Source: Leptolyngbya ohadii IS1
Lineage (GTDB): Bacteria > Cyanobacteriota > Cyanobacteriia > Elainellales > Elainellaceae
DNA length: 64,000 nucleotides
Reading direction: 5' to 3'
Assembly (NCBI RefSeq): GCF_002215035.1
Contig: NZ_NKFP01000006.1
Location: forward strand, 2,819,080-2,883,079
The number at the start of each line of letters is the position of its first letter. Positions within the stretch are counted from its first letter, which is position 1. Position numbers and translations under genes: made by a program. The notes below the pieces were generated by a model. That model did no database searches, was not told the DNA's origin, and worked only from the letters and a program-made list of their open reading frames with translations. Below, one piece after another: positions 1 to 64,000 of the stretch.

Positions 1-825
1 TTTGCAGTCGTCACGGACGATCGAGCAGGCATCAAATATCCCCTCGCCGACTATGCGCTGACTCCGAATATGGCGATCGTTGATCCGGAACTGGTGCTGA
101 ATATGCCCAAACGGTTAACGGCGTATGGCGGCATCGATGCCCTCACCCACGCCCTCGAATCCTACGTTTCTGTCCTGGCAACGGAATTTACCGAAGGTCT
201 GGCACTGGAGGCGATCGGGCTGTTGTTCAAATACCTGCCCCGGTCATACAAAAACGGCGCAGCCGATCCAGAGGCACGGGAAAAGGTTCACTATGCAGCG
301 ACGATCGCGGGTATGGCGTTTGCGAATGCGTTCCTGGGCGTCTGTCACTCGATGGCACATAAACTCGGCTCGACGTTCCACGTTCCCCACGGTTTAGCGA
401 ATGCGCTGATGATCTCCCATGTGATTCGCTACAACGCCACCGATGTACCCTTCAAGCAGGCAATCTTCCCGCAGTACAAATATCCCCACGCTAAGGAAAG
501 ATACGCCAAAATTGCGGATTATTTAAACCTGGGAGGAAACACACCGGAAGAGAAAGTCGAACGATTAGTAGATGCGATCGAAGATCTGAAACAGCAGCTC
601 GACATTCCCGCCACGATCAAAGAAACGCTATCTGCCGATGAACAGAATTTCTACGACAAAGTAGAACAAATGGCAGAACAAGCCTTCGACGATCAGTGTA
701 CGGGCGCAAACCCCCGCTATCCGCTAATCCACGATCTGCGCGAACTCTATGTGCTGGCTTACCTGGGATGCCGCATCGACTCCTCACCGTTTAATCAGCC
801 TGAAGCGGCTCCTGCGCTGGTATAG
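1..825 (+). CDS. adhE: Bifunctional acetaldehyde-CoA/alcohol dehydrogenase (AdhE), C-terminal part
   Basis: The reading frame is open from the first base of the window, so the gene is cut at its 5' end; 274 residues of a protein that is usually near 880 residues are visible. They belong to the iron-containing alcohol dehydrogenase domain, which reduces acetaldehyde to ethanol with NADH in fermentation. The segment GIDALTHALESYVS and the cluster CHSMAHKLGSTFHVPHG carry the histidines expected to bind the catalytic iron. The C-terminal part, with TGANPRYPLI and the final helix LRELYVLAYLG, is typical of AdhE and longer than stand-alone iron ADHs. That makes AdhE more likely than a single-domain ADH, but the aldehyde dehydrogenase half lies outside the window. 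No terminator is obvious; a dispersed repeat follows downstream. Confidence 0.9.
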   Translation, partial: FAVVTDDRAGIKYPLADYALTPNMAIVDPELVLNMPKRLTAYGGIDALTHALESYVSVLATEFTEGLALEAIGLLFKYLPRSYKNGAADPEAREKVHYAATIAGMAFANAFLGVCHSMAHKLGSTFHVPHGLANALMISHVIRYNATDVPFKQAIFPQYKYPHAKERYAKIADYLNLGGNTPEEKVERLVDAIEDLKQQLDIPATIKETLSADEQNFYDKVEQMAEQAFDDQCTGANPRYPLIHDLRELYVLAYLGCRIDSSPFNQPEAAPALV

Positions 826-977
826 GTTGTTCGGCATCATGAACCGTGGGATGTGTCAGGCAGTACACCGTAACGCATGGATAACAAGTCTCCAATGATT
901 CATGCATCACGTTCGCTGACACATCCTACGAAAATTGGCGTTGCTGAATTAAAGTATGAGGGTGCAATTTGAGTCCC

Positions 978-1120
978 TGCATCGCCCCCTAAATCCCCCA
1001 AATGTTTGTTGCCGCTCTATGAGAGCGAGGGGGGACTTTGAAACAAGCCATTTTCCTGTGGTTCAGGAACGACTTGCATTGGTTCAGTTCCCCCCAGAAT
1101 TGGGAGGTTAGGGGGGCGAA
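978..1120. repeat. MITE-like dispersed element, copy 1 (143 bp)
   Basis: The left end reads GCATCGCCCCCTAAATCCCC and the right end reads AATTGGGAGGTTAGGGGGGCGAA, so the two ends are imperfect inverted repeats of each other. An internal GGGGGACTTTGA is shared with the copy at 7021-7140. The element fills most of the gap between adhE and the next gene. No coding capacity is visible. It looks like a non-autonomous, transposon-derived or otherwise mobile repeat; that is inference from its ends and copy number. Confidence 0.65.
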
Positions 1121-1162
1121 TCATACGCTTATTCAGCAACGATCGAAAATTAACCGCAACAG

Positions 1163-1185
1163 AAAAGGCGGCAGTGCCGCCCCGC
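1163..1185 (-). terminator. Rho-independent terminator of the 1226-1654 gene
   Basis: On the minus strand a perfect GGCGGC-act-GCCGCC hairpin is followed by TTTTCTG. It lies about 40 bases downstream of the stop of the minus-strand gene. The same stem recurs in the terminator after dnaK. Confidence 0.7.
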
Positions 1186-1225
1186 AGATATTTCCTGTAC
1201 TAATGGAGTTTTTTGCTGATTTGGA

Positions 1226-1654
1226 CTACCGCACCGAAGTTAGCTCAGCCTCTTCCACAGCCTGGCTCGATCGCAGTGCCTCTTTGGGAACCTCGATCGC
1301 AAAACTAGAAGGAACATAGAGCGATTCAGGCAGTTGCTCTGTTTGATCTGCGGTTGGAATTTCCTGCTCCGTCAGGGGTTCCGCCTTGCGATCGAATTTC
1401 CGCTTCAGCATCATTCCACCTGCAAATAAGCCACCCAGAACGGCAAAACCCGCACCCATGATTCCGAGCTTATTAAAATCACTGCCGTTGACCTGCGAGG
1501 TCGGATCAACTACCGGGCTTTCTGGCGCGCTATTTTCTGTAATTCCACCCTGGCTGAAGATGCAGGGCTTCGCGTGAGCGGCTTCCGTCAAAAGAACTGC
1601 GCCTGTGAGGGCTGTCGTTGCTGCGATCGCTGCAAAAGTCGATCTAAGTTTCAT
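1226..1654 (-). CDS. Hypothetical secreted or membrane-anchored protein (142 aa)
   Basis: I do not recognise this family. The N-terminus MKLRSTFAAIAATTALTGAV followed by AAHAKP is a good Sec signal peptide with an AHA cleavage site. A glycine-rich hydrophobic segment (about residues 60-80, LGIMGAGFAVLGGLFAGGMM) then a basic MLKRKFDRK stop-transfer suggests one transmembrane helix near the middle. The C-terminal third is acidic and probably cytoplasmic if the helix spans the membrane. The start was taken at the second in-frame ATG (1654) because GGAGAC precedes it at good spacing; an upstream ATG at 1672 would add six residues. Low-complexity composition limits any guess at function. Confidence 0.6.
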   Translation of the reverse strand: MKLRSTFAAIAATTALTGAVLLTEAAHAKPCIFSQGGITENSAPESPVVDPTSQVNGSDFNKLGIMGAGFAVLGGLFAGGMMLKRKFDRKAEPLTEQEIPTADQTEQLPESLYVPSSFAIEVPKEALRSSQAVEEAELTSVR

Positions 1655-1937
1655 GATTGTCTCCATAAACAAATGTTGGAATCGGCAATCAACTGAGATT
1701 TACAAGACCTAACCAGATTTACAAAACCCGGAGGTTCAATCTGACGAATGAATGCAGCATTAAGCGTATCTAACAGTATAAAAACAGAATCCAGCTTGCT
1801 TCGGCTCAATCTGATACAGAATTCTAATCGTTACTATGCAAAATTCCCTCTCTTCTCGTCCCAATGCGCTGCGTTGCAATGCTGATAAAAAATGCTGCCC
1901 TTTCTACCTCCTGCGCCGCAGACAGAATTGGGTCATT

Positions 1938-2579
1938 CTACTCTCCACCATCGGAGAAGATCATAAAATCACTGCGAATCCAGCCTGTTGCGCCAGAGCC
2001 GGAAAAGCGGACATCGCACCAGTTCAGATCGCTCCCTGACGTATCGGTGTCCTGAACGCAGCGAATGATCTGAACCCGATCGCCCACAACCCCATAGCTG
2101 GGTGTACTGGAATTAATCGTGGGAGCCGAGCGGACGTTAATTCGGGCATTGGGATCGCTGGCGCTCAAGGTCGCGAAGTTGGGGGTATTAGGAACAGATG
2201 CAGCGGATGTCGCACTGGTGGGAGAACTGCCATAGGGAGCCGTGTCCCAATAAACATAGATAGATTCATTGGCAAGGCGATAGATTTGACCTCGATCGTC
2301 TAATCCCGCCTGACGATAGGCAGCCCGACCGTCCTGATCAACATAATTTCCGGGGTCGGTTCCCACAGGTTGCAGCTCATAGCGCCGACCATCCTGCAAC
2401 TGAATTGCGACTGTACCCTGTCTCTGGGCAAAGCTACACAGACCGGAAGATGTGGCACGATCCTCTCCCGCAGGATAAACATCGCAACGAGCCTCAACGG
2501 TTTGTGCCTTAACTCCTAACCCGACACCAAAGGTCGCTAAAGAGGTCGCGATCGCCAAAACAACAGATTGTAATTTCAT
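1938..2579 (-). CDS. Secreted SH3b-domain protein (213 aa)
   Basis: The protein begins with a clear signal peptide (MKLQSVVLAIATSLATFGVG ... VKAQTVEA). A first globular part (about 25-115) has paired cysteines (CDVYPAG and LCSFAQRQG) and resembles small cyanobacterial secreted domains. The second part (about 140-210) has the features of a bacterial SH3 domain: INVRSAPTINS near the start, YGVVGDRVQII in the middle and GATGWIRSDF at the end. Such domains often bind peptidoglycan or other wall polymers, so a periplasmic or surface role is likely. Four cysteines could form two disulfides. It stands alone on the minus strand between two terminated units. The specific ligand cannot be inferred. Confidence 0.75.
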   Translation of the reverse strand: MKLQSVVLAIATSLATFGVGLGVKAQTVEARCDVYPAGEDRATSSGLCSFAQRQGTVAIQLQDGRRYELQPVGTDPGNYVDQDGRAAYRQAGLDDRGQIYRLANESIYVYWDTAPYGSSPTSATSAASVPNTPNFATLSASDPNARINVRSAPTINSSTPSYGVVGDRVQIIRCVQDTDTSGSDLNWCDVRFSGSGATGWIRSDFMIFSDGGE

Positions 2580-2835
2580 GGGGATTTCAACAGCGAGTAG
2601 ATAACAACGTAAATGCTTCGTAGATGTTGGATAACAGGACTCTATTAAAAGAACCGAATAAACGATCGCAGCGTTCTAAAAGTGAAGTTCTGGAAATAAA
2701 GTCTTGTTGCTCAACAGAACGTGGAGAGATAACAAACTGAGATTATCAAATTTTTTACGAGCGATCGAAAATCTTTAACGTCTTTCAATAATCATTGAAG
2801 TGATGAATAGGCTGATCAAAAGGCAATCAAGGCAA
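2580..2835. other. Intergenic region without a visible gene
   Basis: This AT-rich stretch separates the SH3b gene from the dnaK terminator. It must hold the promoter of the minus-strand SH3b gene. I see no ORF, repeat or RNA structure that I can defend. Confidence 0.5.
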
Positions 2836-2864
2836 CAAAAAAGGCGGCAGAGCCGCCCAGTTTG
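2836..2864 (-). terminator. Rho-independent terminator of dnaK
   Basis: In the minus orientation a perfect GGCGGC-tct-GCCGCC stem is followed by TTTTTTGTTG. It lies about 50 bases after the dnaK stop codon, the expected place and direction. Confidence 0.85.
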
Positions 2865-2911
2865 TTTTATCGGAGGTTTACCAGATCACTTGCGCTCGGA
2901 GTTCGATCGGC

Positions 2912-4804
2912 TTACTTGTCCTCGGTGAATTCAGCATCGATTACGTCATCACCGCTCGGTGCGGAACCACCTGCTGCGCCTGGATCACCTGCGCCCGGTG
3001 CGCCTGCGCCCTGATACAGATTGCTGCTGATGCTATAGAGCAACTGCTGCATTTCGTTCGGCAGCGACTTCATCTTGTCGTAGTCCTCGGCGTTGATTGC
3101 CTCGCGCAGTTCTGCCACCATGCCTTCCAGCTTGGTTTTCTCGTCGGCGGGAATCTTGTCGCCCAGATCCTTGAGCTGCTTCTCGGTTTGGTATGCCAGC
3201 GATTCAGCCTGGTTCTTGACGTCGATCTTCTCGCGCCGCTCCTGGTCAGCCGAAGCGTTCATTTCCGCGTCGCGTACCATTTGCTCAACCACGTCCTTGG
3301 GCAGCGTCGAAGCACCCGTGATGCTAATCGACTGCTCTTTGCCCGTGCCCTTGTCCTTCGCGCTCACGTTCAAAATGCCGTTTGCGTCGATGTCGAAGGT
3401 AACTTCGATCTGGGGTACGCCACGGGGAGCCGGAGGAATGCCATCCAGACGGAAGGTTCCAAGGCTCTTGTTGTCGTTTGCCATCTGACGCTCACCTTGC
3501 AGAACGTGAATTTCTACGTTGGTTTGACCATCAGCCGCCGTGGAGAAGGTTTCAGACTTCTTGGTAGGAATCGTGGTGTTGCGCTGAATGATTGGGGTCA
3601 TGACGCCGCCTAGGGTTTCCACGCCCAGCGACAGCGGAGTTACGTCCAGCAGCAGAATATCTTTCACTTCGCCTGCCAGTACGCCTGCCTGAATTGCCGC
3701 ACCGACTGCCACCACTTCATCCGGGTTCACGGACTGGTTAGGGTCTTTGCCCAGCACACGCTTCACGACTTCCTGCACTGCGGGAATCCGGGTCGAGCCA
3801 CCGACCAGCACCACTTCGTCGATTTGATCCTTGCTCAGCTTCGCGTCACGCAGGGAGTTCTCTACAGGAATCCGGCAGCGATCAATCAGGTCAGAGCAAA
3901 GCTCTTCAAACTTAGCGCGGGTCAGCGTCAAATCCAGGTGCTTGGGACCGTCCTGCGTTGCGGTGATGAAGGGCAGGTTGATTTCGGTTTGCGTCACGCT
4001 GGAGAGTTCAATCTTGGCTTTCTCGGCTGCCTCGGTGAGACGCTGGAGTGCCTGCTTGTCCTTGCGGAGGTCAATGCCTTCGTTACGCTTAAACTCTTCC
4101 GCCATGAAGTCCACGATCTTCTTGTCGAAGTCGTCGCCGCCCAGATGGGTATCACCGGAGGTCGATCGCACTTCAAACACGCCATCGCCGACTTCCAGGA
4201 TGGATACGTCGAACGTACCGCCGCCTAAGTCGAATACTAGTACGGTTTCGTTGGTCTTCTTGTCCAGGCCGTATGCCAGCGATGCAGCGGTCGGCTCGTT
4301 GATAATCCGCAGCACTTCCAGACCGGCAATCTTGCCTGCGTCCTTAGTTGCCTGACGCTGGGAGTCGTTGAAGTATGCGGGAACCGTAATCACTGCCTGG
4401 GTTACATCTTCGCCCAGATACTTGCTGGCGTCTTCCTTCAGCTTCCGCAACACCTGAGCTGAAATCTCTTCAGGAGCAAACTGCTTGCCCTGCGCTGTAC
4501 AGTCAATCTTAACGTTGCCGTTAATATTCAGCACCTTGTAGGACACTTCGGTCATCTCGTTGCCGACTTCATCAAAGCGACGACCAATAAACCGCTTCAC
4601 CGAGTAGAAGGTGTTCTCCGGGTTCATCACTGCCTGACGCTTTGCAATCTGTCCCACCAGACGATCGCCATTTTTCGTATAAGCAACAACCGAGGGCGTC
4701 GTGCGGAACCCTTCTGCGTTCGCAATAACGGTGGGCTTGCCCCCTTCCATCACTGCCACACACGAGTTGGTTGTTCCTAAGTCAATTCCAACAACTTTAG
4801 CCAT
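2912..4804 (-). CDS. dnaK: Molecular chaperone DnaK (Hsp70)
   Basis: This 630-residue protein is a full-length Hsp70. It binds unfolded hydrophobic segments in an ATP-dependent cycle with DnaJ and GrpE in the cytoplasm. All three Hsp70 signatures are present: [12 protein letters not shown] at residues 7-18, [12 protein letters not shown] near 195 and [16 protein letters not shown] near 335. The substrate-binding domain follows ([14 protein letters not shown]), then a Gly/Ala-rich linker and the C-terminal [12 protein letters not shown], which matches the EEVD-like tail of bacterial DnaK. Cyanobacteria carry several DnaK paralogues; length and tail fit the essential DnaK2 type, but paralogue assignment is inference. 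No grpE or dnaJ lies next to it, and it appears to be transcribed alone and ended by the terminator at 2836-2864. Confidence 0.97.
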
Positions 4805-5314
4805 ATACCTTACAAATCTCCGGTTCTAGAGTTCTCGATGATCTGGTTGCTCACAAACCAAATGGATTGGGGGTGTCCGTCCCTCGGCTGCTGGGGAGTT
4901 CCCGTGTCCTGGGGCATGGTCAGCTCAGGCAATAGTCAGCCAAACGCCGCCACAGCTCAGGTTGCAGCACTACCTCTATAGTGTGTACCTTTGCCCATTC
5001 CTTGAAGGCGGGTTTACCGAACAACAGGGAGGACGGTTCGATAATTTGGGGTCGGTGGATCGCTTAACCCAAACCTCACATGGTCTTAGTGTAGAAATTT
5101 CGATCGCCTGCCGCGTTGGGGCGAACCGTATCAGACAGGTGGTATTTGCCGCTAATTAACAAAAATGTCGCCAAAATTTCTTCCCTTAAGCCCAGATATC
5201 CCGGTCGGCGGGCAAGATGCCCACCCCACAAGAACTGTAACCCCATCCCCCATTCTCCCCTGCTCCCTACTCCCCACTCCCAAAAGACGGTATAAAAGCA
5301 TTGACGCTAAAAAA
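4805..5314. other. Intergenic region upstream of dnaK, with a heptamer-rich stretch
   Basis: The part next to dnaK should contain its promoter and 5' leader; I could not assign a clear -35/-10 pair. The right part (about 5220-5285) is a C-rich low-complexity stretch built from CTCCCTA/CTCCCCA heptamers, the same dispersed family seen at five other places in the window. Short ORFs here are not credible. Confidence 0.5.
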
Positions 5315-5764
5315 ATGACCCTCCAAAATACTGCAATGCAATTCGGACCTGGGGTACTGCCAACCTTCCTTTACTACTTCACTGCAACCGCCGTCATCGT
5401 TGGCTTTGTTACGATCAAGGGGCTACACTTTGGCGCAGATACGGGCGTACCGCAGGTGATGGGCACGATCGCCGGACTGATTGCCGGAAGTTTGGGCACC
5501 TATCGCAACCGCACCACCACTCTGCAACTGCCCGTCCAGAGCAAAAAGAAATTCATGAATCAGCTTGAGAGTACGCTGAACCAGATGGGCTACCAAAAAA
5601 CGGCAGAGGAAGACGAGGTATTGACCTTTGAGCGCTCGGCTGGCACCCTCTCCCCCAGTAAAATCTATGTGCAGCTTGAGGGCGAAACTGTGACGATCGC
5701 CAGTCGTGCCCGAATTTTGCGTCAGGTCAAGCAAGCCCTAGAACCCTCAGATGGACAATCCTAA
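5315..5764 (+). CDS. Conserved membrane protein, cofactor assembly-like (149 aa)
   Basis: The protein has two N-terminal hydrophobic segments (about residues 13-32, LPTFLYYFTATAVIVGFVTI, and 42-58, QVMGTIAGLIAGSLGTY) and a soluble C-terminal domain of about 85 residues that starts with a basic LPVQSKKKFMNQLESTLNQM. The layout resembles small cyanobacterial and plastid membrane proteins whose soluble domain faces the cytoplasm; CCB1/cofactor-assembly-like proteins are one possibility I cannot confirm. I chose the ATG at 5315. The frame is open back to 5165, but the extra 50 codons would be made of the dispersed CTCCCCA repeat and look spurious. It has no operon partner. Confidence 0.6.
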   Translation: MTLQNTAMQFGPGVLPTFLYYFTATAVIVGFVTIKGLHFGADTGVPQVMGTIAGLIAGSLGTYRNRTTTLQLPVQSKKKFMNQLESTLNQMGYQKTAEEDEVLTFERSAGTLSPSKIYVQLEGETVTIASRARILRQVKQALEPSDGQS

Positions 5765-5828
5765 TTCTTCTCCAATCGGCTGATCGCGCACGAATCCTAC
5801 CCTAAAGCAGAAAGCTCGACGTTGAATC

Positions 5829-5860
5829 AAAGTCCCTCGGAATTGGGGGATTTAGGGGGT
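5829..5860. repeat. Half copy of the MITE-like element end
   Basis: The sequence CGGAATTGGGGGATTTAGGG matches the inverted terminal sequence of the elements at 978-1120 and 7021-7140, and AAAGTCCCTC preceding it matches the internal GGGGACTTTGA in reverse. No second end is visible, so this is probably a remnant or a solo end. Confidence 0.5.
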
Positions 5861-5926
5861 GTCAAGAACTAGAACACTCGTAGACTCAACTTCATAGAAT
5901 CCAAACTTCCAGATGCTATCAGCCCA

Positions 5927-7009
5927 ATGAGTTCTCCTAAAAATTCCGATCGTCTGGATGCCTCGTTTCTGCCGCCCTGGTTTCTACGGAACGGAGTCAC
6001 GATGACCGTCTTTACCGCCATGCAAGCCAGCCACCAGTGGCAGCAGTGGACGATTGATCCAGACCCCCCCTATCGATCGCAAGTTTTTGCCGGACAGGGA
6101 AACGTGCCGATTTTTGGCTGGGTAGCAATTCCCGAATCCCCGAAAGGAACGATCGTGGGCACCTATGGCATTACGGGCACGCTGGAAAATCAGTGGTTTC
6201 TGCAAATTCTGGGGCGCAAGGCGTATGCTCAGGGCTACGCAGTGGTTTTATTTGACTGGCGGGCACATGGAAAAACCGCAGCGCTATCTCCCATGCTCAC
6301 GTCGGACGGTATCTATGAGGGGCAGGATTTTATTCACATTGCGGCAAAGGCAAAGGCACTGGGCTGTCCGCCGCCCTTCTGGTTTACAGGCTATTCGCTG
6401 GGAGGTCAGTTAGCCCTGTGGGGCATCAAGGAAGCCTCCGATGCTGAGGAATTCTCCAAGAAATTTGCCGATTTAGGCATTGAGCCGTCTGAGCTGGGGG
6501 GCGGGGCGGTCATTTGTCCCAGTCTGGACTCCCGCCGATCGCTTTCCTACCTGATGCGCGATCCGTTAGGGAAATACATGGAGCAGGCGATCGCCCGTGC
6601 CCTGAAGCAGCTTGCCCAGGAGATTCAGGATCATCATCCGGGCAGTCTCGACCCGGCGGCTATCGATCGGGCAAATAGTATCTGGGGATTTGACCACGAA
6701 TTAGTGATTGGGCGACTGGGCTTTCCCTCCGTCGAGGCGTACTACGATGCCAGCAGTCCCCTACCTTTTTTGCCCCACCTGACCAAGCCGACGCTGATTC
6801 TCTACGCCGCTGACGATCCGCTGTTTGATCCCACCTTGATTCCGGACGTGCAGAAAGCCTGCGCCTCCAATCCGGCAATCGACCTGATGATGACAACTTA
6901 CGGCGGTCATGTGGGTTATTTCAGCAGCAAAGCCTGTCAGCGGCGCTTCGGCGATCCCGATCCCTGGTGGGCATGGAACCGGATGTTACAGTGGATCGAT
7001 CGACAATGA
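5927..7009 (+). CDS. Alpha/beta hydrolase family protein (360 aa)
   Basis: This is a serine hydrolase of the alpha/beta fold. The nucleophile elbow is GYSLGG with Ser157; an oxyanion-side motif (DWRAHGKT, residues 110-117) lies before it. The acid is probably in the AADDPLFDP segment near residue 300 and the histidine in YGGHVGYF near 333, so the triad is complete. Order and spacing resemble the YheT/COG0429 group and related cyanobacterial esterase-like hydrolases. There is no signal peptide, so the enzyme is cytoplasmic. The substrate is unknown. It stands alone between two copies of the MITE-like repeat family. Confidence 0.85.
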   Translation: MSSPKNSDRLDASFLPPWFLRNGVTMTVFTAMQASHQWQQWTIDPDPPYRSQVFAGQGNVPIFGWVAIPESPKGTIVGTYGITGTLENQWFLQILGRKAYAQGYAVVLFDWRAHGKTAALSPMLTSDGIYEGQDFIHIAAKAKALGCPPPFWFTGYSLGGQLALWGIKEASDAEEFSKKFADLGIEPSELGGGAVICPSLDSRRSLSYLMRDPLGKYMEQAIARALKQLAQEIQDHHPGSLDPAAIDRANSIWGFDHELVIGRLGFPSVEAYYDASSPLPFLPHLTKPTLILYAADDPLFDPTLIPDVQKACASNPAIDLMMTTYGGHVGYFSSKACQRRFGDPDPWWAWNRMLQWIDRQ

Positions 7010-7020
7010 GTTTTTAGACC

Positions 7021-7140
7021 CTGCATCGCCCCCTAAATCCCCCAAGTTTGGGGGACTTTGAGATATCAGCACCGCCTATTACAAAAAGCATCCCTGTATT
7101 AGCTCGGTTTCCCCCAGAATTGGGGGGCTAGGGGGGCGAA
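7021..7140. repeat. MITE-like dispersed element, copy 2 (120 bp)
   Basis: The left end GCATCGCCCCCTAAATCCCC is identical over 20 bases to the copy at 978-1120. The right end reads TTGGGGGGCTAGGGGGGCGA, nearly the inverted complement of the left end. An internal CCCCCAAGTTTGGGGG palindrome precedes ACTTTGA. The unit lies between converging genes. Confidence 0.65.
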
Positions 7141-7147
7141 CGAATTC

Positions 7148-7600
7148 CTAAGCCGCAGAATTATTCTGAGCCGCGATCGCATAGTCCTTAAACCGCTCCA
7201 GGTCTGCCATCAGGGTGGATTCTACGACTCGCCCCAGAAACAGGTTGTCCATAATTTTGCCAATCACGCCCGGAATTGCATAGGAGACGCTCAGCCGCAC
7301 GATGCTGTGATCGCCGCGATCGTAAAACCGAATTGCGCCCCGGTTTGGCAGTCCGTCTACCGATTCCCATTGGATAATCTGATGGCGAATCTGCTTGAGA
7401 ATGCGCGACTTCCAGCTAAACTCCATGCCGCCCGTTGCCAGTGTCCAGCGGGACAGATCGGGATTGTCTTCCAGCACCTTCACCGAATCGATCCACTTCA
7501 TCCAGTTCGGCATTTGCTCCAGGTCAGACCATAGCCCCCACACCTGCTCCATGGGGACGGGCACCTCGATCTGGACACTATGTTCAAGCCAATTTGACAT
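7148..7600 (-). CDS. SRPBCC (START/cyclase-dehydrase-like) family protein (150 aa)
   Basis: The sequence has the helix-grip pattern of the polyketide cyclase/dehydrase group: an N-terminal strand EHSVQIEVPVPMEQVWGLWS, the DLEQMPNWMKWIDSVKVLED segment, alternating strands, and a long C-terminal helix (VVESTLMADLERFKDYAIAA). Such proteins form a hydrophobic cavity for lipids or isoprenoid-like ligands; in cyanobacteria close relatives are annotated only as cyclase/dehydrase. The ligand here is unknown. I prefer the ATG at 7600, where similarity to the fold begins; the ATG at 7624 adds eight unrelated residues. Confidence 0.8.
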   Translation of the reverse strand: MSNWLEHSVQIEVPVPMEQVWGLWSDLEQMPNWMKWIDSVKVLEDNPDLSRWTLATGGMEFSWKSRILKQIRHQIIQWESVDGLPNRGAIRFYDRGDHSIVRLSVSYAIPGVIGKIMDNLFLGRVVESTLMADLERFKDYAIAAQNNSAA

Positions 7601-7959
7601 AACGGTTGACGGCAGCGCTAGCAACAGTGGTCATATTCCTGCCTTACTTTAGCAACCGGGTGGCAGGAAGGGAACGCTTATTCCTTCAGGAACAGGGAAA
7701 CAGCGTTCATTACGACTTTATGAAGCAGCGGTAAAACGATACGGGTTTTTCGCAAATTGACTGGAAAGATGTAAGCGAGGGTGAAGCCTCTGTCCTGCAT
7801 TAGGGGAACTCTAGCTCCCAGTCTGACTTCTTTTGATTCATCCACGTTTCCTCCCATCCATAAAAAAACCTGTCGGTTAAAAATCAGTCCAGGACGATCG
7901 ATTGCCCCACGGGAGAAATAGTTCGTATCGCCTCGGTCTAAATCAGATTCCCATTAGCC
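7601..7959. other. Divergent intergenic region
   Basis: It separates the minus-strand SRPBCC gene from a plus-strand membrane protein gene and should hold both promoters. No ORF, repeat or RNA structure is convincing. Confidence 0.4.
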
Positions 7960-8730
7960 ATGTCTCTACTGATTCATGTCGAACCTCAACTGGCGCACGC
8001 AGCCAAGCCTGCTGGACAACCTTCCGGTCTGCTGCTGCCGCAACTTTGGATGACAAGCTCAGGGGTTCTTGCCCTGCTGCTGGTTGCCCTTGCCCTTTAT
8101 ACAAAAACTCGCACTGCCAAGCTAGAAAAACAGCGACGGTTCGAGGAATTCAAAAATCGGGAACTGCAAAAAAAGCTGAAGCTGGCACTGGCAACGATCA
8201 GCAAAATGGAGCGCAACCCCGACTTGATCCATTCTCGCGAGTTCAACCTGGACTACCTGCGGATGCGAATGGAGGAGGAGCAGTTTCACTTTATTATCGT
8301 CAATCAAATTAAAATCAAGGTCAAAGAAAAAATCTCCGTTGCCCTGCGCCCCTCCCAGGCGGAAAACGGCATTGTCGGGATTGCCAGCGCGACCGGACGC
8401 CTGATTGATGAGATGTTTGACGTGGAGTACGACCCCAGTGGCGCTCCAGTCGGTAGAAATCGGCGCGTGCTGTTTCGGATTCAAATTAAGCTGGCAAAAT
8501 TGCCGACCCAGCCAACCTCTGCCACGATCGCCCAAATCATCGAGTGCATGGAGCGCTACATGAGTCCGGAAGGGGAGGATCACTGGCAGCCCACAATTCA
8601 GGGCAGAATTGCCAGTATGCACTGGGATCAAAAGGCAAAACCCACACCCCTCCTGGTGCTGGAACAGTCCAACGAAGGGGTAAACGTGACCTTCCGGACT
8701 CAGCGAATTGTCAGCAGCGAGCGATCCTGA
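7960..8730 (+). CDS. Conserved hypothetical protein with one N-terminal transmembrane helix (256 aa)
   Basis: I do not recognise a named family. One hydrophobic helix (about residues 30-48, LWMTSSGVLALLLVALALY) is followed by a basic, helical, coiled-coil-like stretch (KTRTAKLEKQRRFEEF to about residue 95). A soluble domain follows that alternates beta-like segments (FHFIIVNQIKIKVKEKISVA and RRVLFRIQIKLAKL). The predicted topology places the large domain in the cytoplasm. Lack of low-complexity sequence and cyanobacterial codon use suggest a real, conserved gene. The nearest genes give no functional hint. Confidence 0.65.
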   Translation: MSLLIHVEPQLAHAAKPAGQPSGLLLPQLWMTSSGVLALLLVALALYTKTRTAKLEKQRRFEEFKNRELQKKLKLALATISKMERNPDLIHSREFNLDYLRMRMEEEQFHFIIVNQIKIKVKEKISVALRPSQAENGIVGIASATGRLIDEMFDVEYDPSGAPVGRNRRVLFRIQIKLAKLPTQPTSATIAQIIECMERYMSPEGEDHWQPTIQGRIASMHWDQKAKPTPLLVLEQSNEGVNVTFRTQRIVSSERS

Positions 8731-8927
8731 GAGCAGGCGATCGGGAGGGCAAGTGGCTCTCTCGAAGCCCTGGCTCGATACAGATTCTCGTCAAAGTTAC
8801 TGATGCTCAGCGTGAGTAAAATCTGATACATCAGAAAATTTACCTAAAAAAATAGATACCACCTGATCGATCGGGCTGCGGATCGGGGCAGGCTAAGCTG
8901 GCAATCCCATTAGGAGGAGCATGGTTC

Positions 8928-10712
8928 ATGCCAGCCGATCGTCTTGGAAATCGCCTGCAAGCCGCAAGGAATCTCGGTTCCCTGGCAACCCCTGTCTCAA
9001 TTCGGGACGGGCTGGGTGGGCGTGACCAGAACGACGTTGCCCGATTTCGGCTCAGCGGTCGCAGCACGGTTTCCCTTCAGGTCAACGGTCTCCGCAAGGG
9101 AAGCGCGATCGGGGTAGATCTGTTTGCCCCCAAGTCACCCACCAGTAAACCCTGGCGACGCCTGACCCAGACCGATTTAGGACGGCTCCGATCAAAAGAT
9201 TTGCAGCAGCAGGTCAACTTTGTGTCGCGATCGCGAATTAGCGGCAGTGGTTCCGTTAACGTGACCCTGGACGCCGGAGAATACTATCTGCGGCTCTCTG
9301 CCCGCAAGGGAACGACCTCCTACCGGCTGGTTGCCAGCGCCACCCTACAAAGTAGTCCGATCATCCCTCCCAATTCCCAACCACCTTCTCTGCCCCCCGG
9401 ATCGCCTCCCCCGCCGCCTGCTCTGCGCTTTACGCAAAACTGGGTACGACAGTTCGGCACCAGTGCCAATGACTATGCCTATGGCGTTGCCGTGAATGGC
9501 GATCGCGTTTTTGTTGCAGGGTCTACCAATGGCGGTTTTGGCGTTCGCAATGCAGGCGATCGAGACAGCTATGTTGCCCGTCTGGATACCCAGGGTTCCC
9601 CTCCCACAATCCGGCAGTTTGGGCGACCGGGAACGGATGTGGCTGCCGATATCGTCGCTGACAGCGAAGGCAATTACTATGTGTCCGGCGTCAACGTTCT
9701 GGCGGAACCAATTCCCGTGGTGGGGGGCACCTATCTCAATCCTAATGGCTACACGGCTAAATTCACTCCGGCAGCCACCGAATCCTGGAGACAGTCGATC
9801 GCCACGGATACGACAAACCCGATTGCCCTCGGTCCTGATATTGAAGCGGCGGATTCCGTTTCACGTATTGCCATTGACGCTCAGGGTAATTTGTACGTTA
9901 CCGGGCTGCTGCGGGGCGTGCCAAATACGCTGGGCTTCAGCCGACCCAGCCAGGCATTTGTCGCTAAATACAACACCAACGGCGGGCGGCAGTGGATCTC
10001 GGAACTGAATCTATCCGGTTCTAGCAGCGGCATTGATATCGCCGTAGATGCTCTGGGCAATGCCTACATTACCGGAGTCACAAACGCCACCCTGTCTCCA
10101 GATATTAACGATCCGCTCAAGGATGGGGATGCCTTTGTTGCCAAACTCGATGCCAGTGGCGCGGTTCTGTGGCAGCAGACGATCGCCTCAACCAGCACGG
10201 ATATCGGGGGCGGCGTCGCAGTGGATTCCATTGGCAATGTTTATATTACGGGAGACACTCTGGGCACTCTACCCGAACAGACCAGCGCAGGCGGCGGCGA
10301 TGCATTTCTGGCAAGATTTGACGCAAACGGCAGTCGCCAATGGCTGAAACAGTTTGGAACAGCCCAGCTCGACGAGTCCCAGGCAATCGCGATCGACGCT
10401 CAGGATCGAATTTACCTAACAGGTGAAACAACTGGGGCACTATTTGGGAATGCTGTGATTGGTCAAGCCGATGCCTGGCTCGCCGCCTTTAATACTAATG
10501 GAACGCTGCTGGGTAGCACCCAGGTCGGCACCCCGCAAAACGATGAGGCATACGGTCTCGCGATCGTCAATCCTGCCCCCACTTCCCTGCCCAACTCGCC
10601 GCCACTCATCTACCTGGTTGGGCAAACCCAGGGAACTTTCCCGAACGGCGGCACAACTAATCAGGGTAATTTTGACGCTTGGGCTGCTCAGTACAGCCTC
10701 AGCCCTGTTTGA
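8928..10712 (+). CDS. SBBP beta-propeller repeat protein with N-terminal PPC-like domain (594 aa)
   Basis: Residues 1-145 resemble a bacterial pre-peptidase C-terminal (PPC) domain: NDVARFRLSGRSTVSLQV, a middle strand set, and a closing AGEYYLRLSARKGTTSYRLV. A proline-rich linker (about 148-165) leads to repeats with the seven-bladed beta-propeller (SBBP) signature, for example IDAQGNLYVTG, VDALGNAYITG, VDSIGNVYITG and IDAQDRIYLTG, each about 55-60 residues apart. Such proteins are usually extracellular or surface attached. There is no N-terminal signal peptide, so export would need another route. The start is fixed by AGGAGG at 8911-8916. The next gene shares the PPC-like module. The function, possibly adhesion or matrix structure, is inference. 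Confidence 0.8.
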   Translation: MPADRLGNRLQAARNLGSLATPVSIRDGLGGRDQNDVARFRLSGRSTVSLQVNGLRKGSAIGVDLFAPKSPTSKPWRRLTQTDLGRLRSKDLQQQVNFVSRSRISGSGSVNVTLDAGEYYLRLSARKGTTSYRLVASATLQSSPIIPPNSQPPSLPPGSPPPPPALRFTQNWVRQFGTSANDYAYGVAVNGDRVFVAGSTNGGFGVRNAGDRDSYVARLDTQGSPPTIRQFGRPGTDVAADIVADSEGNYYVSGVNVLAEPIPVVGGTYLNPNGYTAKFTPAATESWRQSIATDTTNPIALGPDIEAADSVSRIAIDAQGNLYVTGLLRGVPNTLGFSRPSQAFVAKYNTNGGRQWISELNLSGSSSGIDIAVDALGNAYITGVTNATLSPDINDPLKDGDAFVAKLDASGAVLWQQTIASTSTDIGGGVAVDSIGNVYITGDTLGTLPEQTSAGGGDAFLARFDANGSRQWLKQFGTAQLDESQAIAIDAQDRIYLTGETTGALFGNAVIGQADAWLAAFNTNGTLLGSTQVGTPQNDEAYGLAIVNPAPTSLPNSPPLIYLVGQTQGTFPNGGTTNQGNFDAWAAQYSLSPV

Positions 10713-11103
10713 TGACTGCCTCGCAACCTGTTAAACGACAGGCTGTTTTCCTGTTGATGTGATTTGTTCAAACGTTCCCTGAATCACGAACTGAATCTTT
10801 GACGCAATTTTCTGATGTAATTCTCTGAAATTTCTTCTTGACTGTATTTTTCACTCAATTGATTAACTCAATCGGTTAACACCATTGCAGCATCTATCCG
10901 GAGCTTTGACTCAGGTTTTACCCAAAGCTTTGCAGGGGATTCTGCTCAGTTTTTGCGTTCAATTTTGTTCAGTTTCTTTTCCCGTTTTGATTGTTCAGTT
11001 TGGGTCATCCTGCCCCCAGAGTTGTGAAATCTGGCAGGACAGACGCCAACTGCAATTTGTACATCAGTGAACGCAGATTGCGTTTGCCCAAGAAGGAGAA
11101 ATC
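10713..11103 (+). promoter_or_regulatory. Long leader of the CAP-domain gene with an inverted repeat
   Basis: This 390-base gap contains several GTTCAGTTT-like direct repeats (about 10945-11005). A hairpin is formed by TCCTGCC at 11008-11014 and GGCAGGA at 11033-11039; it extends through CAGA/TCTG if a two-base bulge is allowed. GAAGGAGAAATC directly precedes the ATG at 11104 and is a good ribosome binding site. A weak CCTGT/ACAGG stem with TGTTTT near 10737-10748 may terminate the upstream gene. Confidence 0.4.
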
Positions 11104-11928
11104 ATGCGTAGAAATCTTTCTGATCTGAGTGCTGCAAAAGGAATTAACAGCACGGCAACCATTCGCGATCAGGTCAACAACCGGAGCAATGCAGCCGATC
11201 TCTTTCGGTTTGATCTGGGGCAAGCCAGCCGCTTGAACGTTAAATTTCGCAGTTCTGGACAGGGTGCCAATCTGAAGCTCATTCAAGACCGCAACGGCAA
11301 TGGTCGAATTGATGCAGGAGAAGTTCTGCGATCGGCTCGTATGGGGTCGCAGCAGGGCGAAGCCAATCTGCCTGAAATCGCAGGCGGCACCTACTATCTG
11401 CAAGTTACGGCGGGTGCTGGAGCCACGAATCGATATCAGCTCAATCTCACCAGCGCAGCGCTTCCCAACAACAATGCACCTGCCAGACCCGCTCCCGCTC
11501 CGGCACCTGCTCCCGCTCCGGCAGCCAGCTTGATCGACCAGATTGTGTCGCTGACCAACAGCTTCCGCAGCCAGAACGGATTAGCTCCCGTAAAGCTCAA
11601 CACACAGCTGACGACAGCAGCTCAAAATCAAAGTCAGGGGATGGCGCTGCAAGACTATTTTGATCATGTGAGTCCAACTGGCGTTACCCCTGGACAACGG
11701 GCAACCGCAGCGGGCTATCGCTGGTCTCGCGTCTCGGAAAATATTGGCGCAGGCTACACCACTGCTGCAAGCGTCGTACAGGGCTGGATCGACAGTCCCG
11801 GACATCGAGCCAATATGCTTGACCCCAAAGTATCGGAAATCGGCGTCGGATACTACTTCCTGGGGAATGATACAGGTAACGAGAACTGGAACTATTACTG
11901 GACGCAGGTGTTTGCCTCGCCGATGTAA
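11104..11928 (+). CDS. CAP (SCP/PR-1) domain protein with N-terminal PPC-like domain (274 aa)
   Basis: Residues 15-120 form a PPC-like module (NAADLFRFDLGQASRLNVKF ... AGGTYYLQVTAGAGATNRYQ). A Pro/Ala linker (PAPAPAPAPAPAA, about 128-141) leads to a CAP domain (145-272). CAP landmarks are visible: an N-terminal helix VSLTNSFRSQNGLAPV, the DYFDHVSPTG and SENIGAGY motifs, and SPGHRANMLDPKVSEIGVGY, which give the His/Glu/His set around the central cavity. Bacterial CAP proteins are mostly secreted, with lipid-binding or unknown roles. DRNGNGRIDAGEV in the first module resembles a calcium-binding EF-hand-like loop. As in the upstream gene, no classical signal peptide is present, so the pair may share an export route. 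Confidence 0.85.
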   Translation: MRRNLSDLSAAKGINSTATIRDQVNNRSNAADLFRFDLGQASRLNVKFRSSGQGANLKLIQDRNGNGRIDAGEVLRSARMGSQQGEANLPEIAGGTYYLQVTAGAGATNRYQLNLTSAALPNNNAPARPAPAPAPAPAPAASLIDQIVSLTNSFRSQNGLAPVKLNTQLTTAAQNQSQGMALQDYFDHVSPTGVTPGQRATAAGYRWSRVSENIGAGYTTAASVVQGWIDSPGHRANMLDPKVSEIGVGYYFLGNDTGNENWNYYWTQVFASPM

Positions 11929-12159
11929 GGGGAATGAGGGAGGGGGGAGGGGGGGGGGGCGGGGGGGGGGGGTGGGGGGCACCAATAACTATCAACCCCA
12001 TCTCACCACCGCCGCGCCTCCCCACCACAAATCACCCCCCCCACCCCCCCCCCCCGCCCGCCTTATCGCCCCGAATTTGGCGCCGGCCAACAGCCTCCCC
12101 CGCCCCCTACTCCCTACTCCCCTGCCCTCACTCATCTACCCATCCACCCATTCACCCCT
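11929..12159. repeat. Extreme G/C homopolymer region
   Basis: From about 11940 to 11978 the plus strand is almost pure G, with runs of about 10-13. From about 12036 to 12060 it is almost pure C. The two tracts are complementary and could form a long G:C hairpin or G-quadruplexes. C-rich CTCCCTA-type heptamers continue to about 12160. The ORFs crossing the region are low-complexity artefacts. Runs of this kind are also error-prone in sequencing, so exact lengths are doubtful. Confidence 0.7.
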
Positions 12160-12891
12160 CTACTTCCGCTTCCGAAAGAACGGCACTTCCGCTGTGGTGT
12201 GAAAATCCTCCTGCACCTTTTGAGTCAGGCGGCGGGAAACTTGTCGCACAATCTGATTGAGGAGCCGATCGCCCGTGGACTGGACGATGGACTTGGGCAG
12301 GGCGTGAATAAAGCGGGGGAACTGGAGGAACACCTGCAAATCGAGTTCCCATTCGACGTGGGTAATGCGATCAGGAAGCTGGGACCGCTCTTTGGCTGAG
12401 AAGAGGGAGCGATCGGGTTCGATTTCGATGAGCTGAAGGGCTGCCTGAAAATCAACGTCGTAGCCGGGGGGTTCGTATCCTGGGACTGCAACAGTGGCAA
12501 TGCGGTAAATGCCTTGCTGTTCTGGGAGTAGATCAAGTCCAATTTTGGGTTCTACATCGTAGCCAAATGCGCCAAACCGACCGATCGTGAGGGCATAGCC
12601 TGTTTCACCAATCGGCTCAGATTTCATGGGCTGGGCGCAGCGGGGAAACCACTCGCGATGTCCGTCCAGATATTGGGCAACGGTTCGCGCATCGGCATAC
12701 ATTTCCATGCTGCTGGCAAAGGTGCCGTGGAAGCGCGTTGGCTCGGCAGCGAGACTATCTTCAACGCACAGGGCGCGATGACCCTTCATAGAGAACTGAG
12801 ATCCATCGGCTAGCCCCTCTATCCGGTGAGATCCGGCTTCCAGAATGGGAGAAGCTTCGATGGAGTGATGTTCTGCTGAATTTGACTGCAT
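12160..12891 (-). CDS. DUF1997 domain protein (243 aa)
   Basis: The protein matches the DUF1997 family, which is shared by cyanobacteria and plastids and has no settled biochemical role. Recognisable segments are FHGTFASSMEMYADARTVAQ, RCAQPMKSEPIGETGYAL, IGRFGAFGYDVEPKIGLDL and the late VEWELDLQVFLQFPRFIHAL. The overall pattern of long strands and a final helix resembles SRPBCC-type lipid-binding folds. No signal peptide or transmembrane helix is evident. The gene ends directly at the G/C low-complexity region, and its C-terminus TAEVPFFRKRK is basic. The conserved occurrence in phototrophs suggests a photosynthesis-related role, which is inference. Confidence 0.85.
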   Translation of the reverse strand: MQSNSAEHHSIEASPILEAGSHRIEGLADGSQFSMKGHRALCVEDSLAAEPTRFHGTFASSMEMYADARTVAQYLDGHREWFPRCAQPMKSEPIGETGYALTIGRFGAFGYDVEPKIGLDLLPEQQGIYRIATVAVPGYEPPGYDVDFQAALQLIEIEPDRSLFSAKERSQLPDRITHVEWELDLQVFLQFPRFIHALPKSIVQSTGDRLLNQIVRQVSRRLTQKVQEDFHTTAEVPFFRKRK

Positions 12892-13613
12892 ACGCTCCGT
12901 TCCTGCGATAGTCCGGCGATCGTGGGTATAAGCTAACTGCTGCCGCTGATTTGTGCCAGGGGAGAGCCAGCGAATTTTCTGAGAAGGTGAAATTCAGAAC
13001 AATCTGAAATATTCCCACTTAACGCTATGACTGAGATCTTAAACCCCAGGCAAGGCGTCTGTCAGGGGAGGGAGAAGCGAAATATTTTTGTCTAGCATAT
13101 CCTCTCCGTTTGGAGGATACCCTCGATCGATCTACGGATAGACTGCATTAATTTGAGGGCAAGTCGGTCTGGGAAAACGGTCTGTCTACTGAGACGAAGA
13201 TTCATAGAAATTGTTAATCGCTAAGGGTTAATTTACTGATCTTTCATGGCGCTTCAAAAAAATGAGTCGTTTCTCAGGTGAAACAGAGTAAATCAGGCTA
13301 AGGGAAACAGGCTAAGGGAAACAGACTCGGCGAAACCGTAAGTGAAACCAATCTTGCGCGGGATCTATCCTTGCCCCTGCTGCTAGAGGATGGGTGCAGG
13401 ATAGAGAACATATCAGGGAACATACCAGGGAAACGACAGGGCAGGATGACAGCCAATACCAGGTAGCCAAATTCCTCCTGTAAAATTTTGAGTGTTGCTC
13501 AATCCCGGCATGGATTTCTGAATTTTCAAGGTCATGTCAACAGGATTAGCTGCTGATGTAACTGCTCATTCATCCAGTCATCTTTGGAATAACTCATTTT
13601 TAAGGGGTAGCGT
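12892..13613. other. Divergent intergenic region with short repeats and a hairpin
   Basis: A TATCCTC/GAGGATA inverted repeat (13098-13119, 8-base loop) and a direct repeat AGGCTAAGGGAAAC in two adjacent copies plus a degenerate third (about 13297-13338) are visible. No ORF is convincing. The region should hold the promoters of the DUF1997 gene (minus) and the SDR gene (plus). AAGGGG precedes the latter's ATG. Confidence 0.4.
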
Positions 13614-14273
13614 ATGAAAGCATTTGTAGCAGGGGCTACCGGCGAAACGGGACGACGCATTGTGCAGGAGCTTGTCAGCCGCAATATTCCGGTGCGGGCG
13701 CTGGTGCGAAATCAGGAAAAGGCAAGGCAAATTCTGCCTGGGGCGGTTGAGTGTGTGGTGGGCGATGTCCTGGATTCTGCAACGCTGCGATCGGCAATGG
13801 CAGACTGTACGGTGGTGGTTTCGGCAACGGGGGCAGCTCCCAGTTTCGATCCCACGGGTCCCTATAAGGTGGACTATGAGGGCACTAAGAATCTGGTGGA
13901 TGTGGCGAAGGAGAAGGGCATCGAGCAGTTTGTAATGGTGTCGTCCCTTTGTACCTCCCAACTGCTGCACCCGCTGAATTTGTTCTGGCTGATCCTGGTC
14001 TGGAAAAAGCGGGCAGAGGAATATTTGCAGCAGAGCGGTCTGACCTATACGATCGTCCGTCCGGGTGGGCTTAAGAACGAAGACAATACGGATGCGATCG
14101 TCATGTCCAAAGCAGATACCCTGTTCGACGGCAGTATTCCCCGGACAAAGGTGGCTCAGGTTTGCGTGGAGGCGCTAACTCAGCCCCAGGCAAAAAACAA
14201 AATCGTCGAGATTGTGGCAAAGCCGGATGCCCCAGCCCAATCCTATGAGGCAATGTTTGCGAGTGTGATTTAA
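13614..14273 (+). CDS. Atypical SDR / NAD(P)H-binding protein (219 aa)
   Basis: A Rossmann fold begins at once: KAFVAGATGETGRRIVQEL contains the GxxGxxG dinucleotide motif at residues 7-13, and ALVRNQEKAR follows the second strand, consistent with NADP(H). GDVLDSATLRSAM, VVVSATGA and VMVSSL are the usual later motifs. The YxxxK active site of classical SDRs is absent; the segment after VSSLCTS reads through to KKRAEEYLQQSGLTYTIVRPGGL, typical of the atypical SDRs called NAD(P)H-binding, close to Ycf39 and to the N-terminal part of Tic62. Possible roles include a redox sensor or a chaperone in photosynthetic assembly; none can be proven here. Confidence 0.85.
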   Translation: MKAFVAGATGETGRRIVQELVSRNIPVRALVRNQEKARQILPGAVECVVGDVLDSATLRSAMADCTVVVSATGAAPSFDPTGPYKVDYEGTKNLVDVAKEKGIEQFVMVSSLCTSQLLHPLNLFWLILVWKKRAEEYLQQSGLTYTIVRPGGLKNEDNTDAIVMSKADTLFDGSIPRTKVAQVCVEALTQPQAKNKIVEIVAKPDAPAQSYEAMFASVI

Positions 14274-14319
14274 TTTTTAGTTACTCTGGCGTCCAGGCTT
14301 AGCTTGGATAAGGGTCGGA

Positions 14320-14395
14320 TGCAGCTCTGCCGCTAACTCTCATCCGGAGGCAGAGCCTCCACAAGGCATTCCAAAGCGGAGCATTGGAACGAGGA
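14320..14395. repeat. Dispersed palindromic repeat, copy 1
   Basis: GGAGGCAGAGCCTCC is a near-perfect palindrome, and GCATTCCAAAGCGGAGCATT followed by GGAACGAGG forms a second stem (ATTCCAA/TTGGAAC). A related arrangement occurs at about 24480-24580. No coding function is visible. Confidence 0.5.
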
Positions 14396-14505
14396 AAAGT
14401 TAACTTAACCCACTTTTGGGCTAGTCCGCCTGCCAGATGTGTTTCTTGTATCAGGGCGGCACAATTAGGGGCGATGTCTCGTCCGGATGAAAGTCCGCTC
14501 AATCC

Positions 14506-14676
14506 ATGACCGTTCAACAAGATCCTGTACAAAAGCGACCTGCGGGTGTCCTGCACGATAGCGAACAGCCCGTCTCGAAAAAGCCCTCTGTTCTGTTTCT
14601 GGTTAGCACCTCGATCGGCGTATTAACGATTCTGGCGCTCGTAATCAGCGCATACTACGGAATCGTCCGGCTTTAA
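14506..14676 (+). CDS. Possible small single-span membrane protein (56 aa)
   Basis: An ATG at 14506 opens a short frame encoding a polar N-terminus (MTVQQDPVQKRPAGVLHDSE) and one clear transmembrane helix (about 29-52, VLFLVSTSIGVLTILALVIS, then AYYGIVRL). Size and topology resemble the small subunits of photosynthetic complexes; the AAYY/SAYY-like C-terminus faintly recalls PsaX, but I do not recognise it as such. There is no strong Shine-Dalgarno sequence, so expression is uncertain. It fills the gap between a repeat and the DUF2079 gene and would otherwise be missed because of its length. Confidence 0.45.
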   Translation: MTVQQDPVQKRPAGVLHDSEQPVSKKPSVLFLVSTSIGVLTILALVISAYYGIVRL

Positions 14677-14812
14677 TTGATCCTTTCATCGATCTGTTTG
14701 TCTGACTGTCTATCTGATCGCGATCGGATAAATCGATCGGGGCGATCAGGTCTCACCTGGACTCGATGCCGCAGACGTGAGAGGGTAATGACTGGAGTAT
14801 TGACAACCTCTC

Positions 14813-16513
14813 ATGCAGATTGGGTTCAGGCAAAACGGGCAATTTAAGCGATTCACAGGGCAACTGCAAGAACTGTGGCAAAAAGAACCCCAGTTGCGAA
14901 TTGTGGCAGCGATCGCTCTGCTGTTCTGGCTGGTATGCTGCGGGCTGGCGCTACAGCGGTATTTCAATTTCTACCCGACCTATGTATCGTTCGACCAGGG
15001 CATCTTTAATCAGGTGTTCTGGAATAATCTGCACGGGCGCTGGTTTGAAAGCTCGCTATCCTCCACAGAATCAGTTGCCGTAATGCAGGGCGATGTGCCG
15101 GACGTGACCTATCGGCGGTTGGGGCAGCACTTTACGCCTGCGCTGCTGCTGTGGTTGCCCTGGTATGCGCTGTTTCCCTCCCCGGCAGGGTTGTCCGTGC
15201 TTCAGGTGACGCTGGTGACGGTTGCCGGACTGGTGCTGTATGCCCTGGCGCGTCATTACCATCCGCCGCAGTTGTCCGCCTGGATTGCGGGAAGCTATTA
15301 CGGGGCGATCGCCGTCCTTAGCCCCACGGTTGCCAACTTCCACGATATTTGTCAGATTCCGCTGTACAGCTTTGGCTTGTTCCTGGCGCTAGAAAAGCGT
15401 CGCTGGTGGGTCTTTTGGCTGCTGGCGGTGCTAATTCTGCTGGTGCGGGAGGATAGCGGGATTCTGCTGTTTGGCTTTGGGGCGTATTTTATTGCCAGTC
15501 GGCGGTTTCCCCGTGCAGGGATTATCCTTTGCCTGATGAGCGTGATCTATGTAGTGACGCTGACTAACGTGATCATGCCGATGATCTCGCAGGATATCTC
15601 CGATCGCTTCATGATCGAGCAGTTCGGGCAGTTTGTGGGCGATCGGGAAGCTTCGACGCTGCAAGTCCTGTGGGCAATTCTCAGCAATCCCTGGCGGCTG
15701 ATTGTAGAACTAGTGACACCCTTCGATCGCACTCTGCGGTATTTGTTAGGGCAATGGCTGCCGCTGGCGTTTATTCCGGTTCTATCTCCCAGTGCGCTGC
15801 TGTTGTCCGGTCTGCCGCTGGTGAAAACGCTGCTGCAACGGGAGGATATTACTGCCCTGTCGCTGCATCTGCGCTACGCGATGAGCCTGGTGCCGGGGCT
15901 ATTTTATGGGGTGATTCTCTGGTGGACACAGCACCCTGATTTATTTAGAAAACTGCGATTCCGGCGGTTCTGGGCGTTCTGTCTTGCCCTGTCGCTGCTG
16001 TTGACCGTCACCTCCAATCCCAATCGCGTTCTGTCCTTTCTGATTCCCGATTCGTTTCAGCCGTGGGTGTATGTATCCCCAATGCGGCAGGCAGAACATA
16101 GCCGCGCCATTCGATCGCTTCTGGCAAAGATTCCGCCCGACGCCAGCATCACCGCAACCGATCACATCGTGGCGCACCTTTCTAACCGTCGTGAGGCACA
16201 GCGGTTTCCTGGAACCCGACTTCGCAATGACGATCGCGAGGTAATTCGCGTTCAGTATGCCGTCGCTGACCTGTGGTATTTGAAACAGTACGAGCCTGCT
16301 TTTGCCGACTATCGCCAGAGCCTTGCAATTAATGTCGATTGGGTGAACCGCCTGCTCGATCGCCGCTATGGAATGATTGACTTTCGGGACGGCGTAGCAT
16401 TGATGCAGCTTCGCGCCCAATCTAATCCTGAAGCACTGGCAGCATGGGAGGCATTTCGTCAGACGATTCCTAGCCCCACCAGCACAAGCCACTTTGTCAA
16501 CCAAAAGGGGTAG
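14813..16513 (+). CDS. DUF2079 multi-pass membrane protein (566 aa)
   Basis: About ten hydrophobic segments are visible, starting near residue 31 (IVAAIALLFWLVCCGLAL). The family hallmark near the first loop, SFDQGIFNQVFWNNLHGRWF, followed by LGQHFTPALLLWLPWYALFP, is characteristic of DUF2079, a group of GT-C-like membrane proteins related to the glycosyltransferase 39/83 families. Acidic residues in the first extracytoplasmic loop (FDQ) are in the place of the GT-C catalytic Asp, so transfer of a lipid-linked sugar is plausible but unproven. The C-terminal 130 residues are soluble and probably periplasmic. No glycan gene neighbours it directly. Confidence 0.85.
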   Translation: MQIGFRQNGQFKRFTGQLQELWQKEPQLRIVAAIALLFWLVCCGLALQRYFNFYPTYVSFDQGIFNQVFWNNLHGRWFESSLSSTESVAVMQGDVPDVTYRRLGQHFTPALLLWLPWYALFPSPAGLSVLQVTLVTVAGLVLYALARHYHPPQLSAWIAGSYYGAIAVLSPTVANFHDICQIPLYSFGLFLALEKRRWWVFWLLAVLILLVREDSGILLFGFGAYFIASRRFPRAGIILCLMSVIYVVTLTNVIMPMISQDISDRFMIEQFGQFVGDREASTLQVLWAILSNPWRLIVELVTPFDRTLRYLLGQWLPLAFIPVLSPSALLLSGLPLVKTLLQREDITALSLHLRYAMSLVPGLFYGVILWWTQHPDLFRKLRFRRFWAFCLALSLLLTVTSNPNRVLSFLIPDSFQPWVYVSPMRQAEHSRAIRSLLAKIPPDASITATDHIVAHLSNRREAQRFPGTRLRNDDREVIRVQYAVADLWYLKQYEPAFADYRQSLAINVDWVNRLLDRRYGMIDFRDGVALMQLRAQSNPEALAAWEAFRQTIPSPTSTSHFVNQKG

Positions 16514-16683
16514 GTGAAAATTTATCTTTAGATCTCTCTAAATAGATGGGCGGCAACGGAGGGATGGATTAGGATCGGGATCAGCAATCTAGGACTCGAT
16601 CGCTTCGCGCAGCCGTCAAAAGCGGATTGCCTTGTCCGAGCGACAGTTTTCCAGTTGCGGTTCCCCCGCCATCAGACAGCATC

Positions 16684-17049
16684 ATGATTGGTAAAGTCAT
16701 CCTGAGTGGAATTGCGGCAGGATTGACAATCTATTGCATTACCCAAATCGACAATCCCACCTTGCAGATGGCTGGGTCGATCGTCGGTGCCAGTACGTTT
16801 GGTTTTACGGTGACTCGGCTGGTACTGGAAGAACGGCGATCGCGCAAAGCCAGAGCTGCGGAAGCAAGGGCTTACGTCCTGATGATACGACGCATGAATC
16901 AGGAACGGCTTCGCCGCCATCCCCCCATCCCCCAAGCCTGTCGCGGCTGTCGTCACTATCACGGGCGCAGCTATCACGGCAATTTTCTCATCTGTGGAAT
17001 GCATCCCTACGGGGTCGAAACCGAAACCTGCGGCGATTGGGAAGGGTGA
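16684..17049 (+). CDS. Conserved hypothetical membrane protein with Cys/His-rich C-terminus (121 aa)
   Basis: Two hydrophobic segments (about 3-20, GKVILSGIAAGLTIYCITQI, and 28-45, MAGSIVGASTFGFTVTRLVL) are followed by a basic helix (LEERRSRKARAAEARAYVLM). The C-terminus has CRGCRHYHGRSYHG, LICGMHPYG and TCGDWE: four cysteines with several histidines, likely a metal-binding site. The C..C...C...C pattern ending in GDWE is shared by short cyanobacterial proteins that I know only as hypothetical. I chose the ATG at 16684; the frame continues to an ATG at 16627 through a Ser/Pro-rich stretch. Confidence 0.6.
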   Translation: MIGKVILSGIAAGLTIYCITQIDNPTLQMAGSIVGASTFGFTVTRLVLEERRSRKARAAEARAYVLMIRRMNQERLRRHPPIPQACRGCRHYHGRSYHGNFLICGMHPYGVETETCGDWEG

Positions 17050-17098
17050 TCCGCCGGAGGGGGTTGCGCGAAGCGCTCGGGGGAGGTTTGAGGAAGCC

Positions 17099-18103
17099 TT
17101 ACTGATTGCGAACCGATCCATCGGGCAGGATGGTGTTGCGGAAGGTTGCTCCTTCTAAGTCCGTGCCCGTAATGTTTGCGCCCCGCAGGTTCGCCCCCGT
17201 CAGATCTGCCCCCTGGAGGCTGGCTCCGCGCAGGTCTGCCCGACTGAGATCGGCGTTTTGCAGGTTTGCCCCGCTCAAATTCGCTCCGCTGAGGACTGCC
17301 TGGGGCAGAGTGGCAAAGGAAAGATTGGCTTCACTGAGTTTCGCGCTGCCCAGGTTTGCCCCGTTGAGGTTGGCGTAGGAGAGATTTGCCCGATTCAGGG
17401 TCGCGTTGCCGAGTTTGGCGTTGGTCAGATTACTGAGAGATACATCTGCTGCTGTCAGGTCGGCGCTGCTGAGATCCGCATTGCTGAGATTCGAGAAGAA
17501 CAGACGGGCATTGCTGAGATTGCTGCGGAACAGGGCGGCATTGCTGAGGTTAGAAAACGTCAGATCCGATCGCCCCAGATTTGCCCGAAACAGCTTTGCT
17601 CCTGTCAGGTTGGTTCGAGAGAGCTTTGCCTGACTTAGGTTTGCCCCACTGAGGTCGGCGTTGGGCAGGCTAGAACCCGTGAGGTCGGCGCTGCTCAGGT
17701 CTGCCCCCGATAGCAGGACAACTGCCTGTTCGCTGGTAATCAGGTTCGACTCCAGTAGAAATTTGATGAGCTGCCCTTTGCGCTGCCCGTCCAGACGGCT
17801 GAGCAGGTCGAGGGTATCCTGGGTTGCCCGATCGCGGATTTCGCTGCCCTCTGGCAAGTCCTTTAGCTTCTGGTCAACCACCAGGCTGTGCATTTGATTT
17901 TGATAGTTTTCCAGCTGGCTCTGGTGATCCGTGCCGATCGGTTGACTGATCGATGTCCGGCGGAACGGTTGACGGTCTGACTCATCTGCCCGCGCCAGAT
18001 TATTGCTGAGCAGTAGTCCGGTCGAAATCTGCCCGATCGCTAGCAGTGCAATCGCCAGTTTCAGTCCAGCCCAAGTTGAATGACGATCCCTGGATGTAGC
18101 CAT
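17099..18103 (-). CDS. Exported pentapeptide-repeat protein (334 aa)
   Basis: The N-terminus has a basic region, a hydrophobic core (LKLAIALLAIGQISTGLLLS) and an ARADE cleavage-like site, so the protein is probably exported to the periplasm or thylakoid lumen. A helical region (about 55-125, LENYQNQMHSLVVDQKLKDL ... LLSRLDGQRKGQLIKFLLES) precedes around 40 pentapeptide units of the A(D/N)Lxx type from residue about 128 to 325. These fold as a right-handed quadrilateral beta helix. Lumenal pentapeptide proteins such as Rfr-type proteins are common in cyanobacteria but of unclear role. The repeats give strong antisense ORFs that are not genes. It converges with the Cys-rich protein gene. Confidence 0.9.
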   Translation of the reverse strand: MATSRDRHSTWAGLKLAIALLAIGQISTGLLLSNNLARADESDRQPFRRTSISQPIGTDHQSQLENYQNQMHSLVVDQKLKDLPEGSEIRDRATQDTLDLLSRLDGQRKGQLIKFLLESNLITSEQAVVLLSGADLSSADLTGSSLPNADLSGANLSQAKLSRTNLTGAKLFRANLGRSDLTFSNLSNAALFRSNLSNARLFFSNLSNADLSSADLTAADVSLSNLTNAKLGNATLNRANLSYANLNGANLGSAKLSEANLSFATLPQAVLSGANLSGANLQNADLSRADLRGASLQGADLTGANLRGANITGTDLEGATFRNTILPDGSVRNQ

Positions 18104-18537
18104 TTTTTATACCACAGCAAGAAATAGGGGATGCAGGGTGAGGAAGACAGTTGTGATCGATCTCCATCGATCGCCTCTGCCCCTCAGGACAAAAATAGAA
18201 TTTACTGATTTTGGGTTTGAGATCTTTGACGACAATCGGACGATTTTGATTCCCGGAAGTGTATTCTTCCACGATTGAAACGGTTAAAAGCAATCCAAGG
18301 TTCAGCCCAGAAGCACAGGTTATTTAGCAGATGTTTCCAGCCCCACCCCGGATGTTGGGTAAACCTCTGGTGAGACAGCGGACATTTCTGATTGCAGGCG
18401 GGCTGAGCTGAATCGCCAACCGTTTTCCTTGTGACCATGCTGCCAAGGTATTGTCGCCTGAAGAAAGCAAACCAGGGTGAGCATTGCCCACCCCAAATTC
18501 GATCGTTCCTTGATTCAGGAAATCGTTTATCTTTCGC
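18104..18537. other. Intergenic region between secA and the pentapeptide gene
   Basis: It should contain the pentapeptide gene promoter and the 3' end of the secA transcript. I see no stable terminator, RNA gene or repeat. Short ORFs on both strands lack coding character. Confidence 0.4.
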
Positions 18538-21357
18538 CTACACCAGCTCAGACGAGGACTGCACCACGGGCTGCGGCTGCGGCTGGAACTGGAACAGCGA
18601 GTAAACCACGTTCCGACGAATATTCGTCATCATTTCCAGGAAGAGTTCGTAGCCTTCGCTCTTGTACTCGATCAGCGGATCACGCTGACCATAGCCTCGG
18701 AGACCGATCGCCTCACGGAGTCCTTCCATTTGCTGAAGGTGTTCCCGCCAGAGGGTATCGATTTGCTGAAGGATAAAGAATCGCTCTGCCTGTCGCATCA
18801 GGCTCGGCTCAAGCTGGTTCACCTGAGCTTCCTTGATGTCGTAGGCGATGCGGGCTTGCTCGTGCAGGAAGGTCTTGATTTCGCCCACCGACAGATCCGC
18901 AAGCTGGGACGGCTCCAGGTCTTCCAGCAGGTAAATAAATTCCTTCACCTTCTCGACGACCTTATCCACTTCCCATTCTTCGGAAGGCAGTTCGGGATTA
19001 ATGTAGGCATCCACGATGTCATCCATCGTCTTTTCGATGTACTTAATCACCTGTTCCTTCAGGTCTTCCCCTTCCAGAACCCGTCGCCGCTCGGCGTAGA
19101 TGGCACGGCGCTGATTGTTCATCACTTCGTCGTACTCAAACACCTGCTTCCGGATGTCGTAGTAGTAGGTTTCGACTTTCTTTTGCGCGCCCTCCAGCGA
19201 TCGCGTCAGCATCCCGGATTCGATTGGCATATCTTCTTCAACGCGGAAGGCATTCATCAGACCCGCAACCCGATCGCCCCCAAAGATTCGCAGCAGGTTA
19301 TCTTCCAGACTGAGGAAGAACCGAGTTGAACCAGGGTCGCCTTGCCGTCCTGCCCGTCCGCGCAGCTGGTTATCAATCCGGCGAGATTCGTGTCGCTCTG
19401 TGCCGACTACGTGGAGCCCACCAAGCTGAACGACTTCCTCATGCTCCGCTTTAGTAAAGACCTCGTATTCCTTGCGAATCACGTTATAGACTTCCCGCAG
19501 TCGCAGTACCACTGGATCTTCTGTGGGAGCTTTTTCAGAGGCAACCGCCACAACATCTTCTGCTTGAAGTTCTGGCAGCGATCGTTCCCCATACTGCTGC
19601 ACCGCAAACTCGACCGCTTCCTTGAGTGCCTTCTCCGTTTCTTTCGACAGATCTGTGGGATAAATCTGCGGCGATGCCTTCCAGGTTTTCACCTTCTGTC
19701 CGGGAGTGGGTGCGCCGAAGCCCTTCCCGCCCGATTTAGAATCTCCGTGCATCACGTTTGTCACCGAGAAGCCGTCATTATCCTCCGGCTGCACAATCCG
19801 AGGCATGAAGTATTCGCGCAGCTTCAGACGCGCCATGTAGTCTTCGTTGCCGCCCAGAATAATATCCGTTCCCCGTCCTGCCATGTTGGTGGCGATCGTC
19901 ACGGCTCCCTTGCGTCCGGCTTGGGCGATAATTTCCGATTCCCGCTCTACGTTTTCCGGCTTTGCGTTCAGCAGGTTGTGGGGCACTTGCAGTTCTGCCA
20001 GGAGGCGAGACAGCACCTCCGATTTTTCTACGCTGGTCGTACCTACCAGAACGGGTCTGCCCTGCTGGTTATACTCAGCGCAGTCCTGGGCGATCGCCCG
20101 CCATTTTGCCCCTTCGGTTTTGTACACCACGTCCGGCTGGTCGCGCCGCTGCCTCGTGCGGTTAGTGGGAATAATCGTCACTTCCAGCTTGTAGATTTTC
20201 TCGAACTCGGCTTCCTCGGTCTTTGCCGTGCCCGTCATGCCTGCCAGCTTAGGATAGAGCAGGAAGAAGTTCTGGTAAGTGATGCTCGCCAGAGTTTGGG
20301 TTTCTGGCTGGATTTCGACGTTCTCTTTGGCTTCGATCGCCTGGTGCAAACCATCACTCCAGCGGCGACCGGGTAGTACCCGTCCGGTAAACTCGTCCAC
20401 AATCACGATTTCGTCGTTGCGAACGATATAGTTTACGTCTCGCTGGAACAGCTCCTTCGCCTTAATCGCGTTGAAGACGTAGTGCGCCCAGGGATCTTTG
20501 GGGTCGAACAGGTCTTCCACGCCCAGCAAATCTTCGCACGCCATAAAGCCCTCATCGGACAGCAGGACGTTGCGCTGTTTCTCGTCTACTTCGTAGTGTC
20601 CACTGGGGTCGTCCTCGTTTTCCTTTTTCGACAGTGCCGCCGCAATCTGAGCCGCCCGGATATACTTCTCGCTCGGACGCTCTACCTGACCCGAAATAAT
20701 CAGCGGAGTCCGGGCTTCATCGATCAGCACCGAGTCCACTTCGTCAATCACGCAATAGTTAAACGGACGCTGCACCACCTCCTCGATCGAGGTTGCCATG
20801 TTGTCCCGCAGGTAGTCGAAGCCGAGTTCGCTGTTGGTACTGTAGGTAATGTCGCAGGCGTAGTTTTTGCGGCGCTCCAGTGGAGTCATACTATTCTGAA
20901 TCAGACCCACGCTCAAGCCCAGGAAGCGGTGAACCTGCCCCATCCATTCCGCGTCACGGCGCGCCAGGTAGTCGTTTACGGTAACGACGTGGACTCCCTT
21001 ACCCGACAGCGCATTCAGGTACGCAGGCAGCGTCGAAACCAGGGTTTTGCCTTCCCCGGTCTTCATTTCGGCGATTTGTCCATCGTGCAGCACCATGCCG
21101 CCGATCAGCTGCACATCGAAGTGGCGCATTCCCAGGACGCGCTTGCCTGCCTCTCGCACCACCGCAAAGGCTTCCGGCAGAAGATCATCGAGCGTTTCGC
21201 CCTTTTCGAGCCGCTGCCTGAATTCCGCCGTTTTGCCAGTCAACTGCTCGTCTGACAATGCTTGAATCTCTTCTTCAAGCAAATTAATTTCGACAATATC
21301 GTTTTTATACTTCTTTAGCTTACGTGCGTTGGGATCGCCCAGCAGTTTCTTTAACAT
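18538..21357 (-). CDS. secA: Preprotein translocase subunit SecA
   Basis: At 939 residues this is a full-length cyanobacterial SecA, the ATPase that drives unfolded preproteins through SecYEG at the plasma and thylakoid membranes. The Walker A motif is [20 protein letters not shown] (near residues 98-117) and the Walker B/DEAD-like motif is [20 protein letters not shown] near 207. The preprotein cross-linking region, the NBD2 with [18 protein letters not shown], and the helical scaffold through [20 protein letters not shown] are intact. The C-terminus ([10 protein letters not shown]) lacks the zinc-binding CxCxSGxxxxxCH tail found in proteobacterial SecA, as is usual in cyanobacteria. No operon partner is seen. 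Confidence 0.97.
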
Positions 21358-21515
21358 GGCAAACGAGAGACAGTATTGGTGAGAGAAGAGCGGTGAGAGA
21401 ACGATCAGATCCCTCGCCCCTACACTTCAGGACGCTTATCAATTCCCTTCATCCTATCATCTGGAACTGAACCGGGGAGAGATTGGGGGGTGGGGAGAGC
21501 CGAATGGGGATGGAT

Positions 21516-22103
21516 CTACTCCCACTCCCCCGAAACCCTCCGATAATTAAACTCCCTCGCTGCCGGATGGCAGGCAACACAGCTATTCAGCGTCACGGGT
21601 TGAGGAAACTCGACTTTAGGGTGGAGCGCTTTGAAGTAGCGGGATTCCCGAACTCGGTAAGGGACGGCTTCGTTGCGATCGCTCAATCTTGAAAAGGTAG
21701 AGAGGTATCGCCAGACGAGTTCCAGGTCGGGACTCCGGAGGGGCTGAATCTGGACGCCGTAGTGCTGCGGGTCTTGGATCAGATTGCGCCAGGTCTGGGT
21801 GGGCATCACGGCAGGGGGAATTCCCAAATGGCAGGTAGCACAATTCTCCAGGTAAAGCTGCTGTCCGAGCTGGAACTGCTGAGGAACCACATCGACTGTG
21901 CCGATTTCGGGGGAACTGGCTGGGGTGTTTGGGGCAGTCACCTGTGAGGGGTTCTGGGGCGGATTCTGAGAGACGATCGCAGGTTTTGCCTGAGCAAGTC
22001 CCCATCCTAAGCAGAGGCTCCAGACCAGGACCAGCAGACCGACCCTTAACCCTCGACGATGAGATTTCCAGCGATCGAACAGGCGTAAAAACATAAATTT
22101 CAT
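21516..22103 (-). CDS. Dihaem cytochrome c (195 aa)
   Basis: A signal peptide with a long basic n-region (MKFMFLRLFDRWKSHRRGLR) and hydrophobic core ends near QAKPAIV. Two haem c sites are visible: CATCH near residue 88 and CVACH near 176, about 88 residues apart. The intervening segment (PAVMPTQTWRNLIQDPQHYG, ELVWRYLSTFSRL) is typical of the dihaem cytochrome c family of cyanobacteria (DHC-type). It should be periplasmic or lumenal and carry electrons; its partner is unknown. It stands alone upstream of secA on the same strand, about 160 bases apart. Confidence 0.9.
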   Translation of the reverse strand: MKFMFLRLFDRWKSHRRGLRVGLLVLVWSLCLGWGLAQAKPAIVSQNPPQNPSQVTAPNTPASSPEIGTVDVVPQQFQLGQQLYLENCATCHLGIPPAVMPTQTWRNLIQDPQHYGVQIQPLRSPDLELVWRYLSTFSRLSDRNEAVPYRVRESRYFKALHPKVEFPQPVTLNSCVACHPAAREFNYRRVSGEWE

Positions 22104-22691
22104 TCAGGCATCTACTCAAAGATTGAATGTCGCAGGCGAATTGTCAGGATTTCAGAATGATAACGCTCCTCAAACGGTAGTCTTTGTAACGGATGAAAAG
22201 AAGATGTCTTCTCGATCTTCTAGCGTTTTCGGATTGGCTAGTCACGGACATCCCGTTCAAAATTGCGTCTACTCCATCTGCCCAAATCCAGAACTTCAGA
22301 TTATTCTGATCATCAGTGATGACACTGGCTGACCTGACTAATAAGTTCTGCCGAAGTTCCGTTAAGCGGCATTTGGTCAGCGGTATGAAAGGTCAGGGTT
22401 GCGCAAGGTCAGAAAGTCATAACGAAAGGTCATGCGATCGAGCGAAGTGAAGGCTTTAGGGTTTGCTCTATAAACAAATCAACTCACAAATCAGCCCGTC
22501 GAAGAATATCTTAAATCAGCACAAAAAACGCAGCTCTCGTTGTCAGAACAGTCCTTGTCAGAACAGTCCTTGTCAGAACAGAAGTTCATCCGCCTGCGTA
22601 GCATCCAGTAAAGCCCCGCTCAGTCCGAGCTACAGATTTGAATCTCAGATTTAATTCCAAACTCAATTGCCGAAGGAGTAAACAGTCCACC
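22104..22691. other. Intergenic region with a 15-bp tandem repeat
   Basis: At 22541-22581 the unit TGTCAGAACAGTCCT occurs 2.7 times in tandem. The rest has no credible ORF. AAGGAG at 22673-22678 precedes the GNAT start. The promoter of the cytochrome gene (minus strand) must lie at the left end. Confidence 0.5.
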
Positions 22692-23189
22692 ATGCAGATC
22701 GATTGCCGTCACGTTCAGTTCAGCATCCATGAAGGCTTCACGGTTGGAACCGGATCGCGTCAGATCAACCTTCAGGAGCTACAGAATCTTTTCCAAATTA
22801 CGGCATTCTGGGCACGGGATCGCAAACTTGAGGATTGGGTGATCGCGCTCCAAAACAGCAGACCGATTGTAACTGCCTGGGATGACGATCGGTTAATTGG
22901 TTTTGCGAGAGCAACGTCAGACGGCATCTACCGCGCCACCATTTGGGATGTAGTCGTTCATCCCGATTATCAGGGACTTGGACTGGGACGCAAACTGGTG
23001 GAAACGCTGCTGATGCATCCCCATGTGAATCGCGCCGAGCGGGTGTACCTAATGACCACGAATCAGCAGAAATTCTACGAGCGAATCGGTTTCGAGGAAA
23101 ACCAGACCACCACGATGGTTCTGTTCAACCAGCCCGTCTCGCAGGAAGGACTGACGCTTGTCCAGGAAGAAGTCCTGCATCGCGGATAA
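22692..23189 (+). CDS. GNAT family N-acetyltransferase (165 aa)
   Basis: The acetyl-CoA binding motif A is clear: TIWDVVVHPDYQGLGLGRKL (the Q/RxxGxG/A signature), followed by motif B YERIGFEENQTTTMVLF. The N-terminal part (LQNLFQITAFWARDRKLEDW and GFARATSDG) matches the GNAT fold. Close relatives are found in cyanobacteria and plastids (GNAT1-type), where plastid members acetylate protein lysines and N-termini. The substrate here is unknown. The start at 22692 is chosen because an AAGGAG lies upstream and because similarity begins there; an ATG at 22638 would add 18 residues. Confidence 0.85.
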   Translation: MQIDCRHVQFSIHEGFTVGTGSRQINLQELQNLFQITAFWARDRKLEDWVIALQNSRPIVTAWDDDRLIGFARATSDGIYRATIWDVVVHPDYQGLGLGRKLVETLLMHPHVNRAERVYLMTTNQQKFYERIGFEENQTTTMVLFNQPVSQEGLTLVQEEVLHRG

Positions 23190-23240
23190 TTCTCGGATCA
23201 CATAACGTCTGTCATTTATTTATTGAAAGTGTCACCCGAC

Positions 23241-23270
23241 AAAAAATTAAGGGCAGTTTGCGAACTGCCC
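23241..23270 (-). terminator. Terminator of the fur-family gene, also a dispersed palindrome
   Basis: GGGCAGTTTGCGAACTGCCC (23251-23270) is a perfect 8-bp stem with a four-base loop; on the minus strand it is followed by TTAATTTTTT. It is about 70 bases past the stop of the Fur-family gene. The same GTAGGGGC..TTTGCGAA..GCCC design recurs after chlN. Confidence 0.8.
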
Positions 23271-23341
23271 CTACCGGACGTATCACATTTCTTCAGCACA
23301 TAGTAAAGTTAGACGTTCAGACGATCGCCCTCCAGTTCAAC

Positions 23342-23800
23342 CTATTCTGCGGCTGATTGCTCTGCCTGTTTGTAGCCAAAAAAGTCGATCTTGTAGTTCA
23401 TGATCCGCACGCCCGTTTGTGCTTCCACCTGGCGCAGCAGCTCCTCTGGCAGTTCGATATGAACGTCCATAATCTGATTCGTATCCAGACAGTTCACATG
23501 GCTGTGGGGATCGCTGATGTTGCCGTAAAGCCGACCGTCCGATCGCTCGATGCACTCAATTACGCCCTGCTCCGATAGCGCCTCCAGGTTTTGGTAAACG
23601 GAGGTATGTCCGATTTCCTTGCCCTGCTGGTTCAGCCGATCGTAGATTTCCCGCGCCGAAAGATGCTCCTGTGCCTGCCACAGCAGTTCCAGAATGAAGC
23701 GACGCTGCTTGCTCAGGCGCATTCCGAGGGTCTGGCAATGTTCCAGGGCTTCCTCCAGCGATCGAATCGGTTTTTTGGTGGGTGTAACTCCTGCTTCCAT
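23342..23800 (-). CDS. Fur/PerR family transcriptional regulator (152 aa)
   Basis: The N-terminal winged helix is typical of Fur proteins: LGMRLSKQRRFILELLWQAQ, SAREIYDRLNQQGKEIGHTS, VYQNLEALSEQGVIECIERS. The dimerisation domain follows (GRLYGNISDPHSHVNCLDTN). The usual CxxC...CxxC structural zinc pairs are not present: only one Cys (in HVNCLDTN) remains, and the C-terminus IDFFGYKQAEQSAAE has none. The His-rich regulatory site (DPHSH) is kept. This argues against a classical Fur or Zur and fits a divergent PerR/FurC-like regulator of cyanobacteria; the exact class is inference. It is transcribed alone and terminated by the palindrome at 23241-23270. Confidence 0.88.
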   Translation of the reverse strand: MEAGVTPTKKPIRSLEEALEHCQTLGMRLSKQRRFILELLWQAQEHLSAREIYDRLNQQGKEIGHTSVYQNLEALSEQGVIECIERSDGRLYGNISDPHSHVNCLDTNQIMDVHIELPEELLRQVEAQTGVRIMNYKIDFFGYKQAEQSAAE

Positions 23801-24229
23801 AACGGCTTTCCCCTGGCGATTGAGAATTTATTTGATAAACCCTGTTTTTATTTGTCTAAAATATTCCGACGATATAGCAACCTCACCAGGACTTGAACAG
23901 ATTCCAGGCTGGATGGCTGGTCTATTCTCACTTTACGAGGCGATAGGAGCAATCGAGGGTTGAGTTGCGACTCGCGGAAATCGTGAGCAGTGAAGCAGCA
24001 ACAGGGTCGTTGAATCAGCGTTTTGCTCAGGATGCCTCAAAGGTATTGACAGCAGAACGATGGCATCGGCTGTGCCGTACCTCAAACTCGGGATTGCTAA
24101 ATTTTTCCTAAAACCGACTGAAGCCAATCAATCCAGGAAGAAAAGTTACTTCTTCAGCAAACCCACAACCGCAGCACCCGATCCCTAAATCGAACTCACT
24201 TCAACTTTAACTTAGAGATCTGCAAAATG

Positions 24230-24260
24230 TCTACCGTGACGCACAGGTAGAGCGTTTTTT
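24230..24260 (+). terminator. Orphan rho-independent terminator
   Basis: TCTACC and GGTAGA pair across a 10-base loop and are followed by GCG and six T. No protein gene lies upstream on this strand for 1 kb, so it may end a small RNA starting between about 23950 and 24150. I could not identify a promoter or a known RNA family. Confidence 0.45.
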
Positions 24261-24479
24261 CAACCCCTTGAAATAAATTTACCGATTGGGTCTAGAACTG
24301 AACGAATACTGGACAAACTGGGAAAATTTATCATTTTTTACAAAGTGGTGCCTGCCAGACAAGAAACGGGCACCTCTGGAGGCGATCGCGTTCGGTTAAG
24401 GGGCGATGCAAAAAACTGTTATTTGCCAATAATCCGCCTACAGGGTCTCCATTCCCTCTTGCTCCGGCGAGCGCGATCC

Positions 24480-24580
24480 TGCCCTGCGGCTTTGCCGCTT
24501 ATCTAGTCTGGAGCCTTCTATTAGCATTCCAACGCAGAGGATTGGCGCAAGGGAAGAGAACTGGAACGAGGATCGAGGAT
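24480..24580. repeat. Dispersed palindromic repeat, degenerate copy 2
   Basis: AGCATTCCAACGCAGAGGAT followed by TGGCGCAAGG, and later ACTGGAACGAGG, resemble the repeat at 14320-14395. Copies are divergent, and limits are approximate. Confidence 0.4.
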
Positions 24581-24884
24581 ACGGGAAAGCGAGAGGCGGG
24601 AAGAATCAGATTCCCCGCAGTCTCAGGAAGGTCGATCGCCCCTTATGCTCAGCTGGACTGAGGGGGGAAGTCAATCGAGCTTAAAGTTTTGTCTTTTGTT
24701 CTTTATTCCTAAGAAAAAGAGTAGCAACTTTTGAATATAAGGTTTTATCAATCTCATTAGGGTTTGAAGAGGTTTAGACGCTCTAAAAAAATTCTAGGTT
24801 CTTCTAGCTCTTAATTAAGCCCTATTCCATCTTCAAAGTCCCTTTTACTGCCCAGCAAAGTGAACCATAATGGCACCTATGAAC

Positions 24885-24939
24885 CAGACAAGGTTTTGAG
24901 GTTGAGGCTCCGGGTCGTGTTGCTTGTCTGATACGACCC
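24885..24939 (+). promoter_or_regulatory. Structured chlL leader: hairpin with possible pseudoknot
   Basis: GGGTCGT (24912-24918) and ACGACCC (24933-24939) form a 7-bp stem. Its 14-base loop contains CTTGTCTG (24923-24930), which is fully complementary to CAGACAAG at 24885-24892. The two pairings together would make a pseudoknot; alternatively they could be exclusive. It lies 70 bases upstream of the chlL start. The function is inference. Confidence 0.45.
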
Positions 24940-25009
24940 CTTACCCTTTCGCTACATCGAATCCACCTCCTCGACTCCCTTGTAATCCGACTGACAGGAG
25001 AATTTAAGC

Positions 25010-25873
25010 GTGAAACTAGCGGTTTACGGCAAAGGCGGAATTGGCAAATCGACCACAAGCTGCAATATCTCGGTGGCGCTGGCGCGTCGCGGCAAGAAGG
25101 TGCTCCAAATTGGCTGTGACCCCAAGCACGACAGTACCTTCACCCTCACCGGATTCCTGATTCCTACGATCATCGACACCCTTCAGGAGAAGGACTACCA
25201 CTACGAAGATGTGTGGCCCGAAGATGTGATTTACAAGGGCTATGGCGGCGTGGATTGCGTAGAGGCAGGTGGTCCTCCGGCGGGTGCAGGCTGCGGTGGC
25301 TATGTCGTAGGCGAAACGGTCAAGCTACTGAAAGAACTCAACGCCTTTGACGAATACGACGTGATTCTGTTTGACGTGCTGGGTGATGTGGTGTGCGGCG
25401 GCTTTGCGGCTCCCCTCAACTATGCCGACTACTGCATGATCGTTACCGATAACGGCTTTGATGCCCTGTTTGCGGCAAACCGAATTGCGGCTTCTGTGCG
25501 CGAGAAAGCCAGAACCCATCCGCTGCGGCTGGCGGGGCTGATTGGCAACCGGACTTCCAAGCGCGATTTGATTGATAAGTACGTCGATTCCGTGCCGATG
25601 CCCGTTCTGGAAATTCTGCCGCTGATTGAGGATATTCGCGTGTCGCGGGTGAAGGGCAAAACGCTGTTTGAAATGGCGGAGTCTGACCCCTCGCTGAACT
25701 ACGTCTGCGACTACTACCTCAACATTGCCGACCAAATCCTGGCGCGTCCCGAAGGCGTGGTGCCCAAGGACTCCCCCGATCGAGAACTGTTTACCCTGCT
25801 GTCGGACTTCTACCTCAATCCCACCAAGCCCCAGCCCACGGCTGACGAGGAGTTAGATCTGATGATGGTTTAG
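25010..25873 (+). CDS. chlL: Light-independent protochlorophyllide reductase iron-sulfur ATP-binding protein ChlL
   Basis: ChlL is the nitrogenase-Fe-protein-like reductase component of dark-operative protochlorophyllide reductase, passing electrons to the ChlN/ChlB complex with ATP hydrolysis. The 287-residue product has the P-loop GKGGIGKST (residues 7-15), the [13 protein letters not shown] switch segment and the two cysteines that bridge the dimer's [4Fe-4S] cluster, Cys95 (AGAGCGGY) and Cys129 ([11 protein letters not shown]). The start is GTG at 25010, set by AGGAG ten bases upstream. It is followed by a DUF5331 gene and chlN, the common cyanobacterial order; chlB is not in the window. 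The enzyme is oxygen sensitive. Confidence 0.97.
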
Positions 25874-26051
25874 ATCTGATGGTCTAACAAACCTGATGGT
25901 CTAAGTCGTTTAGTTCAGCGGTTGGCATCCCAGCGAAGCGGTCAAAAAGCTGAAAATCGGTTTTTCTTTGCGTGATGCGTCGTCATTTTACGGTATGAGT
26001 GGTTTTGCACAGATTACAAATCCTGTTTTGCATTAATCCTGCTTAAATTCC

Positions 26052-26519
26052 GTGAATACTGAACATCTCCGCAAATCGCTAAAACTCCTCTGGCTCAGCT
26101 ACTACCGCACCCACCGAGACTGGCTGGTGAAACTGGGCATCTGGGTGAACTGTGAAGGGCAGCGTCGTCCTTCCTCCAGCTTTATCCTGGCAACCCTGGC
26201 AACCCTGGAACCCGAATTGCTTCAGCTCCTCCCGCTGATTGTCGATCTCAGCAGCAATCCCGATCGCATTGTGATCGCCCTGGGGCTGAACTTCAATCCT
26301 GATGAGGCACTGGAAGAATTGGAAGCCAGCCAGACGATCGAATCCATCAAACTTCTGCCCAGCCGCACAGAATCCGTTAATTTCTCCCCGGTTCCCGAAT
26401 ACGCGATAGACCCCATTCCTGTCGAACCCAGATCCCTGCCGAATCCAACCGATCGCAAAGACAATTCCTGTGAAGGGGTGGGTCCCAATCCTAGTCTGCG
26501 ATACGAGCGGACGAACTAG
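26052..26519 (+). CDS. DUF5331 protein between chlL and chlN (155 aa)
   Basis: The protein matches the DUF5331 group, which in cyanobacteria is often found between chlL and chlN. The conserved N-terminal half has LRKSLKLLWLSYYRTHRDWL, LGIWVNCEGQRRPSSSFILA, a LEPELLQLLPLIVDLSSNPD helix and ALGLNFNPDEALEEL. The C-terminal half (from about 110) is Pro/Ser-rich and probably disordered. There are no cysteines suited to a cluster beyond one in CEG. The start is GTG at 26052. Its role in protochlorophyllide reduction or assembly is unknown; genomic position is the only hint. Confidence 0.8.
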   Translation: MNTEHLRKSLKLLWLSYYRTHRDWLVKLGIWVNCEGQRRPSSSFILATLATLEPELLQLLPLIVDLSSNPDRIVIALGLNFNPDEALEELEASQTIESIKLLPSRTESVNFSPVPEYAIDPIPVEPRSLPNPTDRKDNSCEGVGPNPSLRYERTN

Positions 26520-26593
26520 AGACGGAAGTGGGGAGTCGGGAGTGGGGAGCCGAAAAGTCTTGATTAGCGATCGCCCCTAACAAAATCCTTTAA

Positions 26594-28003
<1,410 letters not shown>

Positions 28004-28076
28004 AGGAATTTGCGCTACGGGAAAATCCTACATTACCTCGTAGTTTCCATTTCCTGGAGCGTTAAACCTCCTGTAG

Positions 28077-28106
28077 GGGCGGTTTGCGAATCGCCCTTAC
28101 TTTTTT
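28077..28106 (+). terminator. Terminator of chlN, dispersed palindrome
   Basis: GGGCGGTT-tgcg-AATCGCCC is an 8-bp stem with one G-U pair, followed by TTAC and six T. It lies about 75 bases after the chlN stop and resembles the palindrome after the Fur-family gene. Confidence 0.8.
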
Positions 28107-28202
28107 ATGTCATCCAAACCTGTTTGATTCTAGTGAATCCGTGCCGTACTAACGAACTGCTAATTTGTAGGGCATTGGTTGCTGATAATTTTGATGTCTC
28201 TT

Positions 28203-29108
28203 CTACAGCCAAACGCCTAGCGCAGGTAAAAACAGTAGCCCATCAATCCAAACGGTGTAAATCGACCGCCCCGTCTCAGGATCTACTGTCCAGATATAAA
28301 TCAGCGTCAGCAGCGTCAGCGGCAGCACGATCGCCACAGACGGAACGTTCCACCCGTTGACCCAGCCACCGAGCAAAGCCGTAATGCCGATCGCATTCAT
28401 TCCTGTGAGCAAAATTCGCGTGGGCAAGACGCCGAGCAAAACGGGCAGCGTGGGAACGCCTTGAGTGCGATCGTCCTCCAGATCCCGAATATCAAAGACA
28501 TGGGCATTGGAGCCTGTCATCACCAGCAGGAAAATTCCGGTCAGAATGGCAGCGGGAGTAAAAGACTGATTCGCATAGGCAAGGGGAACGGCAGTCAGGG
28601 CAAAGGCGATCGTGCCACACACAATCCAGGCTTTTGCACCCGGAATATCCTTAATGCGATACCAGCGGGTCTGTCCGTCCTGCTTTATGGGAAGCAAGGG
28701 AATCCCGTAAGCCAGCGAAACCAGCCCGACGAGACTCACCTGCTGAACGGCGATCGGAGCCTGAACCAGCAAAAGCACCGTCGCTATACCCGATCCCAGC
28801 ATCAGCAGCAGAATTGCCGGACTGCGAAAGAACGCTAGCTTCTGATCCTCGGAGGAGTTTGGCTGCCTGGCATCCGCAACGCGATCGAGGTTGTAGAACG
28901 TCAGGGCAGCGCAGAAGATCAGGGCGATCGGACGCAGATCCGGCGATAGGTTTAGGGTTTGCTGTACGTAGAACGCCAGCGAGGCGAGCGCGGCAGCAGT
29001 CCAGAAGCTAGAATCGATCAGAAATTGAAAGCATGGAGACAAAAACGAATCGAACCAGTGCAGTTCCGGCAGAGGGAGGACTAGCCGGAGAAGACGAACT
29101 TGGGGCAT
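28203..29108 (-). CDS. UbiA-type prenyltransferase family membrane protein (301 aa)
   Basis: Seven to nine hydrophobic segments are visible. Two Asp-rich motifs on cytoplasmic loops define the UbiA superfamily: FYNLDRVADA (residues 71-80) and VFDIRDLEDDRTQGVPTLPV near 204-223. These bind the Mg-diphosphate of the prenyl donor. The first motif reads NxDxxxD instead of the fuller NDxxDxxxD. Acceptor identity cannot be told; UbiA relatives make quinones, chlorophyll, haem A, and carotenoid derivatives. It stands directly downstream, on the same strand, of a sugar dehydrogenase gene with about 45 bases between them, so the two may be co-transcribed. Confidence 0.85.
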   Translation of the reverse strand: MPQVRLLRLVLPLPELHWFDSFLSPCFQFLIDSSFWTAAALASLAFYVQQTLNLSPDLRPIALIFCAALTFYNLDRVADARQPNSSEDQKLAFFRSPAILLLMLGSGIATVLLLVQAPIAVQQVSLVGLVSLAYGIPLLPIKQDGQTRWYRIKDIPGAKAWIVCGTIAFALTAVPLAYANQSFTPAAILTGIFLLVMTGSNAHVFDIRDLEDDRTQGVPTLPVLLGVLPTRILLTGMNAIGITALLGGWVNGWNVPSVAIVLPLTLLTLIYIWTVDPETGRSIYTVWIDGLLFLPALGVWL

Positions 29109-29152
29109 TAGTTTTTTTGACGCGATTGCTCAAGGGTGGGAACCCCTTTATG

Positions 29153-30460
29153 CTAGGGAGTCGCAGGCTCCAAGCGAATCATCTGTCCGTTAGATTGATC
29201 GGTCAGTACGTAGAGCAAACCATCCGGACCCTGACGCACATCTCTCACCCGCTGATTGATGTCGATCGTTTGTCGCTCTACTGCATTTCCAGCAGCATCA
29301 ATCTCAATTCGCTCAATACCCTGAGTGACCAGTCCGCCCGCAAACAGATTGCCCTTCCAGCCCGGAAAGCGATCGCCCGTATAAAACGTCAGACCCGATG
29401 GCGCGACCGTCGATTCCCAAACTTTCTTCGGATCGATCAAGCCAGGACGCGATCGCTCACTGGAAATTTCTCCGCCGGAGTATTCGCGGCTGTAGGTGAC
29501 GAGGGGCCAGCCATAATTGTCGCCTGCCTGCACCTGATTCAGTTCATCGCCGCCCCGTGCCCCGTGTTCCGTTGCCCAAACCTGACCTGAGGTTGGATTG
29601 AGTGCAAGTCCCTGAATATTGCGATGTCCATAGCTCCAGATCGCAGAATCCGCATTCGCATTGGCAGCAAAGGGATTATCCGCCGGAATCGAACCATCAT
29701 CGTTGATCCGCACAATCTTTCCGAGACGGCTCCGCAGATTTTGTGCCTGCTGTCGAATCAGTTCACCTTCCAGCGAAACCGGGGGGTTGCCCCCATCCCC
29801 GATCGCCACCAGCATCGTTCCATCGGGAAGCCACTGAATCCGAGAGCCGAAATGCTGACTCCCCGGCTTTGGCTGGGTTACTTCAAAGATGGTCTGCACA
29901 TCCCGCAGGGTTTGACCCTCCAGGACACCTCGTGCCACCCGTGTCCGATTTGCCGATTCATCGCCGTAGGAGTAGGTCAAATACACAAACTGATTTTGAG
30001 CAAACTGCGGATGAACCGACACCTCCATCAGTCCGCCCTGCCCAGAGGCAAACACATTCGGCAATCCGGCGATCGGTGTGGGATCAAGCTTGCCCTCTCG
30101 CACCACGCGCAGCCGCCCCGGTCGTTCCGTTACCAGCACTGCTCCATCCGGGAGCCATGCCATACTCCAGGGATGCTCTAGCCCTTCCACAATAACCGTT
30201 TGCCGATAGCGCTGCTCTGCCCCGGATGCAGGAGCCTGGGCAAGAGTTGAATTGCTGTCGGTCGAGTTTGTGGCGCTGGTCGAGCTAGGCGACTCAGACA
30301 AATTTTCAGTAGATCCGCCAGACGGAACCCCCGGCACGGCACAACCCGCCAAGGTAATGAGCAGAAGGCTTCCTGTCACAGACGATTTGAACGATCGCCG
30401 CATTCTTGCTACGGCAGATTGAGTGTTGGTTTGAGTTCTGAATTGCTTTCGGTCAAGCAT
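29153..30460 (-). CDS. PQQ-dependent sugar dehydrogenase-like lipoprotein (435 aa)
   Basis: The protein has a lipoprotein signal with lipobox LAGC (SLLLITLAGCAVPG). A Ser/Thr-rich linker leads to a six-bladed propeller of the soluble glucose/aldose dehydrogenase type. Landmarks are LEHPWSMAWLPDGAVLVTER, VYLTYSYGDES, QHFGSRIQWLPDGTMLVAIG DGG, GHRNIQGLALNP, WATEHGARGGDELN and DNYGWPLVTYS. These contain the His and Arg residues expected to contact PQQ and the Asp-rich calcium loop. Such enzymes oxidise aldoses in the periplasm. Whether the organism makes PQQ is unknown. The start may instead be the ATG at 30403 (MRRSFKSS), which gives a more usual short signal peptide; 30460 has a GAGGGA upstream. 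Confidence 0.88.
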   Translation of the reverse strand: MLDRKQFRTQTNTQSAVARMRRSFKSSVTGSLLLITLAGCAVPGVPSGGSTENLSESPSSTSATNSTDSNSTLAQAPASGAEQRYRQTVIVEGLEHPWSMAWLPDGAVLVTERPGRLRVVREGKLDPTPIAGLPNVFASGQGGLMEVSVHPQFAQNQFVYLTYSYGDESANRTRVARGVLEGQTLRDVQTIFEVTQPKPGSQHFGSRIQWLPDGTMLVAIGDGGNPPVSLEGELIRQQAQNLRSRLGKIVRINDDGSIPADNPFAANANADSAIWSYGHRNIQGLALNPTSGQVWATEHGARGGDELNQVQAGDNYGWPLVTYSREYSGGEISSERSRPGLIDPKKVWESTVAPSGLTFYTGDRFPGWKGNLFAGGLVTQGIERIEIDAAGNAVERQTIDINQRVRDVRQGPDGLLYVLTDQSNGQMIRLEPATP

Positions 30461-30865
30461 GGCAATGAGCTTCCCTCGAAATTGGGCTATCTTATTCGCT
30501 TTAGAGTATCGAGGTGAGTGAATGCTGCCCGCAACATGGATAGGAGGTTATCTATAGTTTCCATCATGACACAGGAGCCGTCTTCTGCCAACGCCCCGAT
30601 CGCGATTGCTCGTGCGAAATCTACCGATTCCCTGATCGGAGAACTTCCACGATCGCCCCTGCCAGTCTCACCAATTATCTATTCGTAATAATGCTTTTGT
30701 AATGATCCTTATGTATTGATCTATTTCCAAATCAGCCAAATCTGCATCCCTTCAGGACAAAATAGAAACCACCTAAAAAACGAGCGGAAACACGAGCAAA
30801 ATCTGTACCCTAAACTCTCCCCCACTCCCTACTTCCGACTCCCTTTCATCCCCTTATCCCCTAAA
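30461..30865. other. Intergenic region
   Basis: The region should hold the promoter for the minus-strand dehydrogenase gene and for the small plus-strand PCP_red gene. The right end (about 30818-30860) is one more CTCCCTA/CCCCTTA-type C-rich repeat. I see no RNA gene. Confidence 0.4.
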
Positions 30866-31045
30866 ATGCCCACCCCCTACGACGCCCCCCGCTGGACCGC
30901 TGAAGCTGAAGCAAAGCTAAAAAACATTCCCTTCTTTGTCCGATCGCAAGCCAGACAGCGTATCGAAGCTCTTGCCCGTGAAGCAGAACTGGAAACGGTG
31001 ACACCCGAACTGGTCGAGCAAGCCCGCCTGGAATTCGGACAGTAA
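30866..31045 (+). CDS. Small PCP_red-domain protein (59 aa)
   Basis: The whole protein corresponds to the PCP_red domain, a helical module best known as the C-terminal end of ChlB/BchB, the light-independent protochlorophyllide reductase subunit. Recognisable segments are [20 protein letters not shown] and [20 protein letters not shown] followed by [13 protein letters not shown]. Free-standing versions are known in cyanobacteria and are of unknown role. The start ATG at 30866 follows a C-rich repeat; extension to 30716 would translate that repeat and looks wrong. Its location 2.9 kb from chlN may be coincidence or may reflect a link to protochlorophyllide reduction; this is inference. Confidence 0.8.
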
Positions 31046-31096
31046 TTTTTGGATCAGTGATTTTTAGATCAAATTGTTGGGATCAAGATTGCTCGA

Positions 31097-31927
31097 TTAG
31101 CCTTCCCGACTGCCCGTAGACATGGCAGTGAGAACCGCCTGCTGGCTTGCCTGGGCATAGATGGATTTGAGATATTCCTGAACATGCTGGGCAGAGACGA
31201 TCGCCTGATTTCCCGGCGTGTCTGACTTGAGGGGCACGGTTCCCAAAATGTCCAGGACGGTTTCGCTGCTGGGCGGCGGCGCAATCACCACCAGGGAGGG
31301 TTCAAGCTGCTGATCGTAGTGCCAGAATCGATCGATTGAAATTTGGTTGGAGGTCGAAGATTCGACCGTCGGTAAGTCCGCTTCGCCTTCGGTTTTGATA
31401 CTTCGCATTTCCCGCAGAGCGGTAATAATTTGCTCCTTCGTGCGTCCCCGAAGCTGAAACAGCACAAATGGATCTTCGCTGAAGCGATCGCCCAGAACGT
31501 AATACACTGCACCGATATGCTTGCAGGGATTTGCCGGATCGGGGCAGGAACAGCGGCTATGGATGTCAAACTTAGTGAGCGGAAACAGACTTAAACCGTT
31601 GGCAGTAAAGACTTCTTCAATATTCTGCGGCATCTCGCCTGCCAGCAGCTTTGCAGAAAAAATGGCGCGTTCTGCCATCGACTCGATCACGTACTGCCAC
31701 TGCTCATCATCAAACGGATCGAGGGAAAGGCTAACTTTATAGGGTTCTGGCGCAGTTCCCTGAACCAGGGCAGACACCTTTGCCCCCTGATACTCAATTT
31801 TGAGAACATTGCCTTCCCGCGCATAGTTACGAGCACGGGCTAATCGTCGTACCCAGCCGAACGACTCCAGCACATCGATCCAGCGTTGTGCCCACCATTC
31901 CCGGCTTGCCTGCGTGTCATACGTCAT
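31097..31927 (-). CDS. SWIM zinc finger protein (276 aa)
   Basis: The SWIM motif CxCxnCxH is present near residues 127-139 as CSCPDPANPCKH, a predicted zinc site for DNA or protein binding. The N-terminal half (REWWAQRWIDVLESFGWVRR, ARNYAREGNVLKIEYQGAKV) matches the group of SWIM proteins that usually lie beside a Snf2-type helicase; no helicase is found in this window. The C-terminal part is less conserved and includes a Ser/Pro-rich loop. I chose the ATG at 31927 because the family begins with this WWxxRW region; the ATG at 31996 would run through the sigC terminator. Confidence 0.82.
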   Translation of the reverse strand: MTYDTQASREWWAQRWIDVLESFGWVRRLARARNYAREGNVLKIEYQGAKVSALVQGTAPEPYKVSLSLDPFDDEQWQYVIESMAERAIFSAKLLAGEMPQNIEEVFTANGLSLFPLTKFDIHSRCSCPDPANPCKHIGAVYYVLGDRFSEDPFVLFQLRGRTKEQIITALREMRSIKTEGEADLPTVESSTSNQISIDRFWHYDQQLEPSLVVIAPPPSSETVLDILGTVPLKSDTPGNQAIVSAQHVQEYLKSIYAQASQQAVLTAMSTGSREG

Positions 31928-31956
31928 GTCACTAGTATATGCAAATAGAATGTGCA

Positions 31957-31985
31957 AATAAAAAGAACCGGGATAATCCCAGTTC
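31957..31985 (-). terminator. Terminator of sigC
   Basis: On the minus strand GAACTGGGATTATCCCGGTTC folds as a stem (GGGAT/ATCCC and GAAC/GTTC with one mismatch) followed by TTTTTATTTG. It lies 100 bases after the sigC stop and 30 bases before the SWIM gene start. Confidence 0.65.
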
Positions 31986-32085
31986 CTAGCACTCATCGTT
32001 ATTTAGGGTTCGTTATTCGGGGTGAATCGTTACGATGAAGAACGAGTTTTAATCGTGCCTTAGATTAGCCCCCACCGATACCAAA

Positions 32086-33351
32086 CTAGCCCAGCGATTC
32101 CAGGTAGTCGCGTACCCGGTTGCGGCGCTTCGGCTGTCTCAGCTTTTGCAGAGCTTTGGCTTCAATCTGGCGAACCCGCTCACGCGACAGATCCAGTGCC
32201 CGCCCAATTTCCGCCAGCGAGTAGGGCTGACCGTTGCCCAGACCAAAGCGCATCTGAATCACATCCCGTTCACGGGTCGTCAGGTCAGTAAGCAACTGCT
32301 GAAGATCCCGGTGCAGGGCTTCGCGCATTAGCATTTCTTCCGGGGTCATGCCGTCCCGATCGTCCAGCAGTTCGCCCAGTTCCGTGTCCCGTTCCTTGCC
32401 GACTTTGGTTTCCAGCGAAACGGCACGGGGGACGCGCAGCAGTACTTCTCGCACCTGACTGGGCGACATTTCCAGTTCGGCAGCAATGTCCTCCATGGAG
32501 GCGGTTCTGCCCTTCTCCTGGGAAATCTTGCGCTGCGCCTTCTTAATTTTGTTCAGCTTCTCGGTAATGTGAACCGGAAGGCGAATCGTGCGGCTCTGGG
32601 TCGCAATGGCGCGGGTAATGCCCTGCCGAATCCACCAGTACGCGTAGGTGCTGAAGCGGTAGCCCTTTGTGGGGTCGAACTTCTCAACGGCACGTTCCAG
32701 TCCCAGCGTCCCTTCCTGGATCAGATCGAGCAAGTCCAGCCCGCGATTTTGATACTTTTTGGCAACCGAGACCACCAGACGCAGGTTCGCCTTGATCATG
32801 TGATCTTTAGCGCGAGTGCCTTCATTCTTTACCTGATCCAGCTCTGCCGGAGCCAGGCTTGCCAGTTCTGCCCAACGGCGCTTCCCGGTAGACAGGGCAG
32901 CTTTCAGGTCGGCAACCGTCATTTCCGCTTCCAATGCCCAACGTTCCCAGGAGGGGCGGTGTCCAAGGTTAGACGCCAGGCGATCGTGAATATCAAGCAG
33001 CCGTACATAGGGCTGAATTTCTGTGTCGCCTTTTTCAGCTACCTCGTTGCGAAGCTCGACTAGCTTCATATAGCGCTGGACACTTTGTGCCTCCGACACT
33101 TCCTCATCGCGTCCCAGCAGGCGCACTCGCCCGATCTCTTGAAGATAGAGCCGTACCAGATCGGTGGTGCGTCGATTCGCGTGGCGCAGGAGCTGATTGG
33201 GGTCTGCGTCATCAAAGTCCAGGCTGATCAGTTCAGTCTCTGCCTGCTCCAGAGAAAAGTCAGAGGCATCGTGTTCACCATTCATTTCAAAGTTGACGAC
33301 ACTGGCTGATTCAGCGTAATCAAGATCAGCGCGAAAAGGTCTTGCTGTCAT
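32086..33351 (-). CDS. sigC: Group 2 RNA polymerase sigma factor, SigC type
   Basis: This 421-residue sigma-70 family protein has all core regions: 1.2 (DLVRLYLQEIGRVRLLGRDE), 2 (IKANLRLVVSVAKKYQNRGL, GYRFSTYAYWWIRQGITRAI), 3 (LPVHITEKLNKIKKAQRKIS) and 4 (TTRERDVIQMRFGLGNGQPY, LAEIGRALDLSRERVRQIEA). The acidic N-terminus with the DPNQLLRHANRRTTDLVRLY junction, the insertion around LASNLGHRPSWERWALEAEM and the ending RNRVRDYLESLG match SigC of heterocystous cyanobacteria. SigC is non-essential and linked to stationary phase, nitrogen and heat responses in known species. The start at 33351 aligns with that family; an upstream ATG at 33387 adds twelve residues. Confidence 0.93.
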   Translation of the reverse strand: MTARPFRADLDYAESASVVNFEMNGEHDASDFSLEQAETELISLDFDDADPNQLLRHANRRTTDLVRLYLQEIGRVRLLGRDEEVSEAQSVQRYMKLVELRNEVAEKGDTEIQPYVRLLDIHDRLASNLGHRPSWERWALEAEMTVADLKAALSTGKRRWAELASLAPAELDQVKNEGTRAKDHMIKANLRLVVSVAKKYQNRGLDLLDLIQEGTLGLERAVEKFDPTKGYRFSTYAYWWIRQGITRAIATQSRTIRLPVHITEKLNKIKKAQRKISQEKGRTASMEDIAAELEMSPSQVREVLLRVPRAVSLETKVGKERDTELGELLDDRDGMTPEEMLMREALHRDLQQLLTDLTTRERDVIQMRFGLGNGQPYSLAEIGRALDLSRERVRQIEAKALQKLRQPKRRNRVRDYLESLG

Positions 33352-33900
33352 AGTGTTCGTCTCAAGTGTTCCGGTGTAAGGGGGCATTAGGTTGCCTGTC
33401 GAAAGTATTCCCAGTTTCGGGACTAATTAACAACGACTTCCTCAAGCCGCATGAAGTTTCACATCAACTTAATCGCTTTGACAAATTGTGACGGATACAC
33501 CCTCGGAGTGATTGATTTAAATCACCGCAGTTCTGAACTTCATCTAAATTTCAAAGGGAACTCTTTAACCTACATTTCCACCGTGAACGATTCCCGACTC
33601 AGTGTGTAAAGGAATGAAGTTTGTTTGTGAAGTTGTGGTGAAGGCGGGGAGTGGGGATTTTGGGTTTGGGCGATCGTTTTTTGTTTATGGGTTGCTTTTC
33701 GGTTTGTGCTGCTTTTGATCTCTGCGGTATGTGGAGGTGTTTATCCTAATTCCCTTCATCCCCCTAACGCTTTCTCCTGCCTTCAAAACAGCAGATTAAA
33801 TCAGCAAATTTCCCTGTGAAATTATCATCCTTAACCGTCGATCGTCCTCTATTCCACCCATACAAATTCCTCCTCTCCCCTGCTCCCCCTCTCCTACTCC
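33352..33900. other. Intergenic region upstream of sigC with C-rich heptamer repeat
   Basis: The left part must contain the sigC promoter; the right part (about 33866-33905) is a run of CTCCCTA-like heptamers that reaches the 3' end of the GTPase gene. No ORF or RNA gene is credible. Confidence 0.45.
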
Positions 33901-35415
33901 CTACTCCCTCACTAAAGGCTTCACCACCCGATCGATCGCTTCCTGCATAAATTCCCGCATAAATTCGTCGCGTTGATTCAGGCGAAACTGCTCCTGCACC
34001 ACTTCTGTCATGCCGCCATCCCCCCAGTCCTGGTTGCGACGGAAATATTCAATGAAGCTCTTACCCGCAATGCGCGTTAAGTAAGCACCTGTGACTCCCT
34101 GGATGGCGCGACCGACGAGGAATGTGCCCACGTTGGTTTGCAGGGTGATGGACAGCAGTTCGATCGCCCCTCGCACAACCCCCAGACTGACGAGGGTTTT
34201 TGCCAGGGAAATTGCCAGATCTTTGCCTCGCTCTAGATTGATGTCGCAGCCGTAAACTCTGCCAAGCTCTAAGACCATCTGTGCATTGATCGCAGCCGTT
34301 GCCAGTAAATCGACTCCGGGCAAGGGTGTTACTGTGACTGCGCCTGCCACAATCCACTGATAGCGATCGACAATTTTTTCTGCCTGCTGTCTGCGCTGGT
34401 CGTCAATTTGCTGTCGTGCTGCCTCGCTCAACTGCTGGGACTGAAGCAGAATGTTATCCGCCACGAGATTTTCGCCCTCCGATCGCAAAACGGCTGCTAC
34501 GCGCTGAAGCAATGGGAAAATATCCGGGTCGGGGGTCAGCCATTCGCCGTTGTCTAACTGGACAGGCTGGGGATTGGCGGCGATCGGCACAATATCCTGC
34601 GCTGAAATTACGTCCTGAAGCCGCTGCTGAAGCTGAGTTAGCAATGCGTCCAGGTCTTCTTGAGGGTATAAATCGGTTTTGTTGAAGACAACAATCGATC
34701 GTTTACCAATATTGAGGAGCGATCGCAGGACGGTGTATTCCGACTGACGCAGATCGTTATCGACTACAAACAGCAGCAAATCTGCTTCGGTTGCCAGTCT
34801 TCTTGCGGCTTGCTCTCGTTCCGTTCCCGCGATGCCTGCTTCGAGAATTCCCGGCGTATCCGTTAACAAAATCTCTCGCCCTAAGCCGCGTAGCTGGAGC
34901 CGCACCACGGATTCGGCGATCGTTGTGCCCATCGGTGCGCCCACCTGTCCCGCGCCCGGTTGTCCCGTAATCTGCTCATAGATGGCATTAATCAGGGAAG
35001 TTTTGCCAGCGGAGCCTGTGCCAAAGACCACCACGCAAATTTCTCGCCGAGACAGGCTTTCCCCAATTTCGCGGCTGCGGCTGGCGAGTGCCTGACGGGT
35101 GACTTCATCCTCAATCTGATCAATTTGCTGCTGCACTGCCCGCAGATTTTCCCTGGCAGCATCCACCTTTTCGACGGGAACGGTTGGCAGGGGTTTCTTC
35201 TGGGTAGGTTTGGTGAACTGAAGCGCGTAGTAGAACAGGACGATCGCTAGGACAGCGAACAGCCCAACTAGCAGAAAGAGCAACAAATTTGCCAGCATCG
35301 GCGAAGTGAGCGCAATGCTGTAGTAGAGCTGCGACACCGAACCCACGAGCCAAACTAGCAGCCCCAACACCAGAATGATGCCAACCAGGACTGCTACAAG
35401 ACGCGCTCGGGACAT
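33901..35415 (-). CDS. Membrane-anchored GTPase with C-terminal DUF697-like domain (504 aa)
   Basis: Two N-terminal helices (about residues 6-26 and 42-64) anchor the protein. The GTPase domain has G1 GTGSAGKTS (132-140), a G2-like TTIAESVVRLQL, G3 LTDTPGILEAG, and G4 VVFNKTDLYPQED. The C-terminal half has hydrophobic segments (WIVAGAVTVTPLPGVDLLAT, AAINAQMVLELGRVYG) and the family pattern of YcjF/DUF697 proteins. Proteins of this type are widespread in cyanobacteria; their role is unsettled, with envelope or membrane dynamics often suggested. The start at 35415 is the only one that includes the first helix. The gene is transcribed alone. Confidence 0.88.
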   Translation of the reverse strand: MSRARLVAVLVGIILVLGLLVWLVGSVSQLYYSIALTSPMLANLLLFLLVGLFAVLAIVLFYYALQFTKPTQKKPLPTVPVEKVDAARENLRAVQQQIDQIEDEVTRQALASRSREIGESLSRREICVVVFGTGSAGKTSLINAIYEQITGQPGAGQVGAPMGTTIAESVVRLQLRGLGREILLTDTPGILEAGIAGTEREQAARRLATEADLLLFVVDNDLRQSEYTVLRSLLNIGKRSIVVFNKTDLYPQEDLDALLTQLQQRLQDVISAQDIVPIAANPQPVQLDNGEWLTPDPDIFPLLQRVAAVLRSEGENLVADNILLQSQQLSEAARQQIDDQRRQQAEKIVDRYQWIVAGAVTVTPLPGVDLLATAAINAQMVLELGRVYGCDINLERGKDLAISLAKTLVSLGVVRGAIELLSITLQTNVGTFLVGRAIQGVTGAYLTRIAGKSFIEYFRRNQDWGDGGMTEVVQEQFRLNQRDEFMREFMQEAIDRVVKPLVRE

Positions 35416-35581
35416 GGACGGCTCTCGAAATAAAGGATGCTTCCCTCGATCTTACCGAACCTTTTTTAACCCAATCAAGCTGGCTTAACCTACAAACACC
35501 ACTTCCGTCGGCAGCACAATTAAATAGGTCTAGATGCGACTAGGACAGGATGATATCGAAGGAGAACTTGCTGATTAGCGA

Positions 35582-35878
35582 TTAATAGCCGTTATCGCGA
35601 CGCATACCGCCGCCACCGCCACCGCCGCCACCGCCTTCACGGGGCTTGGCTTTATTCACCCGGATTTCGCGACCGAGCCATTCTGCGCCGTCTAGCTCGT
35701 CGATCGCCTTTTGCTCCTGGGCATCGTCTTCCATTTCAACGAACGCAAAGCCACGCTTTCTTCCGGTTTCTCGGTCAGTGGGTAGGCTGACTCGATTGAC
35801 TTTGCCGTACTCAGCGAAAACTTCCCGTAGATCCTCTTCAGTTGCCTGAAAAGACAGGTTGCCAACGTAAATAGTCAC
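35582..35878 (-). CDS. rbp: RRM-type RNA-binding protein with Gly-rich tail (98 aa)
   Basis: A single RNA recognition motif fills residues 1-80: RNP2 is IYVGNLSF (3-10) and RNP1 is KRGFAFVEM (about 40-48), both with the aromatic residues that stack on RNA. A tail of about ten glycines and MRRDNGY follows, as in cold-induced Rbp proteins of cyanobacteria, which act on mRNA in the cytoplasm and some of which bind photosynthetic transcripts at the thylakoid. The start is GTG at 35878, preceded by GGAGAG; the frame remains open upstream to an ATG at 35965 but that extension is not RRM-like. The leader upstream is likely the cold-responsive 5' UTR, by analogy. Confidence 0.92.
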   Translation of the reverse strand: MTIYVGNLSFQATEEDLREVFAEYGKVNRVSLPTDRETGRKRGFAFVEMEDDAQEQKAIDELDGAEWLGREIRVNKAKPREGGGGGGGGGGMRRDNGY

Positions 35879-36089
35879 GATTCTCTCCAAACCATTCGAG
35901 ACAAGTGGCAGTTCAAGGAAAGGCTGGCATACGAGGGGACGAACGCCATTAAACCTGCAATCCAATACTGCTTTGCAAGCAATAATAGCCGATTTGTCGA
36001 ACTATCGCAGCAAAATGGAAAACATCTTTTTTAAAGTTCAAAAGGGTTCCACATTTTGCAACAGTATCGATGGCGAATTCTTATCGATA

Positions 36090-38387
36090 TTATCGTGCAA
36101 TCTGTCCCATAAAATTGCCCCAAAGCTGAGCTGCATCACCGCTGGTTCCGCTGGTTGGGGTGTTGTCATCGTTGCCAAACCAAACGCCTGTAACAAGCGA
36201 TCGGCTGGGGATATAGCCAACAAACCACAGGTCAACATAATCATTCGTGGTTCCTGTTTTCCCCGCTTCCCCTAACCCTAAATAGGCGGCGCGACCTGTT
36301 CCCGATTGCACGACACCCTGAAGCAGAGAAGTCATTGTATTCGCAACTTCAGGTGAGAGAACGGTGACATTTGCCTGGGCGTCTTTGCTGTAGTCGTAGA
36401 TAACTCGGCAGGTCTTTGCGTCATTCACATTTTGACAATCGCTGCTATCAAGAATACGCCGAATTAAATGGGGACGATTGCTCACCCCCTGGTTTGCCAG
36501 TACACCAAATGCCCCTGTCAATTCCAGCAGATTAACTTCGCTTTGACCCAGGATTAACCCCGGTGTGGCTTGCAGTTCTGAGGTAATCCCCATCCGATTT
36601 GCTGTTTGGACGACGCGATCGAGTCCGACATCCTGAGCCACTCGCAGCGCCACAGCATTTTCCGACTGTGCCATTGCCCCAAACATATCGACACTGCCGC
36701 CACCCGATCGACAGCCTTCAAAGGACTGCCCCTCCCAGGTGAGCGGAGCGCAGGAAAAGGAGGTATAGGGGGACATGCCCTGTTCCAGAGCGGCAGCGTA
36801 GGCAAAAATCTTAAACGTCGATCCCGGCTGACGATATGCCTGGGTTGCGCGATTAAACTGGCTCTGCTGATAGTCTGTGCCGCCTACCATCGACAGCACT
36901 TCGCCCGTCTGAGCGTTGAGCGTCACCAGTGCCCCCTGGGAAAACCCCACCGCAGCCCCGGTCGTTTCAACCGCCGACTTGAGGGAGGATTCTGCGACCC
37001 GCTGGATGTTCTGGTCGAGGGTGCTTTCAACCACGAAATTCCCCTCCTGCGCCAACTGCTCTCCCAGCAAACGTTCCAGTTCTGCAAAAATCTGGTCGTA
37101 GAAGTAGGGGGCAATGCGGCTCTGCAACTGCTGGACTGCCGCCGGATTGATTTCGATGCGCGATCGTCTTGCCCGCTGGGCGTCTTCCTGACTGATCATG
37201 CCCTGAGCTGCCATGCGGTTGAGGACGCGATCGCGATACTGTACTGCCGTCTCGTAGTCCCGAACGGGGTTAAAGCGATTGGGCGCAGGCAGAATCCCGA
37301 CTAGAGTCGCTGCCTCTGACAGGCTCAGGTCTTTGGCGGACTTGCCGAAGTAAAACTGTGCCGCATCCTCGAAGCCGTAGTTGCCGCTGCCCAGATAGAC
37401 CCGATTCAGGTAGGTCAGCATCAGGTCGTCTTTGCTGTAGAAGGATTCCAGTTTCAGGGCAGCGACCGCTTCGCGCAATTTGCGTCCAGCGGAATCCTCT
37501 GTGCCCACATATTCCCGGAAAATGCTGCGGGCAAGCTGCTGTGTCACCGTACTGCCGCCTTCCCGGATTTCGCCGCCGCGTACGTTGGTCACAACTGCCC
37601 GCAAAACGCCGAGCGGATCAACGCCCAAATGCCAGAAGTAGCGGGTATCCTCCGAGGCGATCACCGCATCCGCCAAATAGGGAGAAAAGTCTCTGAGCTG
37701 CTTTAGCTCTACGTGGGGACGGGTTTCTACGGTGCTAAGGGGCGTTTCCCCATCCCGCGCGTAAACGATCACGGGACCCTGAACCGAAGCGGGTAGCGGT
37801 CGCACCGAAAACTTCTGCCACTCCAGACCGACCCAGCAAGCCGTCAGTGCCGTTACACCCGTTGCACCGTAGAGTCCGTAGCGGAAGGCTTTGACGTACC
37901 AGGGGGGCGGATCGACGTACTGGACTCGCACCGCTGCTGCCAGCTCTGGCGGCCCCAGGGTCAAAATATCGCCGTGGCGCAAAGGAAGCTTGGTAATGCG
38001 TCGCTTACCCCGATAGATGCCGTTGGTGGAATTCTCGTCGCGCAGCACAAAGGGCGCGTTTTGCTTGCGTTTATCCCGCGTGAGGGACAGATGCACCTGA
38101 CTGACGACCGGATTTCGCACCACGATGTCGCAGGACTTGGAGCTACGTCCCAGCAGGTAGCGTTCGCCCAGCAGCGGATAGGTTTCTGCCTGGGTTGCAT
38201 CGGCATCCTGCACCAGCAGTTCGGGAACTCTGGCGTTGGGCTTGAGCCGCAGTTTAGAGAAGTCTACCCGTGCCTGTACCGTTCGCACCGCCTGAGTCAG
38301 TGCCCCCAGGAGGGTTTTAGGCTGATTCGGCGACGGGTTGGGGGGCTGGGGATTGGGAGCAGGGTTGGGAGTCTGGGGAGGAGTCAT
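36090..38387 (-). CDS. Class A penicillin-binding protein with N-terminal FHA domain (765 aa)
   Basis: The protein polymerises and cross-links peptidoglycan in the periplasm. A Pro/Asn-rich start and a cytoplasmic FHA domain (about 65-165; RYLLGRSSKSCDIVVRNPVV, QVHLSLTRD, ENSTNGIYRGKR) precede a transmembrane helix (YGLYGATGVTALTACWVGLE). The GT51 transglycosylase has AVIASEDTRYFWHLGVDPLG with the catalytic Glu, and EGGSTVTQQLARSIF. The transpeptidase has STFK near 524, SEN as the SxN motif, and GKTGTTND near 708. FHA domains bind phospho-threonine, so activity may respond to a Ser/Thr kinase. The start at 38387 is chosen by composition; an ATG at 38414 is an alternative. Confidence 0.92.
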   Translation of the reverse strand: MTPPQTPNPAPNPQPPNPSPNQPKTLLGALTQAVRTVQARVDFSKLRLKPNARVPELLVQDADATQAETYPLLGERYLLGRSSKSCDIVVRNPVVSQVHLSLTRDKRKQNAPFVLRDENSTNGIYRGKRRITKLPLRHGDILTLGPPELAAAVRVQYVDPPPWYVKAFRYGLYGATGVTALTACWVGLEWQKFSVRPLPASVQGPVIVYARDGETPLSTVETRPHVELKQLRDFSPYLADAVIASEDTRYFWHLGVDPLGVLRAVVTNVRGGEIREGGSTVTQQLARSIFREYVGTEDSAGRKLREAVAALKLESFYSKDDLMLTYLNRVYLGSGNYGFEDAAQFYFGKSAKDLSLSEAATLVGILPAPNRFNPVRDYETAVQYRDRVLNRMAAQGMISQEDAQRARRSRIEINPAAVQQLQSRIAPYFYDQIFAELERLLGEQLAQEGNFVVESTLDQNIQRVAESSLKSAVETTGAAVGFSQGALVTLNAQTGEVLSMVGGTDYQQSQFNRATQAYRQPGSTFKIFAYAAALEQGMSPYTSFSCAPLTWEGQSFEGCRSGGGSVDMFGAMAQSENAVALRVAQDVGLDRVVQTANRMGITSELQATPGLILGQSEVNLLELTGAFGVLANQGVSNRPHLIRRILDSSDCQNVNDAKTCRVIYDYSKDAQANVTVLSPEVANTMTSLLQGVVQSGTGRAAYLGLGEAGKTGTTNDYVDLWFVGYIPSRSLVTGVWFGNDDNTPTSGTSGDAAQLWGNFMGQIAR

Positions 38388-38717
38388 GCCAGAAATTATG
38401 CCGCAATTATGCAATGCACATCATCACACAACTTATAGAGATACAAGTCGGGCGATCGGGGTTTCCGGAATAGTTGGGGAGTTTTTTTGATTTTAGTAGG
38501 GGTGCGAAGGATGTTGGGGGTTCGATCGCCTTCTGGGTTGGCTCTGTCTAATTGAGGTGATTGAAATTATTGGAGAGAGGGGGGGAATGGTTAACCGTTA
38601 CTTGATATTTAATTTGTGATTAAAGTGGAAGAGAGCGGCGGAATTGTATTTGTCTTTGCAGTTCTGGCTCGAATGATCTAATAGACCCCTCTTAAGTAAG
38701 CGATAGGCGATCGTTCT
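38388..38717. other. Divergent intergenic region
   Basis: It lies between the FHA-PBP gene (minus) and the prolyl oligopeptidase gene (plus), and must contain both promoters. No ORF, repeat or clear structure is seen. Confidence 0.4.
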
Positions 38718-40802
38718 ATGACTTCTTCTCACCCTTCTCAGCCCCTAACCTATCCCCAAACTCAGACTGTTAATCAGGTGGATGATTACCACGGTACACA
38801 AGTTGCCGATCCCTATCGCTGGCTAGAAGATCCGAATAGCGAGCAGACGAAAGCCTGGGTGGAGGCACAGAATCAGGTGTCGTTTGGGTTTTTGCAGGAG
38901 ATTTCGAGCCGCGATCGGATTCAGAAACGGCTGACGGCACTGTGGGACTACGAGAAGTATGGGATTCCGTTTAAGGAGGAGTCTCGCTATTTTTACTTTA
39001 AGAATGACGGGCTGCAAAATCAGAGTGTGCTGTACACCTTGCCCGATCTGGATGCCGAGCCGCGTGTTTTGCTCGATCCAAATACCCTGTCTGAAGATGG
39101 GACGGTGGCACTGTCGGGACTGACGATCAGCAAGAATGCCAAGCTGATGGCGTATGGGCTATCTACGGCGGGGTCGGACTGGCAGGAGTGGAAGGTGCGC
39201 GATGTGGAGACGGGTGAAGATCTGCCGGATCATTTGAGGTGGATCAAGTTTTCGGGCGCAAGCTGGACACCGGACAGTCAGGGCTTTTATTACTCCCGCT
39301 ACGATGAGCCAAACGAAGCGACGAAGCTGGAGGACGTGAACTATTTCCAGAAGCTTTACTATCACCGTCTTGGCACGGAACAGTCGGAGGATGTTCTGGT
39401 TTACGAGCGTCCTGACCAGAAGGAGTGGGGCTTTGGCGGCGGTGTCACTGAAGACGGACGGTATTTGATTATCTCCGTGTGGCTGGGGACGGACTCGCGC
39501 AATCTGCTGTTTTACAAGGATTTGAGCCAGGAAAACGCGCCTGTTGTTGAGCTAATTAATACCTTTGAAGCCAGCTATGGTGTGATTGATAACGATGGTT
39601 CAACCTTCTGGGTGCAGACGGATCTGAATGCGCCGCGTGGTCGCGTGATTGCGATCGATCTCACCAATCCCGACAAATCGAACTGGAAAGAGGTGATTCC
39701 CGAAGCGGCGGAAACCCTGGAGGGGGTGGGAATCCTGAACAATCAGTTTGTGGCTTCCTATCTGAAGGATGCCCGGACGCAGGTGAAGATTTTTAATCTG
39801 GACGGGACGTTTGTACGCGAGGTGGAACTGCCCGGACTGGGATCGGCAGGGGGCTTTGGCGGAGAACGGGACGACACGGAAACCTTCTACAGCTTTACCA
39901 GCTTTACCACGCCGCCTACGATCTACCGCTACGACATGATTACGGGCGAGAGTACGCTGTTCCGCAAGCCGCAGGTAGATTTCAATCCCGATGATTATGA
40001 AACCCATCAGGTCTTCTATAACAGCAAGGACGGGACACAGGTTCCGATGTTCATTACCCACAAGAAGGGGCTAACGCTGGACGGCAGCAATCCCACCTAC
40101 CTCTACGCCTATGGCGGGTTCAACATCTCGATTACGCCTTCCTTCTCGCCTTCTAATCTGGTGTGGATGGAGTTGGGCGGTGTGTATGCGGTGGCAAACC
40201 TGCGAGGTGGCGGTGAGTATGGCGAGGAGTGGCATCAGGCGGGCATGAAGCTGAACAAGCAAAATGTGTTTGATGACTTTATTGCTGCGGCAGAGTGGCT
40301 GATTGACCACAAATACACTCAGCCCCAAAAACTGGCGATCGGCGGCGGCAGCAATGGCGGTTTGCTCGTGGGAGCCTGCATGACCCAGCGACCTGATCTG
40401 TTTGGGGCGGCTCTGCCTGCGGTGGGCGTGATGGATATGCTGCGGTTCCATAAATTTACAATCGGCTGGGCATGGTGCGCGGAGTACGGTTCGCCCGAAG
40501 ACCCGGAGGAATTTCACGCCCTCCACGCCTATTCGCCGCTGCATAATCTGAAGCCGGGAACATCCTATCCCGCCACAATGATTACGACAGCAGACCACGA
40601 CGATCGCGTGGTTCCGGCGCACAGCTTTAAGTTTGCGGCAGCGTTGCAGGCAGCGCACGAAGGCGAAAATCCGGTGCTAATTCGGATTGAAACGAAAGCT
40701 GGGCATGGAGCCGGGAAACCGACCGCGAAGATTATTGAGGAAGTTGCCGATCGATGGGCATTTTTGGTGCGGACGCTGGGCGTGGAGGAGAAAACGGAAT
40801 AG
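38718..40802 (+). CDS. Prolyl oligopeptidase (S9A family)
   Basis: This 694-residue serine peptidase cuts short peptides after proline. The N-terminal segment VDDYHGTQVADPYRWLEDPN is the classic S9A opening, followed by a seven-bladed propeller that restricts access. The catalytic domain has the nucleophile in GGGSNGGLLVGA (Ser about 545), the Asp in DHDDRVVPAHS (about 627) and the His in KAGHGAGKPT (about 662). There is no signal peptide, so the enzyme is cytoplasmic. The gene starts at ATG 38718 and has no operon partner; length agrees with the family. Confidence 0.95.
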   Translation: MTSSHPSQPLTYPQTQTVNQVDDYHGTQVADPYRWLEDPNSEQTKAWVEAQNQVSFGFLQEISSRDRIQKRLTALWDYEKYGIPFKEESRYFYFKNDGLQNQSVLYTLPDLDAEPRVLLDPNTLSEDGTVALSGLTISKNAKLMAYGLSTAGSDWQEWKVRDVETGEDLPDHLRWIKFSGASWTPDSQGFYYSRYDEPNEATKLEDVNYFQKLYYHRLGTEQSEDVLVYERPDQKEWGFGGGVTEDGRYLIISVWLGTDSRNLLFYKDLSQENAPVVELINTFEASYGVIDNDGSTFWVQTDLNAPRGRVIAIDLTNPDKSNWKEVIPEAAETLEGVGILNNQFVASYLKDARTQVKIFNLDGTFVREVELPGLGSAGGFGGERDDTETFYSFTSFTTPPTIYRYDMITGESTLFRKPQVDFNPDDYETHQVFYNSKDGTQVPMFITHKKGLTLDGSNPTYLYAYGGFNISITPSFSPSNLVWMELGGVYAVANLRGGGEYGEEWHQAGMKLNKQNVFDDFIAAAEWLIDHKYTQPQKLAIGGGSNGGLLVGACMTQRPDLFGAALPAVGVMDMLRFHKFTIGWAWCAEYGSPEDPEEFHALHAYSPLHNLKPGTSYPATMITTADHDDRVVPAHSFKFAAALQAAHEGENPVLIRIETKAGHGAGKPTAKIIEEVADRWAFLVRTLGVEEKTE

Positions 40803-41024
40803 CTGATCAAATAACCCGATCGCATCGGGAACTGTTCGTATTGCAAAACGTCTTTCTAGCGCCCGATCGATAATCAAATCAATCGAATTTAGGAAATCCA
40901 ATTCATTTGCAACGAAACAAAAAGAAATCGATCGCCATAAACCGCTAATTGCAAAACCAGCCCCTAAAATAGGTCGATAGGATGATGAACAATATCCCTA
41001 TCTCTATCGCTGGTTCTATTGCGA

Positions 41025-43046
41025 ATGACCACTGCAACTACACCGAATTCTTCACAGGAATCCCTGGGGCGGCTTAGTCGTTTCGATCGGAAACTCTGGA
41101 ATCGCTTTGTCACCACAGCTCAACCCTACTGGTATCCCACGACTCCGGGCAGCGGTAAGGTTTTCTTTGGGCTGCTGGCGCTGCTGATTGTATTTTTGTT
41201 TGCCTTTTTGTTTGTGCTGGTGAGTGGCTTAACAATGCTCTCCCAGCTTGTTTTTTCCGACTTTACTCAGCAAACGGCAGGCGGATTAGTCAATATTATT
41301 CGATCGATCTGGACTTCCCCAGCGATCGGGATTGTGATTGCAGCCCTCGTAATTCCGACGATCGCCTTTTTCCTGGCAAGACGCGAAATTATACCGCGAT
41401 GGAGGCAGTGGCTTCTCCTGTCGTCGCTGTTATTTTTGTCGCTGGCGGTGAGCGGCTTAAACGTCATGATTAGCTATGTTGGAAATTTCTTTAATACCGC
41501 TTTGGTAGACAAAGATCAGCCAACGTTCTGGCTATTTCTATTTGTGTATGCAGGTGTGTTTGTGGTCGGCACGCCGATCGTAGTCATCTATAGCTATTTG
41601 CAGGACTTGCTGGGACTGTTCTGGCGGGAATGGATGACTGGAAAATTTCTCGGCGACTACTTCAGCAATCGTGCCTATTACGAAATTAATAGCGACGAAA
41701 ATATTGATAACCCTGACCAACGGATTTCTGAAGATATTCGCGGCTTTACGAATACGAGCCTCTACTATCTGCTGCTAATTTTAGGAGCGATTCTTGACCT
41801 CATCTCCTTCAGTGGCATTCTATGGTCGATTTCTAAAACGCTATCGTTCTTTCTCATTGGCTATGCCATCTTTGGCACGATCATCATTGCGCTGCTGGGA
41901 AGACGGCTGATTACGCTCAACTTTTTGCAACTCCGACGAGAAGCCGATTTCCGCTATGGTCTGGTTCATGTGCGGGATAATGCAGAGTCGATCGCCTTTT
42001 ATCAGGGCGAAAATCAGGAGATTGGACAGCTTGGAAACCGCTTTAATCGAGTGGTGCGGAACTTCAACTTCCTGATTGGCTGGCAGCGAAATATCTCTTT
42101 CTTCACGACGGGTTACAACTATCTGATTGTGATCCTGCCGTCGCTGGTCATGGCTCCGTTGTTCTTTCGCGGAGAGATTCAGTTTGGCGACATTACTCAG
42201 GCGAACTTTGCCTTTAGTCAGGTTCTCTCTGCCCTTGCCATCTTTGTGCAGCGGGGACAGATCGAGCAACTAAGTGCCTTTGCCGCGGGAATCAACCGTC
42301 TGGAAACCTTCACGGAGGCATTGAAGGAAGACGACCAGCTCTACCCCGAGGGACAAACCAAGATCGATTTGGTCGAGGAACCGCAAATTGCCCTGAACCG
42401 CGTGACGCTGCAAACGCCCAAGGGACAGCGTACCCTCACCCGCGATCTGTCAATGGTGCTACATAGTGGACAGGGTTTGGTGATTGTCGGGCAGAGCGGC
42501 GTGGGCAAGAGTTCTCTGTTGCGGGCGATCGCTGGATTGTGGAACACGGGTACGGGGCGAATTGGTCGTCCGAAGCTGGAGGAAATGCTGTTCTTGCCTC
42601 AGCGTCCCTATATGGTGCTGGGTTCACTGCGCGACCAGTTGCTTTATCCCAACCTGGAAAATACTTCGATCGGCGATGAGGAACTCTACAGCGTTCTCAA
42701 GCAGGTTAACCTCGCAGACCTACCGGAGCGGGTGGGCGGTTTCAATATGATTTTGGACTGGTCGGATGTCCTGTCCCTGGGCGAACAGCAGCGGCTTGCC
42801 TTTGCCCGTCTTCTGTTGACTAAACCCCGCTACGCCATTTTGGACGAAGCGACCAGTGCCTTGGATTTGGGCAATGAGAAACGGCTGTACCAGATGTTGC
42901 GCGACACAGAAACCACCTTTATCAGCGTTGGACATCGAACGAGCCTGCTGAAGTATCACGACTACGTGCTGGAGCTAGAGTCAGATACAAGCTGGAAGCT
43001 CGTTCCGAGGGATGAATATAAGGTGGATCTGGAGGCATTCGCGTAG
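41025..43046 (+). CDS. SbmA/BacA-like ABC transporter, fused permease-ATPase (673 aa)
   Basis: Six transmembrane helices in the first about 370 residues form an ABC_membrane_2 (SbmA/BacA, ABCD-like) permease, with the EAA-like stretch NRAYYEINSDENIDNPDQRI, characteristic of this group. The ATPase has Walker A GQSGVGKSSLLRAIAGLW near 488, signature LSLGEQQRLAFARLLL near 583 and Walker B YAILDEATSALD near 605, with a GHR switch histidine. Relatives import vitamin B12, antimicrobial peptides or fatty acyl-CoA. The substrate in cyanobacteria is not settled. The ATG at 41025 is preferred to a TTG two codons earlier. The transporter works as a dimer of this half-type. Confidence 0.9.
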   Translation: MTTATTPNSSQESLGRLSRFDRKLWNRFVTTAQPYWYPTTPGSGKVFFGLLALLIVFLFAFLFVLVSGLTMLSQLVFSDFTQQTAGGLVNIIRSIWTSPAIGIVIAALVIPTIAFFLARREIIPRWRQWLLLSSLLFLSLAVSGLNVMISYVGNFFNTALVDKDQPTFWLFLFVYAGVFVVGTPIVVIYSYLQDLLGLFWREWMTGKFLGDYFSNRAYYEINSDENIDNPDQRISEDIRGFTNTSLYYLLLILGAILDLISFSGILWSISKTLSFFLIGYAIFGTIIIALLGRRLITLNFLQLRREADFRYGLVHVRDNAESIAFYQGENQEIGQLGNRFNRVVRNFNFLIGWQRNISFFTTGYNYLIVILPSLVMAPLFFRGEIQFGDITQANFAFSQVLSALAIFVQRGQIEQLSAFAAGINRLETFTEALKEDDQLYPEGQTKIDLVEEPQIALNRVTLQTPKGQRTLTRDLSMVLHSGQGLVIVGQSGVGKSSLLRAIAGLWNTGTGRIGRPKLEEMLFLPQRPYMVLGSLRDQLLYPNLENTSIGDEELYSVLKQVNLADLPERVGGFNMILDWSDVLSLGEQQRLAFARLLLTKPRYAILDEATSALDLGNEKRLYQMLRDTETTFISVGHRTSLLKYHDYVLELESDTSWKLVPRDEYKVDLEAFA

Positions 43047-43053
43047 AACAATA

Positions 43054-43086
43054 AAAATCCCCAGCCAAGAACCCGAAGCTGGGGAA
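43054..43086 (-). terminator. Bidirectional-looking terminator between converging genes
   Basis: CCCCAGC (43059-43065) and GCTGGGG (43078-43084) form a strong stem. On the minus strand it is followed by ATTTTTATTG, giving a good terminator for the glycosyltransferase gene; on the plus strand there is no T-run, but the hairpin could still end the ABC transporter mRNA. Confidence 0.7.
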
Positions 43087-43247
43087 TGAGTGCATCTACG
43101 TTTGTACTCGCTGTGAGTCGCTTAATTGCTAAGGTAACAACCGCCTCTACCCGGAACATCTGCCCATTTATAGATATTGACCTGGGTTGGAAAATTGTTT
43201 GGTAGGAGCGGTTGCTGAGTCGATCGGTCAGGACTGAAACCACAGAT

Positions 43248-44537
43248 TTAGCCTGCCCAACCTCCAAGGGTAAACACGATCGTCAGTAAAGCCAGCAGCA
43301 GTGCGCTCATCACTGTCCAGAGGCGATCGAACCAGGCATTTTCGCTCCAGTTGCCCAGCATTAGAAACAGGGCGGGAACGGTAAGCAGATAGCGAGATAG
43401 ACTCCAGGTTAAGCCGCAGGTTATCGAGATTAAGATTACGGCAGCACTGAATAGGGCGATCGACGAATCACGGCGCAGGAGGGACATACAGGCAGTGAGT
43501 CCTAACCCGATCAGGATGAGTTCGATCGCATAATAGGCACTGGTCTGGGAATTATTGCCCCAGAGGTTCAGGAAGGCTTGACCCCAGGCAGCACAGGAAC
43601 GCCCAATCGCCAGGAACTCGCAGCGGAAGAAATTGGTTTGCACGAGCTGAAAAGCCCGTCCCCAGAAAGAAAATCTCCAGAGGAGATGGGCGATCGCAGG
43701 CGCAAGCAGCAGAATCCCGGTGCTGATAATTTGCAAGATCTGACGACGATCGAATCTGCCGGACGGTTTGCTTAAAATCTGCCAGGGTTTTACGGTCTGT
43801 CCCCATTCCCACAGCAGCGGAATCACCAGCAGGACACCGACGGCACGGGTAAGGGTCGCGATCGTTGCGAGTAAACTGGCGAGTGCCCAATGTTTTCGCC
43901 GCGTCAGCGCCAGACTGCCAAAAGCCAGACCAATGAATAATCCTTCGGTGTAGACCTGTGCCAGAAAAAAGCTCGTCGGGAAAATCAGCAGATAAAAGAC
44001 CGATCGCATCGCACCTGCTGCCCCCAATGTTGAACGCGCCAGATCGTACAGGGCAAAACAGCCTGCCAGCGTTCCCAGCAAAGAAATCATCACCCCTGCC
44101 AGCGGAACTGCGTCGTTGAGAGGCATCCCCAGCAGCATAAGCGATCGTCCCAGCCATCGCATCAGGTGAGGATAGACCGGAAAGAAAGCGTAGTTGAGCG
44201 GCAGAGGACGGTTTAACGCAGGCGGCGTATTGGGCTGAGCAGGAATCGTCCGGATCTGCGGATCGTCGTAGCCTTTCTGGGCGATCGAGAGATAGTATTC
44301 CGAATCCCAGCCCGTCTGCGCGGGGAGAAAAGACTCTCGCAAATAGGGGGATTGTTGCTCTGCTGCGCTCTCTGTCCAGAACAGCACTCGGTCGGGCAAG
44401 ATCATCGCCAGGCGGGAAGAGACGATCGCCTGAAAGCCCAGAATTCCAACTGCCCAGAGCAGCCAGATCAGGATTAACAAAATAGCCGATCGTCCAATGG
44501 CAGGAGTTTTGATTGCCTGCCTGATCCCCTGCTTCAT
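43248..44537 (-). CDS. PIG-V-like mannosyltransferase family membrane protein (429 aa)
   Basis: The product has about ten transmembrane segments. The first large loop has GWDSEYYLSIAQKGYDD followed by NYAFFPVYPHLMRWL, the WDxxxYLxIAxxGY and FFPxYP motifs of the PIG-V/GT-C group, in which the Asp of WD is the likely catalytic residue. Members transfer mannose or related sugars from a polyprenyl phosphate donor on the outer side of the membrane. Acceptor and sugar are unknown in cyanobacteria. The gene starts 26 bases from the end of the aldo/keto reductase gene, on the same strand downstream, so the two are probably co-transcribed. Confidence 0.87.
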   Translation of the reverse strand: MKQGIRQAIKTPAIGRSAILLILIWLLWAVGILGFQAIVSSRLAMILPDRVLFWTESAAEQQSPYLRESFLPAQTGWDSEYYLSIAQKGYDDPQIRTIPAQPNTPPALNRPLPLNYAFFPVYPHLMRWLGRSLMLLGMPLNDAVPLAGVMISLLGTLAGCFALYDLARSTLGAAGAMRSVFYLLIFPTSFFLAQVYTEGLFIGLAFGSLALTRRKHWALASLLATIATLTRAVGVLLVIPLLWEWGQTVKPWQILSKPSGRFDRRQILQIISTGILLLAPAIAHLLWRFSFWGRAFQLVQTNFFRCEFLAIGRSCAAWGQAFLNLWGNNSQTSAYYAIELILIGLGLTACMSLLRRDSSIALFSAAVILISITCGLTWSLSRYLLTVPALFLMLGNWSENAWFDRLWTVMSALLLALLTIVFTLGGWAG

Positions 44538-44563
44538 GCCGTTTCAAGTGATGTATCTGGAAA

Positions 44564-45523
44564 TTAGAGAAATCGCTGCTGATGGGGACGGGTTGCCTGA
44601 TCGATGCGATCGATTTCTTCCTGGGTCAGGCTCCAGCCGAGTGCGCCTGCGTTTTGCTGGGATTGACTGGCATTTTTTGCGCCGGGAATCGGGACAACGT
44701 TGCCCTGGGCAATCAGCCAGTTGAGGGACACCTGGGCGGGCGTGCGATCGTATTTTTCGCCGATTTGCTTCAGCAGCATAATCACGGGAGCCAGCTTCTC
44801 AACGCCCTTTCGACTGAATCGCGGATCGAGCTTGCGCGCCCCGGTCGGTTCCTGATAGTTTTCGGGAGTATATTTGCCTGTCAGTAAACCCTGTGCTAGA
44901 GGACTGTATGCCAGGATGGTAATGCCCAGTTCCTTCGCGGTTTTCATCACGCCGTTCTGCTCAATCTGCCGCGCCAGCAGCGAATACTGCATCTGATTTA
45001 CCGCCAGCGGAACCCCCTGCTTTGCCAGTAGTTCATACGCCTGCCGCATCTGCTCCGCCGAGTAATTGCTGACGCCGATCGCCTTAATTCTGCCTCGCTT
45101 GACTTCGTCTGCCAGGGCTTCCATCAGGGTAGGCTGTCCCATGAAGAAGTCGAAGGGCTGGTGCACCTGGTATAGTTCGACGGAATCCCGCTGGAGTCGC
45201 TTAAGGCTGGCAGTCAGGGCATCGGCAACGGCACTTTTGCCAAACCGCCAGGGGAGGGGAAAATATTTGGTAGCAACATAGACAGGCTGGTCAGTCTGCT
45301 GTATAAACTGTCCCAGCAGCGATTCCGATTTGCCGAGTCCATAGACCTCTGCGGTATCAAAGAAGTTTAGCCCAGAGTCGAGAGCTGCTTTGAACGCTTG
45401 CTGGACTGAGCTATCGTCGTACTCTTTGCCATATGTCCAGAACAAACTGTCGCCCCACTGCCAGGTGCCAATGCCCAGAGGCTTAATCGTCAAACCGCCA
45501 TTGCCGATCGTAAGGGTGTCCAT
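44564..45523 (-). CDS. Aldo/keto reductase (319 aa)
   Basis: The full AKR catalytic tetrad is visible: Asp56 and Tyr61 in NFFDTAEVYG, Lys86 in VATKYFPLP and His121 in LYQVHQPFDF. The NADPH-binding C-terminal part has LGITILAYSPLAQGLLTGKY and NVVPIPGAKNASQSQQNAGA. Length and motifs fit the cytoplasmic NADPH-dependent AKRs related to plant pyridoxal reductase and cyanobacterial homologues. The carbonyl substrate cannot be predicted. It is the first gene of a likely two-gene unit with the glycosyltransferase. Confidence 0.93.
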   Translation of the reverse strand: MDTLTIGNGGLTIKPLGIGTWQWGDSLFWTYGKEYDDSSVQQAFKAALDSGLNFFDTAEVYGLGKSESLLGQFIQQTDQPVYVATKYFPLPWRFGKSAVADALTASLKRLQRDSVELYQVHQPFDFFMGQPTLMEALADEVKRGRIKAIGVSNYSAEQMRQAYELLAKQGVPLAVNQMQYSLLARQIEQNGVMKTAKELGITILAYSPLAQGLLTGKYTPENYQEPTGARKLDPRFSRKGVEKLAPVIMLLKQIGEKYDRTPAQVSLNWLIAQGNVVPIPGAKNASQSQQNAGALGWSLTQEEIDRIDQATRPHQQRFL

Positions 45524-45619
45524 CGCTTGCTTGATAAAACTTCACATTTACTCCATAGTGTAGCCCGGACACTGCAAAGTGAACGTCCGCCAATCGAAGG
45601 GGACCGCTTAGGACGCCGA

Positions 45620-46150
45620 TCAGTCTTGCTGAAGTGGGTCTTGCTGAAGTGGGTCTTGCTCAGGCAACTTCTGCTCTAGCTGGGGTTTTAGCGTCAGGTA
45701 GCGATCGATAATGGCGCGGGTCGCTTCGGACATTCGGACTGAATCGCCGAGCTGATAAAACTTCAGTTCGCGAATTTCGTGCGTCGGCTGAGGGGTTCCC
45801 TCGGTCTGTACCAGGAAGACCTTATGTTCATCGCGCACCCAGCCCGTTTTGCGCCAGCGAATATGCCCCCTGTAGCTAAAGAGGAACTGCATGGATACGG
45901 TTTTGAGCGTGGTTTCTTCCTGTAGTTCCCGAATGGTGGCTGCCTTACGCGATTCACCTTTTTCGGCAGCGCCTCCCGGCAGCAGAAACCGTCCACTCTT
46001 GCCAGCAACGATCAGCACCCCCTGGGGCGTATCCACGATCGCCGTTCCCCTGCGGCGTTTACGCACGGCTTTCTTGAGCTGTTTAGGATAGCAGATTTGC
46101 ACAAATGGATCGATCGGGGGGTGGAGGACTGGAGGATTTTTGCTCATCAA
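45620..46150 (-). CDS. Nudix hydrolase with repeat-derived C-terminus (176 aa)
   Basis: The Nudix box is GGAAEKGESRKAATIRELQE E (residues 59-79), with the metal-binding REL(Q)EE core intact; the glycine that normally follows EE is replaced. The enzyme hydrolyses a nucleoside diphosphate linked to another group; substrate is not predictable. The C-terminal EQDPLQQDPLQQD is encoded by a 15-bp tandem repeat (GTCTTGCTGAAGTGG on the plus strand, 45623-45660) and probably adds nothing to the fold. Two adjacent ATG codons open the frame at 46150 and 46147. Confidence 0.88.
   Translation of the reverse strand: MMSKNPPVLHPPIDPFVQICYPKQLKKAVRKRRRGTAIVDTPQGVLIVAGKSGRFLLPGGAAEKGESRKAATIRELQEETTLKTVSMQFLFSYRGHIRWRKTGWVRDEHKVFLVQTEGTPQPTHEIRELKFYQLGDSVRMSEATRAIIDRYLTLKPQLEQKLPEQDPLQQDPLQQD
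45623..45664. repeat. 15-bp tandem repeat inside the Nudix gene 3' end
   Basis: The unit GTCTTGCTGAAGTGG occurs 2.6 times in direct tandem. It keeps the reading frame (15 bp) and encodes DPLQQ repeats. Confidence 0.85.
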
Positions 46151-46735
46151 GAAACAGGATCAAAAGACAGAAGAGAGGGGCGATGAAAGGCTCGGTTCTC
46201 AGCAGAGTCAGTCTGAGCAGATTCTGAGCAGCTTGGGTATTCGGGCAAATGCAAAAGGAATAGTCTGAATCCACAAATTCTAGAATTTCCAACTTCTATA
46301 TGATATCGAACCCTATCGAAAGGCTGGCACAAATTAAGTTTGAATCTGTCCCCAAGCGGGCAAATCCCCGGAAAGATACTCCCCATCCGACAGACACCAC
46401 TTCAGTGTTTGCCAATTACTGTGTTAGAAGTAATACCTGTGTGTTAGTAGTGATACCCGTGTGTTAGAAGTAATGCCTGTGTGTTGAAAGTAATACCTGC
46501 TTGCTGTGTTGGAGGTGATACCCGATCGCCTTTTGATAGCAGAATCTTTTCGATGGCAAAATGATGGGGCGCAAGAGGGTAGGACGCGATAATATGGCGC
46601 AAATCCAATCAACCTGCCCATAGTAAACCTGCACACAGCGACGCCCGGAATCATGTCACGACTAACACAATGAAAGCAGCCTCGAAACTCTAAGCCCCGG
46701 ATTACGTCACGGGAAGGAAAACATAGACCTCACCA
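46151..46735. other. Divergent intergenic region with 20-bp direct repeats
   Basis: It separates the Nudix gene (minus) and the DedA gene (plus). Five degenerate copies of a 20-bp unit lie at 46421-46525 (annotated separately). No ORF is credible; those on the minus strand simply translate the repeats. Confidence 0.5.
46421..46525. repeat. Five degenerate 20-bp direct repeats
   Basis: The consensus is GTGTTAGAAGTAATACCTGT. Four copies abut (46421, 46441, 46461, 46481) and a fifth at 46506 follows a five-base spacer. Copies differ at two to five positions. The spacing of about two helical turns is compatible with an array of protein binding sites. Confidence 0.85.
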
Positions 46736-47326
46736 ATGCAAATCAGCTATCTCGGAATTGTGCTTTTAATGGTGGTGTCTCCCGTTCCACCCGAAGTCTT
46801 TATCCCTCTGGCGGGCTTTATGGCGGCTCAGGGAAAGCTGCACCTTGTCTATGTTGTTTTGTGTGCGGTTGCGGGTTTCCTGGTCAGTATTTTGCCCTGG
46901 TATATTGCGGGTCGTGCCCTGGGAAAGCGGGGCTGGCATGAACTGATTGAGCAGAAAACGGGTCGTCAAAAAATTGGTTTTCTGGCAATTTCTCCGGCAA
47001 AGCTACAGAAGGTAAATCGCTGGTTTCGTCGTTATGGTGGACAGGCATTGCTAGTTTCCATGATGCTACCGGGACTTCGCAATATGATGGCAGTTCCTGC
47101 TGGAATTAGCGGTATGCCCCCTCTAACCTTCCTGCTTTATACCAGCTTGGGTGGGGCGGTATGGTTGTCTGTGCTAACCTGCGCGGGCTATCTGCTGGGC
47201 GATCGCTACGAGCTAATCAGCGCCTACTTTGGTTCCGGTACAACCCTGTTTTTGTTGATTGTTGGCATAGTTGCCCTAAGCATCTGGGGAATTCGCCTTT
47301 ATCTGCGGCGCAAAGCCACCCTGTAG
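46736..47326 (+). CDS. DedA / VTT-domain membrane protein (196 aa)
   Basis: The protein has the DedA layout: an N-terminal re-entrant region (VVSPVPPEVFIPLAGFMAAQ GK), a helix pair with VSILPWYIAGRALGKRGWHE, the conserved FRRYGGQALLVSMMLPGLRN and MAVPAGISGMPPLTFLLYTS, and final helices. These proteins act in membrane homeostasis, probably as lipid (C55-P or phospholipid) scramblases or transporters. The E..P and R..P..R/G motifs needed for function are present in part: PEVFIP and LPGLRN. It starts at 46736 and runs toward the gas vesicle operon on the opposite strand. Confidence 0.88.
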   Translation: MQISYLGIVLLMVVSPVPPEVFIPLAGFMAAQGKLHLVYVVLCAVAGFLVSILPWYIAGRALGKRGWHELIEQKTGRQKIGFLAISPAKLQKVNRWFRRYGGQALLVSMMLPGLRNMMAVPAGISGMPPLTFLLYTSLGGAVWLSVLTCAGYLLGDRYELISAYFGSGTTLFLLIVGIVALSIWGIRLYLRRKATL

Positions 47327-47352
47327 GAAGGTTTGATAGGGCTTAATAGCAG

Positions 47353-47607
47353 TTAACCCTGCACTTCCAACTGTCGTTCTGCATCTTCGATCGCCTGAAT
47401 CGCTAGGAGCAGTCCCTCTTCCTGTTCTTCAAATTCTTCTTCGCCAATATCACCCATATCAAAGGCAAGCTGAAGGGCGAGGAGGCGCTTGCTCAGGTTT
47501 TCCTTTTGGTTGAGTTCGGGGCTGGCTTGCTCCAGAATTTTGTTGCCAATCCAGCTCAATCCGGCAAGCGGGGCAGTAATGGGCGCAACGAGTAAATCAA
47601 GGAACAT
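47353..47607 (-). CDS. gvpG: Gas vesicle protein GvpG
   Basis: This 84-residue helical protein matches GvpG: MFLDLLVAPITAPLAGLSWI followed by GNKILEQASPELNQKENLSK and a long acidic C-terminal helix (DMGDIGEEEFEEQEEGLLLA). GvpG is an essential accessory protein for gas vesicle formation and interacts with GvpF/L; its precise action is not known. It is the last gene of the visible gvp operon, 78 bases after gvpF/L. Length is normal for cyanobacteria. Confidence 0.93.
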   Translation of the reverse strand: MFLDLLVAPITAPLAGLSWIGNKILEQASPELNQKENLSKRLLALQLAFDMGDIGEEEFEEQEEGLLLAIQAIEDAERQLEVQG

Positions 47608-47685
47608 AGAAATTTTTCTCCCTGGGCAACTGGGCTAATTTAACCGGAACTCATGCACGGGTTGGTTGACGGACTAATTGACGAA

Positions 47686-48420
47686 CTAATTCAACTGAGC
47701 GAAATTAAACGGCGCGGTGAAACTGTTGTAGCGAATGCGAAGCCGCTGATTGAACTGCTGATCCAGCACCTCGACCTGTTCTGCAAATGACGCTTCCTGT
47801 TCCCAGGGAATGAGATAGGCAGCATTGAAGATCATGCCGTCCATCATTGCCTGGTTTTCTACCGTTTCAAGTGCCATTGCGCTGAGCCTTTGCCGAAATG
47901 CTTCCGCGATCGCCTGCTTTCGGTCTTCCATCGCCCGTTCGATCGCCTGCCCAATCCGCACAATCTCATCCATACTGAGGGATTTGCCTTCAAGCTGGTC
48001 GCGTTCTGCCCGCAGCGTCTGGTTTTCCTGCATCAGGCTTTCCAGTTCACGCTCGCTGTCCCAAACCACTTTGACGCTCACTTCCCGTCGTCCTTCCAGC
48101 TTTTGTAGGAGCTGTTTCAGGCGATCGCCCTGAGGCACCAGCAACTGCTGCTGTACCCACTCCCAGCCCTCGATAATCAAGCCAAACTGAAGCGGTAACA
48201 GGGTGCGATACCCGTGTTCCATTGCCTGTTCTAAAACCCGTTCATGTCCCAGTAGATTGCGACGACTCGCCAGGTAACGTTCCTGCTGTGCCTCGGAGTA
48301 GAGGAACACAAACTCATCCACCACCTGCGCCTGCACGGGCTGTTTATCTAAGCCTTCCAGCGCTAGCTCCTTTGGACCCGGTGAGGGAAAGATGCCGTAC
48401 AAATAAAGACCGTTTGACAT
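47686..48420 (-). CDS. gvpF: Gas vesicle protein GvpF/GvpL
   Basis: The 244-residue product belongs to the GvpF/GvpL family, which has an N-terminal ferredoxin-like domain (GLYLYGIFPSPGPKELALEG, DEFVFLYSEA) and a helical C-terminal domain (ESLMQENQTLRAERDQLEGK, IVRIGQAIERAMEDRKQAIA). It ends with FNAAYLIPWEQEASF and RYNSFTAPFNFAQLN, the strongly conserved C-terminal motif. GvpF/L proteins bind GvpA and are thought to act at nucleation of the gas vesicle. Only one family member is seen here. Gene symbols gvpF and gvpL are used for the same type in different species; I use gvpF from the operon order. Confidence 0.92.
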   Translation of the reverse strand: MSNGLYLYGIFPSPGPKELALEGLDKQPVQAQVVDEFVFLYSEAQQERYLASRRNLLGHERVLEQAMEHGYRTLLPLQFGLIIEGWEWVQQQLLVPQGDRLKQLLQKLEGRREVSVKVVWDSERELESLMQENQTLRAERDQLEGKSLSMDEIVRIGQAIERAMEDRKQAIAEAFRQRLSAMALETVENQAMMDGMIFNAAYLIPWEQEASFAEQVEVLDQQFNQRLRIRYNSFTAPFNFAQLN

Positions 48421-48646
48421 GGGTTTACGTAATCTCCGTTTATGCAGTCCCGTCCATACATCTGGGTAAACAGAATGGGCGAACCCAAATCGGCTGAACC
48501 CAAATCGCGATCGAAACTCATCTTCTCGTTTAACATTCCCGGTTTTTGCGCTGTACTCACAGGACGGAAGGCTGTTTTCCTGCGATCGCCCCGGAACGCG
48601 AACATGACCCGATTAGGGGCAATCCTTACAAACGCTGCAAACCCAT

Positions 48647-49126
48647 TCAGGCGATCGGCTGAGACGTGAGAACGAGCCGCAGTCTGGCATGAATTAAACT
48701 CAGCTGTGCCAGCCCCAAATCCAGATCCCCCTCCAGAACAACGCCCGTATTCATGAGGCGATCGAGCAGTTCCAGAATGGTGGGCTTGGCAGAGGTTGCA
48801 CCAGGATAGTAGCCGTTCTTAGGCAACAGCGTGCCAATTTCCCCTAGATCGATGTTGAGGTCAGCCGGATCGATTTCAAAGATTTCGCAGAGCTGCACCA
48901 CCTGTTCTTCCAGCTTCCGCAAACTTTCTGCTGCCCGCTCTAGTTCGGTTTCGCTTAGCTGATCGGTTTCCATGCGGCGAATTACCTGTGCTTCCATTAA
49001 TTGACGAATTAGCTCAATCAGAGTGAGCAGCAGCGGAGCCAGTCCCGCATTTGCTTTCTTGACGGGCTGGGCAGGAAGCGTATCAGCCGATTGGACGGTG
49101 AGCTGGGCAGAATTGGCAGTTAGCAT
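48647..49126 (-). CDS. gvpK: Gas vesicle protein GvpK
   Basis: The 159-residue protein matches GvpK: GLAPLLLTLIELIRQLMEAQ VIRRME, then LSETELERAAESLRKLEEQV, FEIDPADLNIDLGEIGTLLP and the late LDRLMNTGVVLEGDLDLGLAQLSLI, which resembles the amphipathic segment of GvpA-type proteins. GvpK is one of the essential accessory proteins, but its role is not defined. It is 17 bases from gvpJ, hence in the same transcript. A 226-base gap with a GAACCCAAATCG duplication separates it from gvpF. Confidence 0.94.
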   Translation of the reverse strand: MLTANSAQLTVQSADTLPAQPVKKANAGLAPLLLTLIELIRQLMEAQVIRRMETDQLSETELERAAESLRKLEEQVVQLCEIFEIDPADLNIDLGEIGTLLPKNGYYPGATSAKPTILELLDRLMNTGVVLEGDLDLGLAQLSLIHARLRLVLTSQPIA

Positions 49127-49143
49127 GGGGCAAAGATTTGGGG

Positions 49144-49503
49144 CTAGAACTGAGCTGCTTTGAGCGATCGCAATTCCTGCTCCAGACTCTCAATTCGGCT
49201 CTGAAGCTGTTGATTTGCTTGAAGCAACTGCTGGGACTGATGCTGGGCTTGAGCGTTGAGAAAGGGATTATTTTCCCACCAGTTGATGCCCATCTCCTTT
49301 GCCTTATCGACCGAAGAGATGAGCAAACGAATCCGAATATTCAGCAGTTCGGTTGCGCCCACGGAAACGGTAATGTCTCCGGCAATCACAACCCCCTTGT
49401 CTAAAACTCGTTCCAGAACATCCGCCAAACTTGATCCGGACGTCGCACTTTGGAACTGACGATTCGTGGGGGCAATCGATTGGGGGTTGGTAGCCAGGGT
49501 CAT
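49144..49503 (-). CDS. gvpJ: Gas vesicle protein GvpJ (GvpA-family minor protein)
   Basis: The central part ([40 protein letters not shown]) is homologous to GvpA, and a polar N-terminus and a Gln-rich helical C-terminus ([20 protein letters not shown]) are added. That design is GvpJ, a minor component thought to act at the conical tips or in nucleation. The ATG overlaps the gvpN stop by four bases (ATGA), indicating translational coupling. Confidence 0.93.
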
Positions 49504-50687
49504 GCTAAATCGTCCTCCGCTGGGTCAGAAATATTCAGCAGCTTAATCAGCGATTCGTGAACGGATTCGGGAGACGAGTTGATCGTTGACATGTCTAAAT
49601 CCGGTTCCTGTTCGGATTCCAGATCGGTTTCATCGGCGGATTTAATCAGGTCGCTCAATCCTTCAGATTCGCCGTCTAGCTCCAGTTCGTCGATCGGTTC
49701 AAACGCTGAATCAAAGGCTGTGTCGGCTGGCAGTTCAACCTTCATGCGAGGAATCAGACGCGACGGGGGCATAAAGCTCGCCGTTTCCTGCTGCATAGCT
49801 TGAAGCGCAGTCTGCTCATTAAAGACATCGTTTAGCAGTTTCGCTGCCGTCTCCAGGGGAATGCCCGCTCGCGATAGCAGAATATCTTGACAGACTTCAC
49901 GGAAATCTGGGTTTTCAGGCGCAACGAGAACATCATGTTCCTGACAAATCTTTGCCAGAATTAAGCCCGATCGCAGCCCGGAGGATTTCTCGGCTCCTGT
50001 TTTCTGGCGGAATGTCCGGACAATCTGAATGATGAGTTCGGCACTGTCGCGATCGAGGTTGGTCTTCTGAACCACAATTTCCCGCTGGGTGGATTCATCC
50101 GGCTCCGGCATATCGATCGTAATGAGGCGATCGAGTAGCGCATCCTGGGTGGCATGAACCCCGCAATATTCCTCTGGATTCGAGGTAAAAATGGCGCGAA
50201 ATTCCGAATGAACCCGAATATAGTCACTGCGACCGTGGCTCGGCGGCAGCACCAGCAGCTTCTCCTCCAGAGCAGACAGCAGCACGTTGTTGACCTCTGG
50301 ACGAGAGCGATTGAACTCATCGTAGACCAGCGTAAATCCTTCCCGGCAAGCCAGCGTCAGCCGCGAGTCTACCCAGTTTTGCCGCAGTTCGTCCTCGACT
50401 TTCACCACGCTATGGATAAAGTTATCTACTACCTTTTTGCGCGTATAGCCGGACTGATTGCCGATCAGGTCAGAGGTTTTGAACTCGTCGTCACCAAACA
50501 ACAGCATGATCGGGCGCGACAGCAGATCCGCTAAATGCAGGGCGAGGGTGGTTTTTCCGGTTCCGGCAGGTCCACGTAAATGCACCGAGAAGCCGGACTG
50601 AAGATAGCGCAGGGCGCGCATGGCAACCCGCTCCACACTGGGCGTACTGACAAAACGACGGGGGCTAGCTCGAAGAACTGTAGTCAC
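49500..50687 (-). CDS. gvpN: Gas vesicle protein GvpN (AAA+ ATPase) with acidic tail
   Basis: GvpN is a MoxR-like AAA+ ATPase needed for normal gas vesicle growth. Walker A is GPAGTGKT (residues 39-46), Walker B lies in [20 protein letters not shown], and the sensor region has [36 protein letters not shown]. The core ends near residue 320. A further about 75 residues are strongly acidic ([20 protein letters not shown] and on to DPAEDDLA), an extension beyond the ATPase core. The start is GTG at 50687 with AAGGA upstream. The stop overlaps the gvpJ start. Confidence 0.95.
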
Positions 50688-50738
50688 AGAATTCCTTCCT
50701 CTTCCTGGATATTGCTGGATAGTGCTGAATATCAGAAT

Positions 50739-51749
50739 CTATTGAACGATGTAGGTATTGTCACGCTGGGTAATGCAGCCTTTCTTAATTAGGGCGCGAA
50801 GCGCATCCACGGCAGCGAATCGATTAATCCCAAACTTGGATTGAATTTCAACCAGGGTTGCTTTCTGAACCCGCTGAAGATGATCAAAGATGGTTTGCTC
50901 CAGAGGGCTGAGCTTAGGCTGCACGGGTAAAGCAATGCGGGCGGGTGCGATCGGCGCAGGTGCAGTCACGGCGACTGAAGAATTGCCCTTAGCAGCGGGT
51001 TGCAGCCTGGTTTGCGAAATCTTCGCTGGCGAGACTCTTGCCTGGGAAACCCTGGTCTGTGGAATTGCTTTCAGTTTGGGTGGCTGGGAGGATTTTGCGG
51101 AATTTGTTTTCGTCGCAGTCTGGACGATCGGCATAGAGGTTCCCCACACCTGTTCCCGCAGCTTTGCACAGAACGCCATTCGCTCCGATCGAAGTTCGGC
51201 AAGCTGGGTATAGAGCCGATTCAGTTCGGCGTTGCGCTGCTCGCTATCCTGCTGGAGCATTTGCTGTATCTGCATGTGGTTTTGCTGACGCGCCTGGTAG
51301 CTGGATTCTAGGAGGAGCTGGGTTTCTGCCTGAAGGGTTTCAATTTGCTCTCGGATGTCCTGCCGCAGGGCGAAAACTGTAGCGTTTAGGTTGAGGTGAA
51401 AGTCGTCGAGGCTTTGCCAGAGTTCCTGTGCCATTGCAGCTCGATCGGATGCCGTTAGTGCCAGGGAATTGGCAACCTCTTCGTTGAGCGATCGTGTAAA
51501 AGCTTGAAGGCGCTGCATTAGCAGGGTAGCTTCGATTTGGCGCTGGGCTGAGAGATCGGCAATGAGGCTCTGGGTATCCTGCTGGAGCTGATGCTGAAAG
51601 GTTTGAAGTTCGTACCGCAGGTCATTTGCCTGCATCTGCCGCGCCTGGGAAAACTGCTCTAGCGTAGTGCGAACCTGCTGCTGGCGGTGCAGCATTTCCT
51701 GCTGACGGTGCTGGCGTTGGGCTTGCCAGGTTTCTTTGAGAGAAGTCAC
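50739..51749 (-). CDS. gvpC: Gas vesicle outer-wall protein GvpC with C-terminal winged-helix-like extension (336 aa)
   Basis: GvpC binds the outside of the GvpA shell and strengthens it. At least three exact 33-residue repeats are visible (about residues 22-54, 55-87, 88-120) and a fourth weaker one at 121-153. The start is GTG at 51749: an AAGGAGG with five-base spacing precedes it, and the resulting VTSLKETWQAQRQ resembles GvpC N-termini; a longer frame from 51848 would run through the gvpA-gvpC hairpin. After about residue 205 a basic Ser/Thr/Pro-rich linker (KISQTRLQPAAKGNSSVAV) leads to residues 280-336, LSPLEQTIFDHLQRVQKATL ... FGINRFAAVDALRALIKKGC, which looks like a winged helix-turn-helix. 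Classical cyanobacterial GvpC lacks such a domain. Confidence 0.88.
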   Translation of the reverse strand: MTSLKETWQAQRQHRQQEMLHRQQQVRTTLEQFSQARQMQANDLRYELQTFQHQLQQDTQSLIADLSAQRQIEATLLMQRLQAFTRSLNEEVANSLALTASDRAAMAQELWQSLDDFHLNLNATVFALRQDIREQIETLQAETQLLLESSYQARQQNHMQIQQMLQQDSEQRNAELNRLYTQLAELRSERMAFCAKLREQVWGTSMPIVQTATKTNSAKSSQPPKLKAIPQTRVSQARVSPAKISQTRLQPAAKGNSSVAVTAPAPIAPARIALPVQPKLSPLEQTIFDHLQRVQKATLVEIQSKFGINRFAAVDALRALIKKGCITQRDNTYIVQ

Positions 51750-51819
51750 AAAATCCTCCTTCGGGGCAGTACGAGTCAGAAATGCGGGATGCAGGAAAGC
51801 AATGCGGGATGTGGGGTAA

Positions 51820-51855
51820 GGACTGAGTAAGTCAAGGTGTTTGCTCACTCAGTCC
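51820..51855 (-). promoter_or_regulatory. Intercistronic hairpin between gvpA and gvpC
   Basis: GGACTGAGT and ACTCAGTCC form a perfect 9-bp stem with an 18-base loop, 27 bases after the gvpA stop. There is no T-run. In other cyanobacteria gvpA transcripts are far more abundant than gvpA-gvpC ones, so partial termination or 3' stabilisation is the likely role; that is inference. AATGCGGGATG is duplicated just beyond it. Confidence 0.65.
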
Positions 51856-51881
51856 AGCTCAATTGAAATGCAGGTCGTGGA

Positions 51882-52100
51882 TTAGTTTGCGGGAACAGCT
51901 GCCTGAGCAGTCAGACCCACAGCTTCTGCATACTTCAGGTAGGTTTCAACCGAAGCGATTACCACACGAGCCTCGATCGCCAGCAGCTCGATACCGACCA
52001 GGGAAACGCGCACCCAAGCGTCAACAACAATGCCTTTGTCGAGAATGCGATCGACGACTTCAGCCAAGCTCGAAGAAGAGTTCACTTTTTCAACTGCCAT
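51882..52100 (-). CDS. gvpA: Gas vesicle structural protein GvpA
   Basis: GvpA is the small hydrophobic protein that forms the ribs of the gas vesicle shell. The 72-residue product is almost identical in pattern to known cyanobacterial Gvp[61 protein letters not shown]. The two beta strands around the VSLVGIELL turn and the flanking helices are intact. AGGTGG precedes the ATG. Only one copy is present, while some cyanobacteria carry several. It is the first gene of the operon. Confidence 0.97.
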
Positions 52101-52575
52101 AGCAATCCACCTAATATGTGTGAATAGGGTTGTACAACGGTCTTGTTACTCAGCCACTAATTGAATGAGTGACTGTAGGATTAACTGTGCTAATAACTGC
52201 TCTGCTTTCGTGAGCCGCGTGATGCGATGTTCGTTTAAGCGCGGTCAGTTAATTCACAGTTATCACCATAAGAAATTGATGCTCTAACGTTCATCGTATA
52301 AACACTGAAAAACTGAAAATACTACGGAGAAAAAGCTAGTAAGATCACCAGAAATCAGTCGTTGCAATATGCGTCCTTCGATCGTCCGGAAAACCCTTAA
52401 AAAACTTAATAAATAGAAATAAAATGCCTCAGCAAAAAGTATTGGATAAAGACCATGATTCTCCAATCCAATACTTTGAAATTTGTTAATTAGTAGAATT
52501 TGATAGATCTTACAATTCAGTCGATCAATTCTGCGGATTTTCTACTTTGATCTAAACCTGAAAGCTGACCTCAAA
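52101..52575 (-). promoter_or_regulatory. Upstream region of gvpA
   Basis: A perfect 10-bp palindrome GTTGTACAAC lies at 52129-52138, 30 bases upstream of the gvpA start and so inside its leader or promoter. I cannot assign a -35/-10 pair with confidence. The region is AT-rich and also has to drive the plus-strand gene at 52576. No other gene is seen in it. Confidence 0.4.
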
Positions 52576-52950
52576 ATGTGGACTCAAATTCTAAAGTTCT
52601 TGATTCTGTTAGTTATGGGAATCAACGGCGCACTTTATCTCGCCATTCTTCTCTCTCCGCCCAATCCAGATAATATTGGCTACTGGTTCATCCTCTATTT
52701 CGCGATTTTCTCCGTTTTGGGGTTGCTGGGCTTTGTCGCTTTGCTGCTCAGAAAAACACTGCATCTTTCTGCGTGGATAGGTGAAATCCTGCTGCTCTAC
52801 GTCATTCCATTAACCTTGATTGCCAACAGTTTTCAGCTTGGGTTTGCCTGGATATTAGGACTACTTCCGACAGGCACATTTGAGGCGTTGCATCTCGCTG
52901 CATTTATTGCTGCCTGTGCTGGGCTATTTTCTGTAATGCGGAGCCGCTAA
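52576..52950 (+). CDS. Hypothetical four-helix membrane protein (124 aa)
   Basis: I do not recognise a family. Four hydrophobic segments are clear: about 6-27 (LKFLILLVMGINGALYLAIL), 38-60 (WFILYFAIFSVLGLLGFVAL), 68-90 (LSAWIGEILLLYVIPLTLIA) and 103-121 (FEALHLAAFIAACAGLFSVM). The polar loops are very short. It is transcribed away from gvpA and converges with the 85-residue gene at 52992. Location inside the gas vesicle neighbourhood is suggestive only. Confidence 0.6.
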   Translation: MWTQILKFLILLVMGINGALYLAILLSPPNPDNIGYWFILYFAIFSVLGLLGFVALLLRKTLHLSAWIGEILLLYVIPLTLIANSFQLGFAWILGLLPTGTFEALHLAAFIAACAGLFSVMRSR

Positions 52951-52991
52951 AAAATATAGATTCTAACTACTATTTCCCTGAACAGATTCAC

Positions 52992-53249
52992 TTACTGATG
53001 GACACGCTTTTCAAACTGTTCGCGGGTGGTTTCAAGAAGGGCGATCGCTTCTTGATAAACCTCACTGTGGCTCTGCTGAAGCCAGCCTAATAGACTTACC
53101 ATCTGAGCATTGCGAAGTTCAAGATCGGCTTGAAAAATAGTAGCAGTTGCCATGTGCTGGGCATATTCTGCGGGGTGTCCCTGGGCGACAAAATTGGCGA
53201 TCAAAAATTGTAGGGCTTGCTGACGGGCATCGATGTTTTGTTCAAGCAT
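52992..53249 (-). CDS. Small helical protein downstream of the Cdc48-like ATPase (85 aa)
   Basis: No family is recognised. The protein appears all-helical: IDARQQALQFLIANFVAQGH, AEYAQHMATATIFQADLELR, QMVSLLGWLQQSHSEVYQEA and IALLETTREQFEKRVHQ. It is neither a signal-peptide protein nor membrane-spanning. It starts 27 bases after the stop of the AAA+ gene on the same strand, so both probably form a two-gene unit, and it could be an adaptor or substrate of that ATPase. A relation to small gas vesicle proteins such as GvpV cannot be shown from sequence alone. Confidence 0.6.
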   Translation of the reverse strand: MLEQNIDARQQALQFLIANFVAQGHPAEYAQHMATATIFQADLELRNAQMVSLLGWLQQSHSEVYQEAIALLETTREQFEKRVHQ

Positions 53250-53276
53250 TGCTTTAAACCTTAAGACTCTAAATTC

Positions 53277-55103
53277 TTAACGCTGGCGTTGGCTAATAAT
53301 CAAATCGTAGGCAGATGCGAATTCGGTTTCGGTGATGCGAATGGTGGTGGGATCGGAGTGTCCCTGCGATCGATGGCGGCGAATTGCTTCTAGTGCAGCC
53401 TGATTGCTAAGGAGTGCCAGATCTGCTCCGTTCCAGCCTTCGGTTTGGGTCGCCCAGTTCTCTAGATCGACGTTTTCTAGAGGGCGATCGGCATTGTGAA
53501 CCTGAAGAATGGAAAGACGGCTCTGGGGATCGGGCAGATCGATTTTGATTTGCAGGTCAAACCGTCCGGCGCGGAGCATGGCAGGATCGAGGGCATCGGG
53601 TCGGTTGGTTGCGCCAATTAGCAGCACGTTGGGGCATCCCTGCAAGCCGTCCAGCTCGGTTAGGAGTTGACCCACGACGCGATCGCTCACGCCAGAATCG
53701 CCGGAAAACTTGCCCCTGGCGGGAACCAATGTATCAATTTCATCCACGAACACTACACAGGGAGCCGCTTGACGAGCCTTGGTAAACAGATCGCGCACGG
53801 CTTGTTCGGCAGCACCAACCCATTTACTGAGGAGTTCGGGTCCGTTGACCGCAATGAAGTTTGCTCTTGCCTGCGCTGCGACTGCCTTTGCCAGGAGAGT
53901 TTTCCCGGTTCCAGGCGGTCCCCAGAGGAGAATGCCGCGTGGTGCTTTGGCTCCCGTTTGTTGGTAGAGTTCCGGGTAGAGCAGTGCCCCTTCTACGGAT
54001 TCCTGGAGGGTTTGCTTCACCGATTCCAGTCCGCCGATCTCTTCCCAGCCAATCTGCGGCGACTCGATTTCCACCGATCGCAGCACGGAAGGCTTGATTG
54101 CCTTAATCGCCTGAAGAAAATCCTCCTGGGAGACGGTCAGCACGTCGGGAATTTCTGCTTTGAGGCTGGGAACCTGACGACGCAGGGCGCTGTATGCCGC
54201 CTTCTGACAAATTGCCTTCAGATCTGCGCCCACCATTCCCACGGCAAGATCGGCGATCGCATTCAGATCCACCGATGCCTCCAGGGGCATGGCGCGAGTG
54301 AGGATTTTCAGGATTTCCAGCCGACCTTCCCGATCGGGGACGCGGAACTGCACTTCGCGATCGAATCTGCCGGGGCGACGCAGTGCCGGATCAAGGTGGT
54401 CGGGGCGATTTGTTGCTGCTAGTACGATCACGCCTTTGGTTTTGGCAAAGCCATCCATCAAGCTCAGGAGTTGCGCGACAAGCCGTTTTTCCACCTCCCC
54501 TTCGACCTTGCTGCGATCAGGGGCGAGGCTGTCAATTTCGTCGATAAACACCAGACAGGGAGATGACTTGCCCGCTTTCTCGAACAGGCTCCGCAGCCGG
54601 GATTCTGCTTCACCGTAATATTTGCCCATGACTTCGGGACCAACGATCGCGATATAGCTGACCCCCAGTTCGTCCGCCAGGGCACGGGCAGTCAGAGTTT
54701 TTCCGGTTCCCGGTGGTCCCACGAGCAGCACCCCTTTAGGCGGCTCCAGTCCCAATCTCTCCAGCAAATCAGGTCGCTTCAGGGGAATTTCCACCATTTC
54801 CCGCAGCTCTTGCAGGACTTCTCCTAAGCCACCCACATCGGTTAGGGATGGGGCATCGGTCGAGCTGGAGTCGATCGGTTCTTCGCCAGAAGTCGGAGCA
54901 TCACTGGAATTCCCTGGCGCGGGATTGCGTTTAATGCGGCTCGTACCAATATCCGTACGGGGAATACTGCCCTGACGGGGAATACTGCTGAGCGGGCGCG
55001 CATTCACCTGCACATCCGTCTTGATTTCGCCGTTCTCGATTTTTTCTTCCAGGACTTTGGCAAGTTCTAAAAGCTGCTCGAAGCCCTTAAACAGTTCGCT
55101 CAT
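53277..55103 (-). CDS. Cdc48/p97-like AAA+ ATPase with two ATPase modules (608 aa)
   Basis: The protein has two AAA+ modules. D1 has Walker A GPPGTGKTLTARALA (129-136 core) and Walker B CLVFIDEIDSLAP with an arginine-finger region ALRRPGRFDREVQFRVPDRE; D2 has GPPGTGKTLLAKAVA and CVVFVDEIDTLVP, then AMLRAGRFDLQIKIDLPD. This resembles p97/VAT, which unfolds proteins or dismantles complexes. The N domain of p97 is missing; instead about 90 residues carry a helix (LFKGFEQLLELAKVLEEKIE) and a Ser/Pro-rich stretch. Substrate specificity is therefore likely different. It lies next to gas vesicle genes and opposite an ArsA-like ATPase, a combination that suggests a chaperone role in this cluster (inference). 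Confidence 0.9.
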   Translation of the reverse strand: MSELFKGFEQLLELAKVLEEKIENGEIKTDVQVNARPLSSIPRQGSIPRTDIGTSRIKRNPAPGNSSDAPTSGEEPIDSSSTDAPSLTDVGGLGEVLQELREMVEIPLKRPDLLERLGLEPPKGVLLVGPPGTGKTLTARALADELGVSYIAIVGPEVMGKYYGEAESRLRSLFEKAGKSSPCLVFIDEIDSLAPDRSKVEGEVEKRLVAQLLSLMDGFAKTKGVIVLAATNRPDHLDPALRRPGRFDREVQFRVPDREGRLEILKILTRAMPLEASVDLNAIADLAVGMVGADLKAICQKAAYSALRRQVPSLKAEIPDVLTVSQEDFLQAIKAIKPSVLRSVEIESPQIGWEEIGGLESVKQTLQESVEGALLYPELYQQTGAKAPRGILLWGPPGTGKTLLAKAVAAQARANFIAVNGPELLSKWVGAAEQAVRDLFTKARQAAPCVVFVDEIDTLVPARGKFSGDSGVSDRVVGQLLTELDGLQGCPNVLLIGATNRPDALDPAMLRAGRFDLQIKIDLPDPQSRLSILQVHNADRPLENVDLENWATQTEGWNGADLALLSNQAALEAIRRHRSQGHSDPTTIRITETEFASAYDLIISQRQR

Positions 55104-55278
55104 AGGTTGGCTTCCTGATCGGGGTCAGTGTCAGATCAGGTGATTCAGTTTCTAGTTATCCCAAAGCGATCGAGAAAAGCTCACAATTCCTTTGATATTT
55201 GGGGAAGTCGTTTGCAGGGGCGAAATATGGGAAGACTTGCAGGAGAAGTATTAATCAACCCCTGATAAATCGATCGCC

Positions 55279-57159
55279 ATGCTGCACTATTTTGATTCGC
55301 TGCGTCTGGTTCTGGTGAGCGGGAAGGGCGGAGTGGGAAAAACCACCTTTTCCTGTGGGTTTGCGCGACGGTGGGCGCGTCAGTTTCCCGATGAGCGGGT
55401 GTTGCTGCTGTCTACCGATCCGGCGCATTCGTTGGGGGATGTGCTGCAAATGGCGGTAGGCGATCGATCAGAATCAGTGAGTGATTTACCGAATCTTCAA
55501 GTGCGGGCACTGGATGCGGAAAAACTGCTGCAAGCCTTCAAAGAGAAATACGGCAGCGTTCTGGAATTGCTGGTGGAGCGAGGCAGCTTTGTCCAGGGGG
55601 AAGACCTGTCTCCGGTGTGGAATTTGAGCTGGCCCGGAGTGGATGAGCTGATGGGCATCCTGGAGATTCAGCGGCTTTTGCGCGAACAGGTCGCCGATCG
55701 TGTGGTCGTGGATATGGCTCCCAGCGGTCACACCCTGAATCTGTTTAGCCTGATGGACTTCCTGGATAACCTGCTAGCAGCGATGGGGCTGTTTCAACAG
55801 AAGCACCGCTGTATGGCGCAGACCTTTGGCGGAGCGTATCAAGACGATGAAGCCGATCGCTTTTTGCAGGAAATGCAGGCAGATTTAATGGGCGGACGAC
55901 AGCTTTTACAGAATCCAGAGGTGACAGGCTGCGCGATCGTCGCAATTCCAGAACCGATGAGCTACCTGGAAACCTATCGCTTTGTGCAGGCATTACAGCC
56001 GCTCAAGATGCCGATCGGCGGGATTATTGTAAACCGAATTTCCCATCCCTCTCAGGAGTCGCAGGAGCTTCTAGAGAAATTTATTACGCTTGCTGAACCC
56101 TATCCGGTTCTTAGGATTCCCGTTCAGGATCAGGAGCCGATCGGGGGGATGGCGCTGGATCATTTAATGTCTCTGGTCAAAAAAGCTGATCCGATCGCGG
56201 TTAACGTTCTTCCCAGTGAATCGATCGCCCTACCCGAAAAACTCTTACCGAGCTTTAGTGATTTTATTGCAGAAGGCAGACGGCTCATTCTAGTTGGTGG
56301 AAAAGGGGGAGTGGGAAAAACCACGATTTCGGCGGCGATTGCCTGGGGCATGGCGGCAAAACATCCCGATCGGAAGGTTCGCGTCATTTCGATCGATCCG
56401 GCTCATTCTTTGGGAGATGCCCTTGAGACAACGCTAGGACATGAGCCGATGATGCTGACGGAGAATTTGTCGGCACAGGAAATTAATGCCCATCGGGTAC
56501 TCGATCGATTCCGGGAGGAATATCTGTGGGAATTGGCGGACATGATGAGCGGGGATACGGGAGATGATTCGCTGAAGATTGCTTACGGTCCGGAGGCATG
56601 GCGGCAAATCGTCAGCCAAGCTTTGCCCGGAATCGATGAAATGCTGTCGCTGCTGACGGTGATGGAACAGCTAGAGCAGGGTGAACAGGATTTAATTATT
56701 CTCGATACCGCTCCGACTGGACATCTGCTGCGATTTCTGGAAATGCCGACCGCTCTGGGCGACTGGCTCACCTGGATTTTCAAGCTCTGGATTAAGTACC
56801 AGAACATTGCCGGACATACGGAACTGATGGGACGACTCCGCAATTTGCGGCAGCGGGTGATGCAGGCACAAAAACAGCTTAAAAACCCGAACTACACAGA
56901 ATTTATCGGCGTGGTACAGTCACAGCAGGCGATCGTGGCAGAAGCAGAACGGCTGACCCAATCCCTCCTGGAGAAGGGTGTTTCCCAGCGCTATATTGTC
57001 CATAATCGATGTGAAGTGGGGCAGTCGCTTCCGGCAGAAACTTTTCGGGAACAAACGATCGTGCATCTACGTCCCCTAGCACGGGGTAATAGACCCTCTG
57101 CCCAAATTTCTACCCAGATTTCTGCTCAAATTCAGGCGGCTGCGAGTCTTCTGTTTTAG
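55279..57159 (+). CDS. Tandem ArsA/Get3-like ATPase (626 aa)
   Basis: Two homologous halves each have a deviant Walker A motif, GKGGVGKT at 15-22 and 341-348, followed by LLLSTDPAHSLGDVLQ and VRVISIDPAHSLGDALE, and a switch II-like DMAPSGHTLNLF and DTAPTGHLLRFL. This is the fold of ArsA (arsenite pump ATPase) and of Get3/TRC40, which target tail-anchored membrane proteins. The arsenite-binding cysteines and the Get3 CxxC zinc site are not seen, and no arsB or other ars gene is near. A role in handling hydrophobic proteins is more likely than metal resistance. The gene is divergent from the Cdc48-like gene with a 175-bp gap between them. Confidence 0.9.
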   Translation: MLHYFDSLRLVLVSGKGGVGKTTFSCGFARRWARQFPDERVLLLSTDPAHSLGDVLQMAVGDRSESVSDLPNLQVRALDAEKLLQAFKEKYGSVLELLVERGSFVQGEDLSPVWNLSWPGVDELMGILEIQRLLREQVADRVVVDMAPSGHTLNLFSLMDFLDNLLAAMGLFQQKHRCMAQTFGGAYQDDEADRFLQEMQADLMGGRQLLQNPEVTGCAIVAIPEPMSYLETYRFVQALQPLKMPIGGIIVNRISHPSQESQELLEKFITLAEPYPVLRIPVQDQEPIGGMALDHLMSLVKKADPIAVNVLPSESIALPEKLLPSFSDFIAEGRRLILVGGKGGVGKTTISAAIAWGMAAKHPDRKVRVISIDPAHSLGDALETTLGHEPMMLTENLSAQEINAHRVLDRFREEYLWELADMMSGDTGDDSLKIAYGPEAWRQIVSQALPGIDEMLSLLTVMEQLEQGEQDLIILDTAPTGHLLRFLEMPTALGDWLTWIFKLWIKYQNIAGHTELMGRLRNLRQRVMQAQKQLKNPNYTEFIGVVQSQQAIVAEAERLTQSLLEKGVSQRYIVHNRCEVGQSLPAETFREQTIVHLRPLARGNRPSAQISTQISAQIQAAASLLF

Positions 57160-57220
57160 CGGATTTTTCTAGTTTCTAAGCAGTTTCGGGTCACTGTCTA
57201 ACGACCTGGAAGGGGGAGCA

Positions 57221-57883
57221 ATGGCGATCGGACTGGGATTCGGATTTTTCTTTGGCAACTATTACGATTATTACGACGACTTTTTTGATTTTCCCTTCAG
57301 ACCTATTAATGATGATGTCATTATCGGTACGGATGGCAATGATGACATTGAGGGAACCAGCAGTGATGACGAAATTTACGGTCGTGAAAGGGATGACGTA
57401 ATTGATGGTCGAAGCGGCGACGATGAACTGTACGGTGAAGATGACGAGGATGAATTAATCGGCGGCAGCGGGGATGATCTGCTGGTAGGTGGCGAGGATG
57501 ATGACGATCTGCTGGGCGGCACAGGAAACGATCGCTTAGATGGCGGTAGCGGCAACGATCGGTTGCGGGGCGAGGAGGATAACGATCGGCTGTTTGGCGG
57601 TAGCGGCAGAGATCGGCTAGATGGCGGTACAGGGCGAGATACGCTCACAGGCGGCAGCGGGGATGATATTTTTGTCGTGCGGCGACGAGGCGGAATCGAT
57701 CGCATCACGGACTTTGTAAATGGCGAGGATAAAATTGGCTTGGATGATGGTTTGCGCTTCCGCGACTTAGACATTATCTCGCGAGGGAATAACACCTTGA
57801 TTCGGGCAGGTCGCGATCCGTTGGCGACTCTGGTTGGCGTTGCGGCGAATACGATTAACGGCAGGGATTTTACGATCGTTTGA
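57221..57883 (+). CDS. RTX-type calcium-binding repeat protein (220 aa)
   Basis: Residues 30-145 are glycine/aspartate-rich nonapeptide repeats of the GGxGxDxLx type (GGSGDDLLVGGEDDDDLLGG, GGTGNDRLDGGSGNDRL). They fold into a calcium-bound parallel beta roll. The start MAIGLGFGFFFGNYYDYYDD is aromatic and not a Sec signal. The C-terminal 70 residues (GIDRITDFVNGEDKIGLDDG ... IIRAGRDPLATLV) are typical of RTX ends recognised by type I secretion. The expected result is an extracellular protein. The N-terminus and the small size leave function open. A strong AAGGGGGAG precedes the start. The second half of the repeats is unusually Asp/Arg-rich. Confidence 0.85.
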   Translation: MAIGLGFGFFFGNYYDYYDDFFDFPFRPINDDVIIGTDGNDDIEGTSSDDEIYGRERDDVIDGRSGDDELYGEDDEDELIGGSGDDLLVGGEDDDDLLGGTGNDRLDGGSGNDRLRGEEDNDRLFGGSGRDRLDGGTGRDTLTGGSGDDIFVVRRRGGIDRITDFVNGEDKIGLDDGLRFRDLDIISRGNNTLIRAGRDPLATLVGVAANTINGRDFTIV

Positions 57884-57968
57884 GGATGTTTCAGGAAATG
57901 CCATTATTTTCTGCAATCAGCCTTTTGCGCTCTTTTATAATTAATTTCTTGATGCCGGACGAATTCCT

Positions 57969-58262
57969 TTAATCGTCCACTGCACTAATTTCTGCCCATC
58001 TTTTCCTCATATCCACTGCGATCGCCTCTCGTGTTTCAAAGCCTCGTTGGATGTATTCTTCCGCTAATGGTTTCCATCGTTCCGTAGGGTCGATCGCTCC
58101 AGGCGCACCAGAAGCCATTCGTCCAGAGATGTGTCCTTCTCCGCAGACAATTCCCCAGACGATATCAATGTAGTAATCAATGTAGTAATCGAGATAAGAC
58201 TCGCGCCTATTTCGTTCTGGACGATCGGGGTGTCGGGGGCGGCGTTTTTTCGAGCTGCTCAT
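57969..58262 (-). CDS. Hypothetical protein (97 aa)
   Basis: I do not recognise this protein. The N-terminus is very basic (MSSSKKRRPRHPDRPERNRR) and is followed by a repeat (YLDYYIDYYIDIV) encoded by a short direct repeat AATGTAGTAATC on the plus strand (58157-58190). The C-terminal half (IDPTERWKPLAEEYIQRGFE, REAIAVDMRKRWAEISAVDD) looks globular and helical. It has no signal peptide or clear transmembrane segment. Moderate coding character and the absence of a better frame support it, but it could be spurious. Confidence 0.45.
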   Translation of the reverse strand: MSSSKKRRPRHPDRPERNRRESYLDYYIDYYIDIVWGIVCGEGHISGRMASGAPGAIDPTERWKPLAEEYIQRGFETREAIAVDMRKRWAEISAVDD

Positions 58263-58732
58263 AACTGTTCATCGGATGGATATCCCAATCATGCCCATCC
58301 AAGCTGTTGCCATTCAAGTTCTAGTCAAACTTCGGCACCCAGATTTCGGTAACAGGCATCTCCCATTCTGGCAGTCACTCTGGAATGGATAGCTGCTATG
58401 GCGATCGTGCCTTGCTTCCTGAAAAGGAGCCTATCCCTTCTAGCTGGGAGAGCTACCTCAGCAGGCTCACGGTCGGGAAAAGCTAGAAACTTCGAAAATT
58501 TTGGGAGATTCGGCGAAAATTAAGGAATCTTAAACTTTTAGAGGGAACAAAAGCCTATGTCTCCTCTTCTAGAATAGGAATTAGCGATCGATCCTTGATC
58601 TAGAGAGGATTCCCCTAAAATTCACAGATATTTCATCAGGTAGGCATGAACTTCTACGGAGATCGCTGAGTCTGTTGTGAAGTGATCAACATAACTCATC
58701 GTCAATCTATCATCCAAATTATCAGGAGCCGC
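58263..58732. other. Intergenic region upstream of the DUF928 gene
   Basis: No credible ORF is seen. The right part should contain the DUF928 promoter; AGGAGCC lies directly before the ATG at 58733. The left part should contain the promoter of the small minus-strand ORF, if that is real. Confidence 0.4.
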
Positions 58733-59461
58733 ATGATTCGCCCCCTGCGTCATTTTGCCAAACCTGCTGCTGTTGTGCTGCTCGCCACTGGCGTCCTTTC
58801 CAGTGTAGCGACCGTTGCTCTGGCTCAGTACGTTCCACCCGATCGCGGTTTGCCCGGACGGAGAGAAGGCGGTGGTACCCGTGGTGAGTGTATTCTCTCT
58901 CAGCCTACCCTAACTGCGCTGATTCCCAGTCAGAACTTCGGGACAACGGTGAAGGAATATCCGTCCTTCTTCTGGTATGTGCCCCAAACGAGCGCTACCA
59001 CAGCGGAATTCGTGCTAATGGACGGCAACCGCATTGTGTATGAAAAGACGATCGACCTGCCCCGATCGCCCGGAATTCTTCAGGTCAGCCTGCCTCAAGA
59101 TGGCTCGGTGCCGCCGTTGACAGTCGGAAAAGACTACCAGTGGTATTTCTCGATTATTTGCAATGCGGACGATCGCTCCGGCGATTTGTTGACCAGAGGT
59201 TGGGTTCAGCGGCAGGCACTCTCCCCCGCTCTGGCAACCAAACTGACACAAACGCCCCTTGCGGAGCACGCCACAGTCTACGCCCAGGCAGGCATCTGGT
59301 ACGATGCGGTTGAAGCTCTGGCAGATTTGCGGCAGCAGCCCGTAACACCGATGGGAGTTCGGCAAAGTCAGCTGCTCAGCGATCGCTGGAATCGTCTGCT
59401 GGGGTCTGTGGGGCTAGAAGGATTTGCAAATCAGCCGTTCATTGTCAGCCGGAATCCCTAA
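58733..59461 (+). CDS. DUF928 secreted protein (242 aa)
   Basis: A signal peptide (MIRPLRHFAKPAAVVLLATG, ending VALAQ) precedes a domain of the DUF928 family: LTALIPSQNFGTTVKEYPSF, FWYVPQTSATTAEFVLMDGN, IVYEKTIDLPRSPGILQVSL and GKDYQWYFSIICNADDRSGD. The family is common in cyanobacteria, often in the vicinity of CHAT-domain and filamentous-haemagglutinin exoproteins. The protein should be periplasmic or cell-surface. I chose the ATG at 58733 because of AGGAG directly upstream; an ATG at 58682 would add 17 residues. It ends 33 bases from the stop of the convergent CHAT gene. Confidence 0.88.
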   Translation: MIRPLRHFAKPAAVVLLATGVLSSVATVALAQYVPPDRGLPGRREGGGTRGECILSQPTLTALIPSQNFGTTVKEYPSFFWYVPQTSATTAEFVLMDGNRIVYEKTIDLPRSPGILQVSLPQDGSVPPLTVGKDYQWYFSIICNADDRSGDLLTRGWVQRQALSPALATKLTQTPLAEHATVYAQAGIWYDAVEALADLRQQPVTPMGVRQSQLLSDRWNRLLGSVGLEGFANQPFIVSRNP

Positions 59462-59494
59462 CCGATGAATTGTCTAACCGGGCGGCAGGATATC

Positions 59495-62400
59495 CTACCA
59501 GGGATTACCCACGATCGTGAAGGCTGCCCAGTAATAGGGGTGGGAAAGGGAACCCTCCAGGCTGTTATCGTCTGCGGGTAGTGGAATAGCGCCAATGCCA
59601 GGGATGCCTCGAATCTGTCCATCAGCAACGACGACCTCGCCCCGTGCCATAGCAATCTGCGCCCGTCTCAGGGCTTCTGCCTTGATGGGAGCTACATTCA
59701 GCGCATCATAAAAGCGAGTCATCAGCGCCGCAGTTGCCGCATCGTTAACAAACCAAAGGCTGGCGACGGCAGATTTGACGCCCGTTTGCACCGCTAATCC
59801 CGCAAAGCCCAGTTCTGCCTGTTCGTTCCCCAGGGCAGTTCGGCAGGCACTCAGCACCAGCATTTCCACAGGGGGATCGTTCCAGCGCAGTTCGCGCACC
59901 TGATCCATCAGCAGTCGCTCATCCCAGAACTGGATGTAGGAATTGCCGATCGGTCCCGGTACAAAGTCGGCATGGGTTGCCAGATGCACAATGCCAAAGG
60001 GCTGACTCTGGCGCACCTGCTTGAAATTGGCGATCGTCGCCTCGTTATTTAGTACAATTCTGCCGCCCTGCCACAGTTCTAGAACCAGCGTCGAAAGTTC
60101 CGTAGGCACTACTGGAAGCGGATTTTGTCCCTGGGTGCTTTCCGAGATTCCCATGGCAAGAAGCTGTGCCTGGCGCACGTCCACATAGCGGGTATCGGTG
60201 AGGCTGAGGCTCGGCATGAGTCCCACACTGTACTGCTCGATTAAAAACTGCTGTCCGTCGTGCAAAGCAGCAAAGGGAAGCGATCGCAGTCCGGTATCGG
60301 GCAGAAACACGAGATTCGTAATGCCCTGTGCCTTTAAGCTATCGCTGAGGGGCGTAATAATCCACTGGTAAAGCTGCTGAGCATCCTGCAAATAGCTCGT
60401 GGTTCCCAGGTTACGCGGATTCGTGACCTCGCTGCGAAAATCCTGTGCTGTCTTCAGGACTGTCGATCGCGTTGCGGCAGGAATGCGCTGTCGGAGGAGT
60501 CCCTGGGCAGTAACAACAACTAGATCCATCTGGTCGCTGTCCTGCGGGGTGGGGTTAGTCGTCAACAGATTAATGCCTTCCGGCACAAAGGAAATATAGA
60601 CAAACGCAGGCTTTTCCCCCGTTTCTCGCTCAATGTCTTGTGCCAAAGCTTTTGCTTCATCTAGAGTGGCGATCGGCTGAGCTGGCAACCCCAGATAATC
60701 CGTGAAGGTGTTGGAAAAGTCTCGCTCCAGTCGCGGTAGATCGGTGTCGATCGGGGTCGGTGGCAGACTGACCTGGGGAACAGGCTGCACGGACGGCGGA
60801 ATATCCACACGAGGATCATCTACCTGGGGTGCTTCGTCTGAAGGAGGCTCAGGGCGTGGGTCTGGACGTGGGTCGGGGCGTGGGTCTGGACGTGGGTCTG
60901 GACGTGGGTCTGGACGTGGATCGGGATCAGGATCAGGATCAGGATCAGGGGGTATGGGGGTGGGGCGAACCGTGACCTGGAAAATAATCGGCGACGACCT
61001 AGACAGAAACGGTGTCCCGTTAGTCAGATCCACCGCAGTTAGCGCAAAGACAGAAGGCGTCTCAGACGTAGTGCTGGGCGGAACAAACACCAGCGTATCG
61101 GAAAGCGTGACCGCAGTTCCCGGTACCACGGGTGCCCCGTTCAGCGTTAACGTTCCGGTAATCGGTACGGAGGAAACCTGAAGCCCGATCGTATCCCTAT
61201 TGGCATCGGTAATGTCCTGTACCAGGCTGCTAACCGGGATCGAGAGTGCCACACCCGGATCGGTGATCAAGCTAGGATTCGTCTGAGTCAGGGTGGGGGC
61301 AGCATTCACCGAAGCGATCGTGATACCGGGAGCCGGAGTGAGGCTATTTCCAGCAGGTGCAACGGCAAAGCTGCCCGTGCTCAGGGATGTCTCTGCCGTC
61401 AGGCTTCCGGCACTGCCGCTCAAGTCCGTTCCGGCAATTCCGGCTAATCCCACCGTAAAGGGACGATTTTCTGGTCCGCCTGCAAATTGAATGGCGATCG
61501 TTCCTGCCGTTCCTGCCTCTTCTTCTTCGGTAAACCCACCGGAGGTATCAATGCTAGCGGGGGTACTCTCCTCAGCCGGAATTAGACCTGTAATCTGGAC
61601 GCGATCGCCCACAATAGCGACATCTCCGCCATCGCCAAAGAAATTGGAGGTATCGATCGATTCGACTGTGACATTGCTACGCTGACTGGTGAGGGCAACA
61701 TCTCCGCCTGCGGTATCGATCGCGCCTGTATTAATGTCTCCGGCTGCCGTCAGGGTGAGATCGCCGGAATCAATCTCAAATTCGCCCGCCTCCACTGTAT
61801 TGAGTTCACCCGTAGTAATGGTTGCCCCGGTAATCGTTAGATCCCGTCCGTTCGTAAAAATGCTGGTGGTGGGACTGCTAAAAAATCCGCCCGCGCCATC
61901 CCCATCCGCATCTGCTGTAAATCGAATCGTGCCGGGACTGCCAATAAAATCTAGAAACTCGATCGTGGGGGCAACGGTGATGTTGTTGGTGGCTTCCAGG
62001 ATAATATCCGCCGCTTGAGCCGTGAGGGTGGCAGCGTCGATCGTAATATCTCCGGTAAATTCACCCGCCAGAATATCGGGTAAAGCCCCATCGGTGCCGG
62101 GGGTCGCAGGGGCAGTATCGGAAATCAGGATATTGGTGGGGTCGAGCAGCAGCGTTCCCAGACTACCGTTTGCCGCACTCAGATCCACCTGTCCGGCAAA
62201 GACCAGATTGCCGCGCGTAGAGACTTCTACAAACCCTCCGTTTTCGCCCGCTTCGCCGCTCCTGGCGCTGATGCTGCCAAAAAACTGCGTTGCCCGATTC
62301 GACCAGAGGATCACCTGTCCGCCGCTTCCTGGTGGAGAATTGGCATTGGCTGTCAGAATCGAATTCGTATCAACAAAAACGACCTCTGCCTGGGGCAGGC

Positions 62401-63457
62401 TGCCCTCACCCCGCAAATCTCCCCCTACCCGGATTCTGCCACCCGTCGCACCAGAGGCATTGAGATTGGCATCCAGCAGGGCAATTCGATCGCCCAGGAT
62501 ATTAATTTCAGGACTAGTTCCAGGATCAGTTCCAGGATTAGCGGGCGTTTCAGGAAGGGGTGCTGCGCTGATAATTCCAGAGACGATCGTCGTTCCGGGT
62601 TGGGTGGGAATTGTACTGCCGCGAAGCTGAACCGTGCCGTTTAGCGCAACTGTGAGATCGGTGGCACTTTGAATTTCTTCGCCGCCGGTTAGCAGGGAGG
62701 GGAGGGAGAGAGGAGAAGCGGGCAGCGGGGTAGTGGAATCCTGGGTGGGCAGTTCCAGGCTGAGGATCGATCCGGTCTGGCTAAGGCGCACTCGACTGGT
62801 TCCGGGTACGGCGGCGATCGTGATATTTCCTTCCGGTGCGGTGATTTCCCCCGTATTCACAACGGTTCCGCCCAGCAGCGTCAGGGATTGCCCCTGCGTC
62901 ACGCTCAAATTGCCCGAATTTACGATCGCTCCCGGTTGCGCCACCGCAAAATCAAACAGTACCGGATCGCCCACCAGTGAAGCATAGTCCGAATCGCCCA
63001 CATCGCTCAGCCAGCCCTCGGCAAATCCAACTCCGGTGGCAGTTGTGGCGCTAAAGGCTGCTGGCACGTCTAACCGTGCATTTCGTCCAAAGATAATGCC
63101 TGCCGGATTGATTAAATACAGATTAGAGTTGCCGCCCGATACCCGTAGCAGACCATCAATCAAAGACGCCTCGCCGCCCCGAATCCGAGCCAGAATGTTA
63201 CGAATTGCCGGATCGGACTGGAAGTTGGCAATCTGTTCGCGGCTCAACCCAAACCGCTCAAAGCTATGGAACAGATTTCTGCCGTCGCGCGATCGCTGTC
63301 CCCCCTCGATATCAAACTGGTTGCCGTTTTGTCTGACCTGGGTTCGGGTTCCGTCATTGGCGGGCGTAATTCGCTGTGCCAGAGCAGGAGACGCACCTAA
63401 CACCGCCAGCAGCACCAGCAGGAAACGGAAGGTCTGGGGACGGGCAATCATAGACAT
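59495..63457 (-). CDS. Filamentous-haemagglutinin (TPS) exoprotein with C-terminal CHAT protease domain (1320 aa)
   Basis: A signal peptide (FRFLLVLLAVLGASPALAQR) is followed by a two-partner-secretion domain (about 28-260) with RNLFHSFERFGLSREQIANF, GGNSNLYLINPAGIIFGRNA and SFSA-like motifs. A long beta-helical region and a Cadherin/Ig-like segment (about 720-860) follow, then an Asp-Pro/Arg-Pro repeat linker at about 860-905. The C-terminus is a CHAT peptidase of the caspase clan: the catalytic His lies in VHLATHADF (about residue 1162) and the Cys in LVLSACRTALG (about 1205), closing with HPYYWAAFTIVGNPW. A matching TpsB transporter is not in the window. The product is probably exported; substrate unknown. 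Confidence 0.92.
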   Translation of the reverse strand: MSMIARPQTFRFLLVLLAVLGASPALAQRITPANDGTRTQVRQNGNQFDIEGGQRSRDGRNLFHSFERFGLSREQIANFQSDPAIRNILARIRGGEASLIDGLLRVSGGNSNLYLINPAGIIFGRNARLDVPAAFSATTATGVGFAEGWLSDVGDSDYASLVGDPVLFDFAVAQPGAIVNSGNLSVTQGQSLTLLGGTVVNTGEITAPEGNITIAAVPGTSRVRLSQTGSILSLELPTQDSTTPLPASPLSLPSLLTGGEEIQSATDLTVALNGTVQLRGSTIPTQPGTTIVSGIISAAPLPETPANPGTDPGTSPEINILGDRIALLDANLNASGATGGRIRVGGDLRGEGSLPQAEVVFVDTNSILTANANSPPGSGGQVILWSNRATQFFGSISARSGEAGENGGFVEVSTRGNLVFAGQVDLSAANGSLGTLLLDPTNILISDTAPATPGTDGALPDILAGEFTGDITIDAATLTAQAADIILEATNNITVAPTIEFLDFIGSPGTIRFTADADGDGAGGFFSSPTTSIFTNGRDLTITGATITTGELNTVEAGEFEIDSGDLTLTAAGDINTGAIDTAGGDVALTSQRSNVTVESIDTSNFFGDGGDVAIVGDRVQITGLIPAEESTPASIDTSGGFTEEEEAGTAGTIAIQFAGGPENRPFTVGLAGIAGTDLSGSAGSLTAETSLSTGSFAVAPAGNSLTPAPGITIASVNAAPTLTQTNPSLITDPGVALSIPVSSLVQDITDANRDTIGLQVSSVPITGTLTLNGAPVVPGTAVTLSDTLVFVPPSTTSETPSVFALTAVDLTNGTPFLSRSSPIIFQVTVRPTPIPPDPDPDPDPDPRPDPRPDPRPDPRPDPRPDPRPEPPSDEAPQVDDPRVDIPPSVQPVPQVSLPPTPIDTDLPRLERDFSNTFTDYLGLPAQPIATLDEAKALAQDIERETGEKPAFVYISFVPEGINLLTTNPTPQDSDQMDLVVVTAQGLLRQRIPAATRSTVLKTAQDFRSEVTNPRNLGTTSYLQDAQQLYQWIITPLSDSLKAQGITNLVFLPDTGLRSLPFAALHDGQQFLIEQYSVGLMPSLSLTDTRYVDVRQAQLLAMGISESTQGQNPLPVVPTELSTLVLELWQGGRIVLNNEATIANFKQVRQSQPFGIVHLATHADFVPGPIGNSYIQFWDERLLMDQVRELRWNDPPVEMLVLSACRTALGNEQAELGFAGLAVQTGVKSAVASLWFVNDAATAALMTRFYDALNVAPIKAEALRRAQIAMARGEVVVADGQIRGIPGIGAIPLPADDNSLEGSLSHPYYWAAFTIVGNPW
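60850..60960. repeat. In-frame repeats encoding the DP/RPD linker
   Basis: A 12-base unit (GTGGGTCTGGAC and variants) repeats about six times, then a 6-base GGATCA unit repeats four times. Both keep frame and encode the Asp/Pro/Arg linker between the exoprotein region and the CHAT domain. Copy number may vary between strains. Confidence 0.85.
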
Positions 63458-63581
63458 GGGAGGTATCCGATCGATCAGAACAACTCATTCTTACGTTACG
63501 GCATCCGATCGATCACCTCCGTACAAACTGGAAAAATATTAATGCAGCATGAGTGCAGCCGGAAATGCAGCCAAAACCCGC

Positions 63582-63609
63582 AAAAAAAAGAGGGTGATAA
63601 CAACCCTCT
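63582..63609 (-). terminator. Terminator of the zinc-ribbon gene
   Basis: AGAGGGT and ACCCTCT form a 7-bp stem with a 7-base loop; on the minus strand TTTTTTT follows. It is about 110 bases after the stop of the gene at 63722, with an imperfect GAGATTAAGCCTTGAAATTA duplication in between. Confidence 0.85.
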
Positions 63610-63721
63610 CTTGAACTCCACTGTGAGATTAAGCTTTGAGATTACACCTTGAAATTAAATGAGATTAAGCCTTGAAATTAAACGAGAATGCGCCTTGGGG
63701 CGAACGCTGGGGTTCAACCGA

Positions 63722-63904
63722 CTAAGGACGGATAGAAATTCCGGGCGCGTAGCCCTCTACAACCTTACCTGTACGAGAGCAGGTGATTAAAAGATAGTCG
63801 CAGGTAGGACACTGGGTTTGAATGAGCTGTTGACTGACTAAATAAAGCCTTTCACCAGGATTGCCACAATTAGAGCAACAGATTGCCTGCGAAAGCGGAA
63901 TCAT
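63722..63904 (-). CDS. Small zinc-ribbon protein (60 aa)
   Basis: Two CxxC pairs, CCSNCGNPG and TQCPTCDYL, separated by about 20 residues, make a zinc ribbon. The rest (ERLYLVSQQLIQTQ, ITCSRTGKVVEGYAPGISIR) matches a short conserved cyanobacterial protein often called replication restart PriA-like, a name based only on the zinc motif. It has no helicase domain, so PriA is not implied. I prefer the ATG at 63904 (MIPLSQAI), where the family starts; the frame reaches an ATG at 63979. Function unknown. Confidence 0.75.
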   Translation of the reverse strand: MIPLSQAICCSNCGNPGERLYLVSQQLIQTQCPTCDYLLITCSRTGKVVEGYAPGISIRP

Positions 63905-64000
63905 GTGGGCTTCTGCATTTTGATCTGCTTTAGCTGGAGTTGCTTTAGCGGAGGGCGAATTAAAAGAACAATTGATCACAGCTACATTAAACCTATCGAT

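Follow-up and report, generated by a model that had tools for sequence, protein, structure and literature searches.

A predicted winged-helix domain that ends cyanobacterial GvpC and GvpN may be a docking part of the gas-vesicle machinery

The window analysed in this study is a stretch of 64,000 nt from Leptolyngbya ohadii IS1 (assembly GCF_002215035.1, contig NZ_NKFP01000006.1, positions 2,819,080-2,883,079 of the forward strand). Its minus strand carries a cluster of gas-vesicle genes, in the order gvpA, gvpC, and gvpN, then gvpJ, gvpK, gvpF, and gvpG. The genes and signals around gvpC, in window coordinates, are as follows.

51882..52100, minus strand: gvpA, the shell protein
51755..51761, minus strand: Shine-Dalgarno-like AAGGAGG of gvpC, 5 nt upstream of the GTG, from the sequence
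50739..51749, minus strand: gvpC, 336 aa, GTG start, between gvpA and gvpN
49500..50687, minus strand: gvpN, an AAA+ ATPase (TIGR02640, E 1.8e-118), without the winged helix in this genome

Further along the cluster, GvpK (48647-49126, minus strand) ends in a GvpA-like segment (PF00741), an ordinary extension since the relatives looked at carry the same one. The cluster is flanked by genes for an 85-aa protein (52992-53249, minus strand), a CDC48-like double AAA protein (53277-55103, minus strand), and an ArsA-like double ATPase (55279-57159, plus strand); these three have relatives in 23-29 of 80 gvp loci and are possible gas-vesicle accessories. An RTX calcium-binding repeat protein (57221-57883, plus strand) is also encoded nearby.

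GvpC itself is composed of a repeat region, a linker, and a C-terminal head.

51399..51695, minus strand: three 33-residue GvpC repeats, residues 19-117, by lag-33 score
50913..51137, minus strand: linker, residues 205-279, net charge +11, fast-evolving
50742..50912, minus strand: winged-helix domain, residues 280-336 (AlphaFold2 pLDDT 89.6; GvpC homologues in 55 of 80 loci)
50784..50822, minus strand: helix 3, residues 310-322, by DSSP on the AlphaFold2 model
50745..50774, minus strand: wing strands, residues 326-335, in the AlphaFold2 model

The 33-residue repeats of a shell protein, as named in a preliminary description of this DNA, are a real periodicity, with a lag-33 self-similarity that was reached by none of 2000 shuffles. 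The units lie at residues 19-51, 52-84, and 85-117, and all three have R at position 19 and F at position 33 in register. The repeats are degenerate, and TIGR02641 matched the protein over profile positions 2-33 of 33 with 16.3 bits (cut-off 18.8). The classical GvpC of Anabaena flos-aquae and Calothrix has in common with the window both the 33-residue repeats and the gene position between gvpA and gvpN; the classical protein is not known to have a winged-helix tail. The linker is rich in Pro, Ala, and Ser. It had been described as a basic linker of about 75 residues, which is correct for the window (+11), but its charge is not conserved across homologues (mean +2.9, range -12 to +13).

The head lies in GvpC exactly where it had been placed, with the codons of residues 280-336 at 50912-50742 of the minus strand. 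The preliminary description had also raised a frameshift, by which the segment would be a separate gene. However, gvpC is a single open frame with the segment inside it, and the sister locus L001 shows the identical architecture, intact. A separate gene or a frameshift product is therefore ruled out by the one intact frame, by the conservation in the sister genome, and by the low dN of the domain given below.

The head was modelled by AlphaFold2 with pLDDT 89.6 and pTM 0.73, based on a 46-row alignment of the window and 45 homologues. The predicted elements (H9-21, E23-25, H26-33, H37-49, E53-56, and E59-62) give the order H1-S1-H2-H3-S2-S3, which is that of a winged helix with three helices and a two-stranded wing. 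Structure prediction thus agrees, with confidence, with the helix-turn-helix-wing pattern and with the small winged-helix domain, tethered by a linker to shell-binding repeats, that had been proposed earlier. In DNA-binding winged helices, helix 3 is the recognition helix; residue 310 (R) is invariant among GvpC copies. Among PDB structures, the model matched the winged helices of ZitR, CadC, MarR, Zalpha, and ESCRT-II with Z of 9.7-11.3. Foldseek matched nothing more specific than generic winged helices, and since both DNA-binding and protein-binding ones are among them, the fold comparison cannot choose between roles. A sequence search against solved structures gave no significant match (best E 0.03).

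When the window segment alone was compared with Pfam, all matches were below threshold, with winged-helix regulators at the top (TrmB 0.0019, MarR 0.0039). TrmB (PF01978) scored 18.4 bits with the window copy, below the gathering cut-off of 25.6, and 28.5 bits with a copy found on the GvpN of locus L069; it matched 40 of 46 GvpC homologues (E 0.01 or better) and 28 of 41 GvpN copies. The domain thus has its fold in common with the TrmB and MarR regulators, along with weak-to-moderate sequence similarity, but it is a C-terminal appendix of Gvp proteins and not part of a regulator. That GvpC terminates in a genuine TrmB/MarR-like winged-helix domain is well supported by these models and profile matches.

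The domain is not confined to GvpC. With the 57-residue query, it was found in 26 of 36 genomes of the order, frequently as two copies about 1.2 kb apart, the second of which forms the end of GvpN, the AAA+ ATPase whose gene adjoins gvpC. By single-sequence phmmer, the window domain matched GvpN tails with E 4e-10 (L051) and 2e-9 (L018 and L069), and comparison of the GvpC-domain and GvpN-domain profiles by hhalign gave a probability of 99.9% and E 8e-35. The GvpN copy was also modelled as a winged helix (pLDDT 86.6), and the linkers ahead of it are strongly acidic (mean net charge -10.5). Among 80 cyanobacterial loci with gvpN, both proteins carry the domain in 46, GvpC only in nine, GvpN only in nine, and neither in 16, so that each of the two proteins ends in it at 55 of the 80 loci. 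Strict co-occurrence of the two domains is unsupported by these counts (both in 46 vs a single one in 18 of the 80 loci). Every GvpC copy scored higher with the GvpC profile and every GvpN copy with the GvpN profile, the profiles sharing members with the tested set, and a tree of the short domain sequences needed four GvpC/GvpN label changes vs about 37 in shuffles. Judged from these sequences, the two domains are apparently a pair of old paralogous lines.

A segment of this kind has been noticed before in Planktothrix. According to the available part of Pancrace et al. 2017 (PMC5259702), benthic strains have GvpC40 and planktic strains have a shorter GvpC, and a 28-aa stretch at the C-terminus of GvpC40 is 64% identical to Planktothrix GvpN. 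Like the window protein, two GvpC proteins presented there, Planktothrix GvpC40 from benthic strains and the 40.5 kDa GvpC of Geitlerinema PCC 7407, are long and have a conserved segment C-terminal to their repeats. The conserved C-terminus of GvpC40 is the same protein region as the winged helix, and that part of the article gives no fold or function for it. In contrast with that report, the present analysis follows the domain through many cyanobacterial families, on GvpN as well as on GvpC; at locus L058 (Planktothrix PCC 11201), it is on both GvpC and GvpN. No description of a winged helix common to GvpC and GvpN was found in the open literature, most subscription journals being outside the search. 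The earlier claim that no known GvpC extends far beyond the repeats is therefore wrong for much of the phylum, as the search of GvpC homologues for the extension (55 of 80 gvp loci) and the available account of Planktothrix GvpC40 (PMC5259702) both show, and the rarity that it implied gives way to a widespread domain that is also on GvpN. With 26 of 36 genomes of the order and 55 of 80 GvpC loci, an oddity of one genome is excluded. In the gas-vesicle system of cyanobacteria, the head is a conserved domain of as yet unassigned function.

In the window and its sister L001, the domain is on GvpC only, and a search of the window genome found no second copy, one copy being the total. There are ten such GvpC-only cases (the window, L001, L002, L008, L012, L013, L015, L017, L020, and L031). 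Their GvpN has another tail, with an APQ.RVIP-like motif after the AAA core that is often preceded by AMQQE.

49749-49799, minus strand: alternative GvpN tail motif in the window

A strict pattern for this motif is present in eight of the ten GvpC-only cases and in none of the 71 loci outside this group; the tails of L001 and the window are close variants. By sequence, it looks as if two alternative GvpN tails exist. The window GvpC head deviates at 7 of 25 family-conserved positions, for example with T298, Q303, A312, and N331 in place of the family residues R, E, Q, and R. These departures would fit an interface that relaxed once the copy on GvpN had been lost; GvpC heads did show more changes at loci with such a loss, but the excess was not significant (p 0.06, uncorrected for kinship). 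A mirror-tree test of the GvpC and GvpN domains gave a partial r of 0.19 (n = 19; 69 of 999 permutations reached this value), which is suggestive only of co-evolution.

To follow the domain across the phylum, 386 genomes were sampled, and those above the TIGR02640 cut-off were counted as gvpN-positive. All 26 carriers in the photosynthetic class were among the 56 gvpN-positive genomes. The other 24 domain matches were weak (E 1e-6 to 1e-3) and were all outside this class; the single one inspected, L137, resembles a DtxR/MntR-type regulator. Within the photosynthetic-class sample, the occurrence of the domain is restricted to gvp systems. No viral or plasmid relatives of it were found.

The domain has been lost repeatedly. 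In Arthrospira PCC 9108, there is a truncated and out-of-frame remnant of the GvpC domain (L043 5564-5881), and in Planktothrix rubescens PCC 7821, the gvpC copies stop before the domain (L055 3541-5883). In the Nostocales loci fetched, the GvpC beside gvpN is without it, which indicates loss in most Nostocales. Losses are therefore recurrent, in several lineages including planktonic ones. Together with the seven off-family positions of the window copy, these lost and decayed copies could be taken to mean that the domain is a relic that serves no important purpose in GvpC and is disappearing. However, this is very improbable, since dN was low in the domain in 11 of 11 gvpC gene pairs (0.00-0.21 vs 0.08-1.04 in the linker), including the window vs L001 (0.21 in the domain vs 0.87 in the linker). 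Purifying selection on the domain is strong, and the linker drifts.

The preliminary description proposed that the head binds nucleic acid. If so, GvpC heads would anchor vesicles on DNA or RNA or signal assembly to the transcription of gvp genes; vesicles would then be physically tied to DNA or RNA, or assembly would feed back on gene expression via a shell protein. That the nearest sequence families, TrmB and MarR, are DNA-binding regulators (with TrmB matching most GvpC and GvpN copies, as above) argues for such a putative role and against protein docking. The charge of the domain can be read in both directions. The domain is dipolar, with about -2 on helices 1-2 and about +3 on helix 3 and the wing; the latter part is basic in both proteins (mean +3.5 in GvpC copies and +2.3 in GvpN copies), and R at alignment positions 37, 45, 56, and 58 is 89-100% conserved in GvpC copies, which would suit binding to nucleic acid. 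However, the family mean of the net charge is 0.0 in GvpC and -1.2 in GvpN, the charge of the GvpC linker is not conserved, and the GvpN linkers are acidic, all of which speaks for docking to a protein and against nucleic acid. The presence of the same head type on the ATPase GvpN is also against the latter. Upstream of gvpA, there is one candidate site.

52436-52477: inverted repeat upstream of gvpA, two perfectly matching 12-nt arms around an 18-nt spacer

The arm of this dyad (the arm was searched, not the full dyad) was found in 1 of 170 fetched loci. A conserved operator upstream of gvpA is therefore rejected, the arm of the sole perfect dyad being in one locus, and this too counts against nucleic-acid binding. 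On balance, a nucleic-acid role is possible but is a weaker reading than protein docking, and it is rated as unlikely to quite unlikely.

Protein docking, to which about an even chance is given, would make the head a reused TrmB/MarR-like winged helix that docks GvpN or a partner shared with it. In favour of this putative role, one domain type ends two adjacent gvp products, GvpC and GvpN, which suggests a docking module shared within the flotation machinery and not an isolated DNA-binding curiosity. The restriction to gvp systems within the photosynthetic-class sample, the low dN, and the dipolar charge also count in favour. One possible scheme is that the GvpC repeats lie on the ribs of the shell and that the flexible linker holds the head out from it. 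The head would then bind GvpN, or a partner common to GvpC and GvpN, and this binding may bring the ATPase to the growing shell or time the deposition of GvpC. Without GvpN, vesicles remain bicones and do not elongate (PMC11445434). A strict head-to-head pairing of GvpC and GvpN is not general because in nine loci and in the window the domain is retained on GvpC and absent from GvpN. Where GvpN has no domain of its own, as here, the head would have to dock elsewhere, on a different region of GvpN, on a second GvpC head, or on some other Gvp protein.

The C-terminal part of GvpC in Halobacterium is a binding site for GvpN and GvpO and also mediates the self-association of GvpC (PMC9372576), GvpO being described as Haloarchaea-specific. 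As a GvpC end at which GvpN and GvpO dock, this part is a functional analogy to the cyanobacterial head, not a proof of docking. By the same analogy, dimerisation of halobacterial GvpC via its C-terminal part (PMC9372576) would be consistent with self-association, in which GvpC heads pair along the cage or between neighbouring vesicles and so form a GvpC network or bundle the vesicles; with its own copy of the domain, GvpN could enter this network or break it. Genomes with the domain on GvpC only, including the window, need no GvpN copy for such pairing, and since the head is dipolar, head-to-tail contacts are allowed. Nine loci carry the GvpN copy only, which counts against it, and self-association is considered unlikely.

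Two questions of gas-vesicle assembly are how GvpN finds the growing shell and what times the deposition of GvpC, and a compact, conserved domain common to the coat protein and the assembly ATPase offers a handle for deletion, swapping, and use as bait. If GvpC is pictured after the short protein of Anabaena, a part retained by many cyanobacteria is missed. For vesicle engineering, the head marks a natural site for C-terminal fusion.

The domain was also seen on two short GvpC-like proteins, one of 204 aa (L126 1492-2106, minus strand), encoded directly after gvpA and several kb from gvpN, and one of 269 aa (L127 1381-2190, minus strand). They could be a second type of GvpC.
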